The notes under the pieces: generated by a model
Seen by the model: only the letters and a program-made list of their open reading frames with translations
Told to the model about the DNA's origin: nothing
Database searches by the model: none
Assembly: GCA_001302245.1 (NCBI GenBank)
Contig: LGYU01000001.1
Coordinates: 62,001-126,000 of the forward strand
DNA: 64,000 nt
Direction: 5' to 3'
Source of the DNA: Chitinophagaceae bacterium PMP191F
Lineage (GTDB): Bacteria > Bacteroidota > Bacteroidia > Chitinophagales > Chitinophagaceae
Translations under genes and position numbers: made by a program
In this document: in pieces, positions 1 to 64,000 of the stretch
How the letters are laid out: every line of letters starts with the position of its first letter
Position numbering within the stretch: position 1 is the stretch's first letter

Positions 1-406
1 TAGTGCCTGCAACCAGCAAGGTATCCCGTACAGATTGCACACTGAATGTGATTTCGTAAGCTACAGCTGTATCTTTTTTGTTGATCTCAATATCATAAAA
101 ATGATGCTGGTCCAGCGTAAGATAAAAAGTGGCAGCACTGTACTGTTTGTTGAACGTATTCTTACCGTTCCCTAGCGATACCTGTTGTAACGGAATGGAA
201 TCGTAAAGCCACCAGGCACTGTCACGGTAGTAAACTTCCGCAGGATTGTAGGCTACAAATAGTTTCAATTGATTTTTGATGGAATCCGGCGTGTTTACCA
301 GTGAAATAGTATCTGCCTTGCCATTACCTGCCGGGCGTTTGGCAAGAAAATACATAATGCCACCCGCCAGGATGGTACAGAGCAGGATGATCCACGTAGT
401 TCGCAT
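1..406 (-). CDS. Membrane-anchored hypothetical protein (3' end outside window)
   Basis: I do not recognise the family. The reading frame is open from an ATG at 406 to the window edge, giving 135 visible residues without a stop. Residues 4-20 form a hydrophobic segment (WIILLCTILAGGIMYFL) preceded by a positive N-terminus, so this is a single membrane anchor or uncleaved signal. The rest is soluble and rich in aromatic residues and beta-prone stretches (for example FVAYNPAEVYYRDSAWWLYD), consistent with an envelope-facing domain. It is divergent from the Nif3-like gene at 615. The function is unknown and the C-terminus is not in the window. Confidence 0.6.
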   Translation of the reverse strand, partial: MRTTWIILLCTILAGGIMYFLAKRPAGNGKADTISLVNTPDSIKNQLKLFVAYNPAEVYYRDSAWWLYDSIPLQQVSLGNGKNTFNKQYSAATFYLTLDQHHFYDIEINKKDTAVAYEITFSVQSVRDTLLVAGT

Positions 407-614
407 AGACTGTTTTTTCGATTGGCAATCAGGTTGGTAGAAAAAGATACTGAATCTATTGCAATTTGCATGCCTTGACAGCAGTAAAGTTTTAACAATC
501 AGGTGTACATACCGGGTGTTTTTTGATTGTTAAGTTTCTTACCTGTTGAAATAAAAGGCGCTGGATACAACGGTATTGATTCCCGTATCTTTGATCGTCT
601 CATTTCTTTTATAC

Positions 615-1712
615 ATGAAAATTGCAGATATCATAGCGCAACTGGAGCGCATAGCGCCCCCGTCTTTACAGGAATCTTACGACAATGCGGGTTTGCTTAC
701 CGGCGATGCTTCCTGGCCCTGCACAGGTATTGTTTGTTCACTGGATGCAACAGCAGAAGTGGTACAGGAAGCTATTGACAAAGGGTGCAACCTGGTGGTA
801 GCGCATCATCCTGTTATTTTCGGTGGTCTGAAAAAGATCAATGGAAAAAATTATGTGGAAAAGACCATTATCAGCGCCATTAAACATGATATTGCTATTT
901 ATGCTATCCATACTAATCTTGATAATGTTATTACCGGCGTAAATGCTTTTATGGCCGACAGGTTGGGACTGATCAACAGAAAAGTGCTGGCACCCAAATA
1001 CGCTACTTTGCGCAAGCTGTTCACCTTTGTGCCGGTGGCACAGGCCGAACAGGTGCGTACGGCTATCTTTAGTGCTGGGGCAGGTCATATAGGGCATTAC
1101 AGCGAATGCAGTTTTGCCACGGAAGGCACGGGCTCTTTTAAAGGAGATGATACTACCAATCCCTTCGTCGGTACACCCGGAACAAGGCATTATGAGAACG
1201 AACTGAAAATTGAAGCAGTATTTCCGGCTTACCTGCAACAGGGTATTGTACAAGCAATGATAGCAGCCCACCCGTACGAGGAAGTGGCCTATGACGTGGT
1301 TGAATTGGCCAATCCGCAACCAGGCATAGGGTCAGGACTGGTGGCCGAACTGCCGGAACCCCTGGAAGAAACAGTTTTTTTAACGTTACTGAAACAACAG
1401 TTTGAGCTTGTCTGCATACGGCATACTCCATTGCGCGGCAGGCCGGTTAAAAAGATAGCGCTCTGCGGAGGTGCTGGTAGTTTTTTGATTTCCAAAGCTT
1501 TAGGAGCCGGGGCTGACTTTTTTGTGACGGGCGATATGAAATACCACGAATTTTTTGATGCCAATGGCCGGCTGGTGATTGCCGACATTGGTCATTATGA
1601 AAGCGAGCAATTTACCATAGACTTACTGGTAGCTGTTTTGCGGGAAAAATTTACTACCTTTGCCGTCCTCAAAACAGAAGTAAATACCAACCCGGTCCGT
1701 TACTTTTTGTAG
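615..1712 (+). CDS. Nif3-like dinuclear metal center hexameric protein (DUF34)
   Basis: The 365-residue product matches the Nif3/YbgI (DUF34) family, which forms hexameric toroids with a two-metal site; its cellular reaction is still debated. It has the N-terminal half with the VVAHHPVIFGG metal-binding motif, a central insert typical of the longer form (about residues 125-235), and the C-terminal half with GGAGS and HYESEQ motifs. The ATG at 615 begins the conserved MKIADIIAQLE start; an in-frame start at 576 would add only a hydrophobic, non-conserved leader. A TATCTTTG box lies at 586-593, which also argues for the shorter start. The next gene, a zinc-ribbon protein, is a frequent neighbour of this family. 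Confidence 0.9.
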   Translation: MKIADIIAQLERIAPPSLQESYDNAGLLTGDASWPCTGIVCSLDATAEVVQEAIDKGCNLVVAHHPVIFGGLKKINGKNYVEKTIISAIKHDIAIYAIHTNLDNVITGVNAFMADRLGLINRKVLAPKYATLRKLFTFVPVAQAEQVRTAIFSAGAGHIGHYSECSFATEGTGSFKGDDTTNPFVGTPGTRHYENELKIEAVFPAYLQQGIVQAMIAAHPYEEVAYDVVELANPQPGIGSGLVAELPEPLEETVFLTLLKQQFELVCIRHTPLRGRPVKKIALCGGAGSFLISKALGAGADFFVTGDMKYHEFFDANGRLVIADIGHYESEQFTIDLLVAVLREKFTTFAVLKTEVNTNPVRYFL

Positions 1713-1780
1713 TGAGCCGTTCCGAAGACCGGTATGCTACAGGCACCGGAAACAACAAATTCAGAAACAAGAAATTCTAT

Positions 1781-2536
1781 ATGGCCAACGTAAAAGACTA
1801 TTCTGTTGAGGAAAAATTATCCTCACTGGTTTCCCTCCAGAAGATTGAATCTAAAATTGATGAGATACAGATCCTGAAAGGAGAGTTGCCCATGGAAGTG
1901 AGCGACCTGGAAGATGAGATACAGGGTTTAACATCACGTCAGACCCGCATTGAAGAAGAGATCAACGGTATCCAGGAGTTTATCAACCAGAAGAAGAATC
2001 TCATTAAAGATGCGGAGGCGCTGATTAAGAAATACGAAAAGCAGAGTGAGAATGTAAAGAACAGCCGCGAGTTTGAAGCTATCAATAAAGAAATTGAAAT
2101 GCAACAGCTCGAAATTAAACTGGCTGAAAAACACATCCGCGATGCCAATGAAGAAATTGCTGAGAAAGTAGTGGTACTGGATAAGGCAAAGAAAAATATC
2201 GGCGCTAAAGAAGGTGTGTTAAACACTAAAAAAGGTGAACTGGAAAAGATCATTGCTTCTACCGAGAAAGAAGAAAAACACTTCAGCAAACTGGCTGATG
2301 ATGCCCGCGAAAAAGTAGAAGAGCGTTTGCTGAGCTCATACGACCGTATCCGCAAAAATTACCGCAACGGTTTATCTGTTGTACCGGTTGAGCGTGATGC
2401 CTGCGGTGGTTGCTTCAACGCTATTCCTCCGCAACGCCAGAGCGAGATCCGCCAGCGTAAAAAGATCATTGTTTGCGAAAACTGTGGTCGCATCCTGGTT
2501 GACCGTGACCTGTTCGATTCTGTAGAAGTGAAGTAA
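1781..2536 (+). CDS. C4-type zinc-ribbon coiled-coil protein (CdsZ-like)
   Basis: The product has 251 residues. A long charged coiled coil fills about residues 10-185 (heptad-like runs of E, K, L and I), followed by a zinc ribbon near the C-terminus with paired cysteines, CGGC and CENC, spaced by about 21 residues. This is the architecture of the DUF164/CdsZ family found beside Nif3-like genes in many bacteria, proposed to bind nucleic acid or act on the ribosome. I chose the ATG at 1781 (MANVKDYSVEEKL); a GTG at 1712 overlapping the upstream stop would add a non-conserved basic leader. It lies 68 nt after the Nif3-like gene and is followed by a terminator, so the two probably form one operon. 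Confidence 0.88.
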   Translation: MANVKDYSVEEKLSSLVSLQKIESKIDEIQILKGELPMEVSDLEDEIQGLTSRQTRIEEEINGIQEFINQKKNLIKDAEALIKKYEKQSENVKNSREFEAINKEIEMQQLEIKLAEKHIRDANEEIAEKVVVLDKAKKNIGAKEGVLNTKKGELEKIIASTEKEEKHFSKLADDAREKVEERLLSSYDRIRKNYRNGLSVVPVERDACGGCFNAIPPQRQSEIRQRKKIIVCENCGRILVDRDLFDSVEVK

Positions 2537-2561
2537 ACAAAATTTAAACAGATTTCAATAT

Positions 2562-2591
2562 AAAGGTGTTCCTTTCGGAATACCTTTTTTT
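2562..2591 (+). terminator. Intrinsic terminator after the zinc-ribbon gene
   Basis: An 11-bp stem (2562-2572 with 2577-2587, one G-U wobble) closes a TTTC loop and runs into a seven-T tract. It sits 25 nt past the stop codon at 2536. Confidence 0.85.
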
Positions 2592-2760
2592 ATGCCTAAT
2601 GCTGAATAATGTTCAATAAACAATATTCGGTGCTCAATTTTCAATGGCTCAACCCAAAACATCAAACCCTCAACCCAAAACCGTTTCGGGGATGAGGATA
2701 ATATGATTAGCGGAATATCTCCGAATTGGCTAATTTGCCCCCACTGTTTTTTAATATTAT

Positions 2761-4437
2761 ATGCTGAAGCATCTGCACATACAGAATTACGCCATTATCG
2801 ATGAAATAGATATTGATTTCTCTGCCCATCTCAACTGCATTACGGGTGAAACCGGTGCAGGTAAATCTATCCTGATGGGAGCATTGTCGCTAATACTGGG
2901 CGATCGTGCCGATACGGCTGCCTTGCTGAACCGTGAACGCAAATGCGTGGTGGAAGGAACTTTTGCTGCCGCCGGCAGAAAAGATATCAAAACTTTTTTC
3001 CGCAATAATGATCTTGATGCGGAAGAAGAACTGGTGATCCGCCGCGAGATCAGCGCCAACGGAAAATCGCGTGCGTTTGTAAATGACACGCCTGTAAACC
3101 TGGAACAGCTACGTCAACTGAGTTCTATGCTGGTAGACCTGCACCGTCAGTTCGATACTTTATCGCTGGGTGAAAGCGATTTTCAGCGTGAAGTGCTGGA
3201 TGCGCTGGCAGGTCATGCTTCATTATTGCAGCAATACCAGGCTACCTATGTACAATGGCAACAGGCCAATCGTCAGCTGGATGCGTTGCTGGATCAGAAA
3301 GGACGTTTTACCAAAGAATACGATTATAATAAATTCCTGTTCGATGAGCTGGAGGAAGCTGCACTGAAAGAACATGAACTGGAAGAGGCTGATGCCGAAA
3401 TGAAACTGTTGAGTAATTCGGAAGGTATAAAAACAGCTTTGCGGCGTGTGTCGTATGAACTGAGTGAAGGAGAACAACCGGTAGTACAACAATTAAAATC
3501 ATTGCTGAACCTCTTGCAGTCATTTTCCGGTTATCATGCAGCATTGCCTGTATTATTACAACGTTTGCAGTCTGTACAGGTTGAGTTGCAGGATGTGGCG
3601 GATGAAGTAGAGCGCATCAATGATCATGTTCATTATGACCCGCAACGTATTGAGGCTTTGAATGAGCGGATAGCGATCGGGTATAAGCTGCTGAAAAAGC
3701 ATGGTATGCAAACTACTGCTGAATTGTTGCAATTGAAAAATAATCTTGAAACACAGCTACAGGCAGTATTGAATATTGATGAAGCCGTTGCACAACAGGA
3801 AAAAGACGTACAACAATTGTGGAAACAGGCTTATGAGGCCGCAGTGAAGTTATCTGCCAACCGTCGTAAGCAGGTAAAACCATTGCAGGATAAAGTAAAC
3901 CAGTTGCTGGGACAGGTAGGTATGCCCAATGCACGTTTGCAGGTATCTATTACAACACCTGAAGAAGGAAAAGAAGCTGTTATACATCTTCAGTCGCACG
4001 GTATTGATGCTATTGAGTTTTTATTTGATGCCAATAAGAGCAATCGTTTTGAATCGATCCGGAAAGTGGCATCTGGTGGTGAATTGAGCAGGTTGATGTT
4101 GTGTATTAAATCGCTGGTAGCGCAATCGCTGGATCTGCCTACACTGATCTTTGATGAAATTGATACCGGTATTTCCGGCGAGGCGGCTAAACAGGTGGGT
4201 ATTATTATGAAGGCGCTTGCCCGTCAGCGGCAGGTACTGACCATTACACACCAGCCACAGATTGCCGGTAAAGCCGATGCACATTTCTTTGTATATAAGG
4301 AAATAAAAGGCGATGCGATCAAAACAAATATCCGTTTGCTGACAAACGATGAACGGATCACTGCTATTGCCAAAATGCTGGGTGGTGAAAAGCCAACGGC
4401 TGCAGCTATAGAAAATGCACGTGAAATGATGAATTAG
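2761..4437 (+). CDS. recN: DNA repair protein RecN
   Basis: RecN is an SMC-like ATPase that acts in recombinational repair of double-strand breaks. The 558-residue length and layout fit the family: Walker A GETGAGKS at residues 29-36, a central coiled-coil region with many E, Q and L residues (about 150-380), then the ABC signature SGGELSRLML and Walker B TLIFDEIDTGISG, followed by the H-loop TITHQPQIAG. The ATG at 2761 begins the typical RecN N-terminus (MLKHLHIQNYAIIDEIDIDF). It is followed 21 nt later by a small membrane-protein gene that may be co-transcribed. Nothing is unusual in the coding sequence. Confidence 0.96.
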   Translation: MLKHLHIQNYAIIDEIDIDFSAHLNCITGETGAGKSILMGALSLILGDRADTAALLNRERKCVVEGTFAAAGRKDIKTFFRNNDLDAEEELVIRREISANGKSRAFVNDTPVNLEQLRQLSSMLVDLHRQFDTLSLGESDFQREVLDALAGHASLLQQYQATYVQWQQANRQLDALLDQKGRFTKEYDYNKFLFDELEEAALKEHELEEADAEMKLLSNSEGIKTALRRVSYELSEGEQPVVQQLKSLLNLLQSFSGYHAALPVLLQRLQSVQVELQDVADEVERINDHVHYDPQRIEALNERIAIGYKLLKKHGMQTTAELLQLKNNLETQLQAVLNIDEAVAQQEKDVQQLWKQAYEAAVKLSANRRKQVKPLQDKVNQLLGQVGMPNARLQVSITTPEEGKEAVIHLQSHGIDAIEFLFDANKSNRFESIRKVASGGELSRLMLCIKSLVAQSLDLPTLIFDEIDTGISGEAAKQVGIIMKALARQRQVLTITHQPQIAGKADAHFFVYKEIKGDAIKTNIRLLTNDERITAIAKMLGGEKPTAAAIENAREMMN

Positions 4438-4458
4438 CATTTCCGGGCCTGCATAATT

Positions 4459-4674
4459 ATGATACCTTTTTTAAAACTGATGTTGTTTGTGGCGCTGGCA
4501 GGGTGTATTGCCATTGCCTTTTATGTAGTATACCGTTTTTTTAATGAAAAGATCAAAGGAAGTAGTACGCTGCTCATACTGCTGCTGCATACTTTGTTAC
4601 TGATACTGTGTGATGCAGGCATACTGCTGCTGGGAATATGGGGCCTGCTGAAAATCTATGAACAGCTTTCATGA
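4459..4674 (+). CDS. Small two-helix membrane protein
   Basis: This 71-residue protein has two strongly hydrophobic segments at about residues 5-26 and 38-66, separated by a short basic loop (FFNEKIKGSS). I do not recognise a family. It lies 21 nt after recN on the same strand and 61 nt before fabI, so it is probably co-transcribed with recN. No catalytic motif is visible; the function is unknown. The clean start, the stop and the tight operon spacing support it as a real gene. Confidence 0.6.
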   Translation: MIPFLKLMLFVALAGCIAIAFYVVYRFFNEKIKGSSTLLILLLHTLLLILCDAGILLLGIWGLLKIYEQLS

Positions 4675-4735
4675 TGTTTAATAGGCAATAATTCCTATTT
4701 TTACGCCCTAACTAATAAATATATATCATCCGCTT

Positions 4736-5548
4736 ATGTCATACAACCTGCTGAAAGGAAAGAAGGGAATTATATTCGGAGCACTTGATGAAAAATCCAT
4801 CGCCTGGAGAACCGCTCTGCGCTGTCATGAAGAAGGCGCACAACTGGTACTTACCAATGCTCCTGTAGCATTGCGCATGGGAGAGATCAACAAGCTGGCT
4901 GAAGCTGTAAATGCCCCGGTAATTCCTGCCGATGTAACCAGCATGGACGATCTGAAGAACCTGTTTGATGGTGCTGTAAAACACTTTGGTGGTAAAATTG
5001 ATTTTGTGCTGCATTCTGTGGGCATGAGTATCAATGTGCGTAAGGGTAAACACTATACTGACCTTGATTACGGATTTACCCAGAAATCACTGGATATTTC
5101 AGCGATCAGTCTGCACAGGGTATTGCGCACTGCGTGGGATATGGATGCTATCAGCGATTGGGGAAGCGTAGTGGCGCTGACTTATATTGCTGCGCAACGT
5201 GTATTTCCTGATTATAATGAAATGGCCGATGCCAAAGCGCTGCTGGAAAGTATCAGCCGCAGTTTTGGTTATCATTTCGGTGTTCGTAATAAAGTAAGAA
5301 TTAACACCGTATCGCAATCACCTACTAAAACAACTGCAGGTAGCGGTGTAAAAGGTTTTGATGGTTTCATTAGCTATGCTGAAAAAATGAGTCCGCTGGG
5401 CAATGCTTCGGCCGACCAGTGTGCGGATTACCTGGTAACCCTGTTCAGTGATCTTACGCGTATGGTTACCATGCAGAACCTGTTCCACGACGGAGGATTC
5501 TCTTTCACCGGCGTTACACCGGCTGTAATTGAACAAATGGAGAAGTAA
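4736..5548 (+). CDS. fabI: Enoyl-[acyl-carrier-protein] reductase FabI
   Basis: FabI reduces trans-2-enoyl-ACP with NAD(P)H in the last step of each fatty-acid elongation cycle. The 270-residue protein is an atypical short-chain dehydrogenase with the FabI signature: a nucleotide-binding N-terminus (KGIIFGALDEKSIAW), HSVGMS, and the catalytic set Y150, Y160 and K167 in the pattern TYIAAQR...DYNEMADAKA, where the second Tyr and the Lys are seven apart as in E. coli FabI. The C-terminal part has the substrate loop and FHDGGFSFTGV. It is followed by two hairpins and faces the DUF2795 gene convergently. Confidence 0.96.
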   Translation: MSYNLLKGKKGIIFGALDEKSIAWRTALRCHEEGAQLVLTNAPVALRMGEINKLAEAVNAPVIPADVTSMDDLKNLFDGAVKHFGGKIDFVLHSVGMSINVRKGKHYTDLDYGFTQKSLDISAISLHRVLRTAWDMDAISDWGSVVALTYIAAQRVFPDYNEMADAKALLESISRSFGYHFGVRNKVRINTVSQSPTKTTAGSGVKGFDGFISYAEKMSPLGNASADQCADYLVTLFSDLTRMVTMQNLFHDGGFSFTGVTPAVIEQMEK

Positions 5549-5560
5549 TCTTACAAAAAA

Positions 5561-5599
5561 TAAAGCCGGTGGTTGATGGCAACACCAATCACCCGGCTT
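5561..5599 (+). terminator. GC-rich hairpin after fabI
   Basis: An imperfect hairpin pairs AAGCCGGTGGTTG with CAATCACCCGGCTT about 12 nt after the fabI stop. No strong T tract follows, so termination may rely on it together with the next hairpin. Confidence 0.5.
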
Positions 5600-5619
5600 C
5601 CGGAAAATATAAAAAATAA

Positions 5620-5656
5620 AAAACCGCCTGTATGATATCGTACAGGCGGTTTTGTA
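5620..5656. terminator. Bidirectional terminator between fabI and the DUF2795 gene
   Basis: A perfect 13-bp stem (5620-5632 with 5641-5653) has an 8-nt loop, A residues before it and T residues after it, so it can terminate both convergent transcripts. Confidence 0.9.
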
Positions 5657-5674
5657 TTTTCTGGTCAGCAGACC

Positions 5675-5896
5675 TTAATACTCATCTTCATTGAAAAAGA
5701 AATCATCCTGGCTGGGATAGTCAGGCCAGATATCCTCTATGCCCTCATAGATCTCGCCCTCATCTTCCAGTTCCTGGAGGTTCTCAACTACCTCAATAGG
5801 AGCCCCGCTTCTGATGGCATAGTCTATCAGTTCATCTTTGGTCGCCGGCCAGGGTGCATCTTCCAGGTAAGATGCTAATTCGAGTGTCCAGAACAT
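5675..5896 (-). CDS. DUF2795 domain protein, small and acidic
   Basis: This 73-residue protein belongs to the DUF2795 group that is highly conserved in Bacteroidota; its function is unknown. The sequence is strongly acidic, with an N-terminal helical part (FWTLELASYLEDAPWPATKD), a central ELEDEGE stretch and a phenylalanine/glutamate tail ending FFFNEDEY. It has no signal or membrane segment, so it should be cytoplasmic. It has a clear Bacteroidota-type promoter (5919-5949) and shares a bidirectional terminator with fabI. It is monocistronic. Confidence 0.88.
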   Translation of the reverse strand: MFWTLELASYLEDAPWPATKDELIDYAIRSGAPIEVVENLQELEDEGEIYEGIEDIWPDYPSQDDFFFNEDEY

Positions 5897-5918
5897 GTTT
5901 AAGCCGTTTAAATTTCCG

Positions 5919-5949
5919 CAAAAGTAAATTTCTAAACGAAATAACCAAA
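5919..5949 (-). promoter_or_regulatory. Bacteroidota-type promoter for the DUF2795 gene
   Basis: On the minus strand a TTTG box (5946-5949) is separated by 19 nt from TACTTTTG (5919-5926). This fits the TTTG / TAnnTTTG consensus, and the box ends 23 nt before the start codon. Confidence 0.8.
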
Positions 5950-6064
5950 TCTATCTTTCAACGTTTGTATCAAGATTTCCTTAAAAATGCTAACTGATGC
6001 AAACTGTTCAACGGAAGCCAATGGTTTGTAGTATCTTGACGCTTTGTTTTATAACACTGTATAC

Positions 6065-6715
6065 ATGTTAACAGCAACCAATATTCAGAAGTACTATGGG
6101 CATTTGTGGGTGCTGAAAGGCGTAGAGCTTACAATCCGGCAGGGGGAAATTGCCAGCATTGTAGGACCTTCCGGTTCTGGGAAAAGTACTTTACTGCATA
6201 TACTGGGTACCCTTGATCATCCCGATGAGGGCCAGGTGAGTATTAATGGCCAGCAGATCAATTTTCTGAATGATAAACAGGTAGCGGCCTTCCGCAACCG
6301 CCATATCGGTTTTGTATTCCAGTTTCACCATCTGTTGCCGGAATTTACCGCTCTTGAAAATGTTTGCATTCCCGGCTGGATGGCAGGACGTAAAAAAAAG
6401 GAAGTGGCTGAACAGGCTTTATCGTTATTGCAAACGCTGGGACTGGGCGAAAGGGCCGAAAATAAACCGGGTGCTTTATCAGGCGGTGAACAGCAACGTG
6501 TGGCAGTGGCCCGCTCGCTGATCAACAATCCTGATATCATATTTGCAGATGAACCTACCGGCAATCTGGATTCTGCCAATGCCCGGGAACTGCACCAGTT
6601 GTTTTTTGATCTGCGTAAACAATTCAATCAAACTTTCCTGATTGTAACCCACAACGAAGAACTTGCCCAAATGAGTGACAGGATCCTGCACATGAAGGAC
6701 GGGAAGATCGTTTAA
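6065..6715 (+). CDS. lolD: ABC transporter ATP-binding protein, LolD type
   Basis: LolD powers the LolCDE complex that releases lipoproteins from the inner membrane for transfer to the outer membrane. The 216-residue ATPase has Walker [11 protein letters not shown]-loop [16 protein letters not shown], signature LSGGEQQR, Walker [14 protein letters not shown] and H-loop IVTHNEE. The FHHLLPEF segment is typical of LolD. I chose the ATG at 6065 ([12 protein letters not shown]); the frame is open from 6044 but the extra seven residues are not conserved. The permease partners are not adjacent, as is common for Bacteroidota. It faces the adenosyltransferase gene convergently. Confidence 0.85.
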
Positions 6716-6747
6716 ATACACGACGTCTGAGGTCTGGTGTAGAAAGC

Positions 6748-6797
6748 CTGGTTATGCCTTCGGCATCATGCGAAAATGGCAATAAAATCATAACCAG
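6748..6797. repeat. Inverted repeat in the convergent spacer after lolD
   Basis: CTGGTTATG (6748-6756) pairs with CATAACCAG (6789-6797). Inside it lies a short ATGCC/GGCAT hairpin, and a second overlapping pair (AAATGGCA/TGCCATTT) is present. It may act as a weak bidirectional terminator. Just after it, 6820-6845 carries the words TTCGCACATTTT and TCTGCACATCC, which recur at 15.9 kb. Confidence 0.55.
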
Positions 6798-6851
6798 CAG
6801 GCGAAAAATGCCATTTCGTTCGCACATTTTCAAATCTGCACATCCCACAAA

Positions 6852-7412
6852 TTAAACTCTTGGTTTCCATGGAATTTCGGTTGCATGTAGCTGATATCCT
6901 GCAAAACGGGCTAGTACAAACAGGTAATCGCTCAGCCGGTTGATATATTTAAGCACAATTGCCTCCACTTCTTCGCTTTCAGCCTGTAAGCGTACACAAC
7001 AGCGTTCTGCACGGCGACAGATACAGCGTGCCACGTGCAGGTGCGATACTGCCGGATGTCCGCCCGGAAGAATGAAGCTTTTCATGGGGGGTATCACCTC
7101 GTTCATACGGTCAATTTCATTTTCCAGCAGGGTAATATCTGTTTCTTTCAGGTCGGGAATACGCAGTTTGGGTTCTTTTTCAGGATCACAGGCCAGCGAC
7201 GAACCAATGGTGAACAGGCGATCCTGCGTCTCCAGCAAAGCAGCTCTGCTGGCTTCGTCTGTGAGCATATCGCGGCAAAGGCCAATATAGGAGTTCAATT
7301 CATCGACAGTGCCATAGGCTTCAATACGCAGATGGGCTTTGGATACTTTGGTACCCCCAATGAGGGAAGTGGTTCCCTTGTCGCCGGTTTTGGTGTATAT
7401 TTTGAATGCCAT
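6852..7412 (-). CDS. Cob(I)yrinic acid a,c-diamide adenosyltransferase, PduO type
   Basis: The enzyme transfers the adenosyl group of ATP to cob(I)alamin or related corrinoids to make the B12 coenzyme. The 186-residue protein has the PduO-type N-terminus with the ATP-binding loop YTKTGDKGTTSLIGG, the EAYGTVDELNSYIG segment, and the C-terminal RxxxRRAER-type helix (VARCICRRAERCCVRL), followed by YINRLSDYLFVLAR. The length is normal. No other B12 genes are in the window, which suggests salvage, but that cannot be judged from one locus. Confidence 0.94.
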   Translation of the reverse strand: MAFKIYTKTGDKGTTSLIGGTKVSKAHLRIEAYGTVDELNSYIGLCRDMLTDEASRAALLETQDRLFTIGSSLACDPEKEPKLRIPDLKETDITLLENEIDRMNEVIPPMKSFILPGGHPAVSHLHVARCICRRAERCCVRLQAESEEVEAIVLKYINRLSDYLFVLARFAGYQLHATEIPWKPRV

Positions 7413-7549
7413 TAGACGTTATAGGTTATAAGTTTTATGTAATAGGTTATAGACTGAGGCAATAAAATACTTGCCAGGGCTGAAACCAGTATAGTAAACC
7501 AGTAATAACAGCCACAAACCTACAACTTAAAACCTATCACTTATAACTG
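7413..7549. repeat. Low-complexity imperfect inverted repeat
   Basis: The left arm (about 7418-7453) is built from GTTATAGG, TTATAAG and AATAGGTTATAG words. The right arm (about 7517-7549) is their approximate reverse complement (ACCTACAAC, AAAACCTATCAC, TTATAAC). The two arms flank about 65 unremarkable bases. See the finding on word-like spacers. Confidence 0.6.
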
Positions 7550-8254
7550 CTAAGCGTGCACCAGTTTCTCTGCGTTCAGCTTATCGCTTTCGATAAGGCC
7601 GTCGCGCAGGCGAACGATCCTTTTGGCGTGGTTGGCAATATCTTCTTCATGGGTTACCAGTACTACGGTGTTACCCGCAGCCTGTATTTGTCCGAAGATG
7701 TCCATGATCTCAATTGAGGTTTTGGTATCGAGGTTACCAGTCGGTTCATCGGCCAGTATCAGTGAGGGGTTATTGACCAGTGCCCGTGCAATGGCTACGC
7801 GCTGACATTGCCCGCCTGAAAGCTCATTGGGTTTATGATGACTTCTTGTTTCAAGGCCTACTTTCTGAATTACATCCATAGCCATTTCGGTACGAAGTTT
7901 TTTGGAAATACCGGCGTACACCAGTGGCAGGGCTACATTTTCAAGGGCTGTAAGTCGTGGTAACAGGTTGAACTGCTGAAACACGAACCCTATCTCTTTG
8001 CCACGCACTTCGGCCAGCGCATCATCGGGCATTTTACTTACATCATGGCCATTCAGTACATATTTTCCGGCGGAGGGAGAGTCCAGGCAACCGAGTATAT
8101 TCATGAGCGTGCTTTTACCGGAACCGGAAGGTCCCATCAGGGCAACATATTCATTTTTGAGAATATCCAGGTCAATACCTTTCAGTACGCTCAGTTCCTG
8201 TTTGCCCATGAAGTAGCTTTTACGAATCCCTTCCAGATGAATAATTGGTTGCAT
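7550..8254 (-). CDS. ABC transporter ATP-binding protein, MacB type
   Basis: This 234-residue ATPase has Walker [11 protein letters not shown]-loop [21 protein letters not shown], signature [15 protein letters not shown], Walker [14 protein letters not shown] and H-loop LVTHEEDIA. The [16 protein letters not shown] segment is characteristic of the MacB group, which works with FtsX-like permeases in export or envelope processes. No permease is adjacent. It lies 35 nt after gatC on the same strand and is probably co-transcribed with it; the gatC neighbourhood gives no clear clue to the substrate. Confidence 0.85.
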
Positions 8255-8289
8255 AGAAAAAATTTAGAATCTCCGTTGCCGGCTATTGG

Positions 8290-8580
8290 CTATTTTTTGA
8301 TCACTTTTGGTACTTTAAAAAACACTCCGTCTGATTCGGGAGCGTTTTTCAATCCTTCTTCCCTGCTTACAGAACCCTGCACCACATCTTCCCGTAAAAT
8401 ATTTACATTTTCCGTCATGTGCAACACCGGTTCCACCCCATCAGTGTTGAGTTCATTCAGTTTGTCGACAAGATGGATCATTCGTTGCAGATCTTTCTTA
8501 ATTATTTCTTTTCCGGCGGCATCGAACTGCAAACGGGCCAGGTTGGCAAGATTATCGACCAGTGCGTCATTTACTTCCAT
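8290..8580 (-). CDS. gatC: Asp-tRNA(Asn)/Glu-tRNA(Gln) amidotransferase subunit C
   Basis: GatC stabilises the GatAB amidotransferase that converts mischarged Glu-tRNA(Gln) or Asp-tRNA(Asn). The 96-residue protein shows the family pattern: LANLARLQFD near the N-terminus, a MIHLVDKLNELNTDGVEPVLHM core, and the C-terminal segment ending in GVFFKVPKVIKK. A TATTTTTG box lies just upstream (8586-8593 on the minus strand) but I see no clear TTTG box at the right distance. gatA and gatB are not in the window. Confidence 0.92.
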   Translation of the reverse strand: MEVNDALVDNLANLARLQFDAAGKEIIKKDLQRMIHLVDKLNELNTDGVEPVLHMTENVNILREDVVQGSVSREEGLKNAPESDGVFFKVPKVIKK

Positions 8581-8644
8581 AATAACAAAAATAGCTGAAA
8601 TGGGCAGATATAGATGGTTTTTGTGTGAAAAGGAACGCTAATAC

Positions 8645-8745
8645 GGAGGTTTCGTGTTTTGAGTGTAAGGTTCCGGGTTAAAACGTAAGAGACTGTCTTC
8701 AACCCGAAACGCAAAACCCCGAATCCGAAACCCTAAACTCTTCTT
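8645..8745. repeat. Low-complexity imperfect inverted repeat upstream of trpS
   Basis: The left arm contains GTTTTGAGTGTAAGG and CCGGGTT; the right arm contains AACCCGAAACGCAAAAC and further AACCC/GAAACC words. The arms are imperfect reverse complements. The spacer lies between the divergent gatC and trpS genes, so unlike the others it is not at a 3' end. Confidence 0.6.
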
Positions 8746-8759
8746 ATCTTCGCCCCCTT

Positions 8760-9770
8760 ATGCAAAAGAGTGATAGCAAAGCAATCGTTATGAGCGGCAT
8801 ACGTCCCACCGGTTTTTTACACCTGGGCAATTACTTTGGGGCATTGCGCAATTTTGTTCGTATGCAGGATGAGTTTACATGCTATTTTATGGTAGCTGAT
8901 CTGCATTCATTAACCACCCATCCCGATACCAAAGAGCTAAAAGCAAATGTACACAGGGTATTGGCAGAACACATTGCCTGTGGCATTGATACCGATAAAG
9001 TGGCACTGTACTGTCAGAGCCACATCTATGAAACATCTGAACTATACCTGTACCTGAACATGCTGGCGTATGTAGGTGAACTGGAAAAAACCACCACCTT
9101 TAAAGATAAGGTGCGTTTGCAGCCACAAAATGTGAATGCAGGTCTGTTAACTTATCCTGTATTGCAGGCGGCAGATATTATGCTGCATCGTGCCACACTA
9201 GTGCCTGTTGGTAAGGACCAGGAGCAGCACCTGGAAATGAGCCGCAACTATGCCAACCGTTTTAACCATCGTTACGGTGAAGTGTTTCCCGAACCGCAGG
9301 CGTTCAACTATGGTTCAGAACTGGTAAAAGTGCCCAGCCTGGATGGTGCCGGTAAAATGAGTAAAAGCGAGAACCAGTATGCCACATTATACTTGTCTGA
9401 TGATGATGAACTGATCCGCAAAAAAGTGATGAAGGCAAAAACAGACAGCGGACCTACAGCACCCAACACCCCAAAACCGGATTATATTGATAACATCTTC
9501 CTGCTGATGAAACTGGTAAGTGAGGAAGCGGTGATCAAAAAGTTTGAGGACGATTATAACCGCTGTACTATCCGCTACGGCGATATGAAAAAACAACTGG
9601 CCGAGGATATGGTGAAGTTCATAGCACCTATCCGGGAGAGGGCTGAGGCTATCCGTACCAATGAGCAATACCTGAAAGAGATTATGGAAAAAGGTGCTGA
9701 AAAGGCCCGTAAAAGCGCGCATGCTACCATGGAACTGGTACGTGAAGCAGTAGGGCTGAACTATTATTAA
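8760..9770 (+). CDS. trpS: Tryptophan--tRNA ligase
   Basis: TrpS charges tRNA(Trp) with tryptophan. The 336-residue class I synthetase has the HIGH-type motif as HLGN (TGFLHLGNYFGALRNF), the tryptophan-site segment with LQAADIMLHRATLVPVGKDQEQHLE, and the KMSKS loop in GAGKMSKSENQYATLYL. Length and order are normal for bacterial TrpS. The ATG at 8760 is the first base group after the repeat-rich spacer; no Shine-Dalgarno is visible, as is common in Bacteroidota. No Trp-responsive leader is apparent. Confidence 0.96.
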   Translation: MQKSDSKAIVMSGIRPTGFLHLGNYFGALRNFVRMQDEFTCYFMVADLHSLTTHPDTKELKANVHRVLAEHIACGIDTDKVALYCQSHIYETSELYLYLNMLAYVGELEKTTTFKDKVRLQPQNVNAGLLTYPVLQAADIMLHRATLVPVGKDQEQHLEMSRNYANRFNHRYGEVFPEPQAFNYGSELVKVPSLDGAGKMSKSENQYATLYLSDDDELIRKKVMKAKTDSGPTAPNTPKPDYIDNIFLLMKLVSEEAVIKKFEDDYNRCTIRYGDMKKQLAEDMVKFIAPIRERAEAIRTNEQYLKEIMEKGAEKARKSAHATMELVREAVGLNYY

Positions 9771-9850
9771 AAAATAGGGAAGCAGCCTGTTAAATTCCAG
9801 AAAGAATTAATACCTTAAATTTCAGTCTTCAGGATATTGAACTCAAACAG

Positions 9851-10486
9851 ATGGCAAAAAATAAGAAACCCAAGCATATTGCAGTAGCAGGTAATATTGG
9901 TGCAGGAAAAACAACCCTTACAGAGTTATTGAGCAAGCATTACCGCTGGATCCCCCAGTTTGAAGATGTGGATCATAACCCATACCTGTTTGATTTTTAC
10001 GATGACATGCCCCGCTGGAGCTTTAATCTCCAGATCTACTTTCTCAACAGCCGTCTGAACCAGTTGCTCGATATACACCGTGGCACAGAAACCGTAGTAC
10101 AGGATCGTACCATTTATGAGGACGCGCACATCTTTGCGCCCAACCTGCACGAAATGGGACTGATGAGCAAACGCGATTTTGATAACTACTTCCGCTTTTT
10201 TGAAACGCTTAAAACGATGGTACAGCCACCCGATATGCTGATCTATCTGAAAGCATCTGTACCCACACTGGTGGCACAGATACAAAAGCGTGGCAGGGAG
10301 TACGAGGAAAATATCCGCCTGGATTATCTTAAACGTTTGAACGATTATTACAATAAGTGGATCGATGGTTACAAAGAAGGTCCGCTGCTGGTAATTGATA
10401 TTGACAAAAATAAGTTTCCCGAAAACGAAGAACACCTCGGTGATATCATCAGCCGCATTGATTCGCAGTTGTATGGATTATTCTAG
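9851..10486 (+). CDS. Deoxynucleoside kinase
   Basis: This enzyme phosphorylates deoxynucleosides in nucleotide salvage. The 211-residue protein has a P-loop GNIGAGKTTL at residues 14-23, the substrate segment FEDVDHNPYLFDFYDD, the conserved VVQDRTIYEDAHIFA (DRS-type motif), and the lid region with QKRGREYEENIRLDYL. This matches the dAdo/dGuo kinase group (Dck/Dgk). It is 80 nt downstream of trpS on the same strand. It could favour deoxyadenosine or deoxyguanosine; the specificity cannot be read from motifs alone. Confidence 0.9.
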   Translation: MAKNKKPKHIAVAGNIGAGKTTLTELLSKHYRWIPQFEDVDHNPYLFDFYDDMPRWSFNLQIYFLNSRLNQLLDIHRGTETVVQDRTIYEDAHIFAPNLHEMGLMSKRDFDNYFRFFETLKTMVQPPDMLIYLKASVPTLVAQIQKRGREYEENIRLDYLKRLNDYYNKWIDGYKEGPLLVIDIDKNKFPENEEHLGDIISRIDSQLYGLF

Positions 10487-10535
10487 CTGCAGGCCTGATG
10501 CTTAACGCAAAGCCGGCAAAGTATATAAGATTGTT

Positions 10536-10583
10536 TGATAGTTGTATGGTTTGATTGTTATAGGGCTATATAAACCATCAAAC
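10536..10583. terminator. Possible terminator in a convergent spacer
   Basis: ATGGTTTGAT pairs with ATAAACCATCAAACC words across about 20 nt between two convergent genes. The stem is AT-rich and weak, so this is tentative. Confidence 0.35.
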
Positions 10584-10600
10584 CTTCTCTAGCCATTTTG

Positions 10601-11140
10601 TCAGTCTTTTCCACTATAGTCAGCAAATGTTTCCAGTGATTTCAGGTCACCGGCAATCTTATCGTTCCAGGTGGCCTGTTTTACTTTGTTGCGCGAGAAG
10701 TCGGTTTCGTGATCATATTTGCTTTGTGCCTTATGATGTTCCGACATTAATTTTTCATAAATGCTGTTTACGTCTTTGCTGATAGAGCGGGGTCGAAAGC
10801 GGTAGGCTTTGAGGGCTTTGTTCAGTTTACGGGCGTAGAGTTCGGCTATATCAAAATGTCCCTGTTCATGCGTAAGTATTTCATTGTTCCTAATGCGCAT
10901 CCATGACCGATTTTTGTCAAACCTGCATTTGATACTGTAATGCCATGATTTATCATCGTATCCAAACTCCATGTTGATGGAGCTGCTGGTCAATGCAGCA
11001 TTGGCAGATTTGGCATCCGGCGTAGCCTTGAAATCAGACCAGGCTAGCTTTCTGTCGGCACGCCATTCAATCAGTGAGTTCTGATGCACAGAAGATCCGG
11101 TAAACACAGTTAATAACAACAGTAAAGCACGTGTGATCAT
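10601..11140 (-). CDS. DUF922-like putative zinc protease, exported
   Basis: The 179-residue protein begins with a hydrophobic signal-like segment (MITRALLLLLTVFTGSS) and carries the metal motif HEQGH at residues 91-95 within EILTHEQGHFDIAELYARKL. This, with the N-terminal WRADRKLAWSDFKATP segment, fits the DUF922 family of putative zinc-dependent proteases. The likely location is the periplasm or outer surface. It stands alone between two convergent or divergent housekeeping genes. The substrate is unknown, and activity has not been shown for most of the family. Confidence 0.78.
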   Translation of the reverse strand: MITRALLLLLTVFTGSSVHQNSLIEWRADRKLAWSDFKATPDAKSANAALTSSSINMEFGYDDKSWHYSIKCRFDKNRSWMRIRNNEILTHEQGHFDIAELYARKLNKALKAYRFRPRSISKDVNSIYEKLMSEHHKAQSKYDHETDFSRNKVKQATWNDKIAGDLKSLETFADYSGKD

Positions 11141-11205
11141 ATACGTTCGTAATCAAGCCTGCAGCTACAATAAAAAAATTACAACAATCAGTGCCAAAGA
11201 CCGGT

Positions 11206-11246
11206 AATAAAAAACCCCATTCGCTCAGTTGGAGGAATGGAGTTTA
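11206..11246 (-). terminator. Terminator downstream of pckA
   Basis: AACCCCATTC (about 11213-11222) pairs with GAATGGAGTT (about 11235-11244) with one mismatch. On the minus strand the stem is followed by a TTTTTTATT tract, about 90 nt past the pckA stop. Confidence 0.7.
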
Positions 11247-11334
11247 TGGCAAAAATCGTTGAGACCAGTCAGTTTCACTAAAAACCAGTGACTAATTTCA
11301 ATAAAATAACTGAAACTTAATACAAAATTTCAAA

Positions 11335-12939
11335 CTATATTTTTGGAGCAGCCGCCAGTACTTCAGCAGAAACACCGGATGCATACTTTTCAAAATTGTT
11401 TACAAACTGCTGTGCAAGGTTTTGTGCTGCCTTATCGTATGCTGCCTTATTGTTCCAGGTATTGCGTGGGTTCAGTACTTCTGCCGGTACACCGGAACAG
11501 TTTTGTGGTACTTTGAAACCGAATACCGGGTGTGCTTCAAATGTTTCATTTTCCAGTTTACCTTCCAGCGCTGCAGTGATCATTGCACGGGTATAGGCCA
11601 GTTTCATGCGGTTGCCTACGCCATAACCACCACCGGTCCAGCCGGTATTGATCAACCACACTTTTGCATGGTGTTGTTTCAGCTTGGCACCCAGCATAGC
11701 TGCGTATTTACCAGGATGGAGGGGTAAAAAGGGAGCTCCGAAACATGCACTGAAAGTAGATTTGGGTTCTGTAACACCTGCTTCAGTGCCTGCCACCTTG
11801 GCTGTGTAACCGGATATGAACTGGTACATAGCCTGTTCAGGTGTAAGCAATGATACGGGTGGTAATACCCCATATGCATCACAGGTAAGGAAGAAAATGT
11901 TGGCTGGAATACCACCTACTGACGGTTCCAGTGCATTGCTGATAAAATTGAGCGGATAAGATACGCGCGTGTTTTCAGTAATGGATTTATCTGCAAAATT
12001 GATGCTGGTAGTACCAGGATGGAAAACGGTGTTCTCCACCAACGCACCCGGACGGATAGCATTGAAAATTTCAGGTTCTTTTTCAGCACTCAGATCGATA
12101 CATTTTGCATAGCAGCCGCCTTCAAAGTTGAAGATGCCGGTGTCTGTCCAGCCATGCTCATCATCACCAATCAATCCGCGTTGCGGATCTGCACTCAGAG
12201 TGGTTTTACCGGTGCCGCTCAGGCCAAAGAACAGTGCTGTGTCGCCCTGTGGACCTTTATTGGCAGAGCAGTGCATGCTTAATACGCCATTTTCCTGTGG
12301 CAATAAATAGTTCAGTACAGTAAAAATGCCTTTTTTCATTTCACCGGTATAGCCTGAACCTGCAATCAGGATAATGCGATGTTTGAAGCTGATCACTGCT
12401 GCGTTGTGCTGGCGAACGCCACACTCACGCGCATCCAGCATTAAACCGGGGGCAGATAAGATATGCCATTCAGGTTGGAAATCGTCCAGCTCTTCTTCTG
12501 CAGGGCGCAGGAACATGTTGTAAGCAAACAGGTTCAGCGAAGGCCTTTCGTTAATAACGCGGATATTCATGCGGTACTTTTTGTCGGCACATGCATACGC
12601 GTCGCGTACCCATAGTTCGGGCTGCTGGTTCAGGTAATCCGTGATTTTCTGGTGAATGATGTGGAAGTACTTTTCATCCAGCGGAATGTTGAAATCGTTC
12701 CAGTTTACGGAATGTTCTGTTTCAGAATCCTTTACAATAAACTTGTCTTTAGGGCTACGGCCGGTAAATTCGCCGGTTTTGATCACAAGGGCGCCGGTAT
12801 CATTGAGTACTCCTTCCCCTCTCCGCAGCGCATCCTGTACCAGTTCCTCAGGACTTAACTGGTAGTGAATAACGTTGGTAGTACGGAGCCCCAGCCGGGC
12901 CAGATTGTTCGCAGGAATAGCAATAGATTGTACTGACAT
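11335..12939 (-). CDS. pckA: Phosphoenolpyruvate carboxykinase (ATP)
   Basis: PckA interconverts oxaloacetate and phosphoenolpyruvate with ATP, the entry step of gluconeogenesis. The 534-residue protein has the expected motifs: substrate loop GRSPKDKFIV, FAYNMFLRP, the PEPCK-specific P-loop GLSGTGKTTLS, the metal segment IGDDEHGWTD, NFEGGCYAK, and WLINTGWTGGGYGVG. The ATG at 12939 is preferred over a TTG at 12948. A near-consensus promoter lies at 12965-12996. The gene is monocistronic and divergent from the aminopeptidase gene. Confidence 0.97.
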   Translation of the reverse strand: MSVQSIAIPANNLARLGLRTTNVIHYQLSPEELVQDALRRGEGVLNDTGALVIKTGEFTGRSPKDKFIVKDSETEHSVNWNDFNIPLDEKYFHIIHQKITDYLNQQPELWVRDAYACADKKYRMNIRVINERPSLNLFAYNMFLRPAEEELDDFQPEWHILSAPGLMLDARECGVRQHNAAVISFKHRIILIAGSGYTGEMKKGIFTVLNYLLPQENGVLSMHCSANKGPQGDTALFFGLSGTGKTTLSADPQRGLIGDDEHGWTDTGIFNFEGGCYAKCIDLSAEKEPEIFNAIRPGALVENTVFHPGTTSINFADKSITENTRVSYPLNFISNALEPSVGGIPANIFFLTCDAYGVLPPVSLLTPEQAMYQFISGYTAKVAGTEAGVTEPKSTFSACFGAPFLPLHPGKYAAMLGAKLKQHHAKVWLINTGWTGGGYGVGNRMKLAYTRAMITAALEGKLENETFEAHPVFGFKVPQNCSGVPAEVLNPRNTWNNKAAYDKAAQNLAQQFVNNFEKYASGVSAEVLAAAPKI

Positions 12940-12964
12940 AGCACGCAAGCATTTGTTTAGTCGC

Positions 12965-12996
12965 CAAAGGTAAAATTTAAGATTATCTAATACAAA
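12965..12996 (-). promoter_or_regulatory. Bacteroidota-type promoter of pckA
   Basis: On the minus strand TTTG (12993-12996) and TACCTTTG (12965-12972) are separated by 20 nt, a close match to the TTTG / TAnnTTTG consensus, 25 nt before the pckA start codon. Confidence 0.85.
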
Positions 12997-13321
12997 GTCC
13001 CCCAGGCGGTTGTAATTTGATAAAATCTAATCAGAGAGGCAAGATAGTGGAAAATATATAACTAACAACTGTTAGTTAGTGGTAAAAATTTAAACTTTCC
13101 AATTTTTGCTAAACCATTGCTAATAGTGGTAAAATCAAAAAAAATTTCAGTGGTGGCCCATTAATAGATCATGATAATTTGTTTGATGGGCAGATAACAG
13201 CCAGCTTTTGAATATATGGGCGTTGGTAGGATAAGCCATTATCAATATATGATATACTACCTTGTAAACCACCCGATTCCTTATTTTTACCACCAATTGT
13301 GATCAATACAATTTGTGTTTC
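12997..13321. promoter_or_regulatory. Divergent AT-rich regulatory region between pckA and the aminopeptidase gene
   Basis: The 382-base spacer (12940-13321) has no convincing gene. Besides the pckA promoter it holds a perfect palindrome at 13060-13077 (8-bp arms AACTAACA / TGTTAGTT around AC), two copies of TAGTGGTAAAA at 13077-13087 and 13124-13134, 47 nt apart, and a TATTTTTA box near 13282 with TTG 17 nt upstream that could serve the aminopeptidase gene. The palindrome and repeats look like operator sites; no regulator is known. Confidence 0.5.
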
Positions 13322-14611
13322 ATGAAATACCTGCCTTTAGATCCGGAAATATTCATCCGGAACCGGAGCCGATTTATAGCTGCAATGGATAGAAATTCCA
13401 TCGCTGTTTTTTATAGTAATGATGAAGTGCCTTCAAACGGCGACGCCTTTTATAAGTTTAAGCAAAGTTCTGACCTGTACTGGCTGACCGGTATTAACCA
13501 GGAAGGGACCATGGTGATCCTTTTCCCGGATAATCCTGATATCAAATACCGCGAAGTACTGGTGCTGGTGCGTCCCAATGAAATGAAAGAAAAATGGGAT
13601 GGCAGACGCTTGCGTGCTGAAGAGGCCAGGAAGTTGTCCGGTATTGAAACCATTGTATGGCTGGATACCATCGAAGCATTATTGCCATCGTGGATTCATA
13701 TTGCTGAAAATATTTATCTCAACACCAATGAGAACGATCGCAGGTCGGGACCATTGCAGGTAAGTGATTACCGGCATATTGCTGCCATAAAACAGCAATA
13801 CCCGCTGCATCAGTATAAACGCAGTGCTGTAATATTGAAACAACTGCGTGCTGTAAAATCTCCACAAGAAATAGTGGTAATGCAACTGGCAATGGACATT
13901 ACCCGCAATACGTTTCTGCGTTTGCTGAAATTTATAAAACCCGGTGTACAGGAATACGAAATTGAAGCAGAGATATTGCATTCGTTTTTATCGCAACGTG
14001 CTACTGGTCCTGCCTACAGCAGTATCATCGCCAGTGGCGATCGTGCCCGTACATTGCACTACGTGTTTAACAACCAGGAATGTAAAGAAGGTGAACTGGT
14101 ACTGATGGATTTTGGCGCTGAATATGGGGGTTATTGTGCCGATCTTACCCGTACCGTTCCTGTAAGTGGTAAATTTACTGCACGTCAGAAAGAGGTATAC
14201 AACGGCTGTTTGTATCTGCATGATTATGCCAAAAGCTTATTGAAGCCAGGTATATTACTGGGTGATTATACCAATCAGGTAGGGGAAGAAGCTACCAGCG
14301 TGTTTTTGAAACTGGGATTGCTTTCCAGTGAAGAAGTAAAAAATGAAGATCCCAATAACCGGGCCTACCGCAAGTACCTGTATCATGGTATTTCGCATCA
14401 CCTGGGTATTGATGTGCACGACATTGCTATGCGCACCGAACCACTGAAACCAGGTATGGTACTGACTGTGGAACCGGGCATATACATTGAGCAGGAACAG
14501 ATAGGTATCCGTATAGAAAACAATGTACTGATCACTGAAACCGGCAATCGCGATCTGATGGCTGATATTCCGCTGAAGGCTGATGAAATTGAAGCATTGA
14601 TGAAAGCATAA
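13322..14611 (+). CDS. Xaa-Pro aminopeptidase (M24B, aminopeptidase P type)
   Basis: Aminopeptidase P removes N-terminal residues that precede proline. The 429-residue protein has the AMP N-terminal domain (about 1-145, with MKYLPLDPEIFIRNR and FKQSSDLYWLTG) and the pita-bread M24 catalytic domain, with metal ligands in VLMDFGAEYGGYCADLTRT, the HGISHHLGIDVHD histidines and the VEPGIYIE and IRIENN glutamates. The ATG at 13322 is preferred to an upstream TTG at 13313. There is no signal peptide, so it should be cytoplasmic. It is followed by a small GC-rich hairpin (14636-14655) before pssA. Confidence 0.93.
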   Translation: MKYLPLDPEIFIRNRSRFIAAMDRNSIAVFYSNDEVPSNGDAFYKFKQSSDLYWLTGINQEGTMVILFPDNPDIKYREVLVLVRPNEMKEKWDGRRLRAEEARKLSGIETIVWLDTIEALLPSWIHIAENIYLNTNENDRRSGPLQVSDYRHIAAIKQQYPLHQYKRSAVILKQLRAVKSPQEIVVMQLAMDITRNTFLRLLKFIKPGVQEYEIEAEILHSFLSQRATGPAYSSIIASGDRARTLHYVFNNQECKEGELVLMDFGAEYGGYCADLTRTVPVSGKFTARQKEVYNGCLYLHDYAKSLLKPGILLGDYTNQVGEEATSVFLKLGLLSSEEVKNEDPNNRAYRKYLYHGISHHLGIDVHDIAMRTEPLKPGMVLTVEPGIYIEQEQIGIRIENNVLITETGNRDLMADIPLKADEIEALMKA

Positions 14612-14793
14612 AACGCCAGTCACGGACTTTACCCCGCGGGTGTCTCACCCGGCGCAATCAGAATTATAAATCCGGAAATCAGACAATGTGTTCCACAATA
14701 TTTTTTTCACAGGCAGGTTATATAGCCTGGAAAATTGTAAGACAGGACTCATTTTCGGAACGTACGGGTTATCAAAATTTTCAAATTATCTGA

Positions 14794-15573
14794 ATGAAAC
14801 AAATTCCAAACCTTTTCACCTTACTGAATCTGTGTTTTGGCTGTCTGGCCATCATTTATATACTGCAGAACGGCATTATCATTGTAAGCAATGAAGATGG
14901 TACACAATATATTGATATTGCTGAAAAGATCTGGTATGCATCTTTGTTTATAGGTCTGGCAGGTATTGTTGATTTCCTGGATGGATTCATTGCCCGGCTG
15001 ATGAAAGTAAATTCAGAAATGGGTAAACAGCTCGATTCGCTGGCCGACGTAGTTACGTTTGGTGTAGCACCGGGTTTGATCATGTACCAGTTTCTGCGCA
15101 TGGTGTTTGCCAGCGGTGCCAATGGCATTGAGGTAAGTGGTATCTGGTTATTACCCGCACTGCTGATTCCCTGTGCAGCTGCTTACAGGCTGGCACGTTT
15201 TAATATTGACCAGGGTCAGCAATATGGTTTTAAAGGAATGCCTACCCCGGCAGTAGGATTGCTGGTGGCGTCTTTTCCATTGATCTACTGGAATACAGAT
15301 ACTGTTGCCGTAAGTGCATTTATACAGGCAAAATGGGCTGCCGCTGTTTTGTATATCATCATTATACTGCTTAGTTACCTGATGGTCAGCAAGCTGCCTT
15401 TTATGGCACTGAAGTTTAAAGATTTTTCTGTTGCCGGCAACTGGCCCAAAATAGTATTGTTGCTGACAGCGGTGCTGGCTGCATTGTTCCTGCACTGGCT
15501 GGCTGTGCCGGTAGTATTTGTGGCATACATTGTTTTGTCATTGGTACCGGGTAAAAATCAACCACAGGCATAA
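14794..15573 (+). CDS. pssA: CDP-diacylglycerol--serine O-phosphatidyltransferase
   Basis: PssA makes phosphatidylserine from CDP-diacylglycerol and serine, the precursor of phosphatidylethanolamine. The 259-residue membrane protein has about eight hydrophobic segments and the complete CDP-alcohol phosphatidyltransferase motif, D-x2-DG-x2-AR-x8-G-x3-D-x3-D, in the stretch from FLDGFIARL to LDSLADVV. The ATG at 14794 gives the typical PssA start KQIPNLFTLLNLCFGC. It lies 182 nt after the aminopeptidase gene and 76 nt before purS. Confidence 0.95.
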   Translation: MKQIPNLFTLLNLCFGCLAIIYILQNGIIIVSNEDGTQYIDIAEKIWYASLFIGLAGIVDFLDGFIARLMKVNSEMGKQLDSLADVVTFGVAPGLIMYQFLRMVFASGANGIEVSGIWLLPALLIPCAAAYRLARFNIDQGQQYGFKGMPTPAVGLLVASFPLIYWNTDTVAVSAFIQAKWAAAVLYIIIILLSYLMVSKLPFMALKFKDFSVAGNWPKIVLLLTAVLAALFLHWLAVPVVFVAYIVLSLVPGKNQPQA

Positions 15574-15621
15574 GCAGGCAATGACTGTATGTTTAAGGTT
15601 TATCAATTGCTAATTTTAACG

Positions 15622-15629
15622 TAGGTTTG
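15622..15629 (+). promoter_or_regulatory. Probable -7 box of the purS promoter
   Basis: TAGGTTTG fits TAnnTTTG and is preceded by TTTA 19 nt upstream. It ends 20 nt before the purS start codon. Confidence 0.55.
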
Positions 15630-15649
15630 CCGCTCAAAATAAAGATGAC

Positions 15650-15895
15650 ATGAACTATACTGTACAGGTAAAAGTAATGCCGCTGAAAGAATTACTGGAT
15701 CCCCAGGGAAAAGCCGTTATGGGTGGACTGGGTAACCTGGGACTGGCAAATATCAAAGACGTTCGTGTAGGTAAGAACATTACACTGCAGATAGATGCAG
15801 ACAGCCCCGAGCAGGCTAAACAACTGGCAGAAGATGCTGCAAAAAAATTACTGGCCAACCCGGTAATGGAATACTTTGAAATTACAATTGACTAA
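15650..15895 (+). CDS. purS: Phosphoribosylformylglycinamidine synthase subunit PurS
   Basis: PurS bridges PurL and PurQ in the fourth step of purine synthesis in organisms that split the FGAM synthase. The 81-residue protein shows the family pattern: YTVQVKVMPLKELLDPQGKAV, a central NIKDVRVGKNITLQID and the C-terminal helix followed by LANPVMEYFEITID. Length is normal. purL and purQ are not adjacent, which is common when purS stands apart in Bacteroidota. Confidence 0.94.
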   Translation: MNYTVQVKVMPLKELLDPQGKAVMGGLGNLGLANIKDVRVGKNITLQIDADSPEQAKQLAEDAAKKLLANPVMEYFEITID

Positions 15896-15897
15896 TG

Positions 15898-15988
15898 TGC
15901 AAATTGAATAATGTGCGGATGTGCGAATGAAAGGTAATTGTCTGTTAAAGCGTTCGCACATTTGCAAATTGATAAATCCGCACATTGA
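15898..15988. repeat. Imperfect inverted repeat of TGTGCGGA-like words
   Basis: The left arm (about 15895-15930) has ATGTGCAAATTG and ATGTGCGGATGTGCGAATG. The right arm (about 15951-15988) has CGTTCGCACATTTGCAAATTG and ATCCGCACATTG. The arms are approximate reverse complements. The same words occur at 6820-6845. It sits between purS and rsmI on the same strand. Confidence 0.65.
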
Positions 15989-15990
15989 TT

Positions 15991-16659
15991 ATGCTGTATA
16001 TCATTCCAACTCCCATAGGCAATCTGCAGGATATTACACTGCGTGCACTGGAAATACTAAAACAGGTAGACCTGGTATTAGCTGAAGATACCCGCACCAG
16101 CAGCAAACTGCTGAATCATTACCAGATTAATAAACCACTTGCACCTTTTCACCAGCATAATGAGCACCAGGTACTACAGCATCTGATGAACCAGTTGCAG
16201 GGTGGTAAAACCATGGCATTGGTTTCTGATGCCGGCACTCCCGCCATTTCTGATCCCGGTTTTTTGCTGGTACGTGCATGTGTAAAGGCAGGAGTAAAAG
16301 TTGAATGTTTACCTGGTGCCACCGCCTTTGTTCCCGCCCTGGTGAACAGCGGTTTGCCTGCTAACCGTTTTACATTTGAAGGATTTCTTCCTCCCAAAAA
16401 AGGTCGCCAGACCATGCTGAAAAAACTTGCTGAAGAAGAACGTACCATGATCTTTTACGAATCTCCTCACCGGCTTGTAAAAACCTTACAGGAATTCATC
16501 ACTTACTTTGGTGCAGAAAGATTGTGCAGTGTAAGTCGTGAGTTGACCAAACTGTACGAAGAAAATGCACGTGGCACCTTACAGGAAGTGTGTACACATT
16601 TTCAACAGAAAGAAGTGAAAGGCGAGATTGTGATTGTGGTTGCGGGGAAAGAAGGGTGA
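15991..16659 (+). CDS. rsmI: 16S rRNA (cytidine(1402)-2'-O)-methyltransferase RsmI
   Basis: RsmI methylates the ribose of C1402 in the ribosomal P site. The 222-residue protein shows the tetrapyrrole-methylase fold signature: LYIIPTPIGNLQDITLRALEIL, AEDTRTSSKLLNHY, ALVSDAGTPAISDPG, CLPGATAFVPALVNSGLP, FEGFLPPKKGR and FYESPHRLVKTL. These are the classic RsmI motifs in the right order. The ATG at 15991 is preferred to a TTG at 15985. Its length is shorter than E. coli RsmI (286) but typical for the short bacterial form. Confidence 0.95.
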   Translation: MLYIIPTPIGNLQDITLRALEILKQVDLVLAEDTRTSSKLLNHYQINKPLAPFHQHNEHQVLQHLMNQLQGGKTMALVSDAGTPAISDPGFLLVRACVKAGVKVECLPGATAFVPALVNSGLPANRFTFEGFLPPKKGRQTMLKKLAEEERTMIFYESPHRLVKTLQEFITYFGAERLCSVSRELTKLYEENARGTLQEVCTHFQQKEVKGEIVIVVAGKEG

Positions 16660-16880
16660 GGAAGGCTGAATGTTGAGGTACAAGGCTCAGGTGTAAGGTT
16701 CAAAGAATAAATTGTTGAAATGTAGAGAAATTGATAAGGAATTGCTGCTAAGTAAAAAGTCTGAAATCGGAGATAAAGACTTTGAGCTGCAAACAGTGAG
16801 CAAGTATAGCAGTGACCGCTCACCATTCACAACTCACGACTGACGATTCACAAACCGTAACTCAAAATACGCAACCCAAA
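16660..16880. repeat. Long low-complexity spacer with imperfect inverted arms
   Basis: The left part is rich in GGCTGAA, GTTGAGG, TACAAGGCTCAGG and GTAAGG words; the right part (about 16820-16885) is rich in CAACTCACGACTG, CACAAACC, AACTCAAAA and CAACCCAAAAAC, their approximate complements. No gene, tRNA or clear terminator is seen in the 296-base spacer between rsmI and the PepSY-like gene. Confidence 0.55.
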
Positions 16881-16955
16881 AACTTCCCACGATTTAAGAT
16901 TTCCTTTTCAATTGCAGGTCTGCATTTTGCATAGGTGATTAAAATTTCTGTAGTT

Positions 16956-17408
16956 ATGAAAAAGGTCACCCTGCTTTTTGTATCATTCATGATGTTGTAT
17001 GCAATGCATTCTACAGCACTGGCACAGTTTCGTAAAGTGCCGGCAACAGTAACAGATGCGTTTAAGAATAAGTATCCCGATGCTTCACGGGTGGAATGGA
17101 AAGACAAGCTATCTGCATTTGCAGCGGTGTTTTATATTGGTAACCTGAAGCATGAAGCACGTTTTAACAACAAGGGCGAATGGCTGCAAACAGAATATGT
17201 GATCAATAAGGACAGTTTGCCTGCACCGGTTGCTGATGGATTGGATAAAAGCAAATATGCAGAATGGCTGATTGATGATGCATACAAAATATTATTGCCT
17301 GGTGATGTGGTACAATACCGGCTGGAAGCAGAAAAAAGCAATCTGCAGCGAAAGAACCTGTTGTTTAGCAGTGAGGGGCGTTTGCTGAAAGACAGAGCTA
17401 CGTTATAA
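16956..17408 (+). CDS. PepSY-like domain secreted protein
   Basis: The 150-residue protein starts with a signal peptide (MKKVTLLFVSFMMLYAMHSTALAQ, probable cleavage after ALA) and continues with the PepSY-like repeat pattern: VPATVTDAFKNKYPDASRVEWKD, then an exposed beta strand pair FAAVFYIGNLKHEARFNNKGEW. This is the fold of small periplasmic proteins annotated as PepSY-like or beta-lactamase-inhibitor-like, which bind peptides or act as protease inhibitors; its role here is not known. The ATG at 16956 gives the signal peptide; the frame is open from 16935. A strong terminator follows at 17460. Confidence 0.8.
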   Translation: MKKVTLLFVSFMMLYAMHSTALAQFRKVPATVTDAFKNKYPDASRVEWKDKLSAFAAVFYIGNLKHEARFNNKGEWLQTEYVINKDSLPAPVADGLDKSKYAEWLIDDAYKILLPGDVVQYRLEAEKSNLQRKNLLFSSEGRLLKDRATL

Positions 17409-17459
17409 CAACAATTTGTAGCAGTACGGTTGATAATGACGTATTACAGGTTGAAACAG

Positions 17460-17491
17460 ATGACCGGTGGCTACCGCCGGTCATTTTTGTT
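17460..17491 (+). terminator. Intrinsic terminator after the PepSY-like gene
   Basis: An 11-bp stem (ATGACCGGTGG with CCGCCGGTCAT, one mismatch) with a three-base loop is followed by TTTTTGTTTTTTG. Confidence 0.85.
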
Positions 17492-17600
17492 TTTTGTATA
17501 TCTTCCGTTTTCTGATATTTACACGGACCGTTTGCCGGCACAATATGATGGCTTATTTTGCCGGTTCCAATTGACAACTAAAAAAAACAGAGGAAACCCA

Positions 17601-19580
17601 ATGCAGAAAAAAAAATTGCTGCTGGCCGCCAGTTTGCTTGCCGTATCCGCAGTGCGGGCTCAACCCGACCGCTGGCAACAGAAGGTGAAGTACACGATGA
17701 AAGTAAACATGGATGTTAACACTAATCGTTTTGCCGGTTCACAACAACTGGAGTACACCAACAATTCACCAGACACGCTGAAAAAAGTTTTTTATCATTT
17801 GTACTGGAATGCGTTTCAGCCCAACAGTATGATGGATGCGCGCAGTATTGAACTGGGTAAAACCATCATCAACGGAAAACCGGATTGGGACAGTCGCGTG
17901 CGCGACCGTATATCCAAACTGAAACCTGATGAAATCGGTTACCAGAAAGTACTGAAGCTGAAACTGAATGGTGTGGAGCAGAAGACCATTGAACATGAAA
18001 CCATCCTGGAAGTACAGCTCAGCAAACCCATTCTGCCAAAATCAAAAGTAGTATTTGACCTGGATTTTGAAGCACAGGTGCCATTGCAGATCCGCCGCAG
18101 TGGTCGCGATAACCCGCAAACAGGTGTGCGTTATTCCATGAGCCAATGGTATCCTAAAATGTGCGAGTATGATTATGAAGGATGGCACCCTACTCCGTAT
18201 GTGGCCCGTGAGTTTTACGGCGTATGGGGTGATTATGATGTTACGATCAACATTGATAAAAAATACCTGGTAGGAGGTACTGGCTATCTGCAGAATCCCA
18301 ACCAGATAGGACATGGTTATGAAGCTGCTGGTACCAAAGTGGCGCAGCCTGCCGGTGCTAATCTCAGCTGGCATTTTGTTGCGCCTAATGTGCACGATTT
18401 TATGTGGGCTGCAGATCCTGAATATACACACATTACCCGCCAGATAGGAGGCACTACCATTCACGTTATTTATAATGATGATGAAGCCTTCCTGAAAAAG
18501 CAATATGAAGCACTGAGCGATAGTGTGAAGAAAAGGAATGACAACAGCGTGGATAAATATATTGCCAATTATCGTGCACAATGGAAACAGGTAGCGGATG
18601 CTGCGGTAACTGTATTGCCGTTTATTGAAAAGAACTTTGGACAATATCCATACAAACAATATTCATTCATTCACGGGGGTGATGGTGGTATGGAATACCC
18701 CATGGGTACACTAATCTCCGGACCCAGCCTGGGTACTGCTTTTCACGAATGGATGCACAGTTGGTACCAGATGATGCTGGGCACCAATGAGTCGGAATAT
18801 GCGTGGATGGACGAAGGTTTCACCAGCTATGCTTCTACATTGGTATCGGCTTACTATCGCTCTGCTACTTCCAAAGAAGTGACCGAATCAGAAGTAAGTA
18901 CCGGTCCGCGCAGGGCACGTAATTCCGGTCGTAATGTACATGGGGGTGCTTACAATAGTTATTTTGGTCTTGCAAAAAGCGGACTGGAAGAACCATTGAC
19001 CACACATGCCGATCATTTTGAAACCAATGCCGGTTATAGCGCGGCTGCTTATTCAAAAGGTGAAGTGTTTATGGAGCAGTTGGGTTATGTGGTAGGAGCG
19101 CAGGTGCGCGATAAGATACTGCTGGAGTATTATCGTTTGTGGCGTTTCAAACATCCCAATGTGAATGATCTTATTCGTGTTGCTGAAAACGTAAGTGGTA
19201 TGAAGCTGGACTGGTATCGCGAATATTTTGTGAATACCACTAAAACGATAGATTATGGTATCGACAGCGTATGGGATGTAAATGGCAAAGCACAGATCAG
19301 GTTGCAACGTATCGGCAAAATACCTATGCCTGTAGATGTGGTGGTGGAATATACAGATGGCAACAAGGAAATGGTATATATTCCCATGTACCTGATGTTT
19401 GGTGCCAAACCTGTGGAAGATGAATCTATACCACGCATTGTAAAACAGGATTGGAAATGGACACATCCTTTGTATACGTTTGATCTGAATCGTCCGTCAT
19501 CACAGATTAAATCAATAGAGATAGATCCGTCACAACGTATGGCTGATGTAAACAGGGCCAACAATAAGCTGGGAAATTAG
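17601..19580 (+). CDS. M1 family metallopeptidase, exported
   Basis: This 659-residue protein is a gluzincin aminopeptidase of family M1. It has a signal peptide (MQKKKLLLAASLLAVSAVRAQ), the N-terminal beta-saddle domain (about 25-270), the exopeptidase motif in the variant GGMEYP instead of GAMEN, and zinc motif HEWMH at 382-386 with the third ligand E405 (HExxH-x18-E). The Tyr that stabilises the transition state is likely in NAGYSAAAYSKG. I chose the ATG at 17601, preceded by AGAGGAAA at 17590-17597; the longer frame from 17430 runs through the upstream terminator. The likely location is the periplasm. Confidence 0.9.
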   Translation: MQKKKLLLAASLLAVSAVRAQPDRWQQKVKYTMKVNMDVNTNRFAGSQQLEYTNNSPDTLKKVFYHLYWNAFQPNSMMDARSIELGKTIINGKPDWDSRVRDRISKLKPDEIGYQKVLKLKLNGVEQKTIEHETILEVQLSKPILPKSKVVFDLDFEAQVPLQIRRSGRDNPQTGVRYSMSQWYPKMCEYDYEGWHPTPYVAREFYGVWGDYDVTINIDKKYLVGGTGYLQNPNQIGHGYEAAGTKVAQPAGANLSWHFVAPNVHDFMWAADPEYTHITRQIGGTTIHVIYNDDEAFLKKQYEALSDSVKKRNDNSVDKYIANYRAQWKQVADAAVTVLPFIEKNFGQYPYKQYSFIHGGDGGMEYPMGTLISGPSLGTAFHEWMHSWYQMMLGTNESEYAWMDEGFTSYASTLVSAYYRSATSKEVTESEVSTGPRRARNSGRNVHGGAYNSYFGLAKSGLEEPLTTHADHFETNAGYSAAAYSKGEVFMEQLGYVVGAQVRDKILLEYYRLWRFKHPNVNDLIRVAENVSGMKLDWYREYFVNTTKTIDYGIDSVWDVNGKAQIRLQRIGKIPMPVDVVVEYTDGNKEMVYIPMYLMFGAKPVEDESIPRIVKQDWKWTHPLYTFDLNRPSSQIKSIEIDPSQRMADVNRANNKLGN

Positions 19581-19640
19581 TGGTGAGTGGGTAGTGCAGA
19601 TATTTCTCAAAAGAACAGTTACAAACACCGATGAAATAAG

Positions 19641-19676
19641 AAAGCCCCTCGTTCACACGGGGGGCTTTACTTTTAA
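19641..19676. terminator. Terminator between the M1 peptidase and the response regulator
   Basis: AAAGCCCCTC pairs with GGGGGGCTTT around a short loop, with a T-rich stretch after it. It lies about 60 nt past the M1 stop. The rest of the 286-base convergent spacer shows no gene. Confidence 0.75.
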
Positions 19677-19866
19677 AGGTAAGGTTGGTTAATGCTTTGT
19701 GTTTCCATTATAAGCAAACGGATAAGGTCGCTAATGGTAATGTGGTATTTGACTGCGCGAAAATGATGATCAAAGGTAAGTATGGTTACGGGGGCAAAAC
19801 AATACCACTTTCGTGGTAATTTTTCTCACTTTTTCTACTTTCCCCGTGTATTCTTTATACAGCAAC

Positions 19867-20508
19867 TTATCGGCCAAAAAACTTATTGATGGCTTCTACT
19901 CTGTTATTGACATGTAATTTCTCATAAATGTGGTACACGTGCTTGCGTACTGTTTCCTGGCTGATGAACAGGGTGGACGCAATTTCCTTGTACAACATAC
20001 CGCGGGCCAGCAGCTCCAGTATTTCTTTTTCCCTGTTGGATAAGCTGCTGAGCGAATTGGGTGTTTCCTGTTCAACTACTGGTTTGTTCTGGAATGCTGC
20101 TACTACCTTGCGGGCAATCTGGCTGCTCATCGGGGCGCCACCGCTCTGCAATTCCTTGATAGCTTCCAGTAATTTATGCGGTGCTGTTTTTTTCAGAATA
20201 TAGCCGCTGGCACCTGCGCTCAACGCTTCAAAGATCTTTTCATCATCTTCATATACCGTACACATCATGAACAGTATATCAGGGTGGTCGGTTTTCAGAT
20301 TGCGTACGCAGTCAATACCGTTTTCTCCTTCTCCAAGGTTGATATCCATCAGCACTATATCAGGATTCAGTGCAGCAATACCGGTCATGGCCTCAGCTGC
20401 AGAGGCAAAACTGTCCAGTAACTGATAACCGTCAGACATATTGATGATCTGTTCCAGTGCAGAGCGGATATCCTTGTTATCGTCTACAATACAAATGGTA
20501 ATGTCCAT
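19867..20508 (-). CDS. NarL/LuxR-type response regulator
   Basis: The 213-residue protein has an N-terminal receiver domain with acidic D9 and D10, phospho-acceptor D55 (IVLMDINL), and the Lys in ILKKTAP, then a C-terminal LuxR HTH (SNREKEILELLARGMLYKEIASTLFIS and VRKHVYHIYEKL). The ATG at 20508 is preferred; the frame is open to 20538 but the extra residues are not receiver-like. No histidine kinase lies next to it, so it is an orphan here. Its targets are unknown. Confidence 0.9.
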   Translation of the reverse strand: MDITICIVDDNKDIRSALEQIINMSDGYQLLDSFASAAEAMTGIAALNPDIVLMDINLGEGENGIDCVRNLKTDHPDILFMMCTVYEDDEKIFEALSAGASGYILKKTAPHKLLEAIKELQSGGAPMSSQIARKVVAAFQNKPVVEQETPNSLSSLSNREKEILELLARGMLYKEIASTLFISQETVRKHVYHIYEKLHVNNRVEAINKFFGR

Positions 20509-20600
20509 GGCACAAAGTTCACGCTTTTGTGATAACATGGAATACCACTTTGTGGTAGTTTTTAATATCCTGAAACTGTGGGGGAAAAGTCTATTACAAA

Positions 20601-21251
20601 TCAGACAGGAACGTATAGTAAATATTTATCTTTAAGTGATTCCAGCGGAAATATCTGGAACAATTCCATTTGCCGGGGTTTACAACCGCTTTCAGAGATC
20701 TCCAGCGCCAGGTCACCACCTTTGAGACAGATAAGACCAGGTTGCTGGTTACCGCTTTCGCCGGGTGATTTCTTCAATAAAGGTTTTGACCATTTCCAGA
20801 GATCTTTTAACGGAGCAACGGCGCGTGATACTACAAAATCGAAACGGCGGTTTTTGATCTCTTCAATTCTGGTATGTTGTGTGGTTACATTGGTAAGGCC
20901 AATAGCGGCTGCCACTTCATTGACCACGGTTAACTTTTTGCCAATGCTGTCAACCAGGTGAAAACGTACTTCGGGAAAAAAGATAGCGAGCGGAATGCCG
21001 GGAAAGCCACCACCAGTGCCCAGGTCTACAATAGATGTTTTGGGGGCAAATTCAAAAGCTGCAGCTATGCTGAGTGAATGAAGTATATGTTTTTCGTACA
21101 GGCTTTCCATATCCTTGCGCGAAATAACATTGATCTTACTGTTCCATTCATTGTACAATGTTTCCAGTGCAGCAAACTGCTCCAGTTGTTTGGGAGTAAA
21201 ATCACCAAAGAATTGGGTGATCAGTTCCAGCTTTTTTTCGGCTTTTTCCAT
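20601..21251 (-). CDS. rsmG: 16S rRNA (guanine(527)-N7)-methyltransferase RsmG
   Basis: RsmG methylates N7 of G527 in 16S rRNA; its loss causes low-level streptomycin resistance in several species. The 216-residue protein has NVISRKDMESLYEKHILHSLSI, the SAM-binding VDLGTGGGFPGIPLAI, and the FDFVVSRAVAPLKDL segment. The ATG at 21251 gives the standard start MEKAEKKLELI. Its 5' end overlaps the 3' end of the upstream glycosyltransferase by 31 nt, so the two genes are translationally coupled. Confidence 0.94.
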   Translation of the reverse strand: MEKAEKKLELITQFFGDFTPKQLEQFAALETLYNEWNSKINVISRKDMESLYEKHILHSLSIAAAFEFAPKTSIVDLGTGGGFPGIPLAIFFPEVRFHLVDSIGKKLTVVNEVAAAIGLTNVTTQHTRIEEIKNRRFDFVVSRAVAPLKDLWKWSKPLLKKSPGESGNQQPGLICLKGGDLALEISESGCKPRQMELFQIFPLESLKDKYLLYVPV

Positions 21252-22354
21252 AATGCAGTTGCAAAGATGCAATAATAAAAGAACATCCAGATATCCAGCA
21301 GCCACCACCATGGAAGCAGATCTTTTTCCTGCAGTTTATTCATGGCCTTCATATAGATCACAAACTGGGTAATGGCACGCAATCCAAATACTGCCAGGCT
21401 TATCTGCCAGTTGAAGAATATGATGCTTAAGGCAAACAGTGGATAAAAAAGAAAATGAGTGGCAGTGTACATACCCAACAGCCATTTGTGCATGGGCCTG
21501 TAATATTTTGCCGTGGTATAATGCCTGTTCTTTTGCCGCACCCAGTTGCCAAAGGTTTTCTTAGGCTCAGACAGGGTAAAGGTTTCGGGATCAAGCATGA
21601 TATGCGTATTCTGTTTGGTAGAGATGCGGTTGATAAAAAGATCATCATCACCACCTGGAATATGGTTCATGGAAGAAAAGCCTTTATTGCGGAAAAACAG
21701 GCCTTTTTTGTACGACAGGTTTCTGCCCACACCCATGTAGGGAATACCTGCCAGTGCATATGAAAAGTATTGTACGGCAGTATGGAAATTCTCAAAACGG
21801 ATCAGCTTGTTCAGGATACCGGGTTTTTTGTTGTATGCACCATGTCCCAATACCACTTCAATACCATCTTCATAAACATCCTGCATTTTCTGCAACCAGT
21901 TTTCAGATGCCGGTACACAATCTGCATCTGTCAGCAGCAATATTTCATGTCTTGCTTCTTTGATGCCGATGGATAAAGGATATTTTTTACCCGGAATGCC
22001 TTTGGCTTCCTGCTCCAGGTTTACGATATGCAGATTTTTGAAGGTCTTTTTAAACTCTTCCAGCAGGTAACGTGTTTCGTCCTGGCTATTGTGGTTCACC
22101 ACGATAATTTCGTGCGTAGAAGGGTACTGCTGTACTAATACGCCCGGCAGGTTGCGGGCAAGGTTGCCGGCCTCATCACGTGCACAAATAATAACGCTTA
22201 CCGCATGTTGTTGTGAACGTTCTTTGGGGAGTGTTGAAAAGAATGCAACGCGCCTGAAAAGCAACCAGTAATAGAGAAGTTGAATGAAAGTAACCAGGCA
22301 AAAAACACTGAATACCGCTTGCCACAGGTACATAGACAGCTTCGATGCATCCAT
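21221..22354 (-). CDS. Membrane glycosyltransferase, family 2
   Basis: The 377-residue protein has an N-terminal membrane helix (about 10-32), a GT-A domain with VSVIICARDEAGNL, the metal-binding DADC motif, the HIPGGDDDLFINRI acceptor segment with an RQKNRHY tail (the QxxRW-like position), and two or three C-terminal membrane segments (about 290-370). This is a processive-type GT2 architecture, but the sugar and acceptor are unknown. It is divergent from tgt and overlaps rsmG by 31 nt. Confidence 0.88.
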   Translation of the reverse strand: MDASKLSMYLWQAVFSVFCLVTFIQLLYYWLLFRRVAFFSTLPKERSQQHAVSVIICARDEAGNLARNLPGVLVQQYPSTHEIIVVNHNSQDETRYLLEEFKKTFKNLHIVNLEQEAKGIPGKKYPLSIGIKEARHEILLLTDADCVPASENWLQKMQDVYEDGIEVVLGHGAYNKKPGILNKLIRFENFHTAVQYFSYALAGIPYMGVGRNLSYKKGLFFRNKGFSSMNHIPGGDDDLFINRISTKQNTHIMLDPETFTLSEPKKTFGNWVRQKNRHYTTAKYYRPMHKWLLGMYTATHFLFYPLFALSIIFFNWQISLAVFGLRAITQFVIYMKAMNKLQEKDLLPWWWLLDIWMFFYYCIFATALWKKPKKSWN

Positions 22355-22527
22355 AAAGACTTACAATTTAGGGCGCGATGTTTAGTGGCATCGCTGGTGC
22401 GCGAAAATAGTTCAAAGTTCTGAGTTTGCAGTAAGGATACTGGTTTCTGTTACCTGATAATGTTTTGTTGTACAGGAATCTGCGACTTTTATACCGGACT
22501 GGTTCTACAGAGTCAAAAGCTAAACCG

Positions 22528-22559
22528 TTGTTGTTAGCCACTGCTTTTCTTTACTTTTG
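22528..22559 (+). promoter_or_regulatory. Promoter of tgt
   Basis: TACTTTTG at 22552-22559 fits TAnnTTTG; TTGTTG at 22528-22533 is the likely upstream box, 18-21 nt away. The box ends 20 nt before the tgt ATG. Confidence 0.7.
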
Positions 22560-22579
22560 CGCATTTGAAACTTAATAGT

Positions 22580-23719
22580 ATGGCGGCATTGCAGTTTAGT
22601 CTGGAACATACAGACAGTGGGTCGAAAGCCCGCGCAGGAACGATTGTTACTGATCATGGAACGATACGAACACCCATATTTATGCCGGTGGGTACGGCAG
22701 GTAGTGTGAAGGCCGTTAGCCAGCAGCAGCTAAAACAGGATGTAAAAGCCCAGATCATATTGGGTAATACCTATCACCTGTATTTAAGACCGGGTACAGA
22801 TACCTTGGAAAAAGCAGGCGGACTGCACAAGTTCAATGGCTGGGACAAGCCTATACTTACAGACAGTGGTGGCTACCAGGTCTTTTCACTGGCCAATAAC
22901 AGGAAAATAACAGAAGAGGGAGTTGTGTTCCAATCGCATATTGATGGTTCCAAACATTTGTTTACACCTGAAAGTGTAATGGATATTGAGCGTACCATTG
23001 GTGCGGATATTATCATGGCATTTGATGAATGTCCGCCCTATCCAAGCGACAAGACCTATGCTGAGAAATCCATGCATCTTACACACCGGTGGCTCGACAG
23101 GTGTTTTGAGCAGTTTAATAAAACGCCCGATAAATACGGATACACACAAAATCTTTTCCCGATAGTGCAAGGAAGTACCTATACTGATCTGCGCAAGGCC
23201 TCCTGTGAATACATTGCTTCTAAAAATGCAGTAGGTAATGCCATTGGTGGTTTAAGTGTGGGTGAGCCTGAGCCGATGATGTATGAATTCTGTGCCCTGT
23301 GTTGTAATCATTTACCTGCTGATAAACCCCGCTACCTGATGGGCGTGGGTACTCCGTGGAATATACTGGAATGTATTTCACTGGGTATTGATATGTTCGA
23401 TTGCGTAATGCCTACACGCAATGGTCGCAATGCCATGTTGTTTACGTCAAAAGGTGTGATAAATATTGACAACAAAAAATGGGAACATGATTATTCACCC
23501 ATTGATGATGGCATTGATTGTGAAGTGAGCCAGTATTACAGTAAGGCATACCTGCGGCACCTGGTGAAATCAAAAGAAATACTGGGACTTACCATTGCCA
23601 GTGTACATAACCTGGCGTTTTACCTGTGGCTGGTAACAGAAGCCCGCAAACATATTGTACAGGGAGATTTTAACAGTTGGAAAAATGAAATGATCCCTCA
23701 GTTGCAACAGCGACTATAA
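22580..23719 (+). CDS. tgt: Queuine tRNA-ribosyltransferase
   Basis: Tgt swaps guanine 34 for the queuosine precursor in tRNAs for Asp, Asn, His and Tyr. The 379-residue protein has the expected motifs: TPIFMPVGTAGSVKAV, LGNTYHLYLRPG, ILTDSGGYQVFSL, ADIIMAFDECPPYP with a catalytic Asp, and FDCVMPTRNGR with the nucleophile Asp. An odd point is the zinc site. The usual C-x-C-x2-C ... H is reduced to one Cys (C314) and His (H343); the other two cysteine positions are Ile312 and Ser317. The C-to-H spacing of 29 fits E. coli C304 and H333. The ATG at 22580 is preferred to a TTG at 22565. Confidence 0.94.
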   Translation: MAALQFSLEHTDSGSKARAGTIVTDHGTIRTPIFMPVGTAGSVKAVSQQQLKQDVKAQIILGNTYHLYLRPGTDTLEKAGGLHKFNGWDKPILTDSGGYQVFSLANNRKITEEGVVFQSHIDGSKHLFTPESVMDIERTIGADIIMAFDECPPYPSDKTYAEKSMHLTHRWLDRCFEQFNKTPDKYGYTQNLFPIVQGSTYTDLRKASCEYIASKNAVGNAIGGLSVGEPEPMMYEFCALCCNHLPADKPRYLMGVGTPWNILECISLGIDMFDCVMPTRNGRNAMLFTSKGVINIDNKKWEHDYSPIDDGIDCEVSQYYSKAYLRHLVKSKEILGLTIASVHNLAFYLWLVTEARKHIVQGDFNSWKNEMIPQLQQRL

Positions 23720-23793
23720 CAGCATAGAACATTTTGTATAGAATATTATTTCAAAGTATGCACCATAACAATTCTCTATGTCCGCATATGCTG

Positions 23794-24582
23794 TTAATGC
23801 CTGCTTTGCTTAAATAACCAGGGTAATAGTTCGGGTTCAGCAAATGCTTTGTCCCAGCTATTGTGCGCTACTCCGGGATATTCTGTGAATTTAACCTGTG
23901 CGCTGGCGGCTTTCAATGCGTTGACCATTTGTCTTGAATAACCTACCATTACCGTATGGTCGGCATCACCGTGAAATACCCATATAGGGAAGTTGTTGGC
24001 ATATAATGTCACTTTTGCCGGATCTCCGCCACCGCAGATAGGAAAGGCAGCGGCAAAGAATCCTGGTTTGCGCCATAATATTTCAAAGGTGCCCATGCCT
24101 CCCATGGATAATCCACCTACATAGATCTTCTTCGTATCCACTTTGCCGGAAGCTGCCAGTGAATCCAGTAAACTGCTTACCAGCGCCAGGCTTTTACCGA
24201 TGGGTTGCTCAGACCGGAAGGTGATTGGTTTTAATGAATCACTGGCCGCGCTGGTAAAACCTATCCTGGCCCAGAAATCAGTAGGTGCGCATTGTGGCAA
24301 CAGCACAAAGGCCGGAAATTTTTCGCGTGTCAGCGAATCGGCAAACAACCGGCTGCCATGCCGCAACTGGGTAGTATTGTTGGTACCTCTTTCGCCAACA
24401 CCATGCAGTAATACGATCAGCGGGTATTTTTTGGCGGGATTATAATGTGCTGGTAGCAGCATCCGGTAGGGTAAGGTATCGCCGCCGGATACGAAACGGT
24501 ATTTTCCATATAAGGTACTGTCCTGGGCCATGGCAGGCACCAGCAGAAAAAAATAGAGCAAGAATGTTATGACCTGTCGCAT
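23794..24582 (-). CDS. Exported alpha/beta-hydrolase esterase
   Basis: The 262-residue protein has a signal peptide (MRQVITFLLYFFLLVPAMAQ) and an alpha/beta-hydrolase domain. The catalytic triad is probably S159 in GGLSMGG, an Asp in FHGDADHTV (D206 or D208) and H240 in GVAHNSW. The oxyanion region LIVLLHGVGERG and the fold resemble the PHB depolymerase or feruloyl-esterase-like group often annotated as dienelactone hydrolase or prolyl oligopeptidase. The ATG at 24582 was chosen because it opens the signal peptide. It is convergent with tgt. The substrate is unknown. Confidence 0.85.
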   Translation of the reverse strand: MRQVITFLLYFFLLVPAMAQDSTLYGKYRFVSGGDTLPYRMLLPAHYNPAKKYPLIVLLHGVGERGTNNTTQLRHGSRLFADSLTREKFPAFVLLPQCAPTDFWARIGFTSAASDSLKPITFRSEQPIGKSLALVSSLLDSLAASGKVDTKKIYVGGLSMGGMGTFEILWRKPGFFAAAFPICGGGDPAKVTLYANNFPIWVFHGDADHTVMVGYSRQMVNALKAASAQVKFTEYPGVAHNSWDKAFAEPELLPWLFKQSRH

Positions 24583-24693
24583 AATGACATAAAAATAAGG
24601 CAGAAAGGAAATATTTTCCGAAAACATTACCATGCTACAAACCCGTACTGCTGACGCCATGCGTTTTTACATTCTTTTACAGACTGCAAAACC

Positions 24694-24722
24694 TTTGCAT
24701 TGTGCTTTTTGCGCTACATTTG
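24694..24722 (+). promoter_or_regulatory. Promoter of the LptF/LptG-type gene
   Basis: TTTG (24694-24697) and TACATTTG (24715-24722) are 17 nt apart, a little short for the usual spacing. A palindrome, CGCTCCGGAGCG (24726-24737), follows in the leader before the ATG at 24754. Confidence 0.6.
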
Positions 24723-24753
24723 CCGCGCTCCGGAGCGGGGCGTTTGTCGTTTT

Positions 24754-25851
24754 ATGAAAATACTCGACTGGTATATAATAAAAAAATTCCTGACCACCAC
24801 TTTTTTCATGGTGCTGATCTTCTCTGTGATTGCAGTGGTGATTGATACCAGTGAGAAGGCTGATGACTTTGTAAAATCAGGGCTCTCTACCTCTCAGATC
24901 ATTACCAAATACTACCTGGGTTTTGTACCGTTCATTATATCGATGATCTTTCCGCTGATGGTATTTATTGCGGTGATCTTCTTTACTTCTAAAATGGCAG
25001 GCAGATCGGAGATCGTGGCTATCCTGGCCAGTGGTGTACGTTACAACCGCATGCTGCGTCCTTTTATGATCGGGGCTTTGATGCTGGGTGGTTTTTTCTG
25101 GTTTGCCAGCCAGTTCTGGATACCGAAGGCCAATGGTATTTACGGTTCTTTCCAGGCCAATTATATTGATACTAAAAGTTCGTACGAGCAGGCTGAGGCC
25201 AATAAAAAATCGCGCAATAACTATATCCAGATAGACCCGCACACTTTTGCAGGTTTGCGTGGATATGATACCTCTTCCAAAAGTGCGTATGGATTTTACC
25301 TGAACCGTATGGAAGGTACCAAAATGGTATACAACCTGCGTGCTGATAACCTGCGTTGGGATACAGCTACCAAAAAATGGAAACTGGAAGGTGTGGTAGA
25401 AAGAAAGATCAATGGTACGGTAGAAGAACTGAAGGTGATCCCTTCCATGGAGATTGCATTGAACATTAAACCCGGTGAGTTGCGTCCTGATAAATACCTG
25501 AAAGATAAAATGAGTACACCGGAACTGATACGGTTCATTGCCAGTGAAGAAAGCAGGGGAGTAGAGGGATTGAATGATTATAAAGTAGCGCGTTACCGCA
25601 GAGATGCCACGCCCGTGGCGGTGGTATTGCTAACCTTTATAGGTGTGGTGGTGGCATCGCGTAAAACCCGTGGTGGCAGCGGATTACACCTGGCCATGGG
25701 AATCATTACAGCCGCAGTGTTTGTGGTGATGGATAAGTTCTCGCTCACCTTCTCTACTAAAGGTAATTTCCCGCCGATGCTGGCTGCATGGATGCCCAAT
25801 ATCATCTTCTCTGTAGTTGCGGTTTGGCTGTACCGCCGGGCTCCCAAATAA
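24754..25851 (+). CDS. LptF/LptG family permease (YjgP/YjgQ)
   Basis: The protein belongs to the inner-membrane pair that extracts lipopolysaccharide for the Lpt bridge. It has 365 residues with three N-terminal membrane segments (about 13-33, 52-78 and 100-122), a periplasmic beta-jellyroll domain (about 130-275), and three C-terminal segments (about 288-361). The motifs MAGRSEIVAILASGV and ARYRRDATP are typical. I cannot tell LptF from LptG. The ATG at 24754 is chosen because the upstream frame overlaps the promoter. It is monocistronic. Confidence 0.9.
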   Translation: MKILDWYIIKKFLTTTFFMVLIFSVIAVVIDTSEKADDFVKSGLSTSQIITKYYLGFVPFIISMIFPLMVFIAVIFFTSKMAGRSEIVAILASGVRYNRMLRPFMIGALMLGGFFWFASQFWIPKANGIYGSFQANYIDTKSSYEQAEANKKSRNNYIQIDPHTFAGLRGYDTSSKSAYGFYLNRMEGTKMVYNLRADNLRWDTATKKWKLEGVVERKINGTVEELKVIPSMEIALNIKPGELRPDKYLKDKMSTPELIRFIASEESRGVEGLNDYKVARYRRDATPVAVVLLTFIGVVVASRKTRGGSGLHLAMGIITAAVFVVMDKFSLTFSTKGNFPPMLAAWMPNIIFSVVAVWLYRRAPK

Positions 25852-26029
25852 GTAAGTACTTATATATTAAAAAGGTATTAATATTAACTGTGCTTACGTG
25901 AATTAACACCTGGCTTAAAACCTGCTGAATTAAATTTGTTCCTAGTCTAAGCGGTTTGTTTTAACTTTAGCCGCCAGATATCTTCCGGTAACAAATAGTA
26001 CTCATTATCATATAATCTTACCTACAATC

Positions 26030-27355
26030 ATGGGAATTTTAAAAGAACGGTTTAAAGCAAAAGCAGATAAGGCAGCTACCGAAGTAAAGGAACTGTTGAA
26101 GGAGCACGGAGCGAAGAAAATCGGTGAAGTACAGTTGTCCCAGGTTTACCAGGGTATGCGTGGAATAACAGGATTGGTTTCAGAAACTTCTTTGCTTGAT
26201 TCGCAGGAAGGTATTCGTTTCCGCAATTATTCTATCCCTGAATTACAGGAAAAATTACCTAAAGCAAAAGACGGCAGCGAGCCTTTGCCCGAAGGGTTGT
26301 TTTACCTGATGCTGGTAGGCGAATTACCTACTGAAGAAGATGTAGCACATATCAGCTCTGTATGGCAGCGCCGTTCACATGTACCCAACCATGTGTTTGC
26401 AGTGATAGATGCTTTGCCCGTAACTACTCACCCCATGACAATGTTTGTATCTGCTATTATGGCATTACAAACAGAAAGCAATTTTGCCAAACGCTATGCT
26501 GAGGGGATCAATAAAAAAGATTACTGGGAGCCGGTGTTTGACGACGCTATGGACCTTATAGCCCGTTTGCCCCGTATTGCAGCATATATTTATCGCAGAA
26601 AATATAAGAACAATCAGCATATTCAGCCCAATGGATTGCTTGACTGGGCGGGTAACCTGGCACACATGCTGGGCTTTGAAGATGATAGTTTCAAAGAACT
26701 GATGCGTTTGTATATGACCATTCATGCCGATCATGAAGGTGGTAACGTGTCAGCTCATACCACGCACCTGGTAGGTTCTGCATTGAGCGATCCTTTCCTG
26801 AGTTTTGCGGCCGGTATGAATGGCCTTGCTGGTCCGTTACATGGCCTGGCTAACCAGGAAGTAGTAAAATGGATCTTCGAATTGCGTGAAGAGCTGAAAA
26901 CTGAAACGCCTACGCAAGACCAGATTGCTACATACGTAAAGAAAACACTGAGTGAAGGAAAAGTGGTGCCTGGTTACGGACATGCTGTGTTGCGTAAAAC
27001 AGATCCACGCTTTACAGCGCAGATGGAATTTGGGAAAAAACACATGCCTGATGATCCGCTGGTAAAAACTGTGTGGAACGTTTATGAGGCTGTACCACCT
27101 ATTCTGCAATCACTTGGAAAAATCAAAAATCCATGGCCTAATGTGGATGCACACAGTGGTGCTTTGCTGGTACATTATGGCATGGTAGAATATGAATTTT
27201 ACACTGTATTGTTTGGTGTAAGCCGTGCATTGGGTGTGCTGGCCAGCCTGATCTGGGACAGGGCACTGGCGTTCCCCATTGAAAGACCAAAATCTGTTAC
27301 TACCGACCTGGTAAAACAATGGCTGGAAGGTAAAGCAGATATATGGGGTGACTAA
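26030..27355 (+). CDS. gltA: Citrate synthase, mitochondrial-like type
   Basis: Citrate synthase condenses acetyl-CoA and oxaloacetate. The 441-residue protein is closest in motif content to mitochondrial citrate synthases rather than the short bacterial type: it contains GGNVSAHTTHLVGSALSDP, FAAGMNGLAGPLHGLANQEV, VVPGYGHAVLRKTDPR and NPWPNVDAHSGALL. The catalytic residues are H271, H318 and D373, almost the same numbers as pig heart H274, H320 and D375. The enzyme should be cytoplasmic and dimeric. It is followed by a strong terminator. Confidence 0.95.
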   Translation: MGILKERFKAKADKAATEVKELLKEHGAKKIGEVQLSQVYQGMRGITGLVSETSLLDSQEGIRFRNYSIPELQEKLPKAKDGSEPLPEGLFYLMLVGELPTEEDVAHISSVWQRRSHVPNHVFAVIDALPVTTHPMTMFVSAIMALQTESNFAKRYAEGINKKDYWEPVFDDAMDLIARLPRIAAYIYRRKYKNNQHIQPNGLLDWAGNLAHMLGFEDDSFKELMRLYMTIHADHEGGNVSAHTTHLVGSALSDPFLSFAAGMNGLAGPLHGLANQEVVKWIFELREELKTETPTQDQIATYVKKTLSEGKVVPGYGHAVLRKTDPRFTAQMEFGKKHMPDDPLVKTVWNVYEAVPPILQSLGKIKNPWPNVDAHSGALLVHYGMVEYEFYTVLFGVSRALGVLASLIWDRALAFPIERPKSVTTDLVKQWLEGKADIWGD

Positions 27356-27390
27356 CAATCATATTCATACAATATTATCAGTTTAATAAA

Positions 27391-27424
27391 TTAAGCCCTG
27401 GCATCCGCCGGGGCTTAACTTTTG
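27391..27424 (+). terminator. Terminator after citrate synthase
   Basis: TTAAGCCCTG pairs with CGGGGCTTAA around an 8-nt loop and is followed by a T-rich stretch. Confidence 0.85.
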
Positions 27425-27513
27425 ATGGCTTAACAAAGAAATTATAATAATTTAGAAAGGATTGTTGTTAGTTCAGTGTTTAAACTTTAATTTAGTATTT
27501 AAAATCTATTGTT

Positions 27514-28038
27514 ATGTCAAAATGGACTATAGACCCTTTACACTCTGAAGTAACCTTCAAGGTAAAGCACCTGGTTATTTCTTCAGTAACCGGAAAATTT
27601 TCATCAATTGAAGGCAATATTGAATCTTCAAAAGATGATTTCACGGATGCAAAAATTGAATTTTCTGCAGCGGTAGAAAGCATCAGCACAGGAAATGACC
27701 AACGTGACGGACACCTTAAATCACCTGATTTTTTTGATGCTGCCAATCACCCCAAAGTGAAGTTTGTATCTACACAGGTAAGCAAAAAAGATGACAAGGA
27801 TTATGTAGTGAAAGGTGACCTGACCATTCGCGGCGTTACCAAACCTGTAGAGCTGCAGGTAGAGTTTGGTGGCACCCAGAAAGATTTTTATGGTAACACC
27901 GTAGCAGGTTTTGAACTGAGCGGTAAGATAAACCGCCAGGATTTTGGTCTGCAATGGAGTGCGGTTACTGAAACAGGTGGTATTGTAGTGAGTGATGAGG
28001 TGAAGATCTTTGCCAATGTAGAGCTGCACAAAAAATAG
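27514..28038 (+). CDS. YceI family protein
   Basis: YceI proteins form a lipocalin-like barrel that binds polyisoprenoids or other amphiphiles. The 174-residue protein has the hallmarks WTIDPLHSEVTFKVKHLVISSVTGKF, the DQRDGHLKSPDFFDAANHPKV segment, and DLTIRGVTKPVELQVEF. It has no signal peptide, so this form is probably cytoplasmic, as in several Bacteroidota. It has its own terminator and is separated from its neighbours. The ligand is unknown. Confidence 0.92.
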   Translation: MSKWTIDPLHSEVTFKVKHLVISSVTGKFSSIEGNIESSKDDFTDAKIEFSAAVESISTGNDQRDGHLKSPDFFDAANHPKVKFVSTQVSKKDDKDYVVKGDLTIRGVTKPVELQVEFGGTQKDFYGNTVAGFELSGKINRQDFGLQWSAVTETGGIVVSDEVKIFANVELHKK

Positions 28039-28063
28039 TGCTGGTATCATAAGCATGTTGTTC

Positions 28064-28088
28064 AACCCCGCTACGGCGGGGTTTTTGC
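28064..28088 (+). terminator. Terminator after the YceI gene
   Basis: A perfect 8-bp stem AACCCCGC / GCGGGGTT around TACG ends in a TTTTT tract. Confidence 0.9.
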
Positions 28089-28176
28089 ATTTATATAGCA
28101 GTGATTATTTAATGAGAGGGAATCATCAGGAATGTGCATTTTTGTTCTCTCTTGCAGGTCATTTCAAATGTTCACT

Positions 28177-28749
28177 ATGGAAAAGGATATCATATTTCAG
28201 ATCGCCAACCGGATCAAGGAAAGACGCAAAGAAAAAAAGATCACGCTTGAAAAGCTGGCAGATGAAGCTGGTGTTACTAAGGGACTAATTTCGCAGATCG
28301 AGAATAACCGCACTGTACCTTCTCTTACCGTATTGCTGAGTATTATTAAAGCCCTGCAAACAGACCTGGATGATTTCTTCGGGCAATTGAGTCTTGCTGA
28401 TAATGATGGTGCTGTGCTGATAAAAGCCAACCAGCACGAGCCTATAGAAAAAGAACACAACGAAGGTTCTTACTACAACCGTATCATGAGTTTTAAACAA
28501 GATGGTAAACTGGTAGATGTGGTATTATACCGGCAGGAGAAAAATGCGCCCAGAGATTTTGTATCAACAGATGCTTTTGAATTTGATTACATGCTGAAAG
28601 GAGTGGCTCAATATACCATTGGCGATAAGAAATATGTGCTGGAACCTGGTGATACTTTTTACTATGATGCGAGGCAACCGCATTTATCCGAATGTCTTTC
28701 AGATGATGAATATGTGATGCTGGTCATTTACTTTTTTGACAATGGATAA
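28177..28749 (+). CDS. XRE-family regulator with cupin domain
   Basis: The 190-residue protein has an N-terminal helix-turn-helix (about 6-62, with ERRKEKKITLEKLADEAGVTKGLISQIENNRTVPS) and a C-terminal cupin (about 100-185, with VLEPGDTFYYDARQPHLSE). Regulators with this design often sense a small metabolite. The ATG at 28177 is chosen; one at 28168 is also possible. The gene is 491 bases upstream of the phosphonate operon on the same strand and could regulate it, but this is inference. Confidence 0.85.
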   Translation: MEKDIIFQIANRIKERRKEKKITLEKLADEAGVTKGLISQIENNRTVPSLTVLLSIIKALQTDLDDFFGQLSLADNDGAVLIKANQHEPIEKEHNEGSYYNRIMSFKQDGKLVDVVLYRQEKNAPRDFVSTDAFEFDYMLKGVAQYTIGDKKYVLEPGDTFYYDARQPHLSECLSDDEYVMLVIYFFDNG

Positions 28750-29240
28750 ATTAAATAATGCCTCTTTCATAAAATGTAAGAAAATTATGAAGTTTAGTAT
28801 TTGTAAACTTAATTAGGTTTATAGGGTATAAAAGTTTACAATTGCTTTACTATTTGTTAACCTGCAAAATGTCGCTTTCATTTGCTTCATCCATATTTTT
28901 GGTGCAGGGTAACCAATTGTTATAAAGCGGCATTTTACTTTCTCTAGTGGATATTCCTGCTGATAACAACTGTTCTGTTATCCATTCTTCCTGATTTTTG
29001 TTAAGAAACAGTTCCTGGTACTGCGGTGCTGATTAAACTTCCGGCAAACCCTTGTGTGTTGTACTGACTACTAGTGGATACAATGCAAAACATTCAAGCA
29101 TAATTACAATAATGCGTTGCAAAAGATGCTTTAGCGGCAATGATGATAATGAACGGGATAGTTTATGGGTTAGCAACGATGGAAGGAAACTGCTGTCGTT
29201 GCTTTTCTTCGGTTAATAGATGTAAAATTTTACTGCTTAT
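28750..29240. repeat. Inverted-repeat-rich spacer
   Basis: No gene is convincing in this 491-base stretch. It holds a perfect 10-bp inverted repeat at 28801-28841 (TTGTAAACTT / AAGTTTACAA), a 13-bp repeat with one mismatch at 28866-28936, a 7-bp hairpin at 28962-28982 (GATAACA / TGTTATC), and two copies of CTAGTGGATA at 28944-28953 and 29071-29080. The last 130 bases before the next gene lack a clear TAnnTTTG promoter box. It could be a structured leader or a remnant. Confidence 0.5.
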
Positions 29241-30323
29241 ATGAACAGAAAACATTGCTTATTGATCGGCCTGGTATGCAGCATGTTTACTGCTGTTGCA
29301 CAGGAATGTAAAACAGAGAATGTAGTTATTGTAACGCTGGATGGCATGCGCTGGCAGGAAGTGTTTGGCGGTGTAGATGCAGCCCTGATGGCAGACAAAC
29401 GTTATACATCCGACTCTGCAGGCATGGCTGCGCAATTCTGGAGTAATGATGTTGCTGAAAGAAGAAAAAAACTGTTTCCTTTTTTCTGGACCACCATTGC
29501 AACCCAGGGACAACTGTATGGCAACAGGAACATGGGCTGTTATGTGAATGTGGCCAATCCTTATAAGTTCTCTTACCCCGGTTACAATGAGATCTTTACA
29601 GGCTATCCTGATACCGCTGTAAACTCCAACGATAAGGTCAGGAATAAGAATGAGAATGTACTGGAGTTTATCAATAAACAAAAAGGTTATACCGGTAAAG
29701 TGGCAGCATTCAGCACCTGGGAAGTATTTCCCTATATCCTTAATAAATGGCGTAGTGGTATATATGTAAATTCAGATGTGGATACACTGGCATTTACCAA
29801 CAGCAATCTGAAGCTGATTAATGATATGCAGTTTCTGGAAGCAAAACCTGTGGATGTAAGGCTGGACCTGCTTACCTATTTTGCCGGCAGGGAATACCTG
29901 AAAGCATATAAACCAAGGATACTTTATATCGCTTTTGATGAAACAGATGATTTTGCACATTCCGGCATGTATGATCAATACCTGAAAAGCGCACATGCAG
30001 AAGATGCTATGATCGGTGATCTTTGGATGACTTTACAATCAATGCCTGAATATCGGAATAAAACCACGATGCTTATACTTTGCGATCATGGACGTGGTGA
30101 CAAGAATAAAGATCAGTGGAAAGACCATGGTGCCAAAGTAGAAGATGCCGGCGGAATATGGATCGCGGCTATTGGTCCCGATACTAAATTTCTGGGAGAA
30201 GTAAGCAATCACCCGCAATTGTACCAGCGCCAGGTTGCCACTACCATTGCTGCTGTACTGGGTTTCAATTTTAAGCCTGCACATCCGGTACAGGAACCCA
30301 TCAATACTATTTTTAAACCTTAA
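29241..30323 (+). CDS. Exported alkaline-phosphatase-superfamily hydrolase (NPP-like)
   Basis: The 360-residue protein has a signal peptide (MNRKHCLLIGLVCSMFTAVAQ) and the two-metal fold of the alkaline phosphatase superfamily: the first metal Asp in VTLDGM (D34), a nucleophile candidate S111 in SYPGYNEIFTG (aligned with the T-F-P-N of NPP enzymes), and metal ligands in AFDETDDFAHSG and ILCDHGRG. It could be a periplasmic phosphodiesterase or phosphonate-ester hydrolase. Only 27 nt separate it from the PhnZ-like gene, so it is probably in the same operon and may release phosphonates. This role is inference. Confidence 0.8.
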   Translation: MNRKHCLLIGLVCSMFTAVAQECKTENVVIVTLDGMRWQEVFGGVDAALMADKRYTSDSAGMAAQFWSNDVAERRKKLFPFFWTTIATQGQLYGNRNMGCYVNVANPYKFSYPGYNEIFTGYPDTAVNSNDKVRNKNENVLEFINKQKGYTGKVAAFSTWEVFPYILNKWRSGIYVNSDVDTLAFTNSNLKLINDMQFLEAKPVDVRLDLLTYFAGREYLKAYKPRILYIAFDETDDFAHSGMYDQYLKSAHAEDAMIGDLWMTLQSMPEYRNKTTMLILCDHGRGDKNKDQWKDHGAKVEDAGGIWIAAIGPDTKFLGEVSNHPQLYQRQVATTIAAVLGFNFKPAHPVQEPINTIFKP

Positions 30324-30350
30324 CCTGCTTTTTAATAAATCGATATTTGT

Positions 30351-30944
30351 ATGGCCCCACAGTTTATGGATGCAGACCTGGTGACCAACGAGATCATGCA
30401 GCTTTTTTACGACCACGGCAATGATGATTATGATGGTGAGCCTGTTTCACAAGCAGCACACATGATACAATGTGGTATGCTGGCTATTGAGCATGGATCT
30501 GACCAGGAATTGGTACTGGGTGCGTTTTTACACGATATAGGGCACCTGCTGCGACATTATGCACCTACGGAAGAAATGGCTGGGCTGGGAGCTGTTAACC
30601 ACGAAGGTATTGGTGCTGCTTATTTAAGGGATAGAGGCTTTTCTGAAAAAATATGTGCTGTAGTTGACAAACATGTAGATGCCAAGCGTTACCTGGTAGC
30701 AACAGACAGTCAGTACAAACAGAAATTATCACCTGCCAGTATGCAGACGCTGGAATGGCAGGGAGGTCCGATGGATGACGCAGCTATTGCAACTTTCCGT
30801 CAACATCCGTATTTTAAAGAGATCATACAGGTACGTTTATGGGATGAGGAAGGTAAACGGACAGATCTGGAGATGTTACCACTACAGCATTTTGCTGCCA
30901 TGATATATGATTATCTCACTCACACAAACACATTACATGCATAA
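30351..30944 (+). CDS. PhnZ-like HD-domain diiron oxygenase (phosphonate-operon type)
   Basis: The 197-residue protein matches the HD family found in phosphonate degradation operons. Its residues follow the PhnZ pattern: Y27 and E30 (YDGE), H37, H61-D62 (LHDIGH), H84, H108 (VVDKH) and D165 (LWDE), nearly the spacing I recall for PhnZ (Y24, E27, H34, H58, D59, H80, H104, D161). The tyrosine/glutamate pair is a mark of the oxygenase branch, not the phosphohydrolases. PhnZ cleaves (R)-1-hydroxy-2-aminoethylphosphonate to glycine and phosphate. No PhnY-type 2-oxoglutarate oxygenase that would make this substrate is present, so the true substrate is open. It overlaps the next gene by 8 nt. Confidence 0.88.
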   Translation: MAPQFMDADLVTNEIMQLFYDHGNDDYDGEPVSQAAHMIQCGMLAIEHGSDQELVLGAFLHDIGHLLRHYAPTEEMAGLGAVNHEGIGAAYLRDRGFSEKICAVVDKHVDAKRYLVATDSQYKQKLSPASMQTLEWQGGPMDDAAIATFRQHPYFKEIIQVRLWDEEGKRTDLEMLPLQHFAAMIYDYLTHTNTLHA

Positions 30945-31641
30945 CAATATACGTCTGGCAGTTTTTGATATTGCAGGTACCACGGTAAAAGATAACGGAG
31001 AAATAGCCATTGCTTTTCAGCAGGCATTTCAGCAATACGGTTATACTGTTCCTGTTGAAAAAATAAATCCTTTAATGGGATATAAAAAGCCTGAAGCGAT
31101 TGACATCATGCTGCAGGAATATGAACAGGACAGTACACTGATCACACCGGATTATATCAATGCTATTCATGAATATTTCAGAAAGCTGATGGTGCAATAC
31201 TATACCGTTACCAATGATCTGCAGCCGCTTCCCGGTGCTGCTACAGTATTCTCCTGGCTGAAAGAAAGAGGAATCCGTATAGCGCTTGATACAGGATTTT
31301 CAAATGACATTACCAACGTAATCATAGAACGACTTGGTTGGTTGAGAGATGGCCTGGTAGATGATGTGGTATCGAGTAATGAAGTAAAGGCCGGTCGTCC
31401 GTTTCCCTATATGATACAACACCTGATGCGTAATGCTGGAGTTGATGATGCCCTGCAGGTGATCAAAACCGGTGATACGGAAGTTGATATTAATGAAGGA
31501 AAAAATGCAGGATGCCTGTTGTCTGTTGGCGTTACTACGGGGGCTTTTACACGGGCGCAACTGGAACCGTATGAGCCGTCGTTCATTATTGATCACCTGG
31601 AAGAACTGATACCGGTATTGGAGAACAATTATCAAAAATAA
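30937..31641 (+). CDS. Phosphonatase-like HAD hydrolase
   Basis: The 234-residue HAD protein resembles phosphonoacetaldehyde hydrolase (PhnX): nucleophile D11 in VFDIAGTTV, with Ala two residues on as in PhnX rather than the usual second Asp; K51 in MGYKKPEA at the position of the PhnX Schiff-base lysine; AGRPFPYMI; and the metal motif KTGDTEVDINEGKNAGC. It would cleave the C-P bond of phosphonoacetaldehyde or a related aldehyde. It belongs to the phosphonatase-like family seen in phosphonate operons. The start at 30937 overlaps the HD gene by 8 nt, which shows translational coupling. Confidence 0.87.
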   Translation: MHNNIRLAVFDIAGTTVKDNGEIAIAFQQAFQQYGYTVPVEKINPLMGYKKPEAIDIMLQEYEQDSTLITPDYINAIHEYFRKLMVQYYTVTNDLQPLPGAATVFSWLKERGIRIALDTGFSNDITNVIIERLGWLRDGLVDDVVSSNEVKAGRPFPYMIQHLMRNAGVDDALQVIKTGDTEVDINEGKNAGCLLSVGVTTGAFTRAQLEPYEPSFIIDHLEELIPVLENNYQK

Positions 31642-31646
31642 CCTGT

Positions 31647-32975
31647 ATGATAATACTGCCCGGTTTGCAGGAGCGAATGAAACGGTGGCCAGTCTGGTTA
31701 CTGTCATTGTATGCTGCATGCTGTTCATTCGGAGTGTACTTTTGCATGTATGCTTTCCGGAAACCTTTTACCGTGGCAGGTTATGAAGGGATTTATTTTG
31801 CCGGCGCCAGTTACAAGGTATGGCTGGTAATAGCGCAGGTAATGGGGTATATGCTCAGTAAGTTTTACGGTATCCGTTTTATATCAGGCATGCAACCGGA
31901 AAAAAGAGCCAGCATCATTGTAAAGCTCATCCTGTTCTCATGGCTGGCATTACTGCTGTTTGCCATTGTGCCCCCTCCTTACAGTATCGTGTTCTTGTTA
32001 TTAAATGGGTTCCCTTTGGGTATGATATGGGGATTGGTGTTCAGCTATGTGGAAGGAAGAAAGACCACAGAGTTTATGGGTGCAGTGCTGGCCATCAGTT
32101 TTATATTTTCATCCGGGGTAGTAAAAAGTGTTGGTAAACTGGTGATACTGGAAGGTCATTACAGTGAGTGGTGGATGCCGTTTATTACCGGTGGATTGTT
32201 TGTATTACCTATGTTATTGTTTACATGTCTGCTGAATCATTTACCGCCGCCAACTACTGAGGATATACAACTGCGCAGCGTTCGGAAACCTATGACCACA
32301 GCAGAGCGGAGGGATTTTATCATGCAATACCTTCCCGGAATTATATTGATCGTTGCCACGTATGTGCTATTGACCATTCTGCGCGATTTCAGGGATAATT
32401 TTGCCAATGAATTATGGAAAGAACAGGGATATGGTAACCAGGCTGGCATCTTTACGGAAACAGAGATCCCCGTATCACTGGCTGTGTTGTTTTGTATGAG
32501 CCTGCTGATACTGGTCAAAAACAATATACGTGCATTTATGATCAATCACTATATGGTAATTGCAGGATACGCGCTGGCACTGATCTCTACCATATTGTTT
32601 ATGTACCATGAAGCAGGACCTTTTTGGTGGATGGTAATGGTAGGAACCGGTTTGTACCTGAGCTATGTACCCTTCAATGCGTTGTATTTTGAACGGATGA
32701 TAGCCAGTTATCGCATAAAAGGTAATGTAGGTTTTATTATGTACATAGCAGATTCATTCGGATACCTGGGGAGCATACTGGTGCTGCTATGCAAAGAGTT
32801 TACAGGATTGAAAGTATCGTGGACGGGATTCTTTATAAATGCAATACTGGCAGTTTCGATAGCAGGAATTATGGGTACATTGCTGGCAGCGGTTTATTTC
32901 AAGAGAAAATATGAACATGGCCGTGCCGCCAATACTACAGACAATACATTATGGAACGTAAAAGAGCAATTGTAA
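31647..32975 (+). CDS. DUF5690 membrane transporter, MFS-like
   Basis: The 442-residue protein has about 12 membrane segments, starting with WLLSLYAACCSFGVYFCMYA and ending with ILAVSIAGIMGTLLAAVYF, and fits the DUF5690 family found mostly in Bacteroidota. Cytoplasmic loops contain basic clusters (EGRKTTE, FKRKYEHGR). It starts 5 nt after the phosphonatase-like gene and overlaps the next gene by 25 nt. Its likely job in this operon is to import the phosphonate substrate, but that is inferred from context. Confidence 0.85.
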   Translation: MIILPGLQERMKRWPVWLLSLYAACCSFGVYFCMYAFRKPFTVAGYEGIYFAGASYKVWLVIAQVMGYMLSKFYGIRFISGMQPEKRASIIVKLILFSWLALLLFAIVPPPYSIVFLLLNGFPLGMIWGLVFSYVEGRKTTEFMGAVLAISFIFSSGVVKSVGKLVILEGHYSEWWMPFITGGLFVLPMLLFTCLLNHLPPPTTEDIQLRSVRKPMTTAERRDFIMQYLPGIILIVATYVLLTILRDFRDNFANELWKEQGYGNQAGIFTETEIPVSLAVLFCMSLLILVKNNIRAFMINHYMVIAGYALALISTILFMYHEAGPFWWMVMVGTGLYLSYVPFNALYFERMIASYRIKGNVGFIMYIADSFGYLGSILVLLCKEFTGLKVSWTGFFINAILAVSIAGIMGTLLAAVYFKRKYEHGRAANTTDNTLWNVKEQL

Positions 32976-34081
32976 TAGGAGCAGGAATTGTTGGCCTGGC
33001 AATAACAAGAAGTCTGGCAACAAGAGGTTACCAGGTGCATGTGTTTGAGCGGAATGAAAAAGCTGTAAGTGCTTCGGTAAGAAATTTCGGCATGGTATGG
33101 CCGGTTGGGCAACCTGCCGGCATGTTGTATGAAAGAGCATTGCGTTCAAAAGCGATCTGGAAAGAGGTTTGTACGGAAGCCGGTTTGTGGTATGAGGAAA
33201 CCGGTAGCCTGCACCTGGCATATGATGAACTGGAATGGCAGGTGCTGAATGAAATTGCAGCAGCCAATACAGGAATTAGACCAATGATTGCCATTGATGC
33301 GCAGACGGCATTACAACGCAGCGAAGCTATCAATCCGGAAGGATTGAAAGGTGCATTGTGGAGTGCAGATGAAATGATAGTGGAAGCGCGTGTGGCGATA
33401 GAAAAAATACCGGCCTGGTTGCAACAACGGTATGGTATAACTTTTCATTTCAATACAGCAGTAACAGAAATCCGTTACCCGGAGATCATTACCGGAGGAG
33501 GTGAAAGACTAAGTGCTGATGAGATATTTGTATGCGGCGGTGCTGATTTTGAAACGCTGTATCCTGAAGTTTTTGAGGAAAATTATTTTACCAAATGTAA
33601 ACTGCAGATGATGCGCCTGGCCGTACAACCTGATAACTGGCGGATAGGTCCTGCATTGTGCGGTGGTTTATCGCTGGCGCATTACAAAGGATTTGAAGTA
33701 GCAGCTTCATTGCCGGCATTGAAACAACATTTTGAAGCAACGTTGCCCGACTATATACGCTGGGGAATACATGTTATGGTATCGCAGAATGGGGAAGGAG
33801 AACTGACCGTTGGCGACAGTCATGAGTATGGAGGCGTATTTGATCCGTTTGATAAGCATTTCATCAATCAACTGATACTGGATTACCTGAAACGTTTTGC
33901 ACGTTTTAAGAATTGGGATCTTTCACAAAGCTGGCATGGCATCTATCCTAAAAAAACAGATGGCAAAACGGATTTTGTATTTCAACCTGAGCCGGGTGTA
34001 ACCATTGTCAACGGTATGGGAGGTGCGGGTATGACGTTGAGTTTTGGTCTGGCGGAAGAAGTGGTGCAGAGCAATTATTAA
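32951..34081 (+). CDS. FAD-dependent oxidoreductase of phosphonate operons
   Basis: The 376-residue DAO-type oxidoreductase begins with the dinucleotide-binding motif AIVIGAGIVGLAITRSLATRG and contains ASVRNFGMVWPVGQP, typical of the TIGR03364-type family that sits in phosphonate operons. Related enzymes are reported to oxidise 2-aminoethylphosphonate or its N-methyl form to phosphonoacetaldehyde, which the neighbouring HAD hydrolase could cleave. It ends at 34081, overlapping the convergent membrane gene by 4 nt. The exact substrate is not visible in the sequence. Confidence 0.87.
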   Translation: MERKRAIVIGAGIVGLAITRSLATRGYQVHVFERNEKAVSASVRNFGMVWPVGQPAGMLYERALRSKAIWKEVCTEAGLWYEETGSLHLAYDELEWQVLNEIAAANTGIRPMIAIDAQTALQRSEAINPEGLKGALWSADEMIVEARVAIEKIPAWLQQRYGITFHFNTAVTEIRYPEIITGGGERLSADEIFVCGGADFETLYPEVFEENYFTKCKLQMMRLAVQPDNWRIGPALCGGLSLAHYKGFEVAASLPALKQHFEATLPDYIRWGIHVMVSQNGEGELTVGDSHEYGGVFDPFDKHFINQLILDYLKRFARFKNWDLSQSWHGIYPKKTDGKTDFVFQPEPGVTIVNGMGGAGMTLSFGLAEEVVQSNY

Positions 34082-34458
34082 GTTGCGCTCTGTCTATATT
34101 TTTTCAGGTAAACTTTGTTGTGCACATAGTAATAAAACAATGCCCCGCCGAAGTAGGCTGCAACATCCAGTATGTCTCCTGTATAGGCAGCAGAATAATG
34201 TGGCAGTATGCCTTCAAAAACAATGGCTATATATACTGCAATAAATAAGAGATAGCCCAGGGGATAAGAATATTCATCATCGTGTGCAATATAGCTGCGC
34301 GTGAAAGTCAGTGTGAGATGCGCCATAGCCGGCACAGCAATACAATCGGTGAGATGATCATTCAGTACCGGAACCGGTTGATGCAGATATCTGCAAAGAT
34401 GAATGCCGCACCATAGCAGGCCGTAGGTAATAAATAAAGGATCTAATAGTCTTTTCAT
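34078..34458 (-). CDS. Small four-helix membrane protein
   Basis: The 126-residue protein has about four hydrophobic segments (PLFITYGLLWCGIHL, IAVPAMAHLTLTF, YLLFIAVYIAIVFEGIL, ILDVAAYFGGALFYYYV). I do not recognise the family. It follows the 64-residue gene at 34460 with a 1-nt gap, so the two are one transcript divergent from a TetR regulator. It is probably regulated by that TetR protein through the palindrome at 34666-34714. Confidence 0.65.
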   Translation of the reverse strand: MKRLLDPLFITYGLLWCGIHLCRYLHQPVPVLNDHLTDCIAVPAMAHLTLTFTRSYIAHDDEYSYPLGYLLFIAVYIAIVFEGILPHYSAAYTGDILDVAAYFGGALFYYYVHNKVYLKKYRQSAT

Positions 34459-34459
34459 A

Positions 34460-34654
34460 TTACAACACTACCATAATAGCACCGACTACAGCCAGTGAAA
34501 TCAGCATTACCATCACTGCAAATAAATAAAAGGCGCTGTGTTTCATTACTTTTACCGGTGCAGGATCAGTAGGTTTCACAGGAAAAACAGTATTCCTGAG
34601 CCGTTTCAGCAAAGGCAATTCCTTTTGCCGGTTCTCATCCTGTTCATTATTCAT
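34460..34654 (-). CDS. Small single-helix membrane protein
   Basis: The 64-residue protein has a charged N-terminal half (NNEQDENRQKELPLLKRLRN) and one C-terminal membrane segment (FYLFAVMVMLISLAVVGAIMVVL). I do not recognise it. It is 67 nt from the start of tetR on the opposite strand and 1 nt upstream of the four-helix gene, so they form an operon controlled from the same spacer. The function is unknown; it may be an accessory subunit of its neighbour. Confidence 0.6.
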   Translation of the reverse strand: MNNEQDENRQKELPLLKRLRNTVFPVKPTDPAPVKVMKHSAFYLFAVMVMLISLAVVGAIMVVL

Positions 34655-34665
34655 GGATGCATAAT

Positions 34666-34714
34666 TTTAGAACAAATGTACTAATAATTTAAATATTAGA
34701 TCATTTGTTCTAAA
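34666..34714. promoter_or_regulatory. Large palindromic operator of the TetR regulator
   Basis: Perfect 13-bp arms TTTAGAACAAATG (34666-34678) and CATTTGTTCTAAA (34702-34714) enclose CTAAT/ATTAG-like inner arms centred on TTTAAA. It fills almost the whole divergent spacer and overlaps TAAATTTG (34711-34718), the likely -7 box of tetR. Autoregulation and control of the divergent membrane genes follow naturally. Confidence 0.85.
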
Positions 34715-34721
34715 TTTGAGT

Positions 34722-35330
34722 ATGGGTACAAAAGAACGCATTCTGGCTACAGCGCTGGAATTGTACAACAGCCAGGGCATACATGCCATTACCAGCAGGC
34801 ATATTGCCGCAAAAATGGCAATAAGTCCGGGCAACCTGCATTACCACTTTAAGCATACGGATGACATTATCCATACATTGTATAAACAACTGGCAGCTGA
34901 ATTTGATGTTATTATGGAAGAGGTAGGCGGAGCAGGAAAAGCTGATCTGCAGTTGTTTTATGATTATTCGCATCGTTCTTTTGAACTGGTATACAAATAC
35001 CGGTTTATCCTGTTGAATTTTGTAGAAATTGGCTTACGCATTCCTGCTATAAAGAAACATTACCACACTTTAACCGAACGCAGAAGCACCCAGTTTAAGG
35101 TGTTGTTTAAACAATTGCAATCCGGCAACATCTTTCGTTCTGATCTACCTGAAAGTGTGTGGGAAACACTGGTGATACAAATATTTATCGTGGCTGATTT
35201 CTGGTTGTCTAATAATGAACTGACTGTAAAATTAAAAGGACAACAGGCTGTGAGTTATTATAATGCGGTATTTCAGCAGATGTTCTATCCATATCTTACG
35301 CCGGTTGCGGTGAAAAAGATGATGAAATAA
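34722..35330 (+). CDS. TetR/AcrR family transcriptional regulator
   Basis: The 202-residue protein has an N-terminal TetR HTH (about 5-50: ERILATALELYNSQGIHAITSRHIAAKMAISPGNLHYHFK) and an all-helical C-terminal ligand domain. The ATG at 34722 lies 3-4 nt after the TAAATTTG box, so the transcript would be nearly leaderless. The palindrome upstream is probably its own operator. The ligand is unknown. It is not part of the phosphonate operon, which runs on the same strand but ends at 34081. Confidence 0.9.
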   Translation: MGTKERILATALELYNSQGIHAITSRHIAAKMAISPGNLHYHFKHTDDIIHTLYKQLAAEFDVIMEEVGGAGKADLQLFYDYSHRSFELVYKYRFILLNFVEIGLRIPAIKKHYHTLTERRSTQFKVLFKQLQSGNIFRSDLPESVWETLVIQIFIVADFWLSNNELTVKLKGQQAVSYYNAVFQQMFYPYLTPVAVKKMMK

Positions 35331-35421
35331 GTATAGAGATGCGATTTAACAGAGCAATTCAATCTCTCTTCTGGCCCTGATATTTTCAACCCGATTTCCG
35401 GACGCTCTATTCCAGTTGACT

Positions 35422-35456
35422 TCCAAATAAAAAAGGCTCACATACTGTGAACCTTT
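35422..35456 (-). terminator. Terminator after tRNA-Ala
   Basis: AAAGG-C-TCACA (35432-35442) pairs with TGTGA-A-CCTTT (35446-35456) with one mismatch. On the minus strand the stem is followed by TTTTTTATTT. Confidence 0.8.
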
Positions 35457-35457
35457 C

Positions 35458-35534
<77 letters not shown>

Positions 35535-35683
35535 AAACTATTTTAGAACTTTTATTGAACCGATGTCCCTAAGGAGGGTGCAAAATAAAGTGATAAATCT
35601 TAATCTGCCAAAAAATAGCTAATACATTATTAATTAATGGCTTCGATGCTAACAATAACCTGATCTCCTTCTCGTCATGTTAA

Positions 35684-36562
35684 TTAATAGATCCTGTAAA
35701 ACAAGGGTGACTGGCCATTACCGGTACCGGTGCTGCCGGTGGTGGTAATGTGGCCGGTATTGCCATTGCCGTCATAACCATGTGCCAGGTTGTAACTGGA
35801 TGTGCAATTGGTAACTGTATGTGGTACGGATTGTCCTGAGCTGCCCAGTTTAAACCCATTGCCGTCTCCATTGGTGCCAAAACCATTGTTGGTAGCAGTA
35901 CAATTGGTGATGGTCACAGTATAGGGCTGGCCATACAAGTCCCATCCGTCGTCAGAATTGTGATTGGCCGTGCAATGGTCGAACTTGTTGTTGGCACCTG
36001 CAGATAGTTTGCAGGCAAAACCGTCGGCATTTTCGCCGCCATTGGCTACATCGTAGTTTTCAGTGGAGGTGCAATAGCTGATATTGTTATCATGCGTGCC
36101 ATTGTATAACTGCATGCCGGAATCGCCATTGCCGGTAACAGTTACATTGTACACATAATTGTATCCGCCATATTGGAATACCAGGCCGCAATCGGGTGCT
36201 TTCTTGATGGTCATATTGGTGATGTTCCAATAACTACCATTCACTTTTACGCCCCATCCGGAAGAAATACCGGAACAATCCAGCGTTCCTCCGGTAAAAT
36301 TGATCTTGGCACTGGATGTACCACTGTTCAGGCATTGCAGGGTGCTGGTAAGCTTGATGGTTCCGCTTATTTTGATAATATCGCCGGGGGCTGCGTTGGC
36401 AATTGCTGATTTTAAAGCCGATTCTGTAGTTACAGTAACGCTTACTGCTGATACAGCAACAGGTTCCTGTGTTTGTTGCTCTTCCTGAACTATTATGTCG
36501 GATTTTTTATCGCAACTATATATTAACGTTAGTGATAGTGATAAAAGAATGGCATGTTTCAT
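35684..36562 (-). CDS. Right-handed beta-helix lipoprotein, pectate-lyase-9-like
   Basis: The 292-residue protein has a lipoprotein signal with the Cys in LIYSCDKK, then a repetitive beta-helix rich in N, G and T. The motifs GENADGFACKL and NHNSDDGWDLYG resemble the calcium-binding aspartate cluster of PL9 pectate lyases, and GNGFKLG may supply the Lys base. It is shorter than typical PL9 enzymes (about 400 residues), so parts of the helix may be missing or reduced. It stands alone with no other pectin genes. The substrate cannot be fixed from sequence. Confidence 0.78.
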   Translation of the reverse strand: MKHAILLSLSLTLIYSCDKKSDIIVQEEQQTQEPVAVSAVSVTVTTESALKSAIANAAPGDIIKISGTIKLTSTLQCLNSGTSSAKINFTGGTLDCSGISSGWGVKVNGSYWNITNMTIKKAPDCGLVFQYGGYNYVYNVTVTGNGDSGMQLYNGTHDNNISYCTSTENYDVANGGENADGFACKLSAGANNKFDHCTANHNSDDGWDLYGQPYTVTITNCTATNNGFGTNGDGNGFKLGSSGQSVPHTVTNCTSSYNLAHGYDGNGNTGHITTTGSTGTGNGQSPLFYRIY

Positions 36563-37012
36563 TGTAAATGAGATTAAGGTTTAATACAATCGTTACTAAA
36601 TGAGAAGGAGACCAGGTAAGTATCTGACAATACCTACAAATTACTAACACTTCATATTCTTTGTTCTATTTAGCCTTCAGGATGACACTAATTATTTACG
36701 CAAACGTTCCCAGTATAGTGTGTTGTATATACATAACAGTAACGGGTACGTTACAATTTTAAAGGGTTGGTTGGGAGACTGAAAATCCCTTACGATAAAA
36801 TAGCCCGGATGAAAGAGTGGGGTGATAGCCCCGTGATCTTTACCGAAAGAGATCGAAGACAACCTTCTGTGCTTTGAATTCCTTGCCCTGTAAGGCAATT
36901 GAGTCGGCCGGATGGCATGATTATAGTAATTGTTAGTATAAGCACCTTATGATAATGTCCCCGCTTATTACCTGGCCGTAGGGCATTTTAAAATTAAAAA
37001 ATTCCTTCATTT
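36563..37012. ncRNA. Candidate structured RNA with five consecutive hairpins
   Basis: In this 450-base spacer I see hairpins at 36739-36754 (GTAACG/CGTTAC, GGTA loop), 36773-36789 (GGGA/TCCC), 36819-36832 (GGGG/CCCC), 36835-36854 (GATCTTT/AAAGAGATC) and 36877-36900 (AATT-TTGCC/GGCAA-TT). The first, third and fifth are perfect or nearly so. The 15-base GGGTGATAGCCCCGT also resembles 23S rRNA domain I, so an rRNA-derived fragment is a possible alternative. A small reading frame on the minus strand (36692-36898) is judged spurious. Strand and function are unknown. Confidence 0.4.
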
Positions 37013-37231
37013 ATGAAACAGATCCTTCTGGCGGCCGGTATTGGCTTAGCTATTATTACGATGTCTATGAGCAGCGGTACACACCATTTTATATCATCTG
37101 CAAACGAAGACATGGGGTATTACAATGATACTATTCCTAAAAGAGACACTACAAAACCTAAGAAACATCCAAAACCCAAAAAAGATACTATGCATCGACC
37201 AAGGCCCGATACTATGCAGGTAGTACAATGA
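37013..37231 (+). CDS. Small secreted Lys/Pro/Asp-Thr-rich protein
   Basis: The 72-residue protein has a signal-like N-terminus (KQILLAAGIGLAIITMSMSSG) and a C-terminal low-complexity tail with three spaced -DT- units and basic Lys/Pro runs (KRDTTKPKKHPKPKKDTM). It is small but has a clean start and a strong terminator 18 nt after the stop. I do not recognise the family. It may be an envelope or secreted peptide of unknown function. Its long upstream spacer carries the candidate RNA above. Confidence 0.6.
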   Translation: MKQILLAAGIGLAIITMSMSSGTHHFISSANEDMGYYNDTIPKRDTTKPKKHPKPKKDTMHRPRPDTMQVVQ

Positions 37232-37248
37232 ATGCTGTTCAACTGCAG

Positions 37249-37277
37249 CAAAGCCGGTACATAATTACCGGCTTTTG
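37249..37277 (+). terminator. Terminator after the small secreted protein gene
   Basis: A perfect 10-bp stem AAAGCCGGTA / TACCGGCTTT around CATAAT ends in TTTT. Confidence 0.9.
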
Positions 37278-37520
37278 TATTTATATAGATATGTGACTGG
37301 TATACTGCGCAGGATCGTTTTAAAAATATGTTCAGTGTTTTTAAACTTATGCTATAAAAAAGTGTCACAATGCAGTGTGAAGGGATCGGTATTACAATGT
37401 TTAACGGATTGTTAATAAGGCATGTCGGGTATGGTTTTTGTAATTTATCTGTAACATTTATATTTCTGAGCGCGTACTATTAATAGTAATGGAAAACAAG
37501 AACCACTAAAAAAAACACAT

Positions 37521-37925
37521 ATGAAAGTATTCACTACCTGCCTTGTATTACTGTCAGTTTTTGCCCTTCCCGCTTGTAAAAAAGAGGTTACACAGGTTGT
37601 TAAACAGGCTTATGCTACTACTTTTACTATCCAGGTAAATCAATGGAGCCCCACCAGCAGTGGTAAAGGATATTCAACATCACTGGATGTGCCGGAGCTT
37701 ACCAACCGTTTCCTGGGTGAAGGTGGTGTGCTGGTATACCTGTCATTTGATAAGGGCAATACGTATGAAGCTATCCCGGAAACATTCAATGGTATCAGCT
37801 ATGGAACATATCATGGTGTTGGTTACATCGGTATTGATTACTATCGTTTGGATGGTGGCAATGTAACTTTACCGGGTGATGTTATAAAAGCTAAGGTAGT
37901 GTTAATGTATACTGACCCGCTATAA
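37521..37925 (+). CDS. Lipoprotein of unknown function
   Basis: The 134-residue protein has a lipoprotein signal with the acylated Cys in FALPACKKE. The mature part is beta-rich with many aromatic residues and glycine (GGVLVYLSFDKGNTYEAIP, YGTYHGVGYIGIDYYRL), resembling small outer-membrane lipoproteins of Bacteroidota, but I recognise no family. It is monocistronic. The 289-base upstream spacer holds only the previous terminator and AT-rich sequence without a clear TAnnTTTG box. Confidence 0.72.
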   Translation: MKVFTTCLVLLSVFALPACKKEVTQVVKQAYATTFTIQVNQWSPTSSGKGYSTSLDVPELTNRFLGEGGVLVYLSFDKGNTYEAIPETFNGISYGTYHGVGYIGIDYYRLDGGNVTLPGDVIKAKVVLMYTDPL

Positions 37926-38050
37926 ATAAACGTTTGAAATAGAATAAGGCTGCCTCCGGGTGGCTTTTTTATTTTATAGCATTGTGATAAAGCATGGATG
38001 GATGAAATAAGCTGTGATCCCGTTTGTATAAAACACTGTATTGAATAAAA

Positions 38051-38089
38051 AAGCTGTCTCAACACGTATGCTGAGACAGCTTGTCTTTT
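38051..38089. terminator. Bidirectional terminator
   Basis: A perfect 11-bp stem AAGCTGTCTCA (38051-38061) / TGAGACAGCTT (38072-38082) is flanked by A residues upstream and GTCTTTTTT downstream, between the lipoprotein gene and the minus-strand 84-residue gene. A weaker bulged stem at 37944-37968 may help the plus-strand gene. Confidence 0.9.
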
Positions 38090-38102
38090 TTGAATAAGGT
38101 AA

Positions 38103-38357
38103 TTAAGCAGCCAGGCGATTATTGATCTGCTCGCTGATAGCGGCTTCTATCTGTGCAGGGATCTTATTGGCTGCATGACCACTTTCAATATCTGCCAGAC
38201 GTTGCCTGTTGTTATCCCATGCAAAAATATGTACAGGACTGTCGTTGATACTTACCCTGAAACGAGTTTCCCCGGTATTGATCTGATAGGGAGTAGCTTT
38301 TACTACCACTGCTTTACCTTCTACCGTTACTTCGAATACTTCTGTTTTCGTTTTCAT
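38103..38357 (-). CDS. Small hypothetical protein
   Basis: The 84-residue protein (MKTKTEVFEVTVEGKAVVVK...) is soluble, with a beta-rich N-terminal half and a helical, Ala-rich C-terminus (IESGHAANKIPAQIEAAISEQINN). I do not recognise it. The ATG at 38357 is preceded by GGAGG five to six bases upstream, a rare strong Shine-Dalgarno for Bacteroidota, so I prefer it over ATGs at 38369 and 38378. The gene is divergent from the Jet-like operon and lies 407 bases away from it. Confidence 0.6.
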   Translation of the reverse strand: MKTKTEVFEVTVEGKAVVVKATPYQINTGETRFRVSINDSPVHIFAWDNNRQRLADIESGHAANKIPAQIEAAISEQINNRLAA

Positions 38358-38378
38358 AACAACCTCCATATTTTTCAA

Positions 38379-38703
38379 ATGAATAAATACATCAGTAGAA
38401 ATTCAACAAACATGCCGTACATGCCAAAAGCATTGTTTTTTTAATATGATATTAATAGAATTGTCATATTATATCCTGTGCAAATAGCAGGTGTACCTTT
38501 TACAGCTATTGCTTTAACATTCTTTTATCATTGGGTACAAATTGGCAGAAGTGTTTTTCAGGGGTAAACCTGGATGTTCTGAATATCGCTGTAAGCTGCT
38601 TGGAAGCAGCTGCAGTCTGTGGACAATTAAAGTAAAAAGGTGTTGAACGGTAGTACTGTACTGCATTTGGGGACTTTGGGGTGACAGTTTGCTGTTAATA
38701 AGT
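38379..38703. other. Spacer upstream of the Jet-like operon
   Basis: Of this 325-base stretch I can say only that it is AT-rich and holds a perfect hairpin at 38594-38611 (AGCTGCT / AGCAGCT, loop TGGA), an ATATGA / TCATAT pair near 38447-38470, and a TGTACC / GGTACA pair near 38492-38541. No gene is convincing. The operon promoter lies at its right end. Confidence 0.5.
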
Positions 38704-38737
38704 TTTGAAAAACCGCTTGTTTTTCTTTTTACATTTG
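38704..38737 (+). promoter_or_regulatory. Promoter of the Jet-like operon
   Basis: TACATTTG (38730-38737) fits TAnnTTTG; TTTG at 38704-38707 is 22 nt upstream, slightly long. The box supports the start at 38765 rather than the upstream in-frame start at 38705. Confidence 0.6.
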
Positions 38738-38764
38738 TCCGTTTGGCAAAAACCAGTTTTCCCT

Positions 38765-40231
38765 ATGAAGAAGGAAGAGGTAGCGTATTTATTTTCATCA
38801 TCCCCCGCCTTGCAAATGTTGCGGTTGCGTAATGCCAACTGGGTATTACCTTTCCTGTATGCTGTATTTAAAGAAGAGAACCGCTTCCTGGTTCCGGAAC
38901 AGCAACTGGTGCAGTTACTGGCAGAAGCGTTGAGTCAGCATACAGAGGGAGTGGAAGACCTGGAAGAGGCGCGTATTGAGTTTGGTGAAGACGAGGAAAG
39001 CCGTAGTCGTAAATATATCATCAGTTGGGTACAGAAACGCCTGCTACAGGATCTGCCCGATGCAGAAGGCAATACACAATATCAGCTAAGCTCACATACC
39101 GAAAAGGTATTTCAATGGATGCAGACCCTGCAATTGCGCCAGTTTGTAGGTACAGAAAGCCGTTTTCGCCTGCTGTTTAATTCACTGCGCGATATTGTAG
39201 AGAATACGGAAGACGACCGGGTAAAGAAACTGGAAATATTAAAGAACCGCCGTGCTGAAATTGACAAGGAGATTAAGGCTATTGAATTGGGTATTGCCCC
39301 GGACAGGTATACGAATGCACAAGTGCAGGAGCGCCTGGAATTGTTTACGCGTTTGTGTTACGAACTGGTAAGTGATTTCCGTGAAGTAGAAGATAATTTT
39401 AAACAGATACACCGGGCTATTGTAGAACAACACACAAAGGCCGAACAGAATAAAGGCGCCATTGTTGGGTTTGCTTTTGAGGCATACGATGCGCTACGCA
39501 ACAGCAACCAGGGCAAAAGTTTTTATGCTTTCTGGGATTTTCTCATTTCCCGCGCAGGACAGGAAGATTGGCGCGAACTGACAGACGGATTATTGGAATT
39601 ATTACAGGACAGGAGTATTGAAGCCGATGAAACCTTTTTGCAGAACATTAAATCCATGTTGTTACAACAGGGTAAAAGTGTGTATGATGCCAATGATAAA
39701 ATGGCGGAGAAACTTAGCCGGATCATTACTGAAAAAGAAATTGCCCGCCACAGAAGATTACGGCAACAGATCAGCAATATCAAAGAGCTGGTGTTTGACC
39801 TGATGGAAGAAGAACATGTTCCCTGCGGCATAGCGATAGGAGAACCGGTAGAAATAAAAATGGCTATGGAGCGCAAACTGGCGACAGAACCCCGTAAAAC
39901 AGCTGCGGCCATTAAACAACCAGTAGCTACCAGTGAGGGCGTGTCCGATCCGGAACGTTTCAGTAAGCTTCTTAACACTTCGCATATTGATAAAAAACGT
40001 TTGTGGCAGAAAGTGGAACAGGTGCTGCAACACAAGCAAACTGCCACACTGAAAGAAATTATTGAAGCCACTGCATTGGAAAACGGTATTGCAGAAATTG
40101 TAACTTATTACGGTTTTCTGCGCGATAAAAGCAGCCGTGTACAGATCATTAAAAATTCAACCGAACACATTGCAATTAATGAGCAGCAAACAAAATTTGT
40201 GGAGGTGCCTTACCTGCTGTTCAGTAAATAA
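38765..40231 (+). CDS. DUF3375 protein, JetA/MksF-like kleisin
   Basis: The 488-residue protein matches DUF3375, the JetA subunit of Wadjet or MksF of the MukB-like condensin. This subunit is the kleisin that links the SMC heads. The visible pattern is an N-terminal winged-helix-like part (MKKEEVAYLFSSSPALQMLRLRNANWVLPFLYAVF), long helical linkers rich in charged residues (about 150-390) and a C-terminal winged-helix region (KRLWQKVEQVLQHKQTATLKEIIEATALE). It lies 8 nt upstream of the DUF4194 gene. The upstream in-frame start at 38705 would lie ahead of the promoter box. Confidence 0.87.
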   Translation: MKKEEVAYLFSSSPALQMLRLRNANWVLPFLYAVFKEENRFLVPEQQLVQLLAEALSQHTEGVEDLEEARIEFGEDEESRSRKYIISWVQKRLLQDLPDAEGNTQYQLSSHTEKVFQWMQTLQLRQFVGTESRFRLLFNSLRDIVENTEDDRVKKLEILKNRRAEIDKEIKAIELGIAPDRYTNAQVQERLELFTRLCYELVSDFREVEDNFKQIHRAIVEQHTKAEQNKGAIVGFAFEAYDALRNSNQGKSFYAFWDFLISRAGQEDWRELTDGLLELLQDRSIEADETFLQNIKSMLLQQGKSVYDANDKMAEKLSRIITEKEIARHRRLRQQISNIKELVFDLMEEEHVPCGIAIGEPVEIKMAMERKLATEPRKTAAAIKQPVATSEGVSDPERFSKLLNTSHIDKKRLWQKVEQVLQHKQTATLKEIIEATALENGIAEIVTYYGFLRDKSSRVQIIKNSTEHIAINEQQTKFVEVPYLLFSK

Positions 40232-40239
40232 TTGAAGCT

Positions 40240-40833
40240 ATGGCGAATAACAGAATATTACCATATACCTCTATATTCATCAAGCTGCTGAAAGGTCCCA
40301 TGGAGTATGTGGAAAAATCATCATGGGAAAAGTTGCTGCAGTATAAAACAGAGCTGACGGCATTTCTGCAGCAATTGGGACTTACCCTAGTGCTGGACGA
40401 GCAGGATGGATATGCCTATATACGACATGCAGGAACAGCCGATGATGAGGAAGAAGGAACAGAAGTAACATGGATGCAGCGTCGTCCGTTGACGTACGAG
40501 GAAAGTATCATGCTGGTGCTGTTGCGCGAGATGATGGCTGAGTTTGAAGTAGGCGAAGCTACCAGCAGGGAACTGATCAAAAAACGTCGGGAAATAAAAG
40601 AATATGCCGAATTGTTCTTTAAAGAAAATGCCAGTCGTGTTAAGTTCCTGAAAGAAATTGACAGGTTGATTGATAAAGCAGAGGAGAATGGCTTTTTAGA
40701 CCGGCATGAAAATCATGAGGTGGCAGATGAACAGAAGTTCAGGATCAAAAAGATCATCAAAGCAAAAGTTGACGGAGAAGTATTAGAACAGTTTAAACAG
40801 CAATTAAGCGAACATGCAGCTCAACGTATTTAG
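40240..40833 (+). CDS. DUF4194 protein, JetB/MksE-like
   Basis: The 197-residue protein matches DUF4194, the JetB subunit (MksE) that binds the kleisin in Wadjet-type complexes. It has a conserved start (ILPYTSIFIKLLKGPMEYVEKSSWEKLLQYKTEL), the central RRPLTYEESIMLVLLREMM and a C-terminal helical part with FLKEIDRLIDKAEENGFL. It begins 8 nt after the DUF3375 gene and overlaps the ATPase gene by 20 nt, so the three are translationally linked. Length is typical. Confidence 0.88.
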   Translation: MANNRILPYTSIFIKLLKGPMEYVEKSSWEKLLQYKTELTAFLQQLGLTLVLDEQDGYAYIRHAGTADDEEEGTEVTWMQRRPLTYEESIMLVLLREMMAEFEVGEATSRELIKKRREIKEYAELFFKENASRVKFLKEIDRLIDKAEENGFLDRHENHEVADEQKFRIKKIIKAKVDGEVLEQFKQQLSEHAAQRI

Positions 40834-43800
40834 TACTGACAGTCAGAAAAGCGGTTTCCGTTTACAATATATCGAAGTATACAACTGGGGTACCTTCGAT
40901 GAACATGTGCACAGTATACGCCCGATGGGAGAAACGAGTTTGCTGACGGGATCAAACGGCAGTGGCAAAACCACTTTTGTTGATGCCCTGCTGACTCTGA
41001 TTGTGCCGGAAAAAAAATACAGGTTTTACAACCAGTCGTCTGGTAGTGAAAAAAAGGGAGACCGTACAGAAGAGAGTTATGTAATGGGTGGTTACGGAAC
41101 CATCAATACCGGTGATAATGGCGCTACCAAAACACTTTACCTGCGTGAAAATAAAGAAGAGGCCTACAGTATTCTGCTGGCCAATTTTGCCAATGAGGCC
41201 GAACAGACCGTTACCCTGATACAGGTGCGGTATTTCAGCAGTGGTGATATGCGCAGGGTATTTGGTGTGGCGCACAAGGCATTGAAGATTGAAGATGATT
41301 TCAAACCATTTGACCTGAACGGCGGTTGGAAAAAACGCATTGACCAGAAATACAACAAGGGCAGCAGGAAGCAGGTAGAGTGGTTTGATGCTGCCAGTAA
41401 ATATGCCCTGCGTATGGTAGATGTGTTAGGTATGCAAAGCATACAGGCACTGAGCCTGTTTAACCAGACCGTGGGTATTAAAGTACTGGGCAACCTGGAT
41501 GATTTTATCCGGCTGCACATGCTGGAGCCACGCAATATGGAAGAGCAGTTCCAGGAGCTGAAAAAACACCTGGGCACCCTGCTGGATGCACAACGAAATA
41601 TTGAAAAAGCAGAAGAGCAGATACGATTACTGCAACCGGTTCAGCAACATTTTGAATCGTTCAACACATTGAAGCAGCAGTTGCACGAAACCAACCGTTA
41701 TCTCAATACAGCTACCATCTGGAACAGCTACGCCAAAAATAGCCTGCTGCAACTGGCGCTGGAAGAAAGCAGCCAGCGTATGAAAGAGCTGGTGCAGAAA
41801 GCTGAGGACGCACGGCAGTTAATTGACGAGCTGATTGAAAAAGAACGTGTGACCAGGAACCAGGTGGAGCAGAATAAGGCCGGTCAGCGATTGCAGCAAC
41901 TGGAAAAAGACCTGCAGCAATTGCAGCACAAGCACAAAGAAGTGGTACAGAATCTGGAATTGTTTACCGAATGGTGTACCACGCTGCATATTGAAGAAAA
42001 AAGCCTGGGTGATGAGGCAACTTATGGTCGTGTAATTAAAGAAATCAGCCGTATTGCACACCGCCTGGAACGTGAACAACGTTTGAATGAAGATGATGAG
42101 TTTGATGCGAAGAACAGCAGATCAAAAGCTGATGGCGAACGGCAACGCCTGGAAGATGAACTGAATTCGTTGCTGCAAAGCAAAAATAATATCCCGGGTC
42201 ACCTGGTGAACCTGCGCAAAGATATCTGTACAGCATTGAAGATCGATACCAACGATCTGCCGTATGCCGGTGAATTGATGCAGGTCAAATCTGAAGAACT
42301 GCACTGGCAACCAGCTATTGAAAAACTACTGTATGGATTTTCACTGCGGTTGCTGATACCGGATAAGCATTATAAAAAAGTAACCCGCTATGTAAATAAT
42401 ACCAGCCTGGGAGCCAGGTTGGTATACTATCGTGTAAATGACCTGGCGTTGGATCTGCGGGCTGATGAGGACACTGTATTTGAAAAACTGGACTTTCACC
42501 CAGATCACCCGTTGAGTCACTGGGTACAGCAACAGGTGATACAGCAGTTCAATTACAGTTGTGTGGATGATGAAAAAGTGTTTGAACGGTTTGATAAAGC
42601 GATCACCATCAACGGGCTGATCAAGAACCGCGACCGTCATGAAAAAGATGACAGACCCGGAAAGAGTGATGCCAGCCGCTATGTGATGGGATGGAATAAT
42701 GAGAAAAAGAAAGAAATGCTGATCAAACGCCGTAATGCAGTGCATGACGAAATAACACAGGCTGATGAAATATTGCAGCGCTGTAAAAGCCGTGCGGCAC
42801 GTTTGCAGAAGCAGTTCTATGCATTTACCCGTGTAAAAGAGCACCAGGGATTTTCGGAAATTGATATTGCTTCTGTACAACGTTCTATCCGGAAAACAGA
42901 AGAACAGATCAGTGAATTGCGTGAAAGCAATAACCAGTTAAAATCACTGACGCAGCAACTGGATACAGTGTATCAGCAACGTGTACAGGCAGAAGAAGAA
43001 CGTGAGCGACTGGCCGGTGAGCGGATGTTGTTGCAGAACAACATTGAAACCCGTACACAGCAGCAGAAAGAGCTGCAGCAATTATTGCAGCACGTAACTG
43101 AGGCCGATAAAGACGAACTATTACAGTTCCAGCAACAGCATGCTGATGAATTGCTGGCTGTAACACTGGATACCATTGATGGCATTTACCAATCGTTCCG
43201 GCAGAAAACAGAAAAGAAAGCGCATGATCTGCAGGAAGCGGTGTATAAAGAAGAAACATTGTTGAACCGCAGTATCAATCGTATTAAAAATCCATCAGCA
43301 GAAGTATTGCAACGATTCCCCGACTGGATGGGCGATGTACAACAACTACCGGATGAAGCTATGCATGCGGCGGAATACAAAGAATGGCTGGATAAATTAA
43401 GTACTGAGAACCTGCCCAGGTTCAGGAAAGATTTTGAAAGTTATATCAACGTCACCATTACGTATAAGATCGGCGGATTGAACGAAGAAATGGAAAGATG
43501 GGAGCGTGAGATCAGTAACAGCATCCTGAAGCTGAACCAATCACTGGGTGCTATTAACTTTAACCGTTTGCCTGATACTTATATCCAGTTGGGCAGACGT
43601 CCGGTACCGGATGCTACGATCAAGGAATTCCGCACACGCTTGCTGGATGCATTGCCGCAGGCAGCCAACTGGCAGCAAAGTAGTTTTGAAGAAAAGGCAC
43701 AGCATTTCCGGCAGAAGGTACAACCGCTGATCGCCAGTCTGGATGAAAGCGATGCTTATCGCAACCGTGTAATGGATGTGCGCAACTGGTTTGAGTTCTG

Positions 43801-44212
43801 GGCTGATGAAAAGTATCGTAACACCAACGAATTGAAAAAAACATACCGGCAGATGGGACAGTTATCGGGTGGTGAAAAGGCACAGCTTACCTATACTATT
43901 TTGTGTAGCGCCATTGCTTACCAGTTTGGTATTACCCGCGAAGGCAAGAATAGCAAGAGTCTTCGTTTTATTGCAGTGGATGAGAGCTTCAGTAACCAGG
44001 ATGAAGAAAAAGCCACTTACCTGATGGAGCTGTGTAAGCAACTACACCTGCAATTGCTGGTGGTAACGCCCAGCGATAAGATCCAGATCGTACAGAATTA
44101 CATTGCGCATGTACACCTGGCGCAACGTGTAAATAACCGCCACAGCGTAATGTACAATATGACCATTAAAGAACTGCAGGAAAAGATAGCAGAACCGGAA
44201 ATGGCTAACTAA
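40814..44212 (+). CDS. MukB/SbcC-like SMC ATPase, JetC/MksB type
   Basis: The 1132-residue protein is an SMC-like ATPase. It has Walker A GSNGSGKTT at 46-54, an N-terminal motif set like JetC (YIEVYNWGTFDEHV), long coiled coils (about 270-480 and 650-860) around a hinge-like globular region, the ABC signature LSGGEK at 1017-1022, and Walker B with D1056-E1057 in IAVDESFSN. It would drive ATP-dependent DNA loop extrusion with the DUF3375 and DUF4194 subunits. A strong terminator follows at 44225. There is no JetD gene next to it. Confidence 0.92.
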   Translation: MQLNVFSTDSQKSGFRLQYIEVYNWGTFDEHVHSIRPMGETSLLTGSNGSGKTTFVDALLTLIVPEKKYRFYNQSSGSEKKGDRTEESYVMGGYGTINTGDNGATKTLYLRENKEEAYSILLANFANEAEQTVTLIQVRYFSSGDMRRVFGVAHKALKIEDDFKPFDLNGGWKKRIDQKYNKGSRKQVEWFDAASKYALRMVDVLGMQSIQALSLFNQTVGIKVLGNLDDFIRLHMLEPRNMEEQFQELKKHLGTLLDAQRNIEKAEEQIRLLQPVQQHFESFNTLKQQLHETNRYLNTATIWNSYAKNSLLQLALEESSQRMKELVQKAEDARQLIDELIEKERVTRNQVEQNKAGQRLQQLEKDLQQLQHKHKEVVQNLELFTEWCTTLHIEEKSLGDEATYGRVIKEISRIAHRLEREQRLNEDDEFDAKNSRSKADGERQRLEDELNSLLQSKNNIPGHLVNLRKDICTALKIDTNDLPYAGELMQVKSEELHWQPAIEKLLYGFSLRLLIPDKHYKKVTRYVNNTSLGARLVYYRVNDLALDLRADEDTVFEKLDFHPDHPLSHWVQQQVIQQFNYSCVDDEKVFERFDKAITINGLIKNRDRHEKDDRPGKSDASRYVMGWNNEKKKEMLIKRRNAVHDEITQADEILQRCKSRAARLQKQFYAFTRVKEHQGFSEIDIASVQRSIRKTEEQISELRESNNQLKSLTQQLDTVYQQRVQAEEERERLAGERMLLQNNIETRTQQQKELQQLLQHVTEADKDELLQFQQQHADELLAVTLDTIDGIYQSFRQKTEKKAHDLQEAVYKEETLLNRSINRIKNPSAEVLQRFPDWMGDVQQLPDEAMHAAEYKEWLDKLSTENLPRFRKDFESYINVTITYKIGGLNEEMERWEREISNSILKLNQSLGAINFNRLPDTYIQLGRRPVPDATIKEFRTRLLDALPQAANWQQSSFEEKAQHFRQKVQPLIASLDESDAYRNRVMDVRNWFEFWADEKYRNTNELKKTYRQMGQLSGGEKAQLTYTILCSAIAYQFGITREGKNSKSLRFIAVDESFSNQDEEKATYLMELCKQLHLQLLVVTPSDKIQIVQNYIAHVHLAQRVNNRHSVMYNMTIKELQEKIAEPEMAN

Positions 44213-44224
44213 TATCTTAATACC

Positions 44225-44266
44225 AGGGGCCGGTATCCTTTTAAAAGGGTGCCGGCCCCTTTTTTA
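44225..44266 (+). terminator. Terminator after the Jet-like operon
   Basis: AGGGGCCGG pairs with CCGGCCCCT, with a further inner CC/GG pairing, ending in TTTTTT. It closes the three-gene transcript. Confidence 0.9.
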
Positions 44267-44417
44267 TGGTAAAACCTTCGACCAAAACCGGTTTTCCTCG
44301 ACGAAAATCATCCCTGTTTTTTATGTAGAGGAAATAGTATTGTTGGCAGAAGGCTGCTTTTACGGGGCTGTTGTGTGTTGTTTTTTTGTGTCATCAAATC
44401 AAACACAAACAAACACC

Positions 44418-46808
44418 ATGAAACTTCTTACACAACTACTGCTGACCACTGTCATTGCCTGCTCAGTAAACAATGCATCTGCACAAACAGACAAGATCGC
44501 TTTAACCGGTACTGTATCTGACAGCACCACACATAAAATATTACCCGGTGCTACTGTACTGATTGCTGCAAAAGGCGATACATTGAAAACTGCTGCTGAT
44601 GCAAACGGAATGTTCCGTTTCAATGTACAAGCCGGTACTTATGATCTGCTGATTGAACATGTAGGATACGCTACCCGTAAGCTGGATGCTGTACCTGTAA
44701 ACAAAGCCGGCTATACACTGCAGGCGATACTGTCACATACCCCGGATAACCTGGGAGCAGTAACGGTAACTGCTGCCAAATCATTCATTGTACAGAAAAC
44801 AGATAAGATTACGTTGAATATAGCACAAAGCCCACTGGCTGCCGGCGATAATGTATACGAGGTAATCAAACGTGCGCCGGGTATGCAGGAGCAGGGCGGA
44901 CTGCGTTTTCGTGGAAAAAGTGTAACCGTTTTGATGGATGGTCGTCAATTAAACCTCTCCGGTGATGACCTGAAAACATTCCTTACAGCTATGCCTGCCA
45001 ATACCGTTGATAAAATAGAGGTGCTGACACAGCCATCCGCTAAGTATGATGCACAGGGAGGAATTGTTGTCAACATTGTATCGGCCAAAAACAAAAGCCT
45101 GGGATTGAACGGCGTGGCTACAGCTGGTATTGGCAGCGGACGTTACCTGCGCTATAATGGCGGTATCAGTCTTAACTACCGTAACTCAAAAATGAATGTA
45201 TACGGCAGCGTGGATTACCTGCATACAAAAACATACAATGAACTGCATGCCGATAGAAAACTACTGGCGCACTCCATTATCAATGACGAACAGCAGATCA
45301 TCTACAAAAACGACAACAATACTTTTAAAGTAGGAATGGATTACGATCTGAGTAAAAGAAGCAGTTTCGGTGTGCTGGTAAAAGGTATTGCCGGCTTCCG
45401 CAAAAAAGCAAGTGATGGAACTACTATTAACAATTATGATGATGGTAATGATTCTTCTTCTTCTGTAGCACAACATGGCAGATCATCCATTGTAACACCT
45501 GCGGTGAATGTGTATTATAAAGCCAAATTGGGTAGTAAAGGCGGTGATCTTTCTCTCAATATTGATTACCTGAGATACAATAAAGCCTGGAAGGATTATT
45601 TCACTACCCGTTACTTTGATGGAAAGGGTACTGAATACGCCAATCCTTACCTGTTGCGCGATAATTCTCCCGGTAACAATACTATTCGATCCTTTACTGC
45701 TGACTATAGCTTTTCTGCCAATAAGATAAAATATGAAACAGGCATCAAAACAGTGCTTACCACAACAGATAACGATATTGTATGGGAGCAAAATAAGGAC
45801 GGCGTATGGACATGGGATGAAGGTAAAAGCAATCGTTTTGTATATGATGAAAATATCAATGCTGCGTATGTTACAGCAGCCAGTTCCTGGAAAAAATTTG
45901 ACTGGCAACTGGGTGTACGTGCAGAACAGACCAATAGCAAGGGTAACTCAGTGACTTTAGGAAAGATCAACCGCAGCAGTTATTTCAAACTTTTCCCTTC
46001 CGCAAGCATTGGTTTTAACCAGTCTGAAGACCAGCAGTTCAGTTTGTCTTATAGCCGTAAAATTGAACGTTTTGGTTTCAATATTGTGAATCCTTTCATT
46101 GTGTACCAGAATCAATATGCCTATTCACAGGGCAACCCTGATATTAAGCCTTCATTCTCTGATAATTTTGAAGCCGGATGGTCTTATAAAAACGAATGGC
46201 TTGTTTCTCTTGCCTACAGCCGCTATACTGATGTGTTGTTTGATGTGTTCAAAAAAGATGTGGTATCCGGTGCTATGGTCAGTACTTATGGTAACATGAA
46301 TGGCGCACAACAGGCTACACTGGATGTTTCCTGGACTAAATCTTTCTTCAATAACAAATTCACTACCAGCAATAACCTGGGCGGCTTGTATGCCGGATAC
46401 AAAACATCTGGCAAAGCGATGTTAAACCAGTCTGCCTTTACAGGTTATTTTTCAAGCCAGAATACATTCATGTTTGGAAAAGGTTTCAGAAGTGAATTGA
46501 ACATTTCTTATTCTTCTCCGTTGGTGCTGGCTCCTTATCGTTACAAAGACCAGTTTGTGATGAGTGCAGGGATCTCTAAAGCTGTACTGCAGAAAAAAGG
46601 CACTATTACATTAAGTGTATCAGATCTGCTGAATTCTGCCCGTCAGCGCTATACCATTTCATCCGAAGATATTTATGCGGTAAGCACTAATAAATCAGAA
46701 AGCCGCTTTGTACGACTCACTTTTAATTGGAAATTCGGCAATAGCCAGGTAAAATCAAGTAAAAACCGTAAGTCGGGAGTTGATGATGTACAGAAAAGGA
46801 TGAATTAA
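44418..46808 (+). CDS. Outer-membrane TonB-dependent receptor-like protein
   Basis: The 796-residue protein has a signal peptide (MKLLTQLLLTTVIACSVNNASAQ), a carboxypeptidase-regulatory-like domain (about 30-110: LTGTVSDSTTHKILPGATV), a plug domain (about 115-230: VYEVIKRAPGMQE and SVTVLMDGRQL), and a C-terminal 22-strand-type beta-barrel with many aromatic/basic repeats. This is the OMP_b-brl_3-type layout of Bacteroidota. It has no SusD partner beside it. The frame is open from 44340, but the ATG at 44418 opens the signal peptide. The substrate is unknown. Confidence 0.87.
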   Translation: MKLLTQLLLTTVIACSVNNASAQTDKIALTGTVSDSTTHKILPGATVLIAAKGDTLKTAADANGMFRFNVQAGTYDLLIEHVGYATRKLDAVPVNKAGYTLQAILSHTPDNLGAVTVTAAKSFIVQKTDKITLNIAQSPLAAGDNVYEVIKRAPGMQEQGGLRFRGKSVTVLMDGRQLNLSGDDLKTFLTAMPANTVDKIEVLTQPSAKYDAQGGIVVNIVSAKNKSLGLNGVATAGIGSGRYLRYNGGISLNYRNSKMNVYGSVDYLHTKTYNELHADRKLLAHSIINDEQQIIYKNDNNTFKVGMDYDLSKRSSFGVLVKGIAGFRKKASDGTTINNYDDGNDSSSSVAQHGRSSIVTPAVNVYYKAKLGSKGGDLSLNIDYLRYNKAWKDYFTTRYFDGKGTEYANPYLLRDNSPGNNTIRSFTADYSFSANKIKYETGIKTVLTTTDNDIVWEQNKDGVWTWDEGKSNRFVYDENINAAYVTAASSWKKFDWQLGVRAEQTNSKGNSVTLGKINRSSYFKLFPSASIGFNQSEDQQFSLSYSRKIERFGFNIVNPFIVYQNQYAYSQGNPDIKPSFSDNFEAGWSYKNEWLVSLAYSRYTDVLFDVFKKDVVSGAMVSTYGNMNGAQQATLDVSWTKSFFNNKFTTSNNLGGLYAGYKTSGKAMLNQSAFTGYFSSQNTFMFGKGFRSELNISYSSPLVLAPYRYKDQFVMSAGISKAVLQKKGTITLSVSDLLNSARQRYTISSEDIYAVSTNKSESRFVRLTFNWKFGNSQVKSSKNRKSGVDDVQKRMN

Positions 46809-46972
46809 GGTACAAGGGAGTATGGGTCAGGAAGTAAAAAGTTGAGAAGTTGATAAGACTCTGTACTAATGGCTTAACCCACGTATCATTTCAGTAATAA
46901 TATCCGACAGTTGGTGTTTATTTTGATAAAAACGGGCGTACATATTACGCCTGTTTTTTTATTTTGCGGTAC

Positions 46973-47476
46973 ATGAATATGGAATTGCAATATGGCATCA
47001 GTTCTATCGACGAAATAGAACAGCTTAGAGCATTGAATATAAAGGCCTATTCACAGTTTTCGGAAGTACTTACCAAAGAGAACTGGGATAAGCTGGGTGC
47101 CGGTATCCGCAATCATGAAAGACTGGAGCAATTGATCTGTAAGTCAACGGTATTTGTATGTCGTAACGGACAACAGCTTGCAGGTGTTTCCTATTTTGTT
47201 CCGCAGGGAAATCCTACCGATGTTTTCCAGGAAGACTGGAGTTGTTTACGAATGGTAGGTGTTGATCCTGCCTATCGCGGACAAGGAATTGCACGGCAAC
47301 TGGTTCTTCGCTGTATTGAATATGCGCGGTCTACCGGTGAACATACCATTGCGCTGCATACATCAGAATTTATGGATGCTGCGCGACATATTTATGAATC
47401 AGCAGGATTTGTCAGGATAAAAGAATTGCCCAACCTTTTTGGAAAAAAATACTGGTTGTACCTGTTGAAATTATAA
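46973..47476 (+). CDS. GNAT-family N-acetyltransferase
   Basis: The 167-residue protein has the acetyl-CoA-binding loop MVGVDPAYRGQGIARQLVLRCIEYAR and C-terminal ESAGFVRIKELPNLF, typical of GNAT enzymes. It starts at the ATG at 46973, or at 46979 (MELQYG); a TTG at 46964 is unlikely. The acceptor is unknown. The 164-base spacer before it contains short GTACAAGG-type words and no clear terminator. Confidence 0.85.
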   Translation: MNMELQYGISSIDEIEQLRALNIKAYSQFSEVLTKENWDKLGAGIRNHERLEQLICKSTVFVCRNGQQLAGVSYFVPQGNPTDVFQEDWSCLRMVGVDPAYRGQGIARQLVLRCIEYARSTGEHTIALHTSEFMDAARHIYESAGFVRIKELPNLFGKKYWLYLLKL

Positions 47477-47535
47477 AAAAATAAAAATATCCGACAGGTG
47501 CCTTACCTGCCGGACAGATAAGTTGAAGTGACAGA

Positions 47536-48105
47536 TCAGAACCTGCAACGGGCGCCTATATTCAATACACCGCCAAAACCAAATCCTGCTTCGCCGTACA
47601 CACTGATCTTTCCACCGGTTTCAAGACCAATAGCATTGAGGTGATAATTTGCAAAAGTCTTGTTTTGGTGATCGGCATAATAGCTTTGCCGGGCGAAGGT
47701 GAGGCCAAGCGCAATACCGGAATACAATTTGAAAAAACCGGTTGTCCAGTAATAATCAACACGAGGGGCAATAGTAAAAAAGCTGCTGTTGACAGTACCG
47801 TAGCTGTTGCCGCTGTTATCAGTGGCGCTTTGTGTGATGCGTTGAAAAGCGAGGCTGCCTCCTGCTTTAAAGCGTCTTTTACCAGCTTGCAGATTCATAA
47901 TAAAGGCACCGGTGTTGCTCCGGTTTTTTAAATTCGCCTGCGCACCATTTACACTGATGGGGAGTATTTCTGAAAAACCATCAATCACAGCCGGACTGGT
48001 AACCATTCCATAGCCAATAGAAAAAGCATTTCTTTTACCATAGTCTTCCTGTGCTGAAGCCGTTGCGCAGATGAATAGCGCACATAACCATAAGATGTGT
48101 TTCAT
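47536..48105 (-). CDS. Outer-membrane beta-barrel-like protein
   Basis: The 189-residue protein has a signal peptide (MKHILWLCALFICATASAQ) and a mature part made of alternating aromatic, polar and glycine-rich strands that ends in a terminal Phe (NIGARCRF), as expected for an outer-membrane barrel of about eight strands. I do not recognise a specific family. It is convergent with the acetyltransferase gene. It is too small for a transporter; a structural or receptor-like role is possible. Confidence 0.75.
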   Translation of the reverse strand: MKHILWLCALFICATASAQEDYGKRNAFSIGYGMVTSPAVIDGFSEILPISVNGAQANLKNRSNTGAFIMNLQAGKRRFKAGGSLAFQRITQSATDNSGNSYGTVNSSFFTIAPRVDYYWTTGFFKLYSGIALGLTFARQSYYADHQNKTFANYHLNAIGLETGGKISVYGEAGFGFGGVLNIGARCRF

Positions 48106-48285
48106 AATCCCCGGTTTAAGTAGTTAAGGATAGATATACAGTATAAGTGTAGTCAACACCATACCAGAAAATGTTAAATGATGCTGTAACCCTTTTCCAT
48201 AAAGGCTTTGGTTGCATATATGAAAACCATTATGTGATTGGCTGCCGGGGAATAAGCGGGTAATATATTCTACAGGTAATGAGGA

Positions 48286-49170
48286 TCAGATAAATTTTCT
48301 TACGCCTGATGATACATAGGCATTACGGAATTCTTTCGGTGTACAATCTTTTTTCTTTTTAAAAATGCGATTGAAGTTAGAGATGTTATTAAATCCACAC
48401 TTGTATGCGATCTCAGTAACATTATGCGTGGTTTCAATCAACAGGCGTGATGCATGTCCCAATCGAATCTCATTGAGCGTATCGATAAAAGTAGTACCGG
48501 TACGCAGTTTAAAGAAGCGACTGAATGCCACATCGGTCATGGCAGATAAGCGGGATACTTCGGAAAGCGTAATGTTCTTTTCAAAATTGCTGTTCAGGTA
48601 CTGCATCACTTTTTCAACACGCCGGCTGTTGTAGGAAAACGTTTCCATATTGCTGAAAGAGGCATCTGACAACGTACGCATGTTACGTGAAATAGAAAGA
48701 TCGTGCAGTATTGACATCAGCTCCAGTACAGAATCAAAGCCATGTTTTTGTGGCAGTACAATAAGCCGTGGCATAATGGCCTGTGTGGTCTCACGTGAGA
48801 AAAGAATACCTCGTAATGATTGTTCAAACATGTTCTTGATAAAACTCATCTGGTTGCGGTGCAGAAAGGTTTCTTCAAAAAGATTACGGTGAAACTGAAT
48901 GGTGATCTCTTTGATCTCAGTGCTTTTACATTTATGTGTAAACCAGCCATGCTGCAGGTTAGGACCCACCAGTACCAGCTCAAGATCATTGATCTCTTCC
49001 ATGTGATCGCCGATCATGCGTTTGGCATGTGGTGCGTTCTGTATAAAATTCAATTCAAATTCTTCGTGATAATGTAGCGGAAAATCGAACTCGGTTTTAA
49101 CACGTGAAAAAATAGTAAAGCAATCGTTTTGTGTAAGCGGAGTGATCTCCCGGAGGATCTTACTTTTCAT
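48286..49170 (-). CDS. AraC-family transcriptional regulator of the mannan locus
   Basis: The 294-residue protein has an N-terminal cupin-like sensor domain (about 20-130, with FDFPLHYHEEFELNFI and LVLVGPNLQHGWF) and two C-terminal AraC helix-turn-helix motifs (LSEVSRLSAMTDVAFSRFFKLRTGTTF and VTEIAYKCGFNNISNFNRIFKKKKDCTPKEF; about 190-285). The ATG at 49170 is chosen; a TTG at 49188 would add only six residues. It is divergent from the SusC gene of the mannan locus and probably activates it by binding the 226-base spacer. Confidence 0.9.
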   Translation of the reverse strand: MKSKILREITPLTQNDCFTIFSRVKTEFDFPLHYHEEFELNFIQNAPHAKRMIGDHMEEINDLELVLVGPNLQHGWFTHKCKSTEIKEITIQFHRNLFEETFLHRNQMSFIKNMFEQSLRGILFSRETTQAIMPRLIVLPQKHGFDSVLELMSILHDLSISRNMRTLSDASFSNMETFSYNSRRVEKVMQYLNSNFEKNITLSEVSRLSAMTDVAFSRFFKLRTGTTFIDTLNEIRLGHASRLLIETTHNVTEIAYKCGFNNISNFNRIFKKKKDCTPKEFRNAYVSSGVRKFI

Positions 49171-49396
49171 ACAGCCATCATTTGACAAATGAAAGGTATA
49201 AAAAATATCATTATTTGTAAATAAAGTATTGTAGAATGGTTAACCGAAAATAAATTTTATAATATTGATAGTTAATCTGTTATGTCTATCTATAAAAAAT
49301 GAATTGCAATTCAATTTAAAAAATACAATAAACAGTTAAAAAAGTATTAATAATTAAATGATATTAAAAATACTTTTGGATAAACACGATTGCTAT
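49171..49396. promoter_or_regulatory. Divergent promoter region of the mannan locus
   Basis: The AT-rich spacer contains a perfect 14-bp palindrome at 49300-49313 (TGAATTGCAATTCA) and a TACTTTTG -7 box at 49371-49378, 18 nt before the SusC start. No TTTG box is at the right distance, as expected for an activator-dependent promoter. Confidence 0.65.
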
Positions 49397-52300
49397 ATGA
49401 GAATTCACTCCTTACAAAGGGTACTCATCACTTTTGTATGTGTGCTCTCCTTCCTGATACTGCGTGCGCAGGAAAAGATAATCACCGGTATCATTTCCGA
49501 CGAAAATGGAAATCCGTTGTCACAAGCTACAGTAACTGCCAAAGGTACCAGTAAACATGTGTCTACTGATGCCAACGGTGCATTTAGGTTGCCTGTAACA
49601 GATGGGGTTAAAACCATTACTATTACTTATGTAGGTATGAAGCCGCAGGATGTTTCCATAGATGGAAAAACCAATGTGCTGGTAACATTGCGATTGCTGG
49701 ATTCAAAACTGAGTGAAATTGTAGTGATTGGTTATGGAACCAGGCGAAGGGCAGACGTAACTTCTTCCATTGCATCATTGAGTGCAAAGGATATTAAAAG
49801 TTTGCCGGTTGCCGGTGCCGATCAGGCCATGCAAGGAAAAATAGCAGGTGTTACAGTAAATAATAATGGTGGTCAGCCGGGTGGCGGTGTATCAGTGCGT
49901 GTGCGGGGTATTACTTCGGTAAATAACAATGAACCTTTGTATGTAGTGGATGGTGTACCGATCCTGACCTCTACCAGCAGTACAGCCTTTAATGTATTGG
50001 GAGGTGGTGGCGGACAAACTTCCAATAGTATACTGGCCACACTGAATCCCAACGACATTGAATCTATTGATGTGTTGAAAGATGCGTCTGCGCAAGCTAT
50101 TTATGGTTCGCAAGGTGCTAATGGAGTTGTGATCATCAATACCAAAAGAGGTAAAACAGGTGAGGGCAAGATTAACTATGATATGTACTATGGCTGGCAG
50201 ATGTTGCCAAAAAAACTGGATATGATGAACCTGCGCAATTTTGCGCGTTACCAGAATCAGATCACTGCTGAAACCGGTAATACACCAACAGCAGAATTTA
50301 AAGATCCTGATGTGCTGGGTAATGGTACTGACTGGCAGGATGCTATCTTCCAGACTGGCAATGTGCAGAACCACCAGTTGAGTTTTTCCGGCGGTCAGAA
50401 CAAAACAAATTATTATTTCTCCCTGAACTATTTTGACCAGACTGGTATTGTAATTGGTGCCAATTTTAACCGATATGCGTTACGGTTTAATCTTGATCAC
50501 CAGGTAAAAAGTTGGTTCAGGGCTGGGATCAGTTCCAATGCTTCTAAAACAAAACAAAAACTTACACTGGCCGATGAGCAGGACGGAACGATTACGCAGG
50601 GTTTGATACAAAGTCCACTGATACCGGTGAAAAACCTGGATGGAAGCTGGGGCGGTCCTTCTACCGTTGGCGGTATACAATACTATCAGGATAACCCGGT
50701 GGCCAAAGCGCAGTTGCGCAATTTAAGATCAGGTCAGACAAAAGTATTCGGAAATGTATACGGTGAGTTGATCCTGGGAAAACATCTTACCATCCGCAAT
50801 GAGTTGGGGTATGATTTCCAGTTAACCGAAAACATGGCGCACCAGCGCAAGGGCAATATCGGTACTACGCCGGTACAAAGCCACCTGATTGAAGGACGAA
50901 ACAATAGTTATTACTGGGTACTGCGCAATTATATTAACTATAACCAGTCATTTAAAAAACATAACATCAGTGCTACTGCAGGGCATGAAGCGCAGTATTC
51001 TCATTATGATTATACCCAACTGGAACGATACAACCTGGTGTCTGACGACCTGGAGGCTATCAATGCCGGTGAAGCTAATAAAGATGCGCAAACGTTGCAG
51101 GGTGGAAAAGGAGAGTGGGCCATGGAATCTTACTTCGCCCGTGCCGGTTATACTTATGATGATCGTTATTCACTGAACCTGTCGTTCAGAGCAGATGCTT
51201 CCGCCAATTTTGGTCCCAACAACAAATGGGGTTATTTCCCAAGTGCTTCCGTAGGCTGGACAGTAACCAATGAAAAATTCATGAAAAATGTGAAAGCACT
51301 GAGTTATCTGAAACTTCGTTTGGGAGCCGGCGCAGTAGGTAATCAGAATGCACCATCAGGCGCACCCAATCCTCCGTACGCTTCTGCAGTTATTTTGCGC
51401 ACCACCGGTTTTGGTACAGGTGGCTTTATCAGAAACGTTGGCAATCCTGATCTGAAATGGGAATCTGTTATTACTTACAACGCAGGTGTTGATGCAGGAT
51501 TTTTTGACCGCGCTATAGAACTGAATGTGGATGTATACAAAAAAGTAACAAAGGATATGTTGCTATTCAGTTCTGCACCACGTTTTACAGGGCTGGGCAC
51601 CAATTATAATGATGTACTGGCACCGGTGGTAAATGCAGGACAGATGACCAATACCGGTATTGATATTGCGCTGACCACTTACAATATCAACCGGAAAGAT
51701 TTTACATGGAAAACCAATGCCATTTTCTCACATTACAAAAACAGGCTGGATAAACTCATCAATGCAAATTCTTCTATTGATGGCAAGATCGTATACGAGA
51801 CGATCCTGATCACACATACTGTACCGGGTCAGGCAGTAGGTTCATTCTTTGGATTACAGACAGATGGATTGTTCCGTTCACAGGCTGATCTGAACAGCAG
51901 TTATCCGCAGTTTGGCTTACCTGTATCACAGGCCGGTACATGGCTGGGTGATGTACGTTTTAAAGACCAGGATGGCAGTAAAACCATTGATGATAAAGAT
52001 GTGGTGTTTATCGGAAGTCCGCATCCCAAATTCACGTATGGTCTTACCAATAACTTCCAGTATAAAGGATTTGATCTGTCCATCTTTTTGCAGGGGAGCT
52101 ATGGTGCTAAGATCTATAACTTCTTACGTCGTAGCCTGGAAGGCATGGAAAACCTGTACAACAACCAGCTGAAAGATGTATTGAACCGCTATACTGCAGA
52201 TAATACAAATGGTTCTTTACCACGATTTACTGCTTCCAATAAAAACAATACAGCAATCTCAGATCGTTTTATAGAAAGCGGCTCTTACCTGCGTATCCAG

Positions 52301-52525
52301 AATATATCCCTGGGATATAATCTGCCGAAAGAATTTATCCGCAAAGCACATTTTTCCAGTGCCCGTATTTATGTGTCTGCACAGAATCTGTACACGTTCA
52401 CCAAATACAAAGGGTATGATCCGGAGATTGGCGCCTTTAACAAAAGTATCAGCTTAATGAATATTGATAACGGGCACTATCCAAACCCGCGGTCTGTTAC
52501 CGTTGGTGCAAACATAGAATTTTAA
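49397..52525 (+). CDS. SusC/RagA-family TonB-linked outer-membrane protein (mannan locus)
   Basis: SusC proteins import oligosaccharides across the outer membrane with TonB energy and a SusD lid. The 1042-residue protein has a signal peptide (MRIHSLQRVLITFVCVLSFLILRAQ), a carboxypeptidase-regulatory-like domain (about 27-105), a plug with VVIGYGTRRRADVTSSIASL and VSVRVRGITSVNNNEPLYVVDGVP, and a barrel ending in VTVGANIEF. These are classic SusC marks. It is the first gene of the mannan operon; SusD starts 35 nt later. The ATG at 49397 opens the signal peptide. Confidence 0.95.
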   Translation: MRIHSLQRVLITFVCVLSFLILRAQEKIITGIISDENGNPLSQATVTAKGTSKHVSTDANGAFRLPVTDGVKTITITYVGMKPQDVSIDGKTNVLVTLRLLDSKLSEIVVIGYGTRRRADVTSSIASLSAKDIKSLPVAGADQAMQGKIAGVTVNNNGGQPGGGVSVRVRGITSVNNNEPLYVVDGVPILTSTSSTAFNVLGGGGGQTSNSILATLNPNDIESIDVLKDASAQAIYGSQGANGVVIINTKRGKTGEGKINYDMYYGWQMLPKKLDMMNLRNFARYQNQITAETGNTPTAEFKDPDVLGNGTDWQDAIFQTGNVQNHQLSFSGGQNKTNYYFSLNYFDQTGIVIGANFNRYALRFNLDHQVKSWFRAGISSNASKTKQKLTLADEQDGTITQGLIQSPLIPVKNLDGSWGGPSTVGGIQYYQDNPVAKAQLRNLRSGQTKVFGNVYGELILGKHLTIRNELGYDFQLTENMAHQRKGNIGTTPVQSHLIEGRNNSYYWVLRNYINYNQSFKKHNISATAGHEAQYSHYDYTQLERYNLVSDDLEAINAGEANKDAQTLQGGKGEWAMESYFARAGYTYDDRYSLNLSFRADASANFGPNNKWGYFPSASVGWTVTNEKFMKNVKALSYLKLRLGAGAVGNQNAPSGAPNPPYASAVILRTTGFGTGGFIRNVGNPDLKWESVITYNAGVDAGFFDRAIELNVDVYKKVTKDMLLFSSAPRFTGLGTNYNDVLAPVVNAGQMTNTGIDIALTTYNINRKDFTWKTNAIFSHYKNRLDKLINANSSIDGKIVYETILITHTVPGQAVGSFFGLQTDGLFRSQADLNSSYPQFGLPVSQAGTWLGDVRFKDQDGSKTIDDKDVVFIGSPHPKFTYGLTNNFQYKGFDLSIFLQGSYGAKIYNFLRRSLEGMENLYNNQLKDVLNRYTADNTNGSLPRFTASNKNNTAISDRFIESGSYLRIQNISLGYNLPKEFIRKAHFSSARIYVSAQNLYTFTKYKGYDPEIGAFNKSISLMNIDNGHYPNPRSVTVGANIEF

Positions 52526-52560
52526 GCCTTTTATCCTCTACTATCAAAAGCTTGCACAAA

Positions 52561-54156
52561 ATGAAAAAGAATATAGCATATACTGTTTTAGTTATTGCCA
52601 TCGCAATAACAGCCTGCAGTAAAAGTTTTACCGAACGCCCTGCTATTGATCAACCGACCTCCGATAATTTTTATACTACGGCCGAACAGGTAAAAGGTGC
52701 TACCGGTATGTTGTACGGCTATCCCTGGTTCGATTACAATGACAAAGCACTGCATTGTATTGGCGAAGTATTGGGAGGTAACATGTATACAGGCGATCCT
52801 GCCTATGCACCTTATCTCAATTTTACTGTTACGGGAACTGATCCTCGTTTGTCTGAAGCATGGAATGCATTTTACAAAATTGTGGGATGGGCCAATGTGC
52901 TGATCAATACGTTTGAACAAAAGAAAAGCCAGGGTGGCAGTGCAGCTATCCTGGATCCTGGCATTGCAGAAGCAAGATTTATCCGTGGTGTAGGTTTCTT
53001 CTACATTGGCCGTATATGGGGTGATGCGCCGATTGTAACAGATCCTGGTGCTTTATCAAAAAGCGGCAATTTCCAGGTGCCCCGCTATCTGCAGAAAGAT
53101 GTATTGCGTTTTGCATTGGAAGATTTTCGTTATGCAGAACAACATTTGCCTGACAATAATGACAAAGGACGTGTTACGAAATTTTCTGCCAAAGGCATGA
53201 TGGCTAAGTTATACCTGTATCGAAAAGATTATGACAGTGCCAAACTGAAAGCAGGGGAAGTGATCACTTCGCAGAAATATGATCTCACCAACGACTATGC
53301 AGGCATGTTCAATAGTTCTGCACAGAACAACAATACAGAATCAATGTTTGCATTGCAATGGGCTATTTCCAACGACTGGGGTACCCAAAATTCTATACAG
53401 GCTTATGTAGCGCCTGGCAACCTGCTGACCACCGGAGATGGATGGTCTGCCGTGATCCCTTCATTGGATCTGTTACGTTCCTACGAATCGGGTGACCAGC
53501 GTCGTAAATGGTCTGTCATGGAACAAGGAAGTTACTACCCGCAATGGAAGCCGCAACGTGATGCCGGCTCTCCGGCCAGTGCGCAGGTTACAGAGTACAA
53601 CAGCTTTATGGCATCCGGTTATAAATATGATACGGCCAGTACCAATTCTCTGATCCGTATTAAAAATTCAACCCGTTCTAACTCTGCCAAATATATTGTT
53701 GGTCCTGGTAGTGCCAGTGAACCGGTACTGACACAGAAAACACAGATCTGTACTTACCTGTTGCGTTTTGCAGATGTATTGCTGATCTATGCAGAAGCTG
53801 TGTTGGGTGATAATGCCTCTACAGCCGACGGGCAGGCCCTGGCTGCTTTCAACCGCGTACGCACGCGTGCAGGTTTGCTGGGAAAGAACAGTATTACCAA
53901 AAATGATATTCTGCACGAGCGTCGCGTAGAGTTTGCTTTTGAAGGCGATTATTGGTTTGATGTACAACGCCAGGGTTATAATAAAGCGAAACAGATAATA
54001 GAAGCCCAGGAAAGAGGAACGCTGAATGATGATGGCAGTACCAATTCACTGAAAGTGTCACTGAACCTGCCGGTGAACCAGATATTCCTGCCAATACCAT
54101 TGTCAGAAACCGTTCAGAATCCCAAACTGACAGAACCTGCTATTCCTTACTATTGA
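52561..54156 (+). CDS. SusD/RagB-family glycan-binding lipoprotein (mannan locus)
   Basis: SusD lipoproteins lie on the cell surface over SusC and bind the glycan. The 531-residue protein has a lipoprotein signal (MKKNIAYTVLVIAIAITACSK), TPR-like helices with EARFIRGVGFFYIGRIWGDAPIV, and C-terminal segments LRFADVLLIYAEAVL and ERRVEFAFEGDYWFDVQR, all typical of the family. It follows SusC by 35 nt and precedes the surface lipoprotein gene by 20 nt. The ATG at 52561 is chosen over a TTG at 52552. Confidence 0.95.
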   Translation: MKKNIAYTVLVIAIAITACSKSFTERPAIDQPTSDNFYTTAEQVKGATGMLYGYPWFDYNDKALHCIGEVLGGNMYTGDPAYAPYLNFTVTGTDPRLSEAWNAFYKIVGWANVLINTFEQKKSQGGSAAILDPGIAEARFIRGVGFFYIGRIWGDAPIVTDPGALSKSGNFQVPRYLQKDVLRFALEDFRYAEQHLPDNNDKGRVTKFSAKGMMAKLYLYRKDYDSAKLKAGEVITSQKYDLTNDYAGMFNSSAQNNNTESMFALQWAISNDWGTQNSIQAYVAPGNLLTTGDGWSAVIPSLDLLRSYESGDQRRKWSVMEQGSYYPQWKPQRDAGSPASAQVTEYNSFMASGYKYDTASTNSLIRIKNSTRSNSAKYIVGPGSASEPVLTQKTQICTYLLRFADVLLIYAEAVLGDNASTADGQALAAFNRVRTRAGLLGKNSITKNDILHERRVEFAFEGDYWFDVQRQGYNKAKQIIEAQERGTLNDDGSTNSLKVSLNLPVNQIFLPIPLSETVQNPKLTEPAIPYY

Positions 54157-54176
54157 TCATTAAACTGTTTGTGAAT

Positions 54177-55184
54177 ATGAAAAAAACATATAACCAGGTA
54201 CGCCAACTGTTACTGTTTTCATTAACGGCAGTTGTATTATTGGTAAGCGCCTGTAAAAAAGATAACGATGCACCTACTCCAAAACTGGAAACCATTACAC
54301 CCGGACAGGGTTCGGGTGGTGATGTATTGATCTTAACCGGTTCCGGTCTGAGTGATATGCGCACTATTGTATTTGACAAGAACAATGTACCGGCTTCTTT
54401 TACATCCACCTTAAATACCAATAATTCGCTGGTGTTCCGCGTGCCCGATACGGCTTTCGGCGGACCACAGAACATCCTGTTTACCAATAGCGCCGGTAAA
54501 CAATTATCCGTGCCATTCAATGTAGTGGCATTGCCTACTATCAGTACTGCTTTTCCTACGGATTTTGAAATAGGTACCACAATTACCATAACAGGCAATA
54601 ACCTGGATGATGTGACCAAGGTGGTACTGGATGGTACTACTGTTGAAGCTACTATTGTTTCAAAAAGCAGGAAAGAGCTGGTGATCAAAATGCCTGCAAC
54701 AACCATTACCAGGGCAAAACTGAAGATCACCAACTCTTCGGGTGACAGGCTCACAGATATGGAATTTGTAAATGTGGCACAGGCATTCGGGTTGTTTAAA
54801 GATGACTTTGGAATGGACAACTGGTCGTGGGGTGGTGACTTTACAGCAGTGTCGGAAAATGCTGTCACTGGCACTAGATCATTAAAAGCAGCATATACCG
54901 GTTCATGGGGCGGTCTTAGTTTGCATTCGGATGCCGGAGTAAGTATTACAGGATATAAGTATATTACTTTCTGGGCCAAAGGTGCAGATGTAGACAGACA
55001 GGTTGATCTGAAGATCAACTGGGGGCCATCCAGAACATTTACTATTCCTGCAGGCGTGTGGACATACTATCGCGTAACAATTGAAGGATTTCTGACAGGC
55101 ATTACCCAGATCAATGATTTTGTGTTACAGATCCATGATGATGGCAAAACCATCTATTATGATAATATTCTACTGGTGAAATAA
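54177..55184 (+). CDS. IPT/TIG-domain surface lipoprotein, SusE/F-like position
   Basis: The 335-residue protein has a lipoprotein signal with the Cys in LLVSACKKD, two IPT/TIG immunoglobulin-like domains (about 35-115 and 118-200, with TPGQGSGGDVLILTG and FPTDFEIGTTITITGNN), and a C-terminal carbohydrate-binding-like jellyroll (about 205-335, with DDFGMDNWSWGGDFTAVSENAVTG and YYDNILLVK). Its place after SusD suggests a mannan-binding surface protein equal to SusE/F. The mannan specificity is inferred from context. Confidence 0.85.
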   Translation: MKKTYNQVRQLLLFSLTAVVLLVSACKKDNDAPTPKLETITPGQGSGGDVLILTGSGLSDMRTIVFDKNNVPASFTSTLNTNNSLVFRVPDTAFGGPQNILFTNSAGKQLSVPFNVVALPTISTAFPTDFEIGTTITITGNNLDDVTKVVLDGTTVEATIVSKSRKELVIKMPATTITRAKLKITNSSGDRLTDMEFVNVAQAFGLFKDDFGMDNWSWGGDFTAVSENAVTGTRSLKAAYTGSWGGLSLHSDAGVSITGYKYITFWAKGADVDRQVDLKINWGPSRTFTIPAGVWTYYRVTIEGFLTGITQINDFVLQIHDDGKTIYYDNILLVK

Positions 55185-55289
55185 TGTTAGAAAGTACAAG
55201 AGTTCATATGTGATAGGTTGAAAAGTGACTAGGGGAACAGAAAGAGTATTACGTAAACAGGATACCTCTTTTTCATCACAAGCAATATG

Positions 55290-55328
55290 GCCTGGTTCAT
55301 ATATAATGAATGTGAACCAGGCTCTTTT
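55290..55328 (+). terminator. Internal terminator between the transport and enzyme genes of the mannan locus
   Basis: A perfect 10-bp stem GCCTGGTTCA / TGAACCAGGC with a 13-nt loop is followed by TCTTTTA. It lies 106 nt after the lipoprotein stop and 14 nt upstream of the enzyme start. It probably lowers expression of the downstream enzymes relative to SusC/D. Confidence 0.75.
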
Positions 55329-55335
55329 AACAATT

Positions 55336-57732
55336 ATGCGGCAATACGGTTACAGACAATGGATAAGTAAAACAGGCGGATATTTCCGGGAAATGTTGCA
55401 AGGCATTGTGTTGTTGATGGTGGGGCATTATGCTGTTGCTCAGGGGGTATTTGTGCAACGTAACGGACAGCAGCTAACGCTGAACGGGAAGCCTTATTAT
55501 TATATAGGTGCTAATTACTGGTATGGCAGTGTGCTGGGCTTGCAGCAGGATAAAACGCATGGGATAGAACGGCTGCGCAAGGAACTGGATTTTCTCCAAC
55601 ATCACCAGGTTGCCAACTTACGAGTGCTGGCCGGTGCTGAAGGCAGTGGATTGGTGAATGGAGTAGAACGGGTAGGCCCGCCATTACAACCCGCTAAAGG
55701 ACAATTTGATGAACGTGTACTGGAAAGTCTTGACCTGTTGTTGTTTGAAATGAGTAAGCGTAATATGAAAGCTGTTGTTTATCTCAGCAACAACTGGGAA
55801 TGGAGCGGCGGTTTTTTACAATACTTGCGTTGGAACAACGTGATAACAGAAGAAGAGTTCCGGAAAAAACTGAGCTGGGATGAATTGAGAGATGCCGTGA
55901 GTAAATTCTATACCTGCAACGATTGCAAAAAGGATTACCTGGCACAGGTAAAAAAGATACTGAGTCGTACAAATAAATATTCAGGTGTAAAATATATAGA
56001 GGATTCTGCTATTATGGCGTGGGAGCTGGCAAATGAACCACGTCCCATGCGTGCAGAAGCAATAGGGCCTTATCAGAAATGGGTGTCAGAAGTGGCAACT
56101 GCTATCAGAACCACCGACAAAAAACATTTGATCACTACCGGTGCAGAAGGGTTTATGGGCACTGAAGACCTGCAGGTATTTGAAACGATCCATGCGGATA
56201 AGAATATTGATTATCTCACCATCCATATCTGGCCAAAGAACTGGAGCTGGTTCCGGGAAAAAAATATTGCAGGCGATTTTGATAATGTGATCAGTAAAAC
56301 CGGGGACTATATCAAACAGCATGTAGCAATAGCTGAGAAATTAAAAAAGCCATTGGCTATTGAGGAATTTGGTTTGCCGCGTGATGAACATTCGTATAAC
56401 ATAGAATCACCCACCACATGGCGGGATAAATATTATGCATACATACTGGAACAGTGGCAACAAAGCCGTACATCCGGTGGAGCCATTGCCGGATGCAATT
56501 TCTGGGTGTTCAATGGTTCGGCAAGACCAATACCGGGACAAACTTTCTGGAAGCAAGGAGATGATTATATGGGCGATCCGCCCATGGAAGAACAAGGTTT
56601 GAATGGCGTGTTTGATAGTGATGCTTCGACATGGCAGCTTATTGCAAAATACATCAATGCCGGTACTGCCAGAAGAATGCCTGCAGATCCGCTTGCTACA
56701 AAAGAAACAATCAACCTGTATAATAATCTTGGAAAACTGTTGCAGAAGGGAATTATGTTTGGTCACCAGGATGATGTGGCCTATGGCATAGGATGGAAAT
56801 ACGTACCGGGTAAAAGTGATGTAAAAGAACTGGTGAATGATTATCCTGCGGTATATGGCTGGGAACTGGGTAATATTGAACATGATCTTCCATACAATAT
56901 AGACAGCGTACCATTTGATAAAATGCGTGGTTATATTCAACAGGCATACCAGAAAGGGAGTGTGATCACTATCAGTTGGCATGCCGATAACCCGTTGAAT
57001 GATGCTTCCGCATGGGATACCACACATGGCAGTGTAGCAGCTATTCTGCCCGGAGGCAGCAAACACGGCGTATACACCAGTTGGCTTGATAAAATAGCAG
57101 GTTTTATGCTGAGCCTGCGCGGAAGCAAAGGTGAATATATACCGGTATTGTTCCGCCCTTTTCATGAACTGACTGGCAACTGGTTCTGGTGGTGCCGCAA
57201 TACCTGTACGCCGGAAGAATTTAAATCATTGTGGCGGTTTACCATTCGTTACCTGCAGCAAAAAAACGTGCACAACCTGTTGTATGTATACAATACAGCA
57301 GACTTCATTTCGCGCGAAAGTTTCCTGGAAAGATATGCAGGTGATGATGTGGCAGACCTTGTTAGTTTTGACAGCTATCAGTTTAATGATCCGGTCAGGG
57401 ATTCTTCTTTCATGAATGCACTCGATTCACGGCTGGGACTCATAGAAAAAATAGCCACAGAAAAAGGGAAGATAGCCGCGCTGGGTGAAACCGGCTATGA
57501 GGCCATTCCTTATGCGCAGTGGTGGACAAAAACGCTGTGGCAGGCTATGGGGCATCACAGCATATCATACGTATTGCTATGGCGGAATGCAGGACTGATG
57601 AAAAATGGCAAATGGCATTACTATGTTCCAAAAAAGAATGATGTATCAACAGATGATTTTAAGAAATTCTACCAGTTGGATAAAACTCTTTTTGAAAAGG
57701 ATGTGATAAGAGAAAAGTTGTATCAGCAGTAA
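55336..57732 (+). CDS. Bimodular GH5-GH26 mannanase
   Basis: This 798-residue protein joins two mannanase catalytic domains. The N-terminal half (about 40-470) is GH5, probably subfamily 7, with YYYIGANYWYGSVLG, acid/base E234 (ANEPRP) and nucleophile E344 (IEEFG). The C-terminal half (about 495-785) is GH26, with FGHQDD, acid/base E611 (FRPFHELTGNWFWW) and nucleophile E718 (GETGYE). All four catalytic Glu are present. A short signal-like region (LQGIVLLMVGHYAVAQG) ends near residue 36. The start at 55336 follows the hairpin terminator; upstream starts at 55225 and 55306 fall in or before the stem. It likely acts on mannan outside the cytoplasm. Confidence 0.88.
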   Translation: MRQYGYRQWISKTGGYFREMLQGIVLLMVGHYAVAQGVFVQRNGQQLTLNGKPYYYIGANYWYGSVLGLQQDKTHGIERLRKELDFLQHHQVANLRVLAGAEGSGLVNGVERVGPPLQPAKGQFDERVLESLDLLLFEMSKRNMKAVVYLSNNWEWSGGFLQYLRWNNVITEEEFRKKLSWDELRDAVSKFYTCNDCKKDYLAQVKKILSRTNKYSGVKYIEDSAIMAWELANEPRPMRAEAIGPYQKWVSEVATAIRTTDKKHLITTGAEGFMGTEDLQVFETIHADKNIDYLTIHIWPKNWSWFREKNIAGDFDNVISKTGDYIKQHVAIAEKLKKPLAIEEFGLPRDEHSYNIESPTTWRDKYYAYILEQWQQSRTSGGAIAGCNFWVFNGSARPIPGQTFWKQGDDYMGDPPMEEQGLNGVFDSDASTWQLIAKYINAGTARRMPADPLATKETINLYNNLGKLLQKGIMFGHQDDVAYGIGWKYVPGKSDVKELVNDYPAVYGWELGNIEHDLPYNIDSVPFDKMRGYIQQAYQKGSVITISWHADNPLNDASAWDTTHGSVAAILPGGSKHGVYTSWLDKIAGFMLSLRGSKGEYIPVLFRPFHELTGNWFWWCRNTCTPEEFKSLWRFTIRYLQQKNVHNLLYVYNTADFISRESFLERYAGDDVADLVSFDSYQFNDPVRDSSFMNALDSRLGLIEKIATEKGKIAALGETGYEAIPYAQWWTKTLWQAMGHHSISYVLLWRNAGLMKNGKWHYYVPKKNDVSTDDFKKFYQLDKTLFEKDVIREKLYQQ

Positions 57733-57754
57733 TAAAATACAGCCTGTGAAAAAG

Positions 57755-58996
57755 ATGAGAAAGCGTTTTTATACATATTACCAGGTGAAGCATCTTGTGT
57801 TGCTATCAGCATTGCTGACGGTATTATCGGCTGGCTGTAAAAAAGATACACAACACGATGATGGAACTCCACCGCCTGTCACCGATACTGTTCCGTCGCT
57901 TACAACGGTACGGTCATGGTTGGTAGATAAAAATGCTACTGAGCAAACAGCAGCACTGTTCTACAACCTGAAAAAGATCGCTAAAAAAAATGTACTGTTT
58001 GGTCACCAGGATGATACCAAACGGGGTGTTACCAATGCTACCACGCAATGGGCTAATGAACAGCAATTCAGTGGCGTGCCACAGACGAAATCGGATGTAC
58101 AATTGGTAACAGGTGCTTATCCTGCCGTATACGGACACGATTTTATTCATATTGCCAATTTTACAGACGGCAACTGGTTTGATTATGAAACGCAGATTGC
58201 CAGAACGCTGGCAATTGATGCTTATAATCGTGGTGGTGTAAACACTTTTGCATGGCATTATTCCAACCCGGTTTCAAAAGGAAGTTTTTACTGGGATCAA
58301 TCTCCTGTAATAGCAGTCAGTGAGATATTACCGGGTGCAGACAGCAACGTTGTATATAAAAACTCACTGAAAGAAGTTGCTGCATTTGCGAAAACGCTGA
58401 CTGGTGCAGATGGAAAACCGGTGCCGGTCATCTTCCGGCCTTTTCATGAATTTGATGGTGATTGGTTCTGGTGGGGAAAGGCGCATTGTACAGCAGATGA
58501 GTACAAAAAGCTATACCAGTTTACCGTAACATACCTGCGGGATAGTTTGAACGTGCACAATTTTATATATGCATGGTCGCCCGACAGAAATTTTTCAACT
58601 GAAGCGCAGTACCTGGAACGATATCCTGGCGATGCGTATGTAGACCTGGTGGGAATGGACAATTATGTAGATCTGGCGGCCAATGTGACACCAGCTACTG
58701 CAGCCGTGAAGTTGCAGATTGTAGACAACTATGCAAAACAGAAAAATAAGATCGCCGCATTGACAGAAACAGGTCTGGCCAATCTTACCCGTTCAGACTG
58801 GTATACACAACAATTGCTGAAAGTATTGCAATACCAGAAGCTGGAAATTGCCTATGCACTGGTATGGGCAAATACAACCAGTGCTTACTGGACGCCCTAC
58901 AAAGGACATCCGGCAGAAACAGATTTTATTAAATTTAAAAATGATCCCTATGTGCTGTTTGGTGATAAACTGCCCGGTATGTACCTGATAAAGTAA
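57755..58996 (+). CDS. GH26 beta-mannanase lipoprotein
   Basis: The 413-residue protein has a lipoprotein signal with the Cys in LSAGCKKD, so it sits on a membrane, likely the cell surface or periplasmic face. The GH26 domain has FGHQDDTKRG, acid/base E232 in FRPFHEFDGDWFWW and nucleophile E338 in ALTETG. It is related to the C-terminal domain of the preceding protein, so a duplication is likely. The enzyme probably releases mannobiose from mannan. It is 22 nt after the fusion gene. I prefer the ATG at 57755 over a GTG at 57746. Confidence 0.92.
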   Translation: MRKRFYTYYQVKHLVLLSALLTVLSAGCKKDTQHDDGTPPPVTDTVPSLTTVRSWLVDKNATEQTAALFYNLKKIAKKNVLFGHQDDTKRGVTNATTQWANEQQFSGVPQTKSDVQLVTGAYPAVYGHDFIHIANFTDGNWFDYETQIARTLAIDAYNRGGVNTFAWHYSNPVSKGSFYWDQSPVIAVSEILPGADSNVVYKNSLKEVAAFAKTLTGADGKPVPVIFRPFHEFDGDWFWWGKAHCTADEYKKLYQFTVTYLRDSLNVHNFIYAWSPDRNFSTEAQYLERYPGDAYVDLVGMDNYVDLAANVTPATAAVKLQIVDNYAKQKNKIAALTETGLANLTRSDWYTQQLLKVLQYQKLEIAYALVWANTTSAYWTPYKGHPAETDFIKFKNDPYVLFGDKLPGMYLIK

Positions 58997-59002
58997 CACA
59001 AC

Positions 59003-60826
59003 ATGAAATTACAGTTGATAGACATTGCTATTATTATCACATACCTGGTGATGATGATAATGATAGGATGGTTTTTAAGAAAAAAGGCAAGACAGAACAA
59101 AGAAAGCTATTTGCTGGGGGGCAAACGCCTGCCCTGGTATATGCTGGGATTAAGTGATGCGTCGGACATGTTTGATATCAGTGGTACCATGTGGATGGTA
59201 ACATTGTGTTTTGTATACGGAATGAAAAGCGTGTGGATACCCTGGCTGTGGCCTGTATTTAACCAGGTGTTCAACATGATGTTCCTGGCCAAATGGCTGA
59301 GACGTTCCAATGCTGATACGGGCGCAGAGTGGCTTGCCACGCGTTTTGGAACCACAGGACGGGGAGTGCGTTCGTCGCATAACATCACCGTCGCATTTGC
59401 ATTGCTGGGGTGCCTGGGCTTCCTGGCGTATGGATTTGTAGGATTGGGTAAGTTCATTGAAATTTTTGTTCCATGGCATCTGGTGCAACCTTATGTACCC
59501 TTTACAGTAGCGCCACAGTATGTAGCACATGTATATGGTATTGTGTTTACGCTGTTTGCCATGTTCTATTCAATACTGGGTGGTATGCATAGCATCGTGC
59601 TGGGCGATTTTATCAAATATGTGATCATGACTGTGGGGTGTATTGCCATTGCAGTGATAGCCATGATCAATCTGCATGGGAAAACATTACCGGTGCCTCA
59701 TGATTGGAGCAACCCTTTTTTTGGATGGAAACTGAACCTGGACTGGTCATCGGTAATAGCGGATGTTAACAAAAAAATAGAGAGCGATGGATACGGTTTG
59801 TTCGGGATCTTTTTTATGATGATGTTGTTTAAAGGAGTATTTGCCAGTCTTGCAGGACCTGCACCTAACTACGATATGCAGAAGATACTTTCTACCCGTT
59901 CTCCCAAAGAGGCTTCCAAAATGACAGGATTTGTATCTATTGTATTGCTTCCTGTGCGCTATGCCATGATCATCGGGTTAACCGTGCTGGCGTTGTTGTA
60001 TTATAACCAGCTGCACATTGCCACACCGGAAGGAACTGATTTTGAGAAAATATTACCGGCTGCCATTAACGGTTTTTTACCTGCCGGTATACTGGGGCTG
60101 GTACTGACCGGATTACTGGGTGCATTTATGGGCACCTTTTCCGGTACACTCAATGCTGCACAGGCTTATATTGTAAATGACATATACCTGAAATATGTAC
60201 GTCCTGATGCGTCCACTAAAAAAATAATATCCATGAATTACATCGTGGGACTGGTGGTGGTAGCAACAGGAATATTACTGGGCTTTTTTGCAAAGGATGT
60301 AAACAGCATACTGCAATGGATAGTAGGTGCATTGTATGGAGGATACATTGCTGCCAATATGCTGAAATGGTACTGGTGGCGTTTCAATGCCAATGGGTTT
60401 TTCTGGGGAATGATGGCTGGTATTATAGCCGCGCTGGTGTTCCCGTTTATTTTTGATGGACTACCACTGTACAATTGGCCTTTACTGTTTTTGGTATCAC
60501 TGGCAGGTTGTTTTATCGGCACCTATGCTGCACCGGCAACAGATATAGCAGTATTAAAGAAATTTTACCGTACGGTAAGACCCTGGGGATTCTGGCAACC
60601 CATACACAAGCTGGTACAGGAAGAAGATACTGATTTTATTCCCAACAGGCGTTTGAGGCTTGACATGTTCAATGTAGTGCTGGGTATTATAGCACAGTGT
60701 GCGCTTACCTTATTGCCCATGTATGTGGTGCTATCCATGCACTTGCCGTTGTTCATAACCATTGCCATATTGCTCATTATAGTATTGATACTGAAAAAAA
60801 CATGGTGGAATAAACTGGAAGACTAA
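59003..60826 (+). CDS. SLC5-family sodium/solute symporter, predicted mannobiose importer
   Basis: The 607-residue protein has about 14 membrane segments and the sodium/solute symporter pattern, beginning LIDIAIIITYLVMMIMIGWFL and with KESYLLGGKRLPWYMLGLSDASDMFDISG. It starts 6 nt after the GH26 gene. In Bacteroides fragilis a similar symporter lies between mannanase and phosphorylase genes and is thought to import mannobiose into the cytoplasm, where the phosphorylase and epimerase act. The substrate is inferred from this context. Confidence 0.88.
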   Translation: MKLQLIDIAIIITYLVMMIMIGWFLRKKARQNKESYLLGGKRLPWYMLGLSDASDMFDISGTMWMVTLCFVYGMKSVWIPWLWPVFNQVFNMMFLAKWLRRSNADTGAEWLATRFGTTGRGVRSSHNITVAFALLGCLGFLAYGFVGLGKFIEIFVPWHLVQPYVPFTVAPQYVAHVYGIVFTLFAMFYSILGGMHSIVLGDFIKYVIMTVGCIAIAVIAMINLHGKTLPVPHDWSNPFFGWKLNLDWSSVIADVNKKIESDGYGLFGIFFMMMLFKGVFASLAGPAPNYDMQKILSTRSPKEASKMTGFVSIVLLPVRYAMIIGLTVLALLYYNQLHIATPEGTDFEKILPAAINGFLPAGILGLVLTGLLGAFMGTFSGTLNAAQAYIVNDIYLKYVRPDASTKKIISMNYIVGLVVVATGILLGFFAKDVNSILQWIVGALYGGYIAANMLKWYWWRFNANGFFWGMMAGIIAALVFPFIFDGLPLYNWPLLFLVSLAGCFIGTYAAPATDIAVLKKFYRTVRPWGFWQPIHKLVQEEDTDFIPNRRLRLDMFNVVLGIIAQCALTLLPMYVVLSMHLPLFITIAILLIIVLILKKTWWNKLED

Positions 60827-60885
60827 CCTATGCAACAGGTTTTCCGGGAAAGTGATAATAGCCGGCAGGCATCAAATACCGTAAT

Positions 60886-62109
60886 ATGAATAATAATTTT
60901 GAAAAGCGATTGCAGGAACTGCAGCGGATGCATGATGAGTTGATCAGCAGACCCAACAAAAAGATGGTGTCAGGAAACGGTGTATTTGAACGATACGAAC
61001 ATCCTGTGTTAACCGCAGCGCATACGCCTCTGTTCTGGCGTTATGATCTGAACGAGATCACCAATCCGTACCTGATGGAACGATTTGGTATCAATGCCGT
61101 ATTCAATGCAGGAGCTATTAAATTACAGGATAAATACCTGATGATGGCACGTGTGGAAGGAGCAGACAGAAAATCCTTTTTTGCCGTGGCAGAAAGTGCC
61201 AGCCCCGTAGACAATTTCAGGTTCCGAAATTACCCCGTTATTATTCCGGAACTACAGGAGCCGGATGTGAATGTGTATGATATGCGCGTGGTACAGCACC
61301 AGGATGGATGGGTGTACGGATTGTTTTGCACTGAACGCAGGGATGCTTCTGCGGGCGTAGATGATCAGTCTGCTGCCATAGCACAATGTGGTATTGTACG
61401 AACCAGGGATATGGAACAGTGGGAAAGACTGGATGATCTGAAAACGCCTTCGCCGCAGCAACGTAATGTGGTGTTGCACCCGGAATTTATTGATGGTAAA
61501 TATGCTTTTTATACCCGGCCACAGGATGGATTTATCAATACCGGTAAAGGTGGCGGTATAGGTTTTGGGCTCAGCAGTAGTATAGAGCATGCGGTTGTTG
61601 ACAAAGAACTGGTCATTGATCCCAAAGTGTACCATACTGTGTACGAAGCAAAGAACGGGCTGGGGCCTGCGCCTATAAAAACGGCCCGTGGCTGGTTGCA
61701 CATGGCACATGGTGTGCGCAATACTGCCGCAGGATTGAGATATGTACTGTATCTTTTTATGACTGATCTGAAAGATGTATCCAGGGTTATCTATAAACCC
61801 GGTGGTTATTTTATGGCGCCGGAAGGTGAGGAAAGAACAGGAGATGTGTCCAATGTATTATTCTGTAATGGCTGGATACCGGATGAAGATGGAACAGTGT
61901 ATATTTATTATGCCTCTTCCGACTCACGTATGCATGTGGCCGTAACAACGCTGGAAAAACTGATAGATTATGTGATCAACACTCCGGAAGATGGATTTAC
62001 ATCTGCAGCATCTGTACAAACACTGAACCGTATCATTGACAGGAACCTGGCGGAAGTGTCAAAAGAAGCGCTTCCTCCAACAGGTCAGCAACAAACTGTA
62101 CGGATGTAA
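60886..62109 (+). CDS. GH130 4-O-beta-D-mannosyl-D-glucose phosphorylase
   Basis: The enzyme uses phosphate to split mannosyl-glucose into mannose-1-phosphate and glucose. The 407-residue protein has the GH130 subfamily 1 pattern with [22 protein letters not shown], the proton donor D132 in VNVYDMRV (numbered 131 in the B. fragilis enzyme), [22 protein letters not shown] and [14 protein letters not shown]. It has no signal peptide and so acts in the cytoplasm. It sits directly before the epimerase gene, as expected for the mannobiose pathway. The start codon is preceded by a 59-nt gap. Confidence 0.92.
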
Positions 62110-62130
62110 TCTGTAATTTTTTAAGTGTCT

Positions 62131-63342
62131 ATGCAAAAAAAACTGGCTGCTTACCAACACCAGCTAAAACAGGAGTTGGAAAATATTCTTTCCTGGTGGA
62201 TGGAACATACCATTGACCAGGAACAAGGCGGTTTTTATGGAAAAATAGATCACAACAATACAATCTATCCCCAGGCGCCTAAAGGCAGTGTGTTACATGC
62301 TCGGATACTCTGGGCTTTTGCAGCTGCTTACAGGCTCACCGGGAAAAATGATTACCTGCAAACAGCGCAACGTGCTTTTGATTACCTGTATCAGTATTTT
62401 TTTGACCGGCAGTATGGGGGTACTTACTGGACAGTAAGCTACAGGGGCAATCCATTGGATACCAAAAAACAGTTCTATGCATTGTCTTTTGTTGTGTATG
62501 CAATGAGCGAATATGCTTTGGCAAGCCAGTCAGCAGAGACAAAAACAATCGCTATTGATCTGTACAAAATCATTGTACAGTATAGCTACGATCATGAATA
62601 CGGTGGCTATACAGAAGCATTGTCACGCAACTGGCAGCAGATGGACGATATCCGTTTAAGTGCTAAGGATGCCAATGAACAAAAATCGATGAACACGCAT
62701 CTGCATGTGCTGGAAGCCTTTGCCAACCTGTACCGTGCGTGGCCTGATGAGGCGTTGAAACAGCGGATTGAAGAATTGGTACATATATTTCACCGGCATA
62801 TTATTGACCCTGCCACCCATCACCTGCAATTGTTTTTTGATATGGATTGGCAGTCCCGGTCTGGAATTGTATCTTATGGACACGATATAGAAGCCGCCTG
62901 GCTGGTACCGGATGCGGCTTCTGTAACCGGTAACAAAACTTTGCTGGCACAAGCAGAGCAATATGCCATCCTCATTGTGAAAGCTGCTATGGAGGGTTTG
63001 GACACAGATGGTGGCTTGTGGTATGAAAGGGAACAGTCAGTACTTGTGCGGCAGAAACATTCATGGCCGCAGGCCGAAGCGATGATCGGCTTTTTTTATG
63101 CATGGGAGTTAACAGGCCAGCAGCAATTTCTACAGCAATCCATGCAAAGCTGGCAGTTTGTACAGCAACATATTCTTGATACAAAAGGTGGCGAATGGGT
63201 ATGGGGTATCTATGAGGACAACAGTGTTATGCATACAGAAGATAAAGCCGGGTTGTGGAAATGCCCTTATCACAATAGCAGAGCCTGTATAGAGATTATT
63301 CAACGTATTGATAAATGGCAGCACAGGATATTGGAAGATTGA
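62131..63342 (+). CDS. AGE-family mannobiose/cellobiose 2-epimerase
   Basis: This enzyme epimerises mannobiose to mannosyl-glucose, the substrate of GH130. The 403-residue protein has the AGE (alpha6/alpha6 barrel) fold with QKKLAAYQHQLKQELENILSWWMEHTID, HLHVLEAFANLY, SYGHDIEAAWL, HSWPQAEAMIGF and CPYHNSRACIEI. The likely catalytic His are H192, H251 and H381, with spacing of 59 and 130 like the characterised cellobiose 2-epimerases. There is no signal peptide. The ATG at 62131 is preferred to a GTG at 62125. Confidence 0.9.
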   Translation: MQKKLAAYQHQLKQELENILSWWMEHTIDQEQGGFYGKIDHNNTIYPQAPKGSVLHARILWAFAAAYRLTGKNDYLQTAQRAFDYLYQYFFDRQYGGTYWTVSYRGNPLDTKKQFYALSFVVYAMSEYALASQSAETKTIAIDLYKIIVQYSYDHEYGGYTEALSRNWQQMDDIRLSAKDANEQKSMNTHLHVLEAFANLYRAWPDEALKQRIEELVHIFHRHIIDPATHHLQLFFDMDWQSRSGIVSYGHDIEAAWLVPDAASVTGNKTLLAQAEQYAILIVKAAMEGLDTDGGLWYEREQSVLVRQKHSWPQAEAMIGFFYAWELTGQQQFLQQSMQSWQFVQQHILDTKGGEWVWGIYEDNSVMHTEDKAGLWKCPYHNSRACIEIIQRIDKWQHRILED

Positions 63343-63373
63343 TCTCCTGGATGTCTTTTAAAAGTCTTCAGTT

Positions 63374-64000
63374 ATGAAACACCTCATCATTATTATTGCA
63401 TTACTGATAACGCTTCATGTATCCGGGCAAAAATTCAGTGGACTGGCCAATACGCCACCTATGGGTTGGAACAGCTGGAATACATTCCAGGTAAATATCA
63501 ATGAAAGTATGGTGAAGGCCATTGCAGATGTAATGGTCAGTTCGGGCATGAAGGCAGCCGGGTATGAATACATTGTACTGGATGACGGATGGATGATGAA
63601 AGAGCGTGATGCCAATGGCAACCTGGTGGCTGATCCGCTGAAATTTCCTGCTGGTATGAAAGCATTGGCTGACTATGTACATAGTAAAGGGTTGAAGTTT
63701 GGGTTATATAATTGTGCCGGTACAAAAACCTGTGCAGGGTACCCCGGTACCCGTGGATATGAGTACCAGGATGCCCGTTATTATGCAGCTATAGGTATTG
63801 ATTACCTGAAATATGACTGGTGTAATACCGAAGGGATCAATGCCAAAGAAGCATATACTACCATGAGCAATGCTATCCGTGTTGCTGGTCGGCCTGTGGT
63901 GTTCAGCTTGTGCGAATGGGGTGGCAATCAACCCTGGTTATGGGCCACAGCAGTAGGACATTTATGGCGTACAACCGGCGATATTATTAATTGTTTTGAT
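63374..64000 (+). CDS. GH27 alpha-galactosidase (3' end outside window)
   Basis: The 209 visible residues start with a signal peptide (KHLIIIIALLITLHVSGQ) and then show the GH27 pattern: NTPPMGWNSWNTFQ, AAGYEYIVLDDGWM, GLKFGLYNCAGTKTC, nucleophile D148 in LKYDWCNTEG and VVFSLCEWGG. The acid/base Asp lies beyond the window end. It would remove alpha-1,6-galactose from galactomannan before backbone cleavage. The signal peptide places it outside the cytoplasm. The gene is complete at its 5' end and continues past 64000. Confidence 0.9.
   Translation, partial: MKHLIIIIALLITLHVSGQKFSGLANTPPMGWNSWNTFQVNINESMVKAIADVMVSSGMKAAGYEYIVLDDGWMMKERDANGNLVADPLKFPAGMKALADYVHSKGLKFGLYNCAGTKTCAGYPGTRGYEYQDARYYAAIGIDYLKYDWCNTEGINAKEAYTTMSNAIRVAGRPVVFSLCEWGGNQPWLWATAVGHLWRTTGDIINCFD

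What the first reader, a model, noticed from the sequence alone, without database searches (positions are those of the whole stretch)
38765..44212. JetABC/MksFEB-type operon without a JetD nuclease gene
The three subunits (DUF3375, DUF4194, MukB-like ATPase) form a tight operon with 8-nt and overlapping junctions, closed by a terminator at 44225. Wadjet anti-plasmid systems normally carry a fourth gene, JetD/MksG, with a Toprim-type nuclease. None lies within about 4 kb on either side, where the genes are unrelated. This may be a condensin used in chromosome organisation, a Wadjet whose nuclease is elsewhere, or one that uses a different effector. The ATPase motifs (Walker A, LSGGEK, DE) look intact, so a dead relic is less likely.
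Basis: partly seen in the sequence, partly recalled or inferred. Interest (0 to 1): 0.78.

Follow-up and report, generated by a model that had tools for sequence, protein, structure and literature searches.

The report
Wadjet motor that lost its nuclease
This bacterium keeps the three motor genes of a plasmid-destroying machine but not its DNA-cutting gene, and many relatives have lost the cutter separately while keeping the motor in good repair, which suggests that the motor now does another job, most likely organising the chromosome.

Summary
JetA (38765-40231), JetB (40240-40833) and JetC (40814-44212) form an intact type I Wadjet/MksFEB operon closed by a strong terminator at 44225. No JetD was found nearby or in the rest of this near-complete genome. 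Smc and ScpB are present. Of 77 related loci (capped scan), 55 lack an intact adjacent JetD, 18 have one, 4 are undecided. The nuclease-less state is scattered over the JetC tree: 14 changes, 11 forced, or 16-20 losses if JetD is ancestral. One relative keeps a JetD stub, another shows a clean 1.2-kb deletion. JetABC stays under strong purifying selection (median dN/dS 0.027), and no shared replacement effector follows JetC. In the genus of Chitinophaga tropicalis, 57 of 79 genomes carry a JetD-less JetABC of one of two lineages, never both, mostly with conserved neighbours. Best reading: a Wadjet motor repeatedly disarmed and kept for a chromosomal, condensin-like role, as proposed for Pseudomonas MksBEF. 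The function is inferred, not shown.

The parts
38765..40231 (+). JetA/MksF kleisin (DUF3375), 488 aa
   Evidence: Pfam PF11855 304 bits; PADLOC JetA1 633 bits; matches solved JetA chains 8dk1 (5e-13) and 8as8
40240..40833 (+). JetB/MksE KITE protein (DUF4194), 197 aa; 8 nt after JetA
   Evidence: Pfam PF13835 132 bits and PF21980 MksE 40 bits; PADLOC JetB1; weak match to solved JetB chains, E 0.004
40814..44212 (+). JetC/MksB SMC-like ATPase, 1132 aa; overlaps JetB by 20 nt
   Evidence: PADLOC JetC1 1118 bits; solved JetC chains 8dk2 (6e-57) and 8as8 (4e-48); Walker A, LSGGEK and Walker B in the translation
44225..44260 (+). intrinsic terminator closing the operon, near the place where JetD starts in JetD-bearing relatives
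   Evidence: 16-pair stem, 10 G-C pairs, T tail; JetD position in relatives

Best explanation
The operon encodes an intact ATP-driven SMC motor of type I Wadjet descent (kleisin JetA, KITE JetB, SMC JetC) that has lost its nuclease JetD. It most likely still loads on DNA and extrudes loops, but cannot cut; it probably now serves as an accessory chromosomal condensin beside Smc-ScpAB, as MksBEF does in Pseudomonas aeruginosa. Shown here: intact genes, no JetD found in the genome, repeated change of the JetD state in relatives with JetABC kept, two direct cases of loss, and strong purifying selection on JetABC in lineages without JetD. Inferred from published Wadjet biochemistry: loop extrusion without cleavage. 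Inferred only: the role in chromosome organisation or segregation.
For: No JetD in the genome; Smc and ScpB present. 55 of 77 related loci lack an intact adjacent JetD. Of 50 genomes searched whole (48 JetD-less loci, the stub locus L061 and L043 of unknown state), 41 have no JetD anywhere. JetD-less copies are not one clade: 14 changes, 11 forced by well-supported branches; 16 losses if JetD is ancestral and weak branches are collapsed, 20 if not; one-clade tree rejected, p-AU 1.3e-60. Loss is seen directly as an uninterrupted 27-residue JetD stub after JetC in L061 and as a clean deletion in L097 against L057 at about 91% DNA identity. JetABC dN/dS median 0.027 (36 comparisons in 13 pairs, 8 of them with both loci JetD-less), flanking genes 0.055 (99), JetD 0.118 (3, one clade). 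98.7-98.8% of columns invariant in JetD-bearing loci are kept by the JetD-less lineages in each of JetA, JetB and JetC. In one genus of 79 genomes, 57 have a JetD-less JetABC, 28 of lineage A and 29 of lineage C, none with both; 27 of 29 lineage C loci share the same three neighbour families and 21 of 28 lineage A loci share two of their own. 56 of these 57 have all three ATPase motifs.
Against: Nothing here shows a chromosomal function. 18 of 79 genomes of that genus have no JetA, and only 41 of 195 in the family sample have it, so it is not essential. No residues were found that change with JetD loss beyond chance: 7 JetC columns against a permuted mean of 10. JetD can be unlinked: one relative has JetABC and a JetD 74 kb apart, the JetD being 60% identical to that of another relative, so a remote partner exists elsewhere in the family though none was found here. 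JetD and JetC trees disagree in places, mostly on weak branches, and one close pair has very different JetD alleles (dS 3.7 against 0.69 for JetC), so some JetD genes were probably regained or swapped. Lineage C dN/dS (0.056) is nearer to its flanks (0.073) and above its neighbours cydAB (0.034).
Confidence: 0.6

Rival explanations
1. JetABC alone still works in defence without cutting: it extrudes and compacts small circular DNA and silences or blocks it, in the manner proposed for Smc5/6 on viral circles.
For: JetABC is held to be the size- and shape-sensing part of Wadjet, and Smc5/6 compaction of circles is described in the review PMC10586767 (passages). The motor genes are intact and selected.
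Against: Conserved neighbours across species and one JetD-less copy per genome look unlike a mobile defence gene. A plasmid-replication marker (PF01051) was too rare to test any link: 4 of 195 genomes.
Confidence: 0.15
2. A nuclease encoded elsewhere (an unlinked JetD or an unrelated enzyme) is used in trans, so the system is still an anti-plasmid weapon.
For: Unlinked, full-length JetD genes occur: L148 is 74 kb from the JetABC of the same genome (L147), and L188 stands alone in a genome with a JetD-less JetABC.
Against: No JetD by Pfam model or by a five-sequence model in this genome. 41 of 50 genomes searched have none. Of the 9 that do, 7 have it beside a second, divergent JetC (JetA also seen in 6), 1 on a short contig, and 1 is a weak match without jet genes near. 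An unrelated nuclease was not excluded.
Confidence: 0.12
3. A decaying Wadjet, disarmed, that has not yet lost its remaining genes.
For: Single recent losses exist (L097), and 3 of 55 JetD-less loci have frame-broken JetC (L107, L114, L118), although these may be assembly errors.
Against: 50 of 55 and 56 of 57 JetD-less JetC copies have all ATPase motifs. dN/dS is as low in JetD-less pairs as in JetD-bearing ones (0.00-0.09 for JetA, JetB and JetC in all pairs where it could be computed). One clade of 16 rows (mostly Chitinophaga) and one of 10 (mostly Niastella and Longitalea, one of unknown state) have no JetD.
Confidence: 0.06
4. Three genes are the ancestral state in this family and JetD was gained many times.
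For: JetD evolves faster, is sometimes unlinked and at least once looks replaced by a different allele.
Against: The distant relatives used as outgroup carry JetD. JetD follows JetC directly in 12 of 16 JetD-bearing loci, in 8 of them overlapping its end as the frames were called, in well separated lineages. A stub and a clean deletion show loss.
Confidence: 0.07

Closest known systems
Type I Wadjet (JetABCD; E. coli GF4-3, P. aeruginosa PA14, MksBEFG of C. glutamicum)
   Same: Same three subunits, order A-B-C, intact ATPase motifs; JetC matches solved JetC chains
   Different: No JetD/MksG nuclease found in the operon or the genome, so plasmid cleavage as known is not expected
MksBEF condensin of Pseudomonas aeruginosa
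   Same: Three genes without the nuclease, beside Smc-ScpAB. [quoted passage not shown] its role in chromosome segregation is in PMC7485682 (passages)
   Different: Different bacterial phylum. In Chitinophagaceae the JetD state changed many times, with JetD-bearing and JetD-less close relatives side by side. Direct sequence relation to P. aeruginosa MksB was not tested
MukBEF
   Same: SMC, kleisin and KITE with no nuclease; chromosome organiser
   Different: Only a marginal sequence match (1qhl MukB, E 0.68); this genome has Smc, which MukBEF is thought to have replaced (PMC10586767)
MksB of Borrelia burgdorferi
   Same: SMC-like MksB that promotes long-range contacts on the chromosome by Hi-C (PMC10406323, passages)
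   Different: There MksE and MksF are missing too; here the full motor complex is kept

Membership tests
Wadjet type I (anti-plasmid system) | JetA with DUF3375 | tested here: met
   PF11855 304 bits, PADLOC JetA1
Wadjet type I (anti-plasmid system) | JetB with DUF4194 | tested here: met
   PF13835 132 bits, PADLOC JetB1
Wadjet type I (anti-plasmid system) | JetC MukB-like ATPase with intact ATPase motifs | tested here: met
   PADLOC JetC1 1118 bits; motifs in the translation
Wadjet type I (anti-plasmid system) | JetD Toprim nuclease | tested here: not met
   No PF09983 and no match to a five-JetD model in the own genome
Wadjet type I (anti-plasmid system) | Cleaves or restricts circular plasmids | not testable with these tools
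   Needs bench work
MksBEF condensin without nuclease | mksF-E-B order, MksE family match, no MksG | tested here: met
   Order; PF21980 MksE above cut-off; no PF09983
MksBEF condensin without nuclease | Coexists with another condensin | tested here: met
   Smc 1012 bits, ScpB 157 bits; ScpA not searched
MksBEF condensin without nuclease | Acts on chromosome structure or segregation | not testable with these tools
   No expression, Hi-C or mutant data
MksBEF condensin without nuclease | Orthology with P. aeruginosa MksB | not tested
   That sequence was not fetched; the trees here hold only loci of the window's family and close kin

The most novel reading that the evidence does not exclude
In Chitinophagaceae the JetABC motor has a housekeeping role on the chromosome whether or not JetD is present, and JetD is a fast-evolving, swappable and occasionally unlinked weapon that is attached to it or dropped from it again and again. 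'Wadjet' here would be a resident condensin that is sometimes armed, not a defence system that is sometimes broken, and two JetD-less lineages of it would stand in for each other in one genus.
Probability: 0.35. Interest if true: 0.75.

Novelty: new variant of a known kind. Interest (0 to 1): 0.6.

Why it matters
How an SMC complex moves between immunity and chromosome care is an open question. A 2023 review (PMC10586767, passages) suggests that P. [quoted passage not shown] This family offers many separate changes of the JetD state, at least one of them recent, with JetD-bearing and JetD-less sisters (L057 and L097). That turns the question into an experiment: compare chromosome maps and plasmid restriction in natural pairs, and ask whether supplying JetD re-arms a disarmed motor. 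No report of recurrent JetD loss showed up in the listings and passages that I saw; the library lacks most subscription journals, and I did not read every listed paper.

Tried and rejected
JetD elsewhere in the genome: not found.

Different effector beside JetC: the first gene after JetC in the 55 JetD-less loci falls into 32 families, on JetC's strand in 28 loci and opposite in 27. One member of each was scanned with Pfam: 24 have a match at E<=0.001 and 8 families (14 loci) none. Matches are ordinary (glycosyltransferase, alcohol dehydrogenase, peroxiredoxin, sulfate permease and the like). Two touch nucleic acids: an 87-aa RNase_T exonuclease fragment in one frame-broken locus (L107) and an HhH-GPD repair glycosylase on the other strand in L109. 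The commonest same-strand follower (235-253 aa, 7 JetD-less loci and one of unknown state) has no Pfam match and looks secreted by eye; it cannot be ruled out as an effector in that clade. Genes further off were not scanned.

Loss of a JetD-docking motif: the review mentions an IFDR motif at the JetB N-terminus. The JetB N-termini of JetD-bearing and JetD-less loci are alike by eye. A scan for columns that change with JetD loss found 4 in JetA, 0 in JetB and 7 in JetC. For JetC, 203 of 300 label permutations gave at least 7 (mean 10.1). Five of the seven lie in residues 440-650, the presumed hinge region (Fisher p 0.002, range chosen after seeing the hits; reached by 25 of 300 permutations). 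I count this as no signal.

Plasmid carriage: PF01051 in 4 of 195 genomes, too rare to test.

Mobility: the window's JetC has matches in 16 plasmid records and 1 phage record, all under 60% identity.

Rows dropped or caveats: of 80 available JetC rows 5 were left out of the main tree (L107, L112, L114, L115, L118: short or with stops). Four loci of unknown JetD state were not counted. dN/dS values with dS <=0.05 or >2.5 (>2.0) were dropped. The Fisher value for lineages A and C never co-occurring (6e-8) is not corrected for relatedness and may only reflect two sub-clades of the genus. Some unnamed G genomes are the same records as named loci (contig lengths agree), so the samples overlap. The scan was capped: 81 relatives, best 80 kept, 77 distinct.

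Full report
WHAT IS THERE. Three genes on the + strand, JetA 38765-40231, JetB 40240-40833 and JetC 40814-44212, with an 8-nt gap and a 20-nt overlap. They match DUF3375, DUF4194/MksE and the SbcC/MukB-like ATPase domains in Pfam and JetA1, JetB1 and JetC1 in PADLOC. The solved proteins most like them are Wadjet subunits: 8dk2 and 8as8 for JetC, 8dk1 for JetA, and weakly 9qxt/8as8 for JetB. A strong terminator starts 12 bases after JetC.

NO JetD FOUND IN THIS GENOME. The genome is 6.45 Mb, 66 contigs, listed as 99.99% complete. PF09983 (JetD C-terminal domain) has no match, nor has a model built from five relatives' JetD proteins at E<=10 (no positive control in that call). The Pfam model works in this family: in a set of 59 genomes (the own one and 58 relatives) 6 ring, five of them next to JetC and the sixth (G023) on a short contig while another contig of that genome ends inside JetD. 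No JetD remnant was seen around the window's operon (best tblastn E 0.22). Smc and ScpB are present.

WHOSE GENOME. This is an inference from contig lengths.

THE THREE-GENE FORM IS COMMON IN RELATIVES. In the 59 genomes, 10 hold 12 near-full-length JetC copies; 6 copies have JetD and 6 (the window's included) do not, and two genomes (G023, G035) have one of each. A capped scan of named genomes found 77 related loci, named mostly as Chitinophagaceae genera or unclassified Bacteroidota. A full JetD follows JetC in 16, two more are cut by a contig end inside JetD, one keeps only a stub, 54 have none and 4 cannot be told. I count 18 with, 55 without and 4 unknown. Of 50 of these genomes searched whole (48 with JetD-less loci, the stub locus and one of unknown state), 41 have no JetD anywhere. 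In the other 9, JetD lies beside a second, divergent JetC in 7 (JetA seen in 6), on a short contig in 1, and in 1 the match is weak (E 6e-5) with no jet gene near. In an even sample of 195 family genomes, own one included, JetA is in 41 and JetD in 23; 22 have both and 19 have JetA without JetD. Of these 19, 17 show JetA, JetB and JetC and no JetD in the stretch fetched (one has only 0.45 kb after JetC); in G200 JetC is cut by a contig end and G262 is a fragment.

MANY CHANGES, NOT ONE. On a tree of 75 JetC proteins the JetD label changes at least 14 times, 11 of them forced by well-supported branches. With JetD taken as ancestral this is 20 losses on the full tree and 16 with weak branches collapsed; the tree that holds the JetD-less rows together is rejected (p-AU 1.3e-60). 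The window's JetC falls beside a JetD-bearing locus of a Puia bin (L099; support 88, not starred). Direct signs of loss: L061 (Niabella bin) has 27 uninterrupted residues of the JetD C-terminus right after JetC. L097 lacks the JetD that L057 has, in DNA that is otherwise about 91% identical, with about 46 bp in place of 1.2 kb. L073 has 3.5 kb of other DNA where its relative L076 has JetD. JetD is less constrained than JetABC and sometimes exchanged: in the Pinibacter pair L051/L057 JetC has dS 0.69 but JetD 3.7. In one relative an intact JetD sits 74 kb from JetABC (G191, loci L147 and L148), and in another it stands alone on a different contig (G279, L188); both have the two JetD domains. 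Some regain or swapping is therefore likely, and the exact number of losses is uncertain.

THE MOTOR IS KEPT. 50 of 55 JetD-less JetC copies have Walker A, signature and Walker B; two of the other five are cut by contig ends (L103, L115) and three have broken frames (L107, L114, L118), where assembly errors are possible. Over 13 close pairs, dN/dS is 0.027 (median of 36 comparisons) for JetABC, 0.055 (99) for neighbouring genes and 0.118 (3, one clade) for JetD; pairs of JetD-less loci are as low as JetD-bearing pairs. Of columns invariant in JetD-bearing loci, 98.7-98.8% are kept by JetD-less lineages in each of the three proteins.

COMMON IN ONE GENUS, TWICE OVER. In the genus of Chitinophaga tropicalis, JetA is in 61 of 79 genomes and JetD in 12, two of them weak matches (E 7e-5) without jet genes near. 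The main JetA locus of all 61 was fetched and typed. 57 have a JetD-less JetABC: 28 of the window's lineage (A) and 29 of a second lineage (C, about 35% identical in JetC), never both; 5 of these 57 also have a separate JetD-bearing system, and 4 further genomes have only JetD-bearing loci. One of the 57 (G330, 65% complete) has a broken JetC. In lineage C, cydA, cydB and a bestrophin gene each occur in 28 of 29 loci, all three in 27; in lineage A, 21 of 28 loci share two neighbours of their own. Lineage C dN/dS is 0.056 over 10 pairs, its flanks 0.073, cydAB alone 0.034. The sister group of lineage C in the tree has JetD in 7 of 8 rows, the eighth being cut by a contig end. This looks like vertical inheritance at fixed places.

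NO SHARED SUBSTITUTE EFFECTOR. The first genes after JetC in the 55 JetD-less loci fall into 32 families; 24 match ordinary Pfam families and 8 have no match; the two nucleic-acid enzymes occur in one locus each as first gene. One unmatched family follows JetC in 7 JetD-less loci of one clade.

HOW IT LIKELY WORKS. Published biochemistry (review PMC10586767, passages): JetABC is the sensor and proposed loop-extruding part, JetD the cutter, and cleavage needs ATP and the JetC ATPase. PMC12647877 (passages) describes extrusion by JetABC followed by JetD activation. Without JetD the motor should still extrude but not cut. In P. [quoted passage not shown] PMC7485682, passages). The simplest reading is the same fate here, reached many times. 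This last step is inference.

JUDGEMENT. The three-gene form as such is known from Pseudomonas. The recurrence, the JetD-bearing and JetD-less sisters, and the two JetD-less lineages in one genus did not appear in the listings and passages seen.

Noticed in passing
L147 and L148 (G191, 784 kb and 858 kb): JetABC and a full-length JetD (DUF3322 plus JetD_C) lie 74 kb apart in one genome; JetD sits among unrelated genes.
   Followed up: partly
L188 (G279), 7897-9087: A lone full-length JetD gene with no other jet gene in the 17-kb stretch, in a genome with a JetD-less JetABC of lineage C.
   Followed up: partly
L145 and L146 (G152): About 12.6 kb lies between JetB and JetC-JetD of a divergent Jet locus; the nature of the insert was not examined.
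   Followed up: no
L062, L093, L100 (two genes) and L084 (one) between JetC and JetD: Unrelated genes sit between JetC and JetD in the Terrimonas-type clade (one resembles a dihydrofolate-reductase-type protein by eye).
   Followed up: no
L107, L114, L118: JetC with broken frames (two are in CP0791xx records); decay and sequencing error were not told apart.
   Followed up: no
L057 around 12598-12640 and L097 around 11441: A short repeat resembling CACTAAGGCACTAAGG lies just after the JetD site; BLAST showed short repeats of this kind at other places in these loci. It may help deletion or exchange of JetD.
   Followed up: no
L064: A record named Beijerinckiaceae bacterium holds a JetABC that groups with Chitinophagaceae; probably a mislabelled or contaminated bin.
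   Followed up: no
L067 11453-12157 and 7 further loci: A 235-253 aa protein of no Pfam family, secreted-looking by eye, follows JetC on the same strand in one clade (7 JetD-less loci, 1 of unknown state).
   Followed up: partly
window 32951-34081: FAD-dependent oxidoreductase of TIGR03364 (HpnW), above cut-off (418 bits).
   Followed up: no
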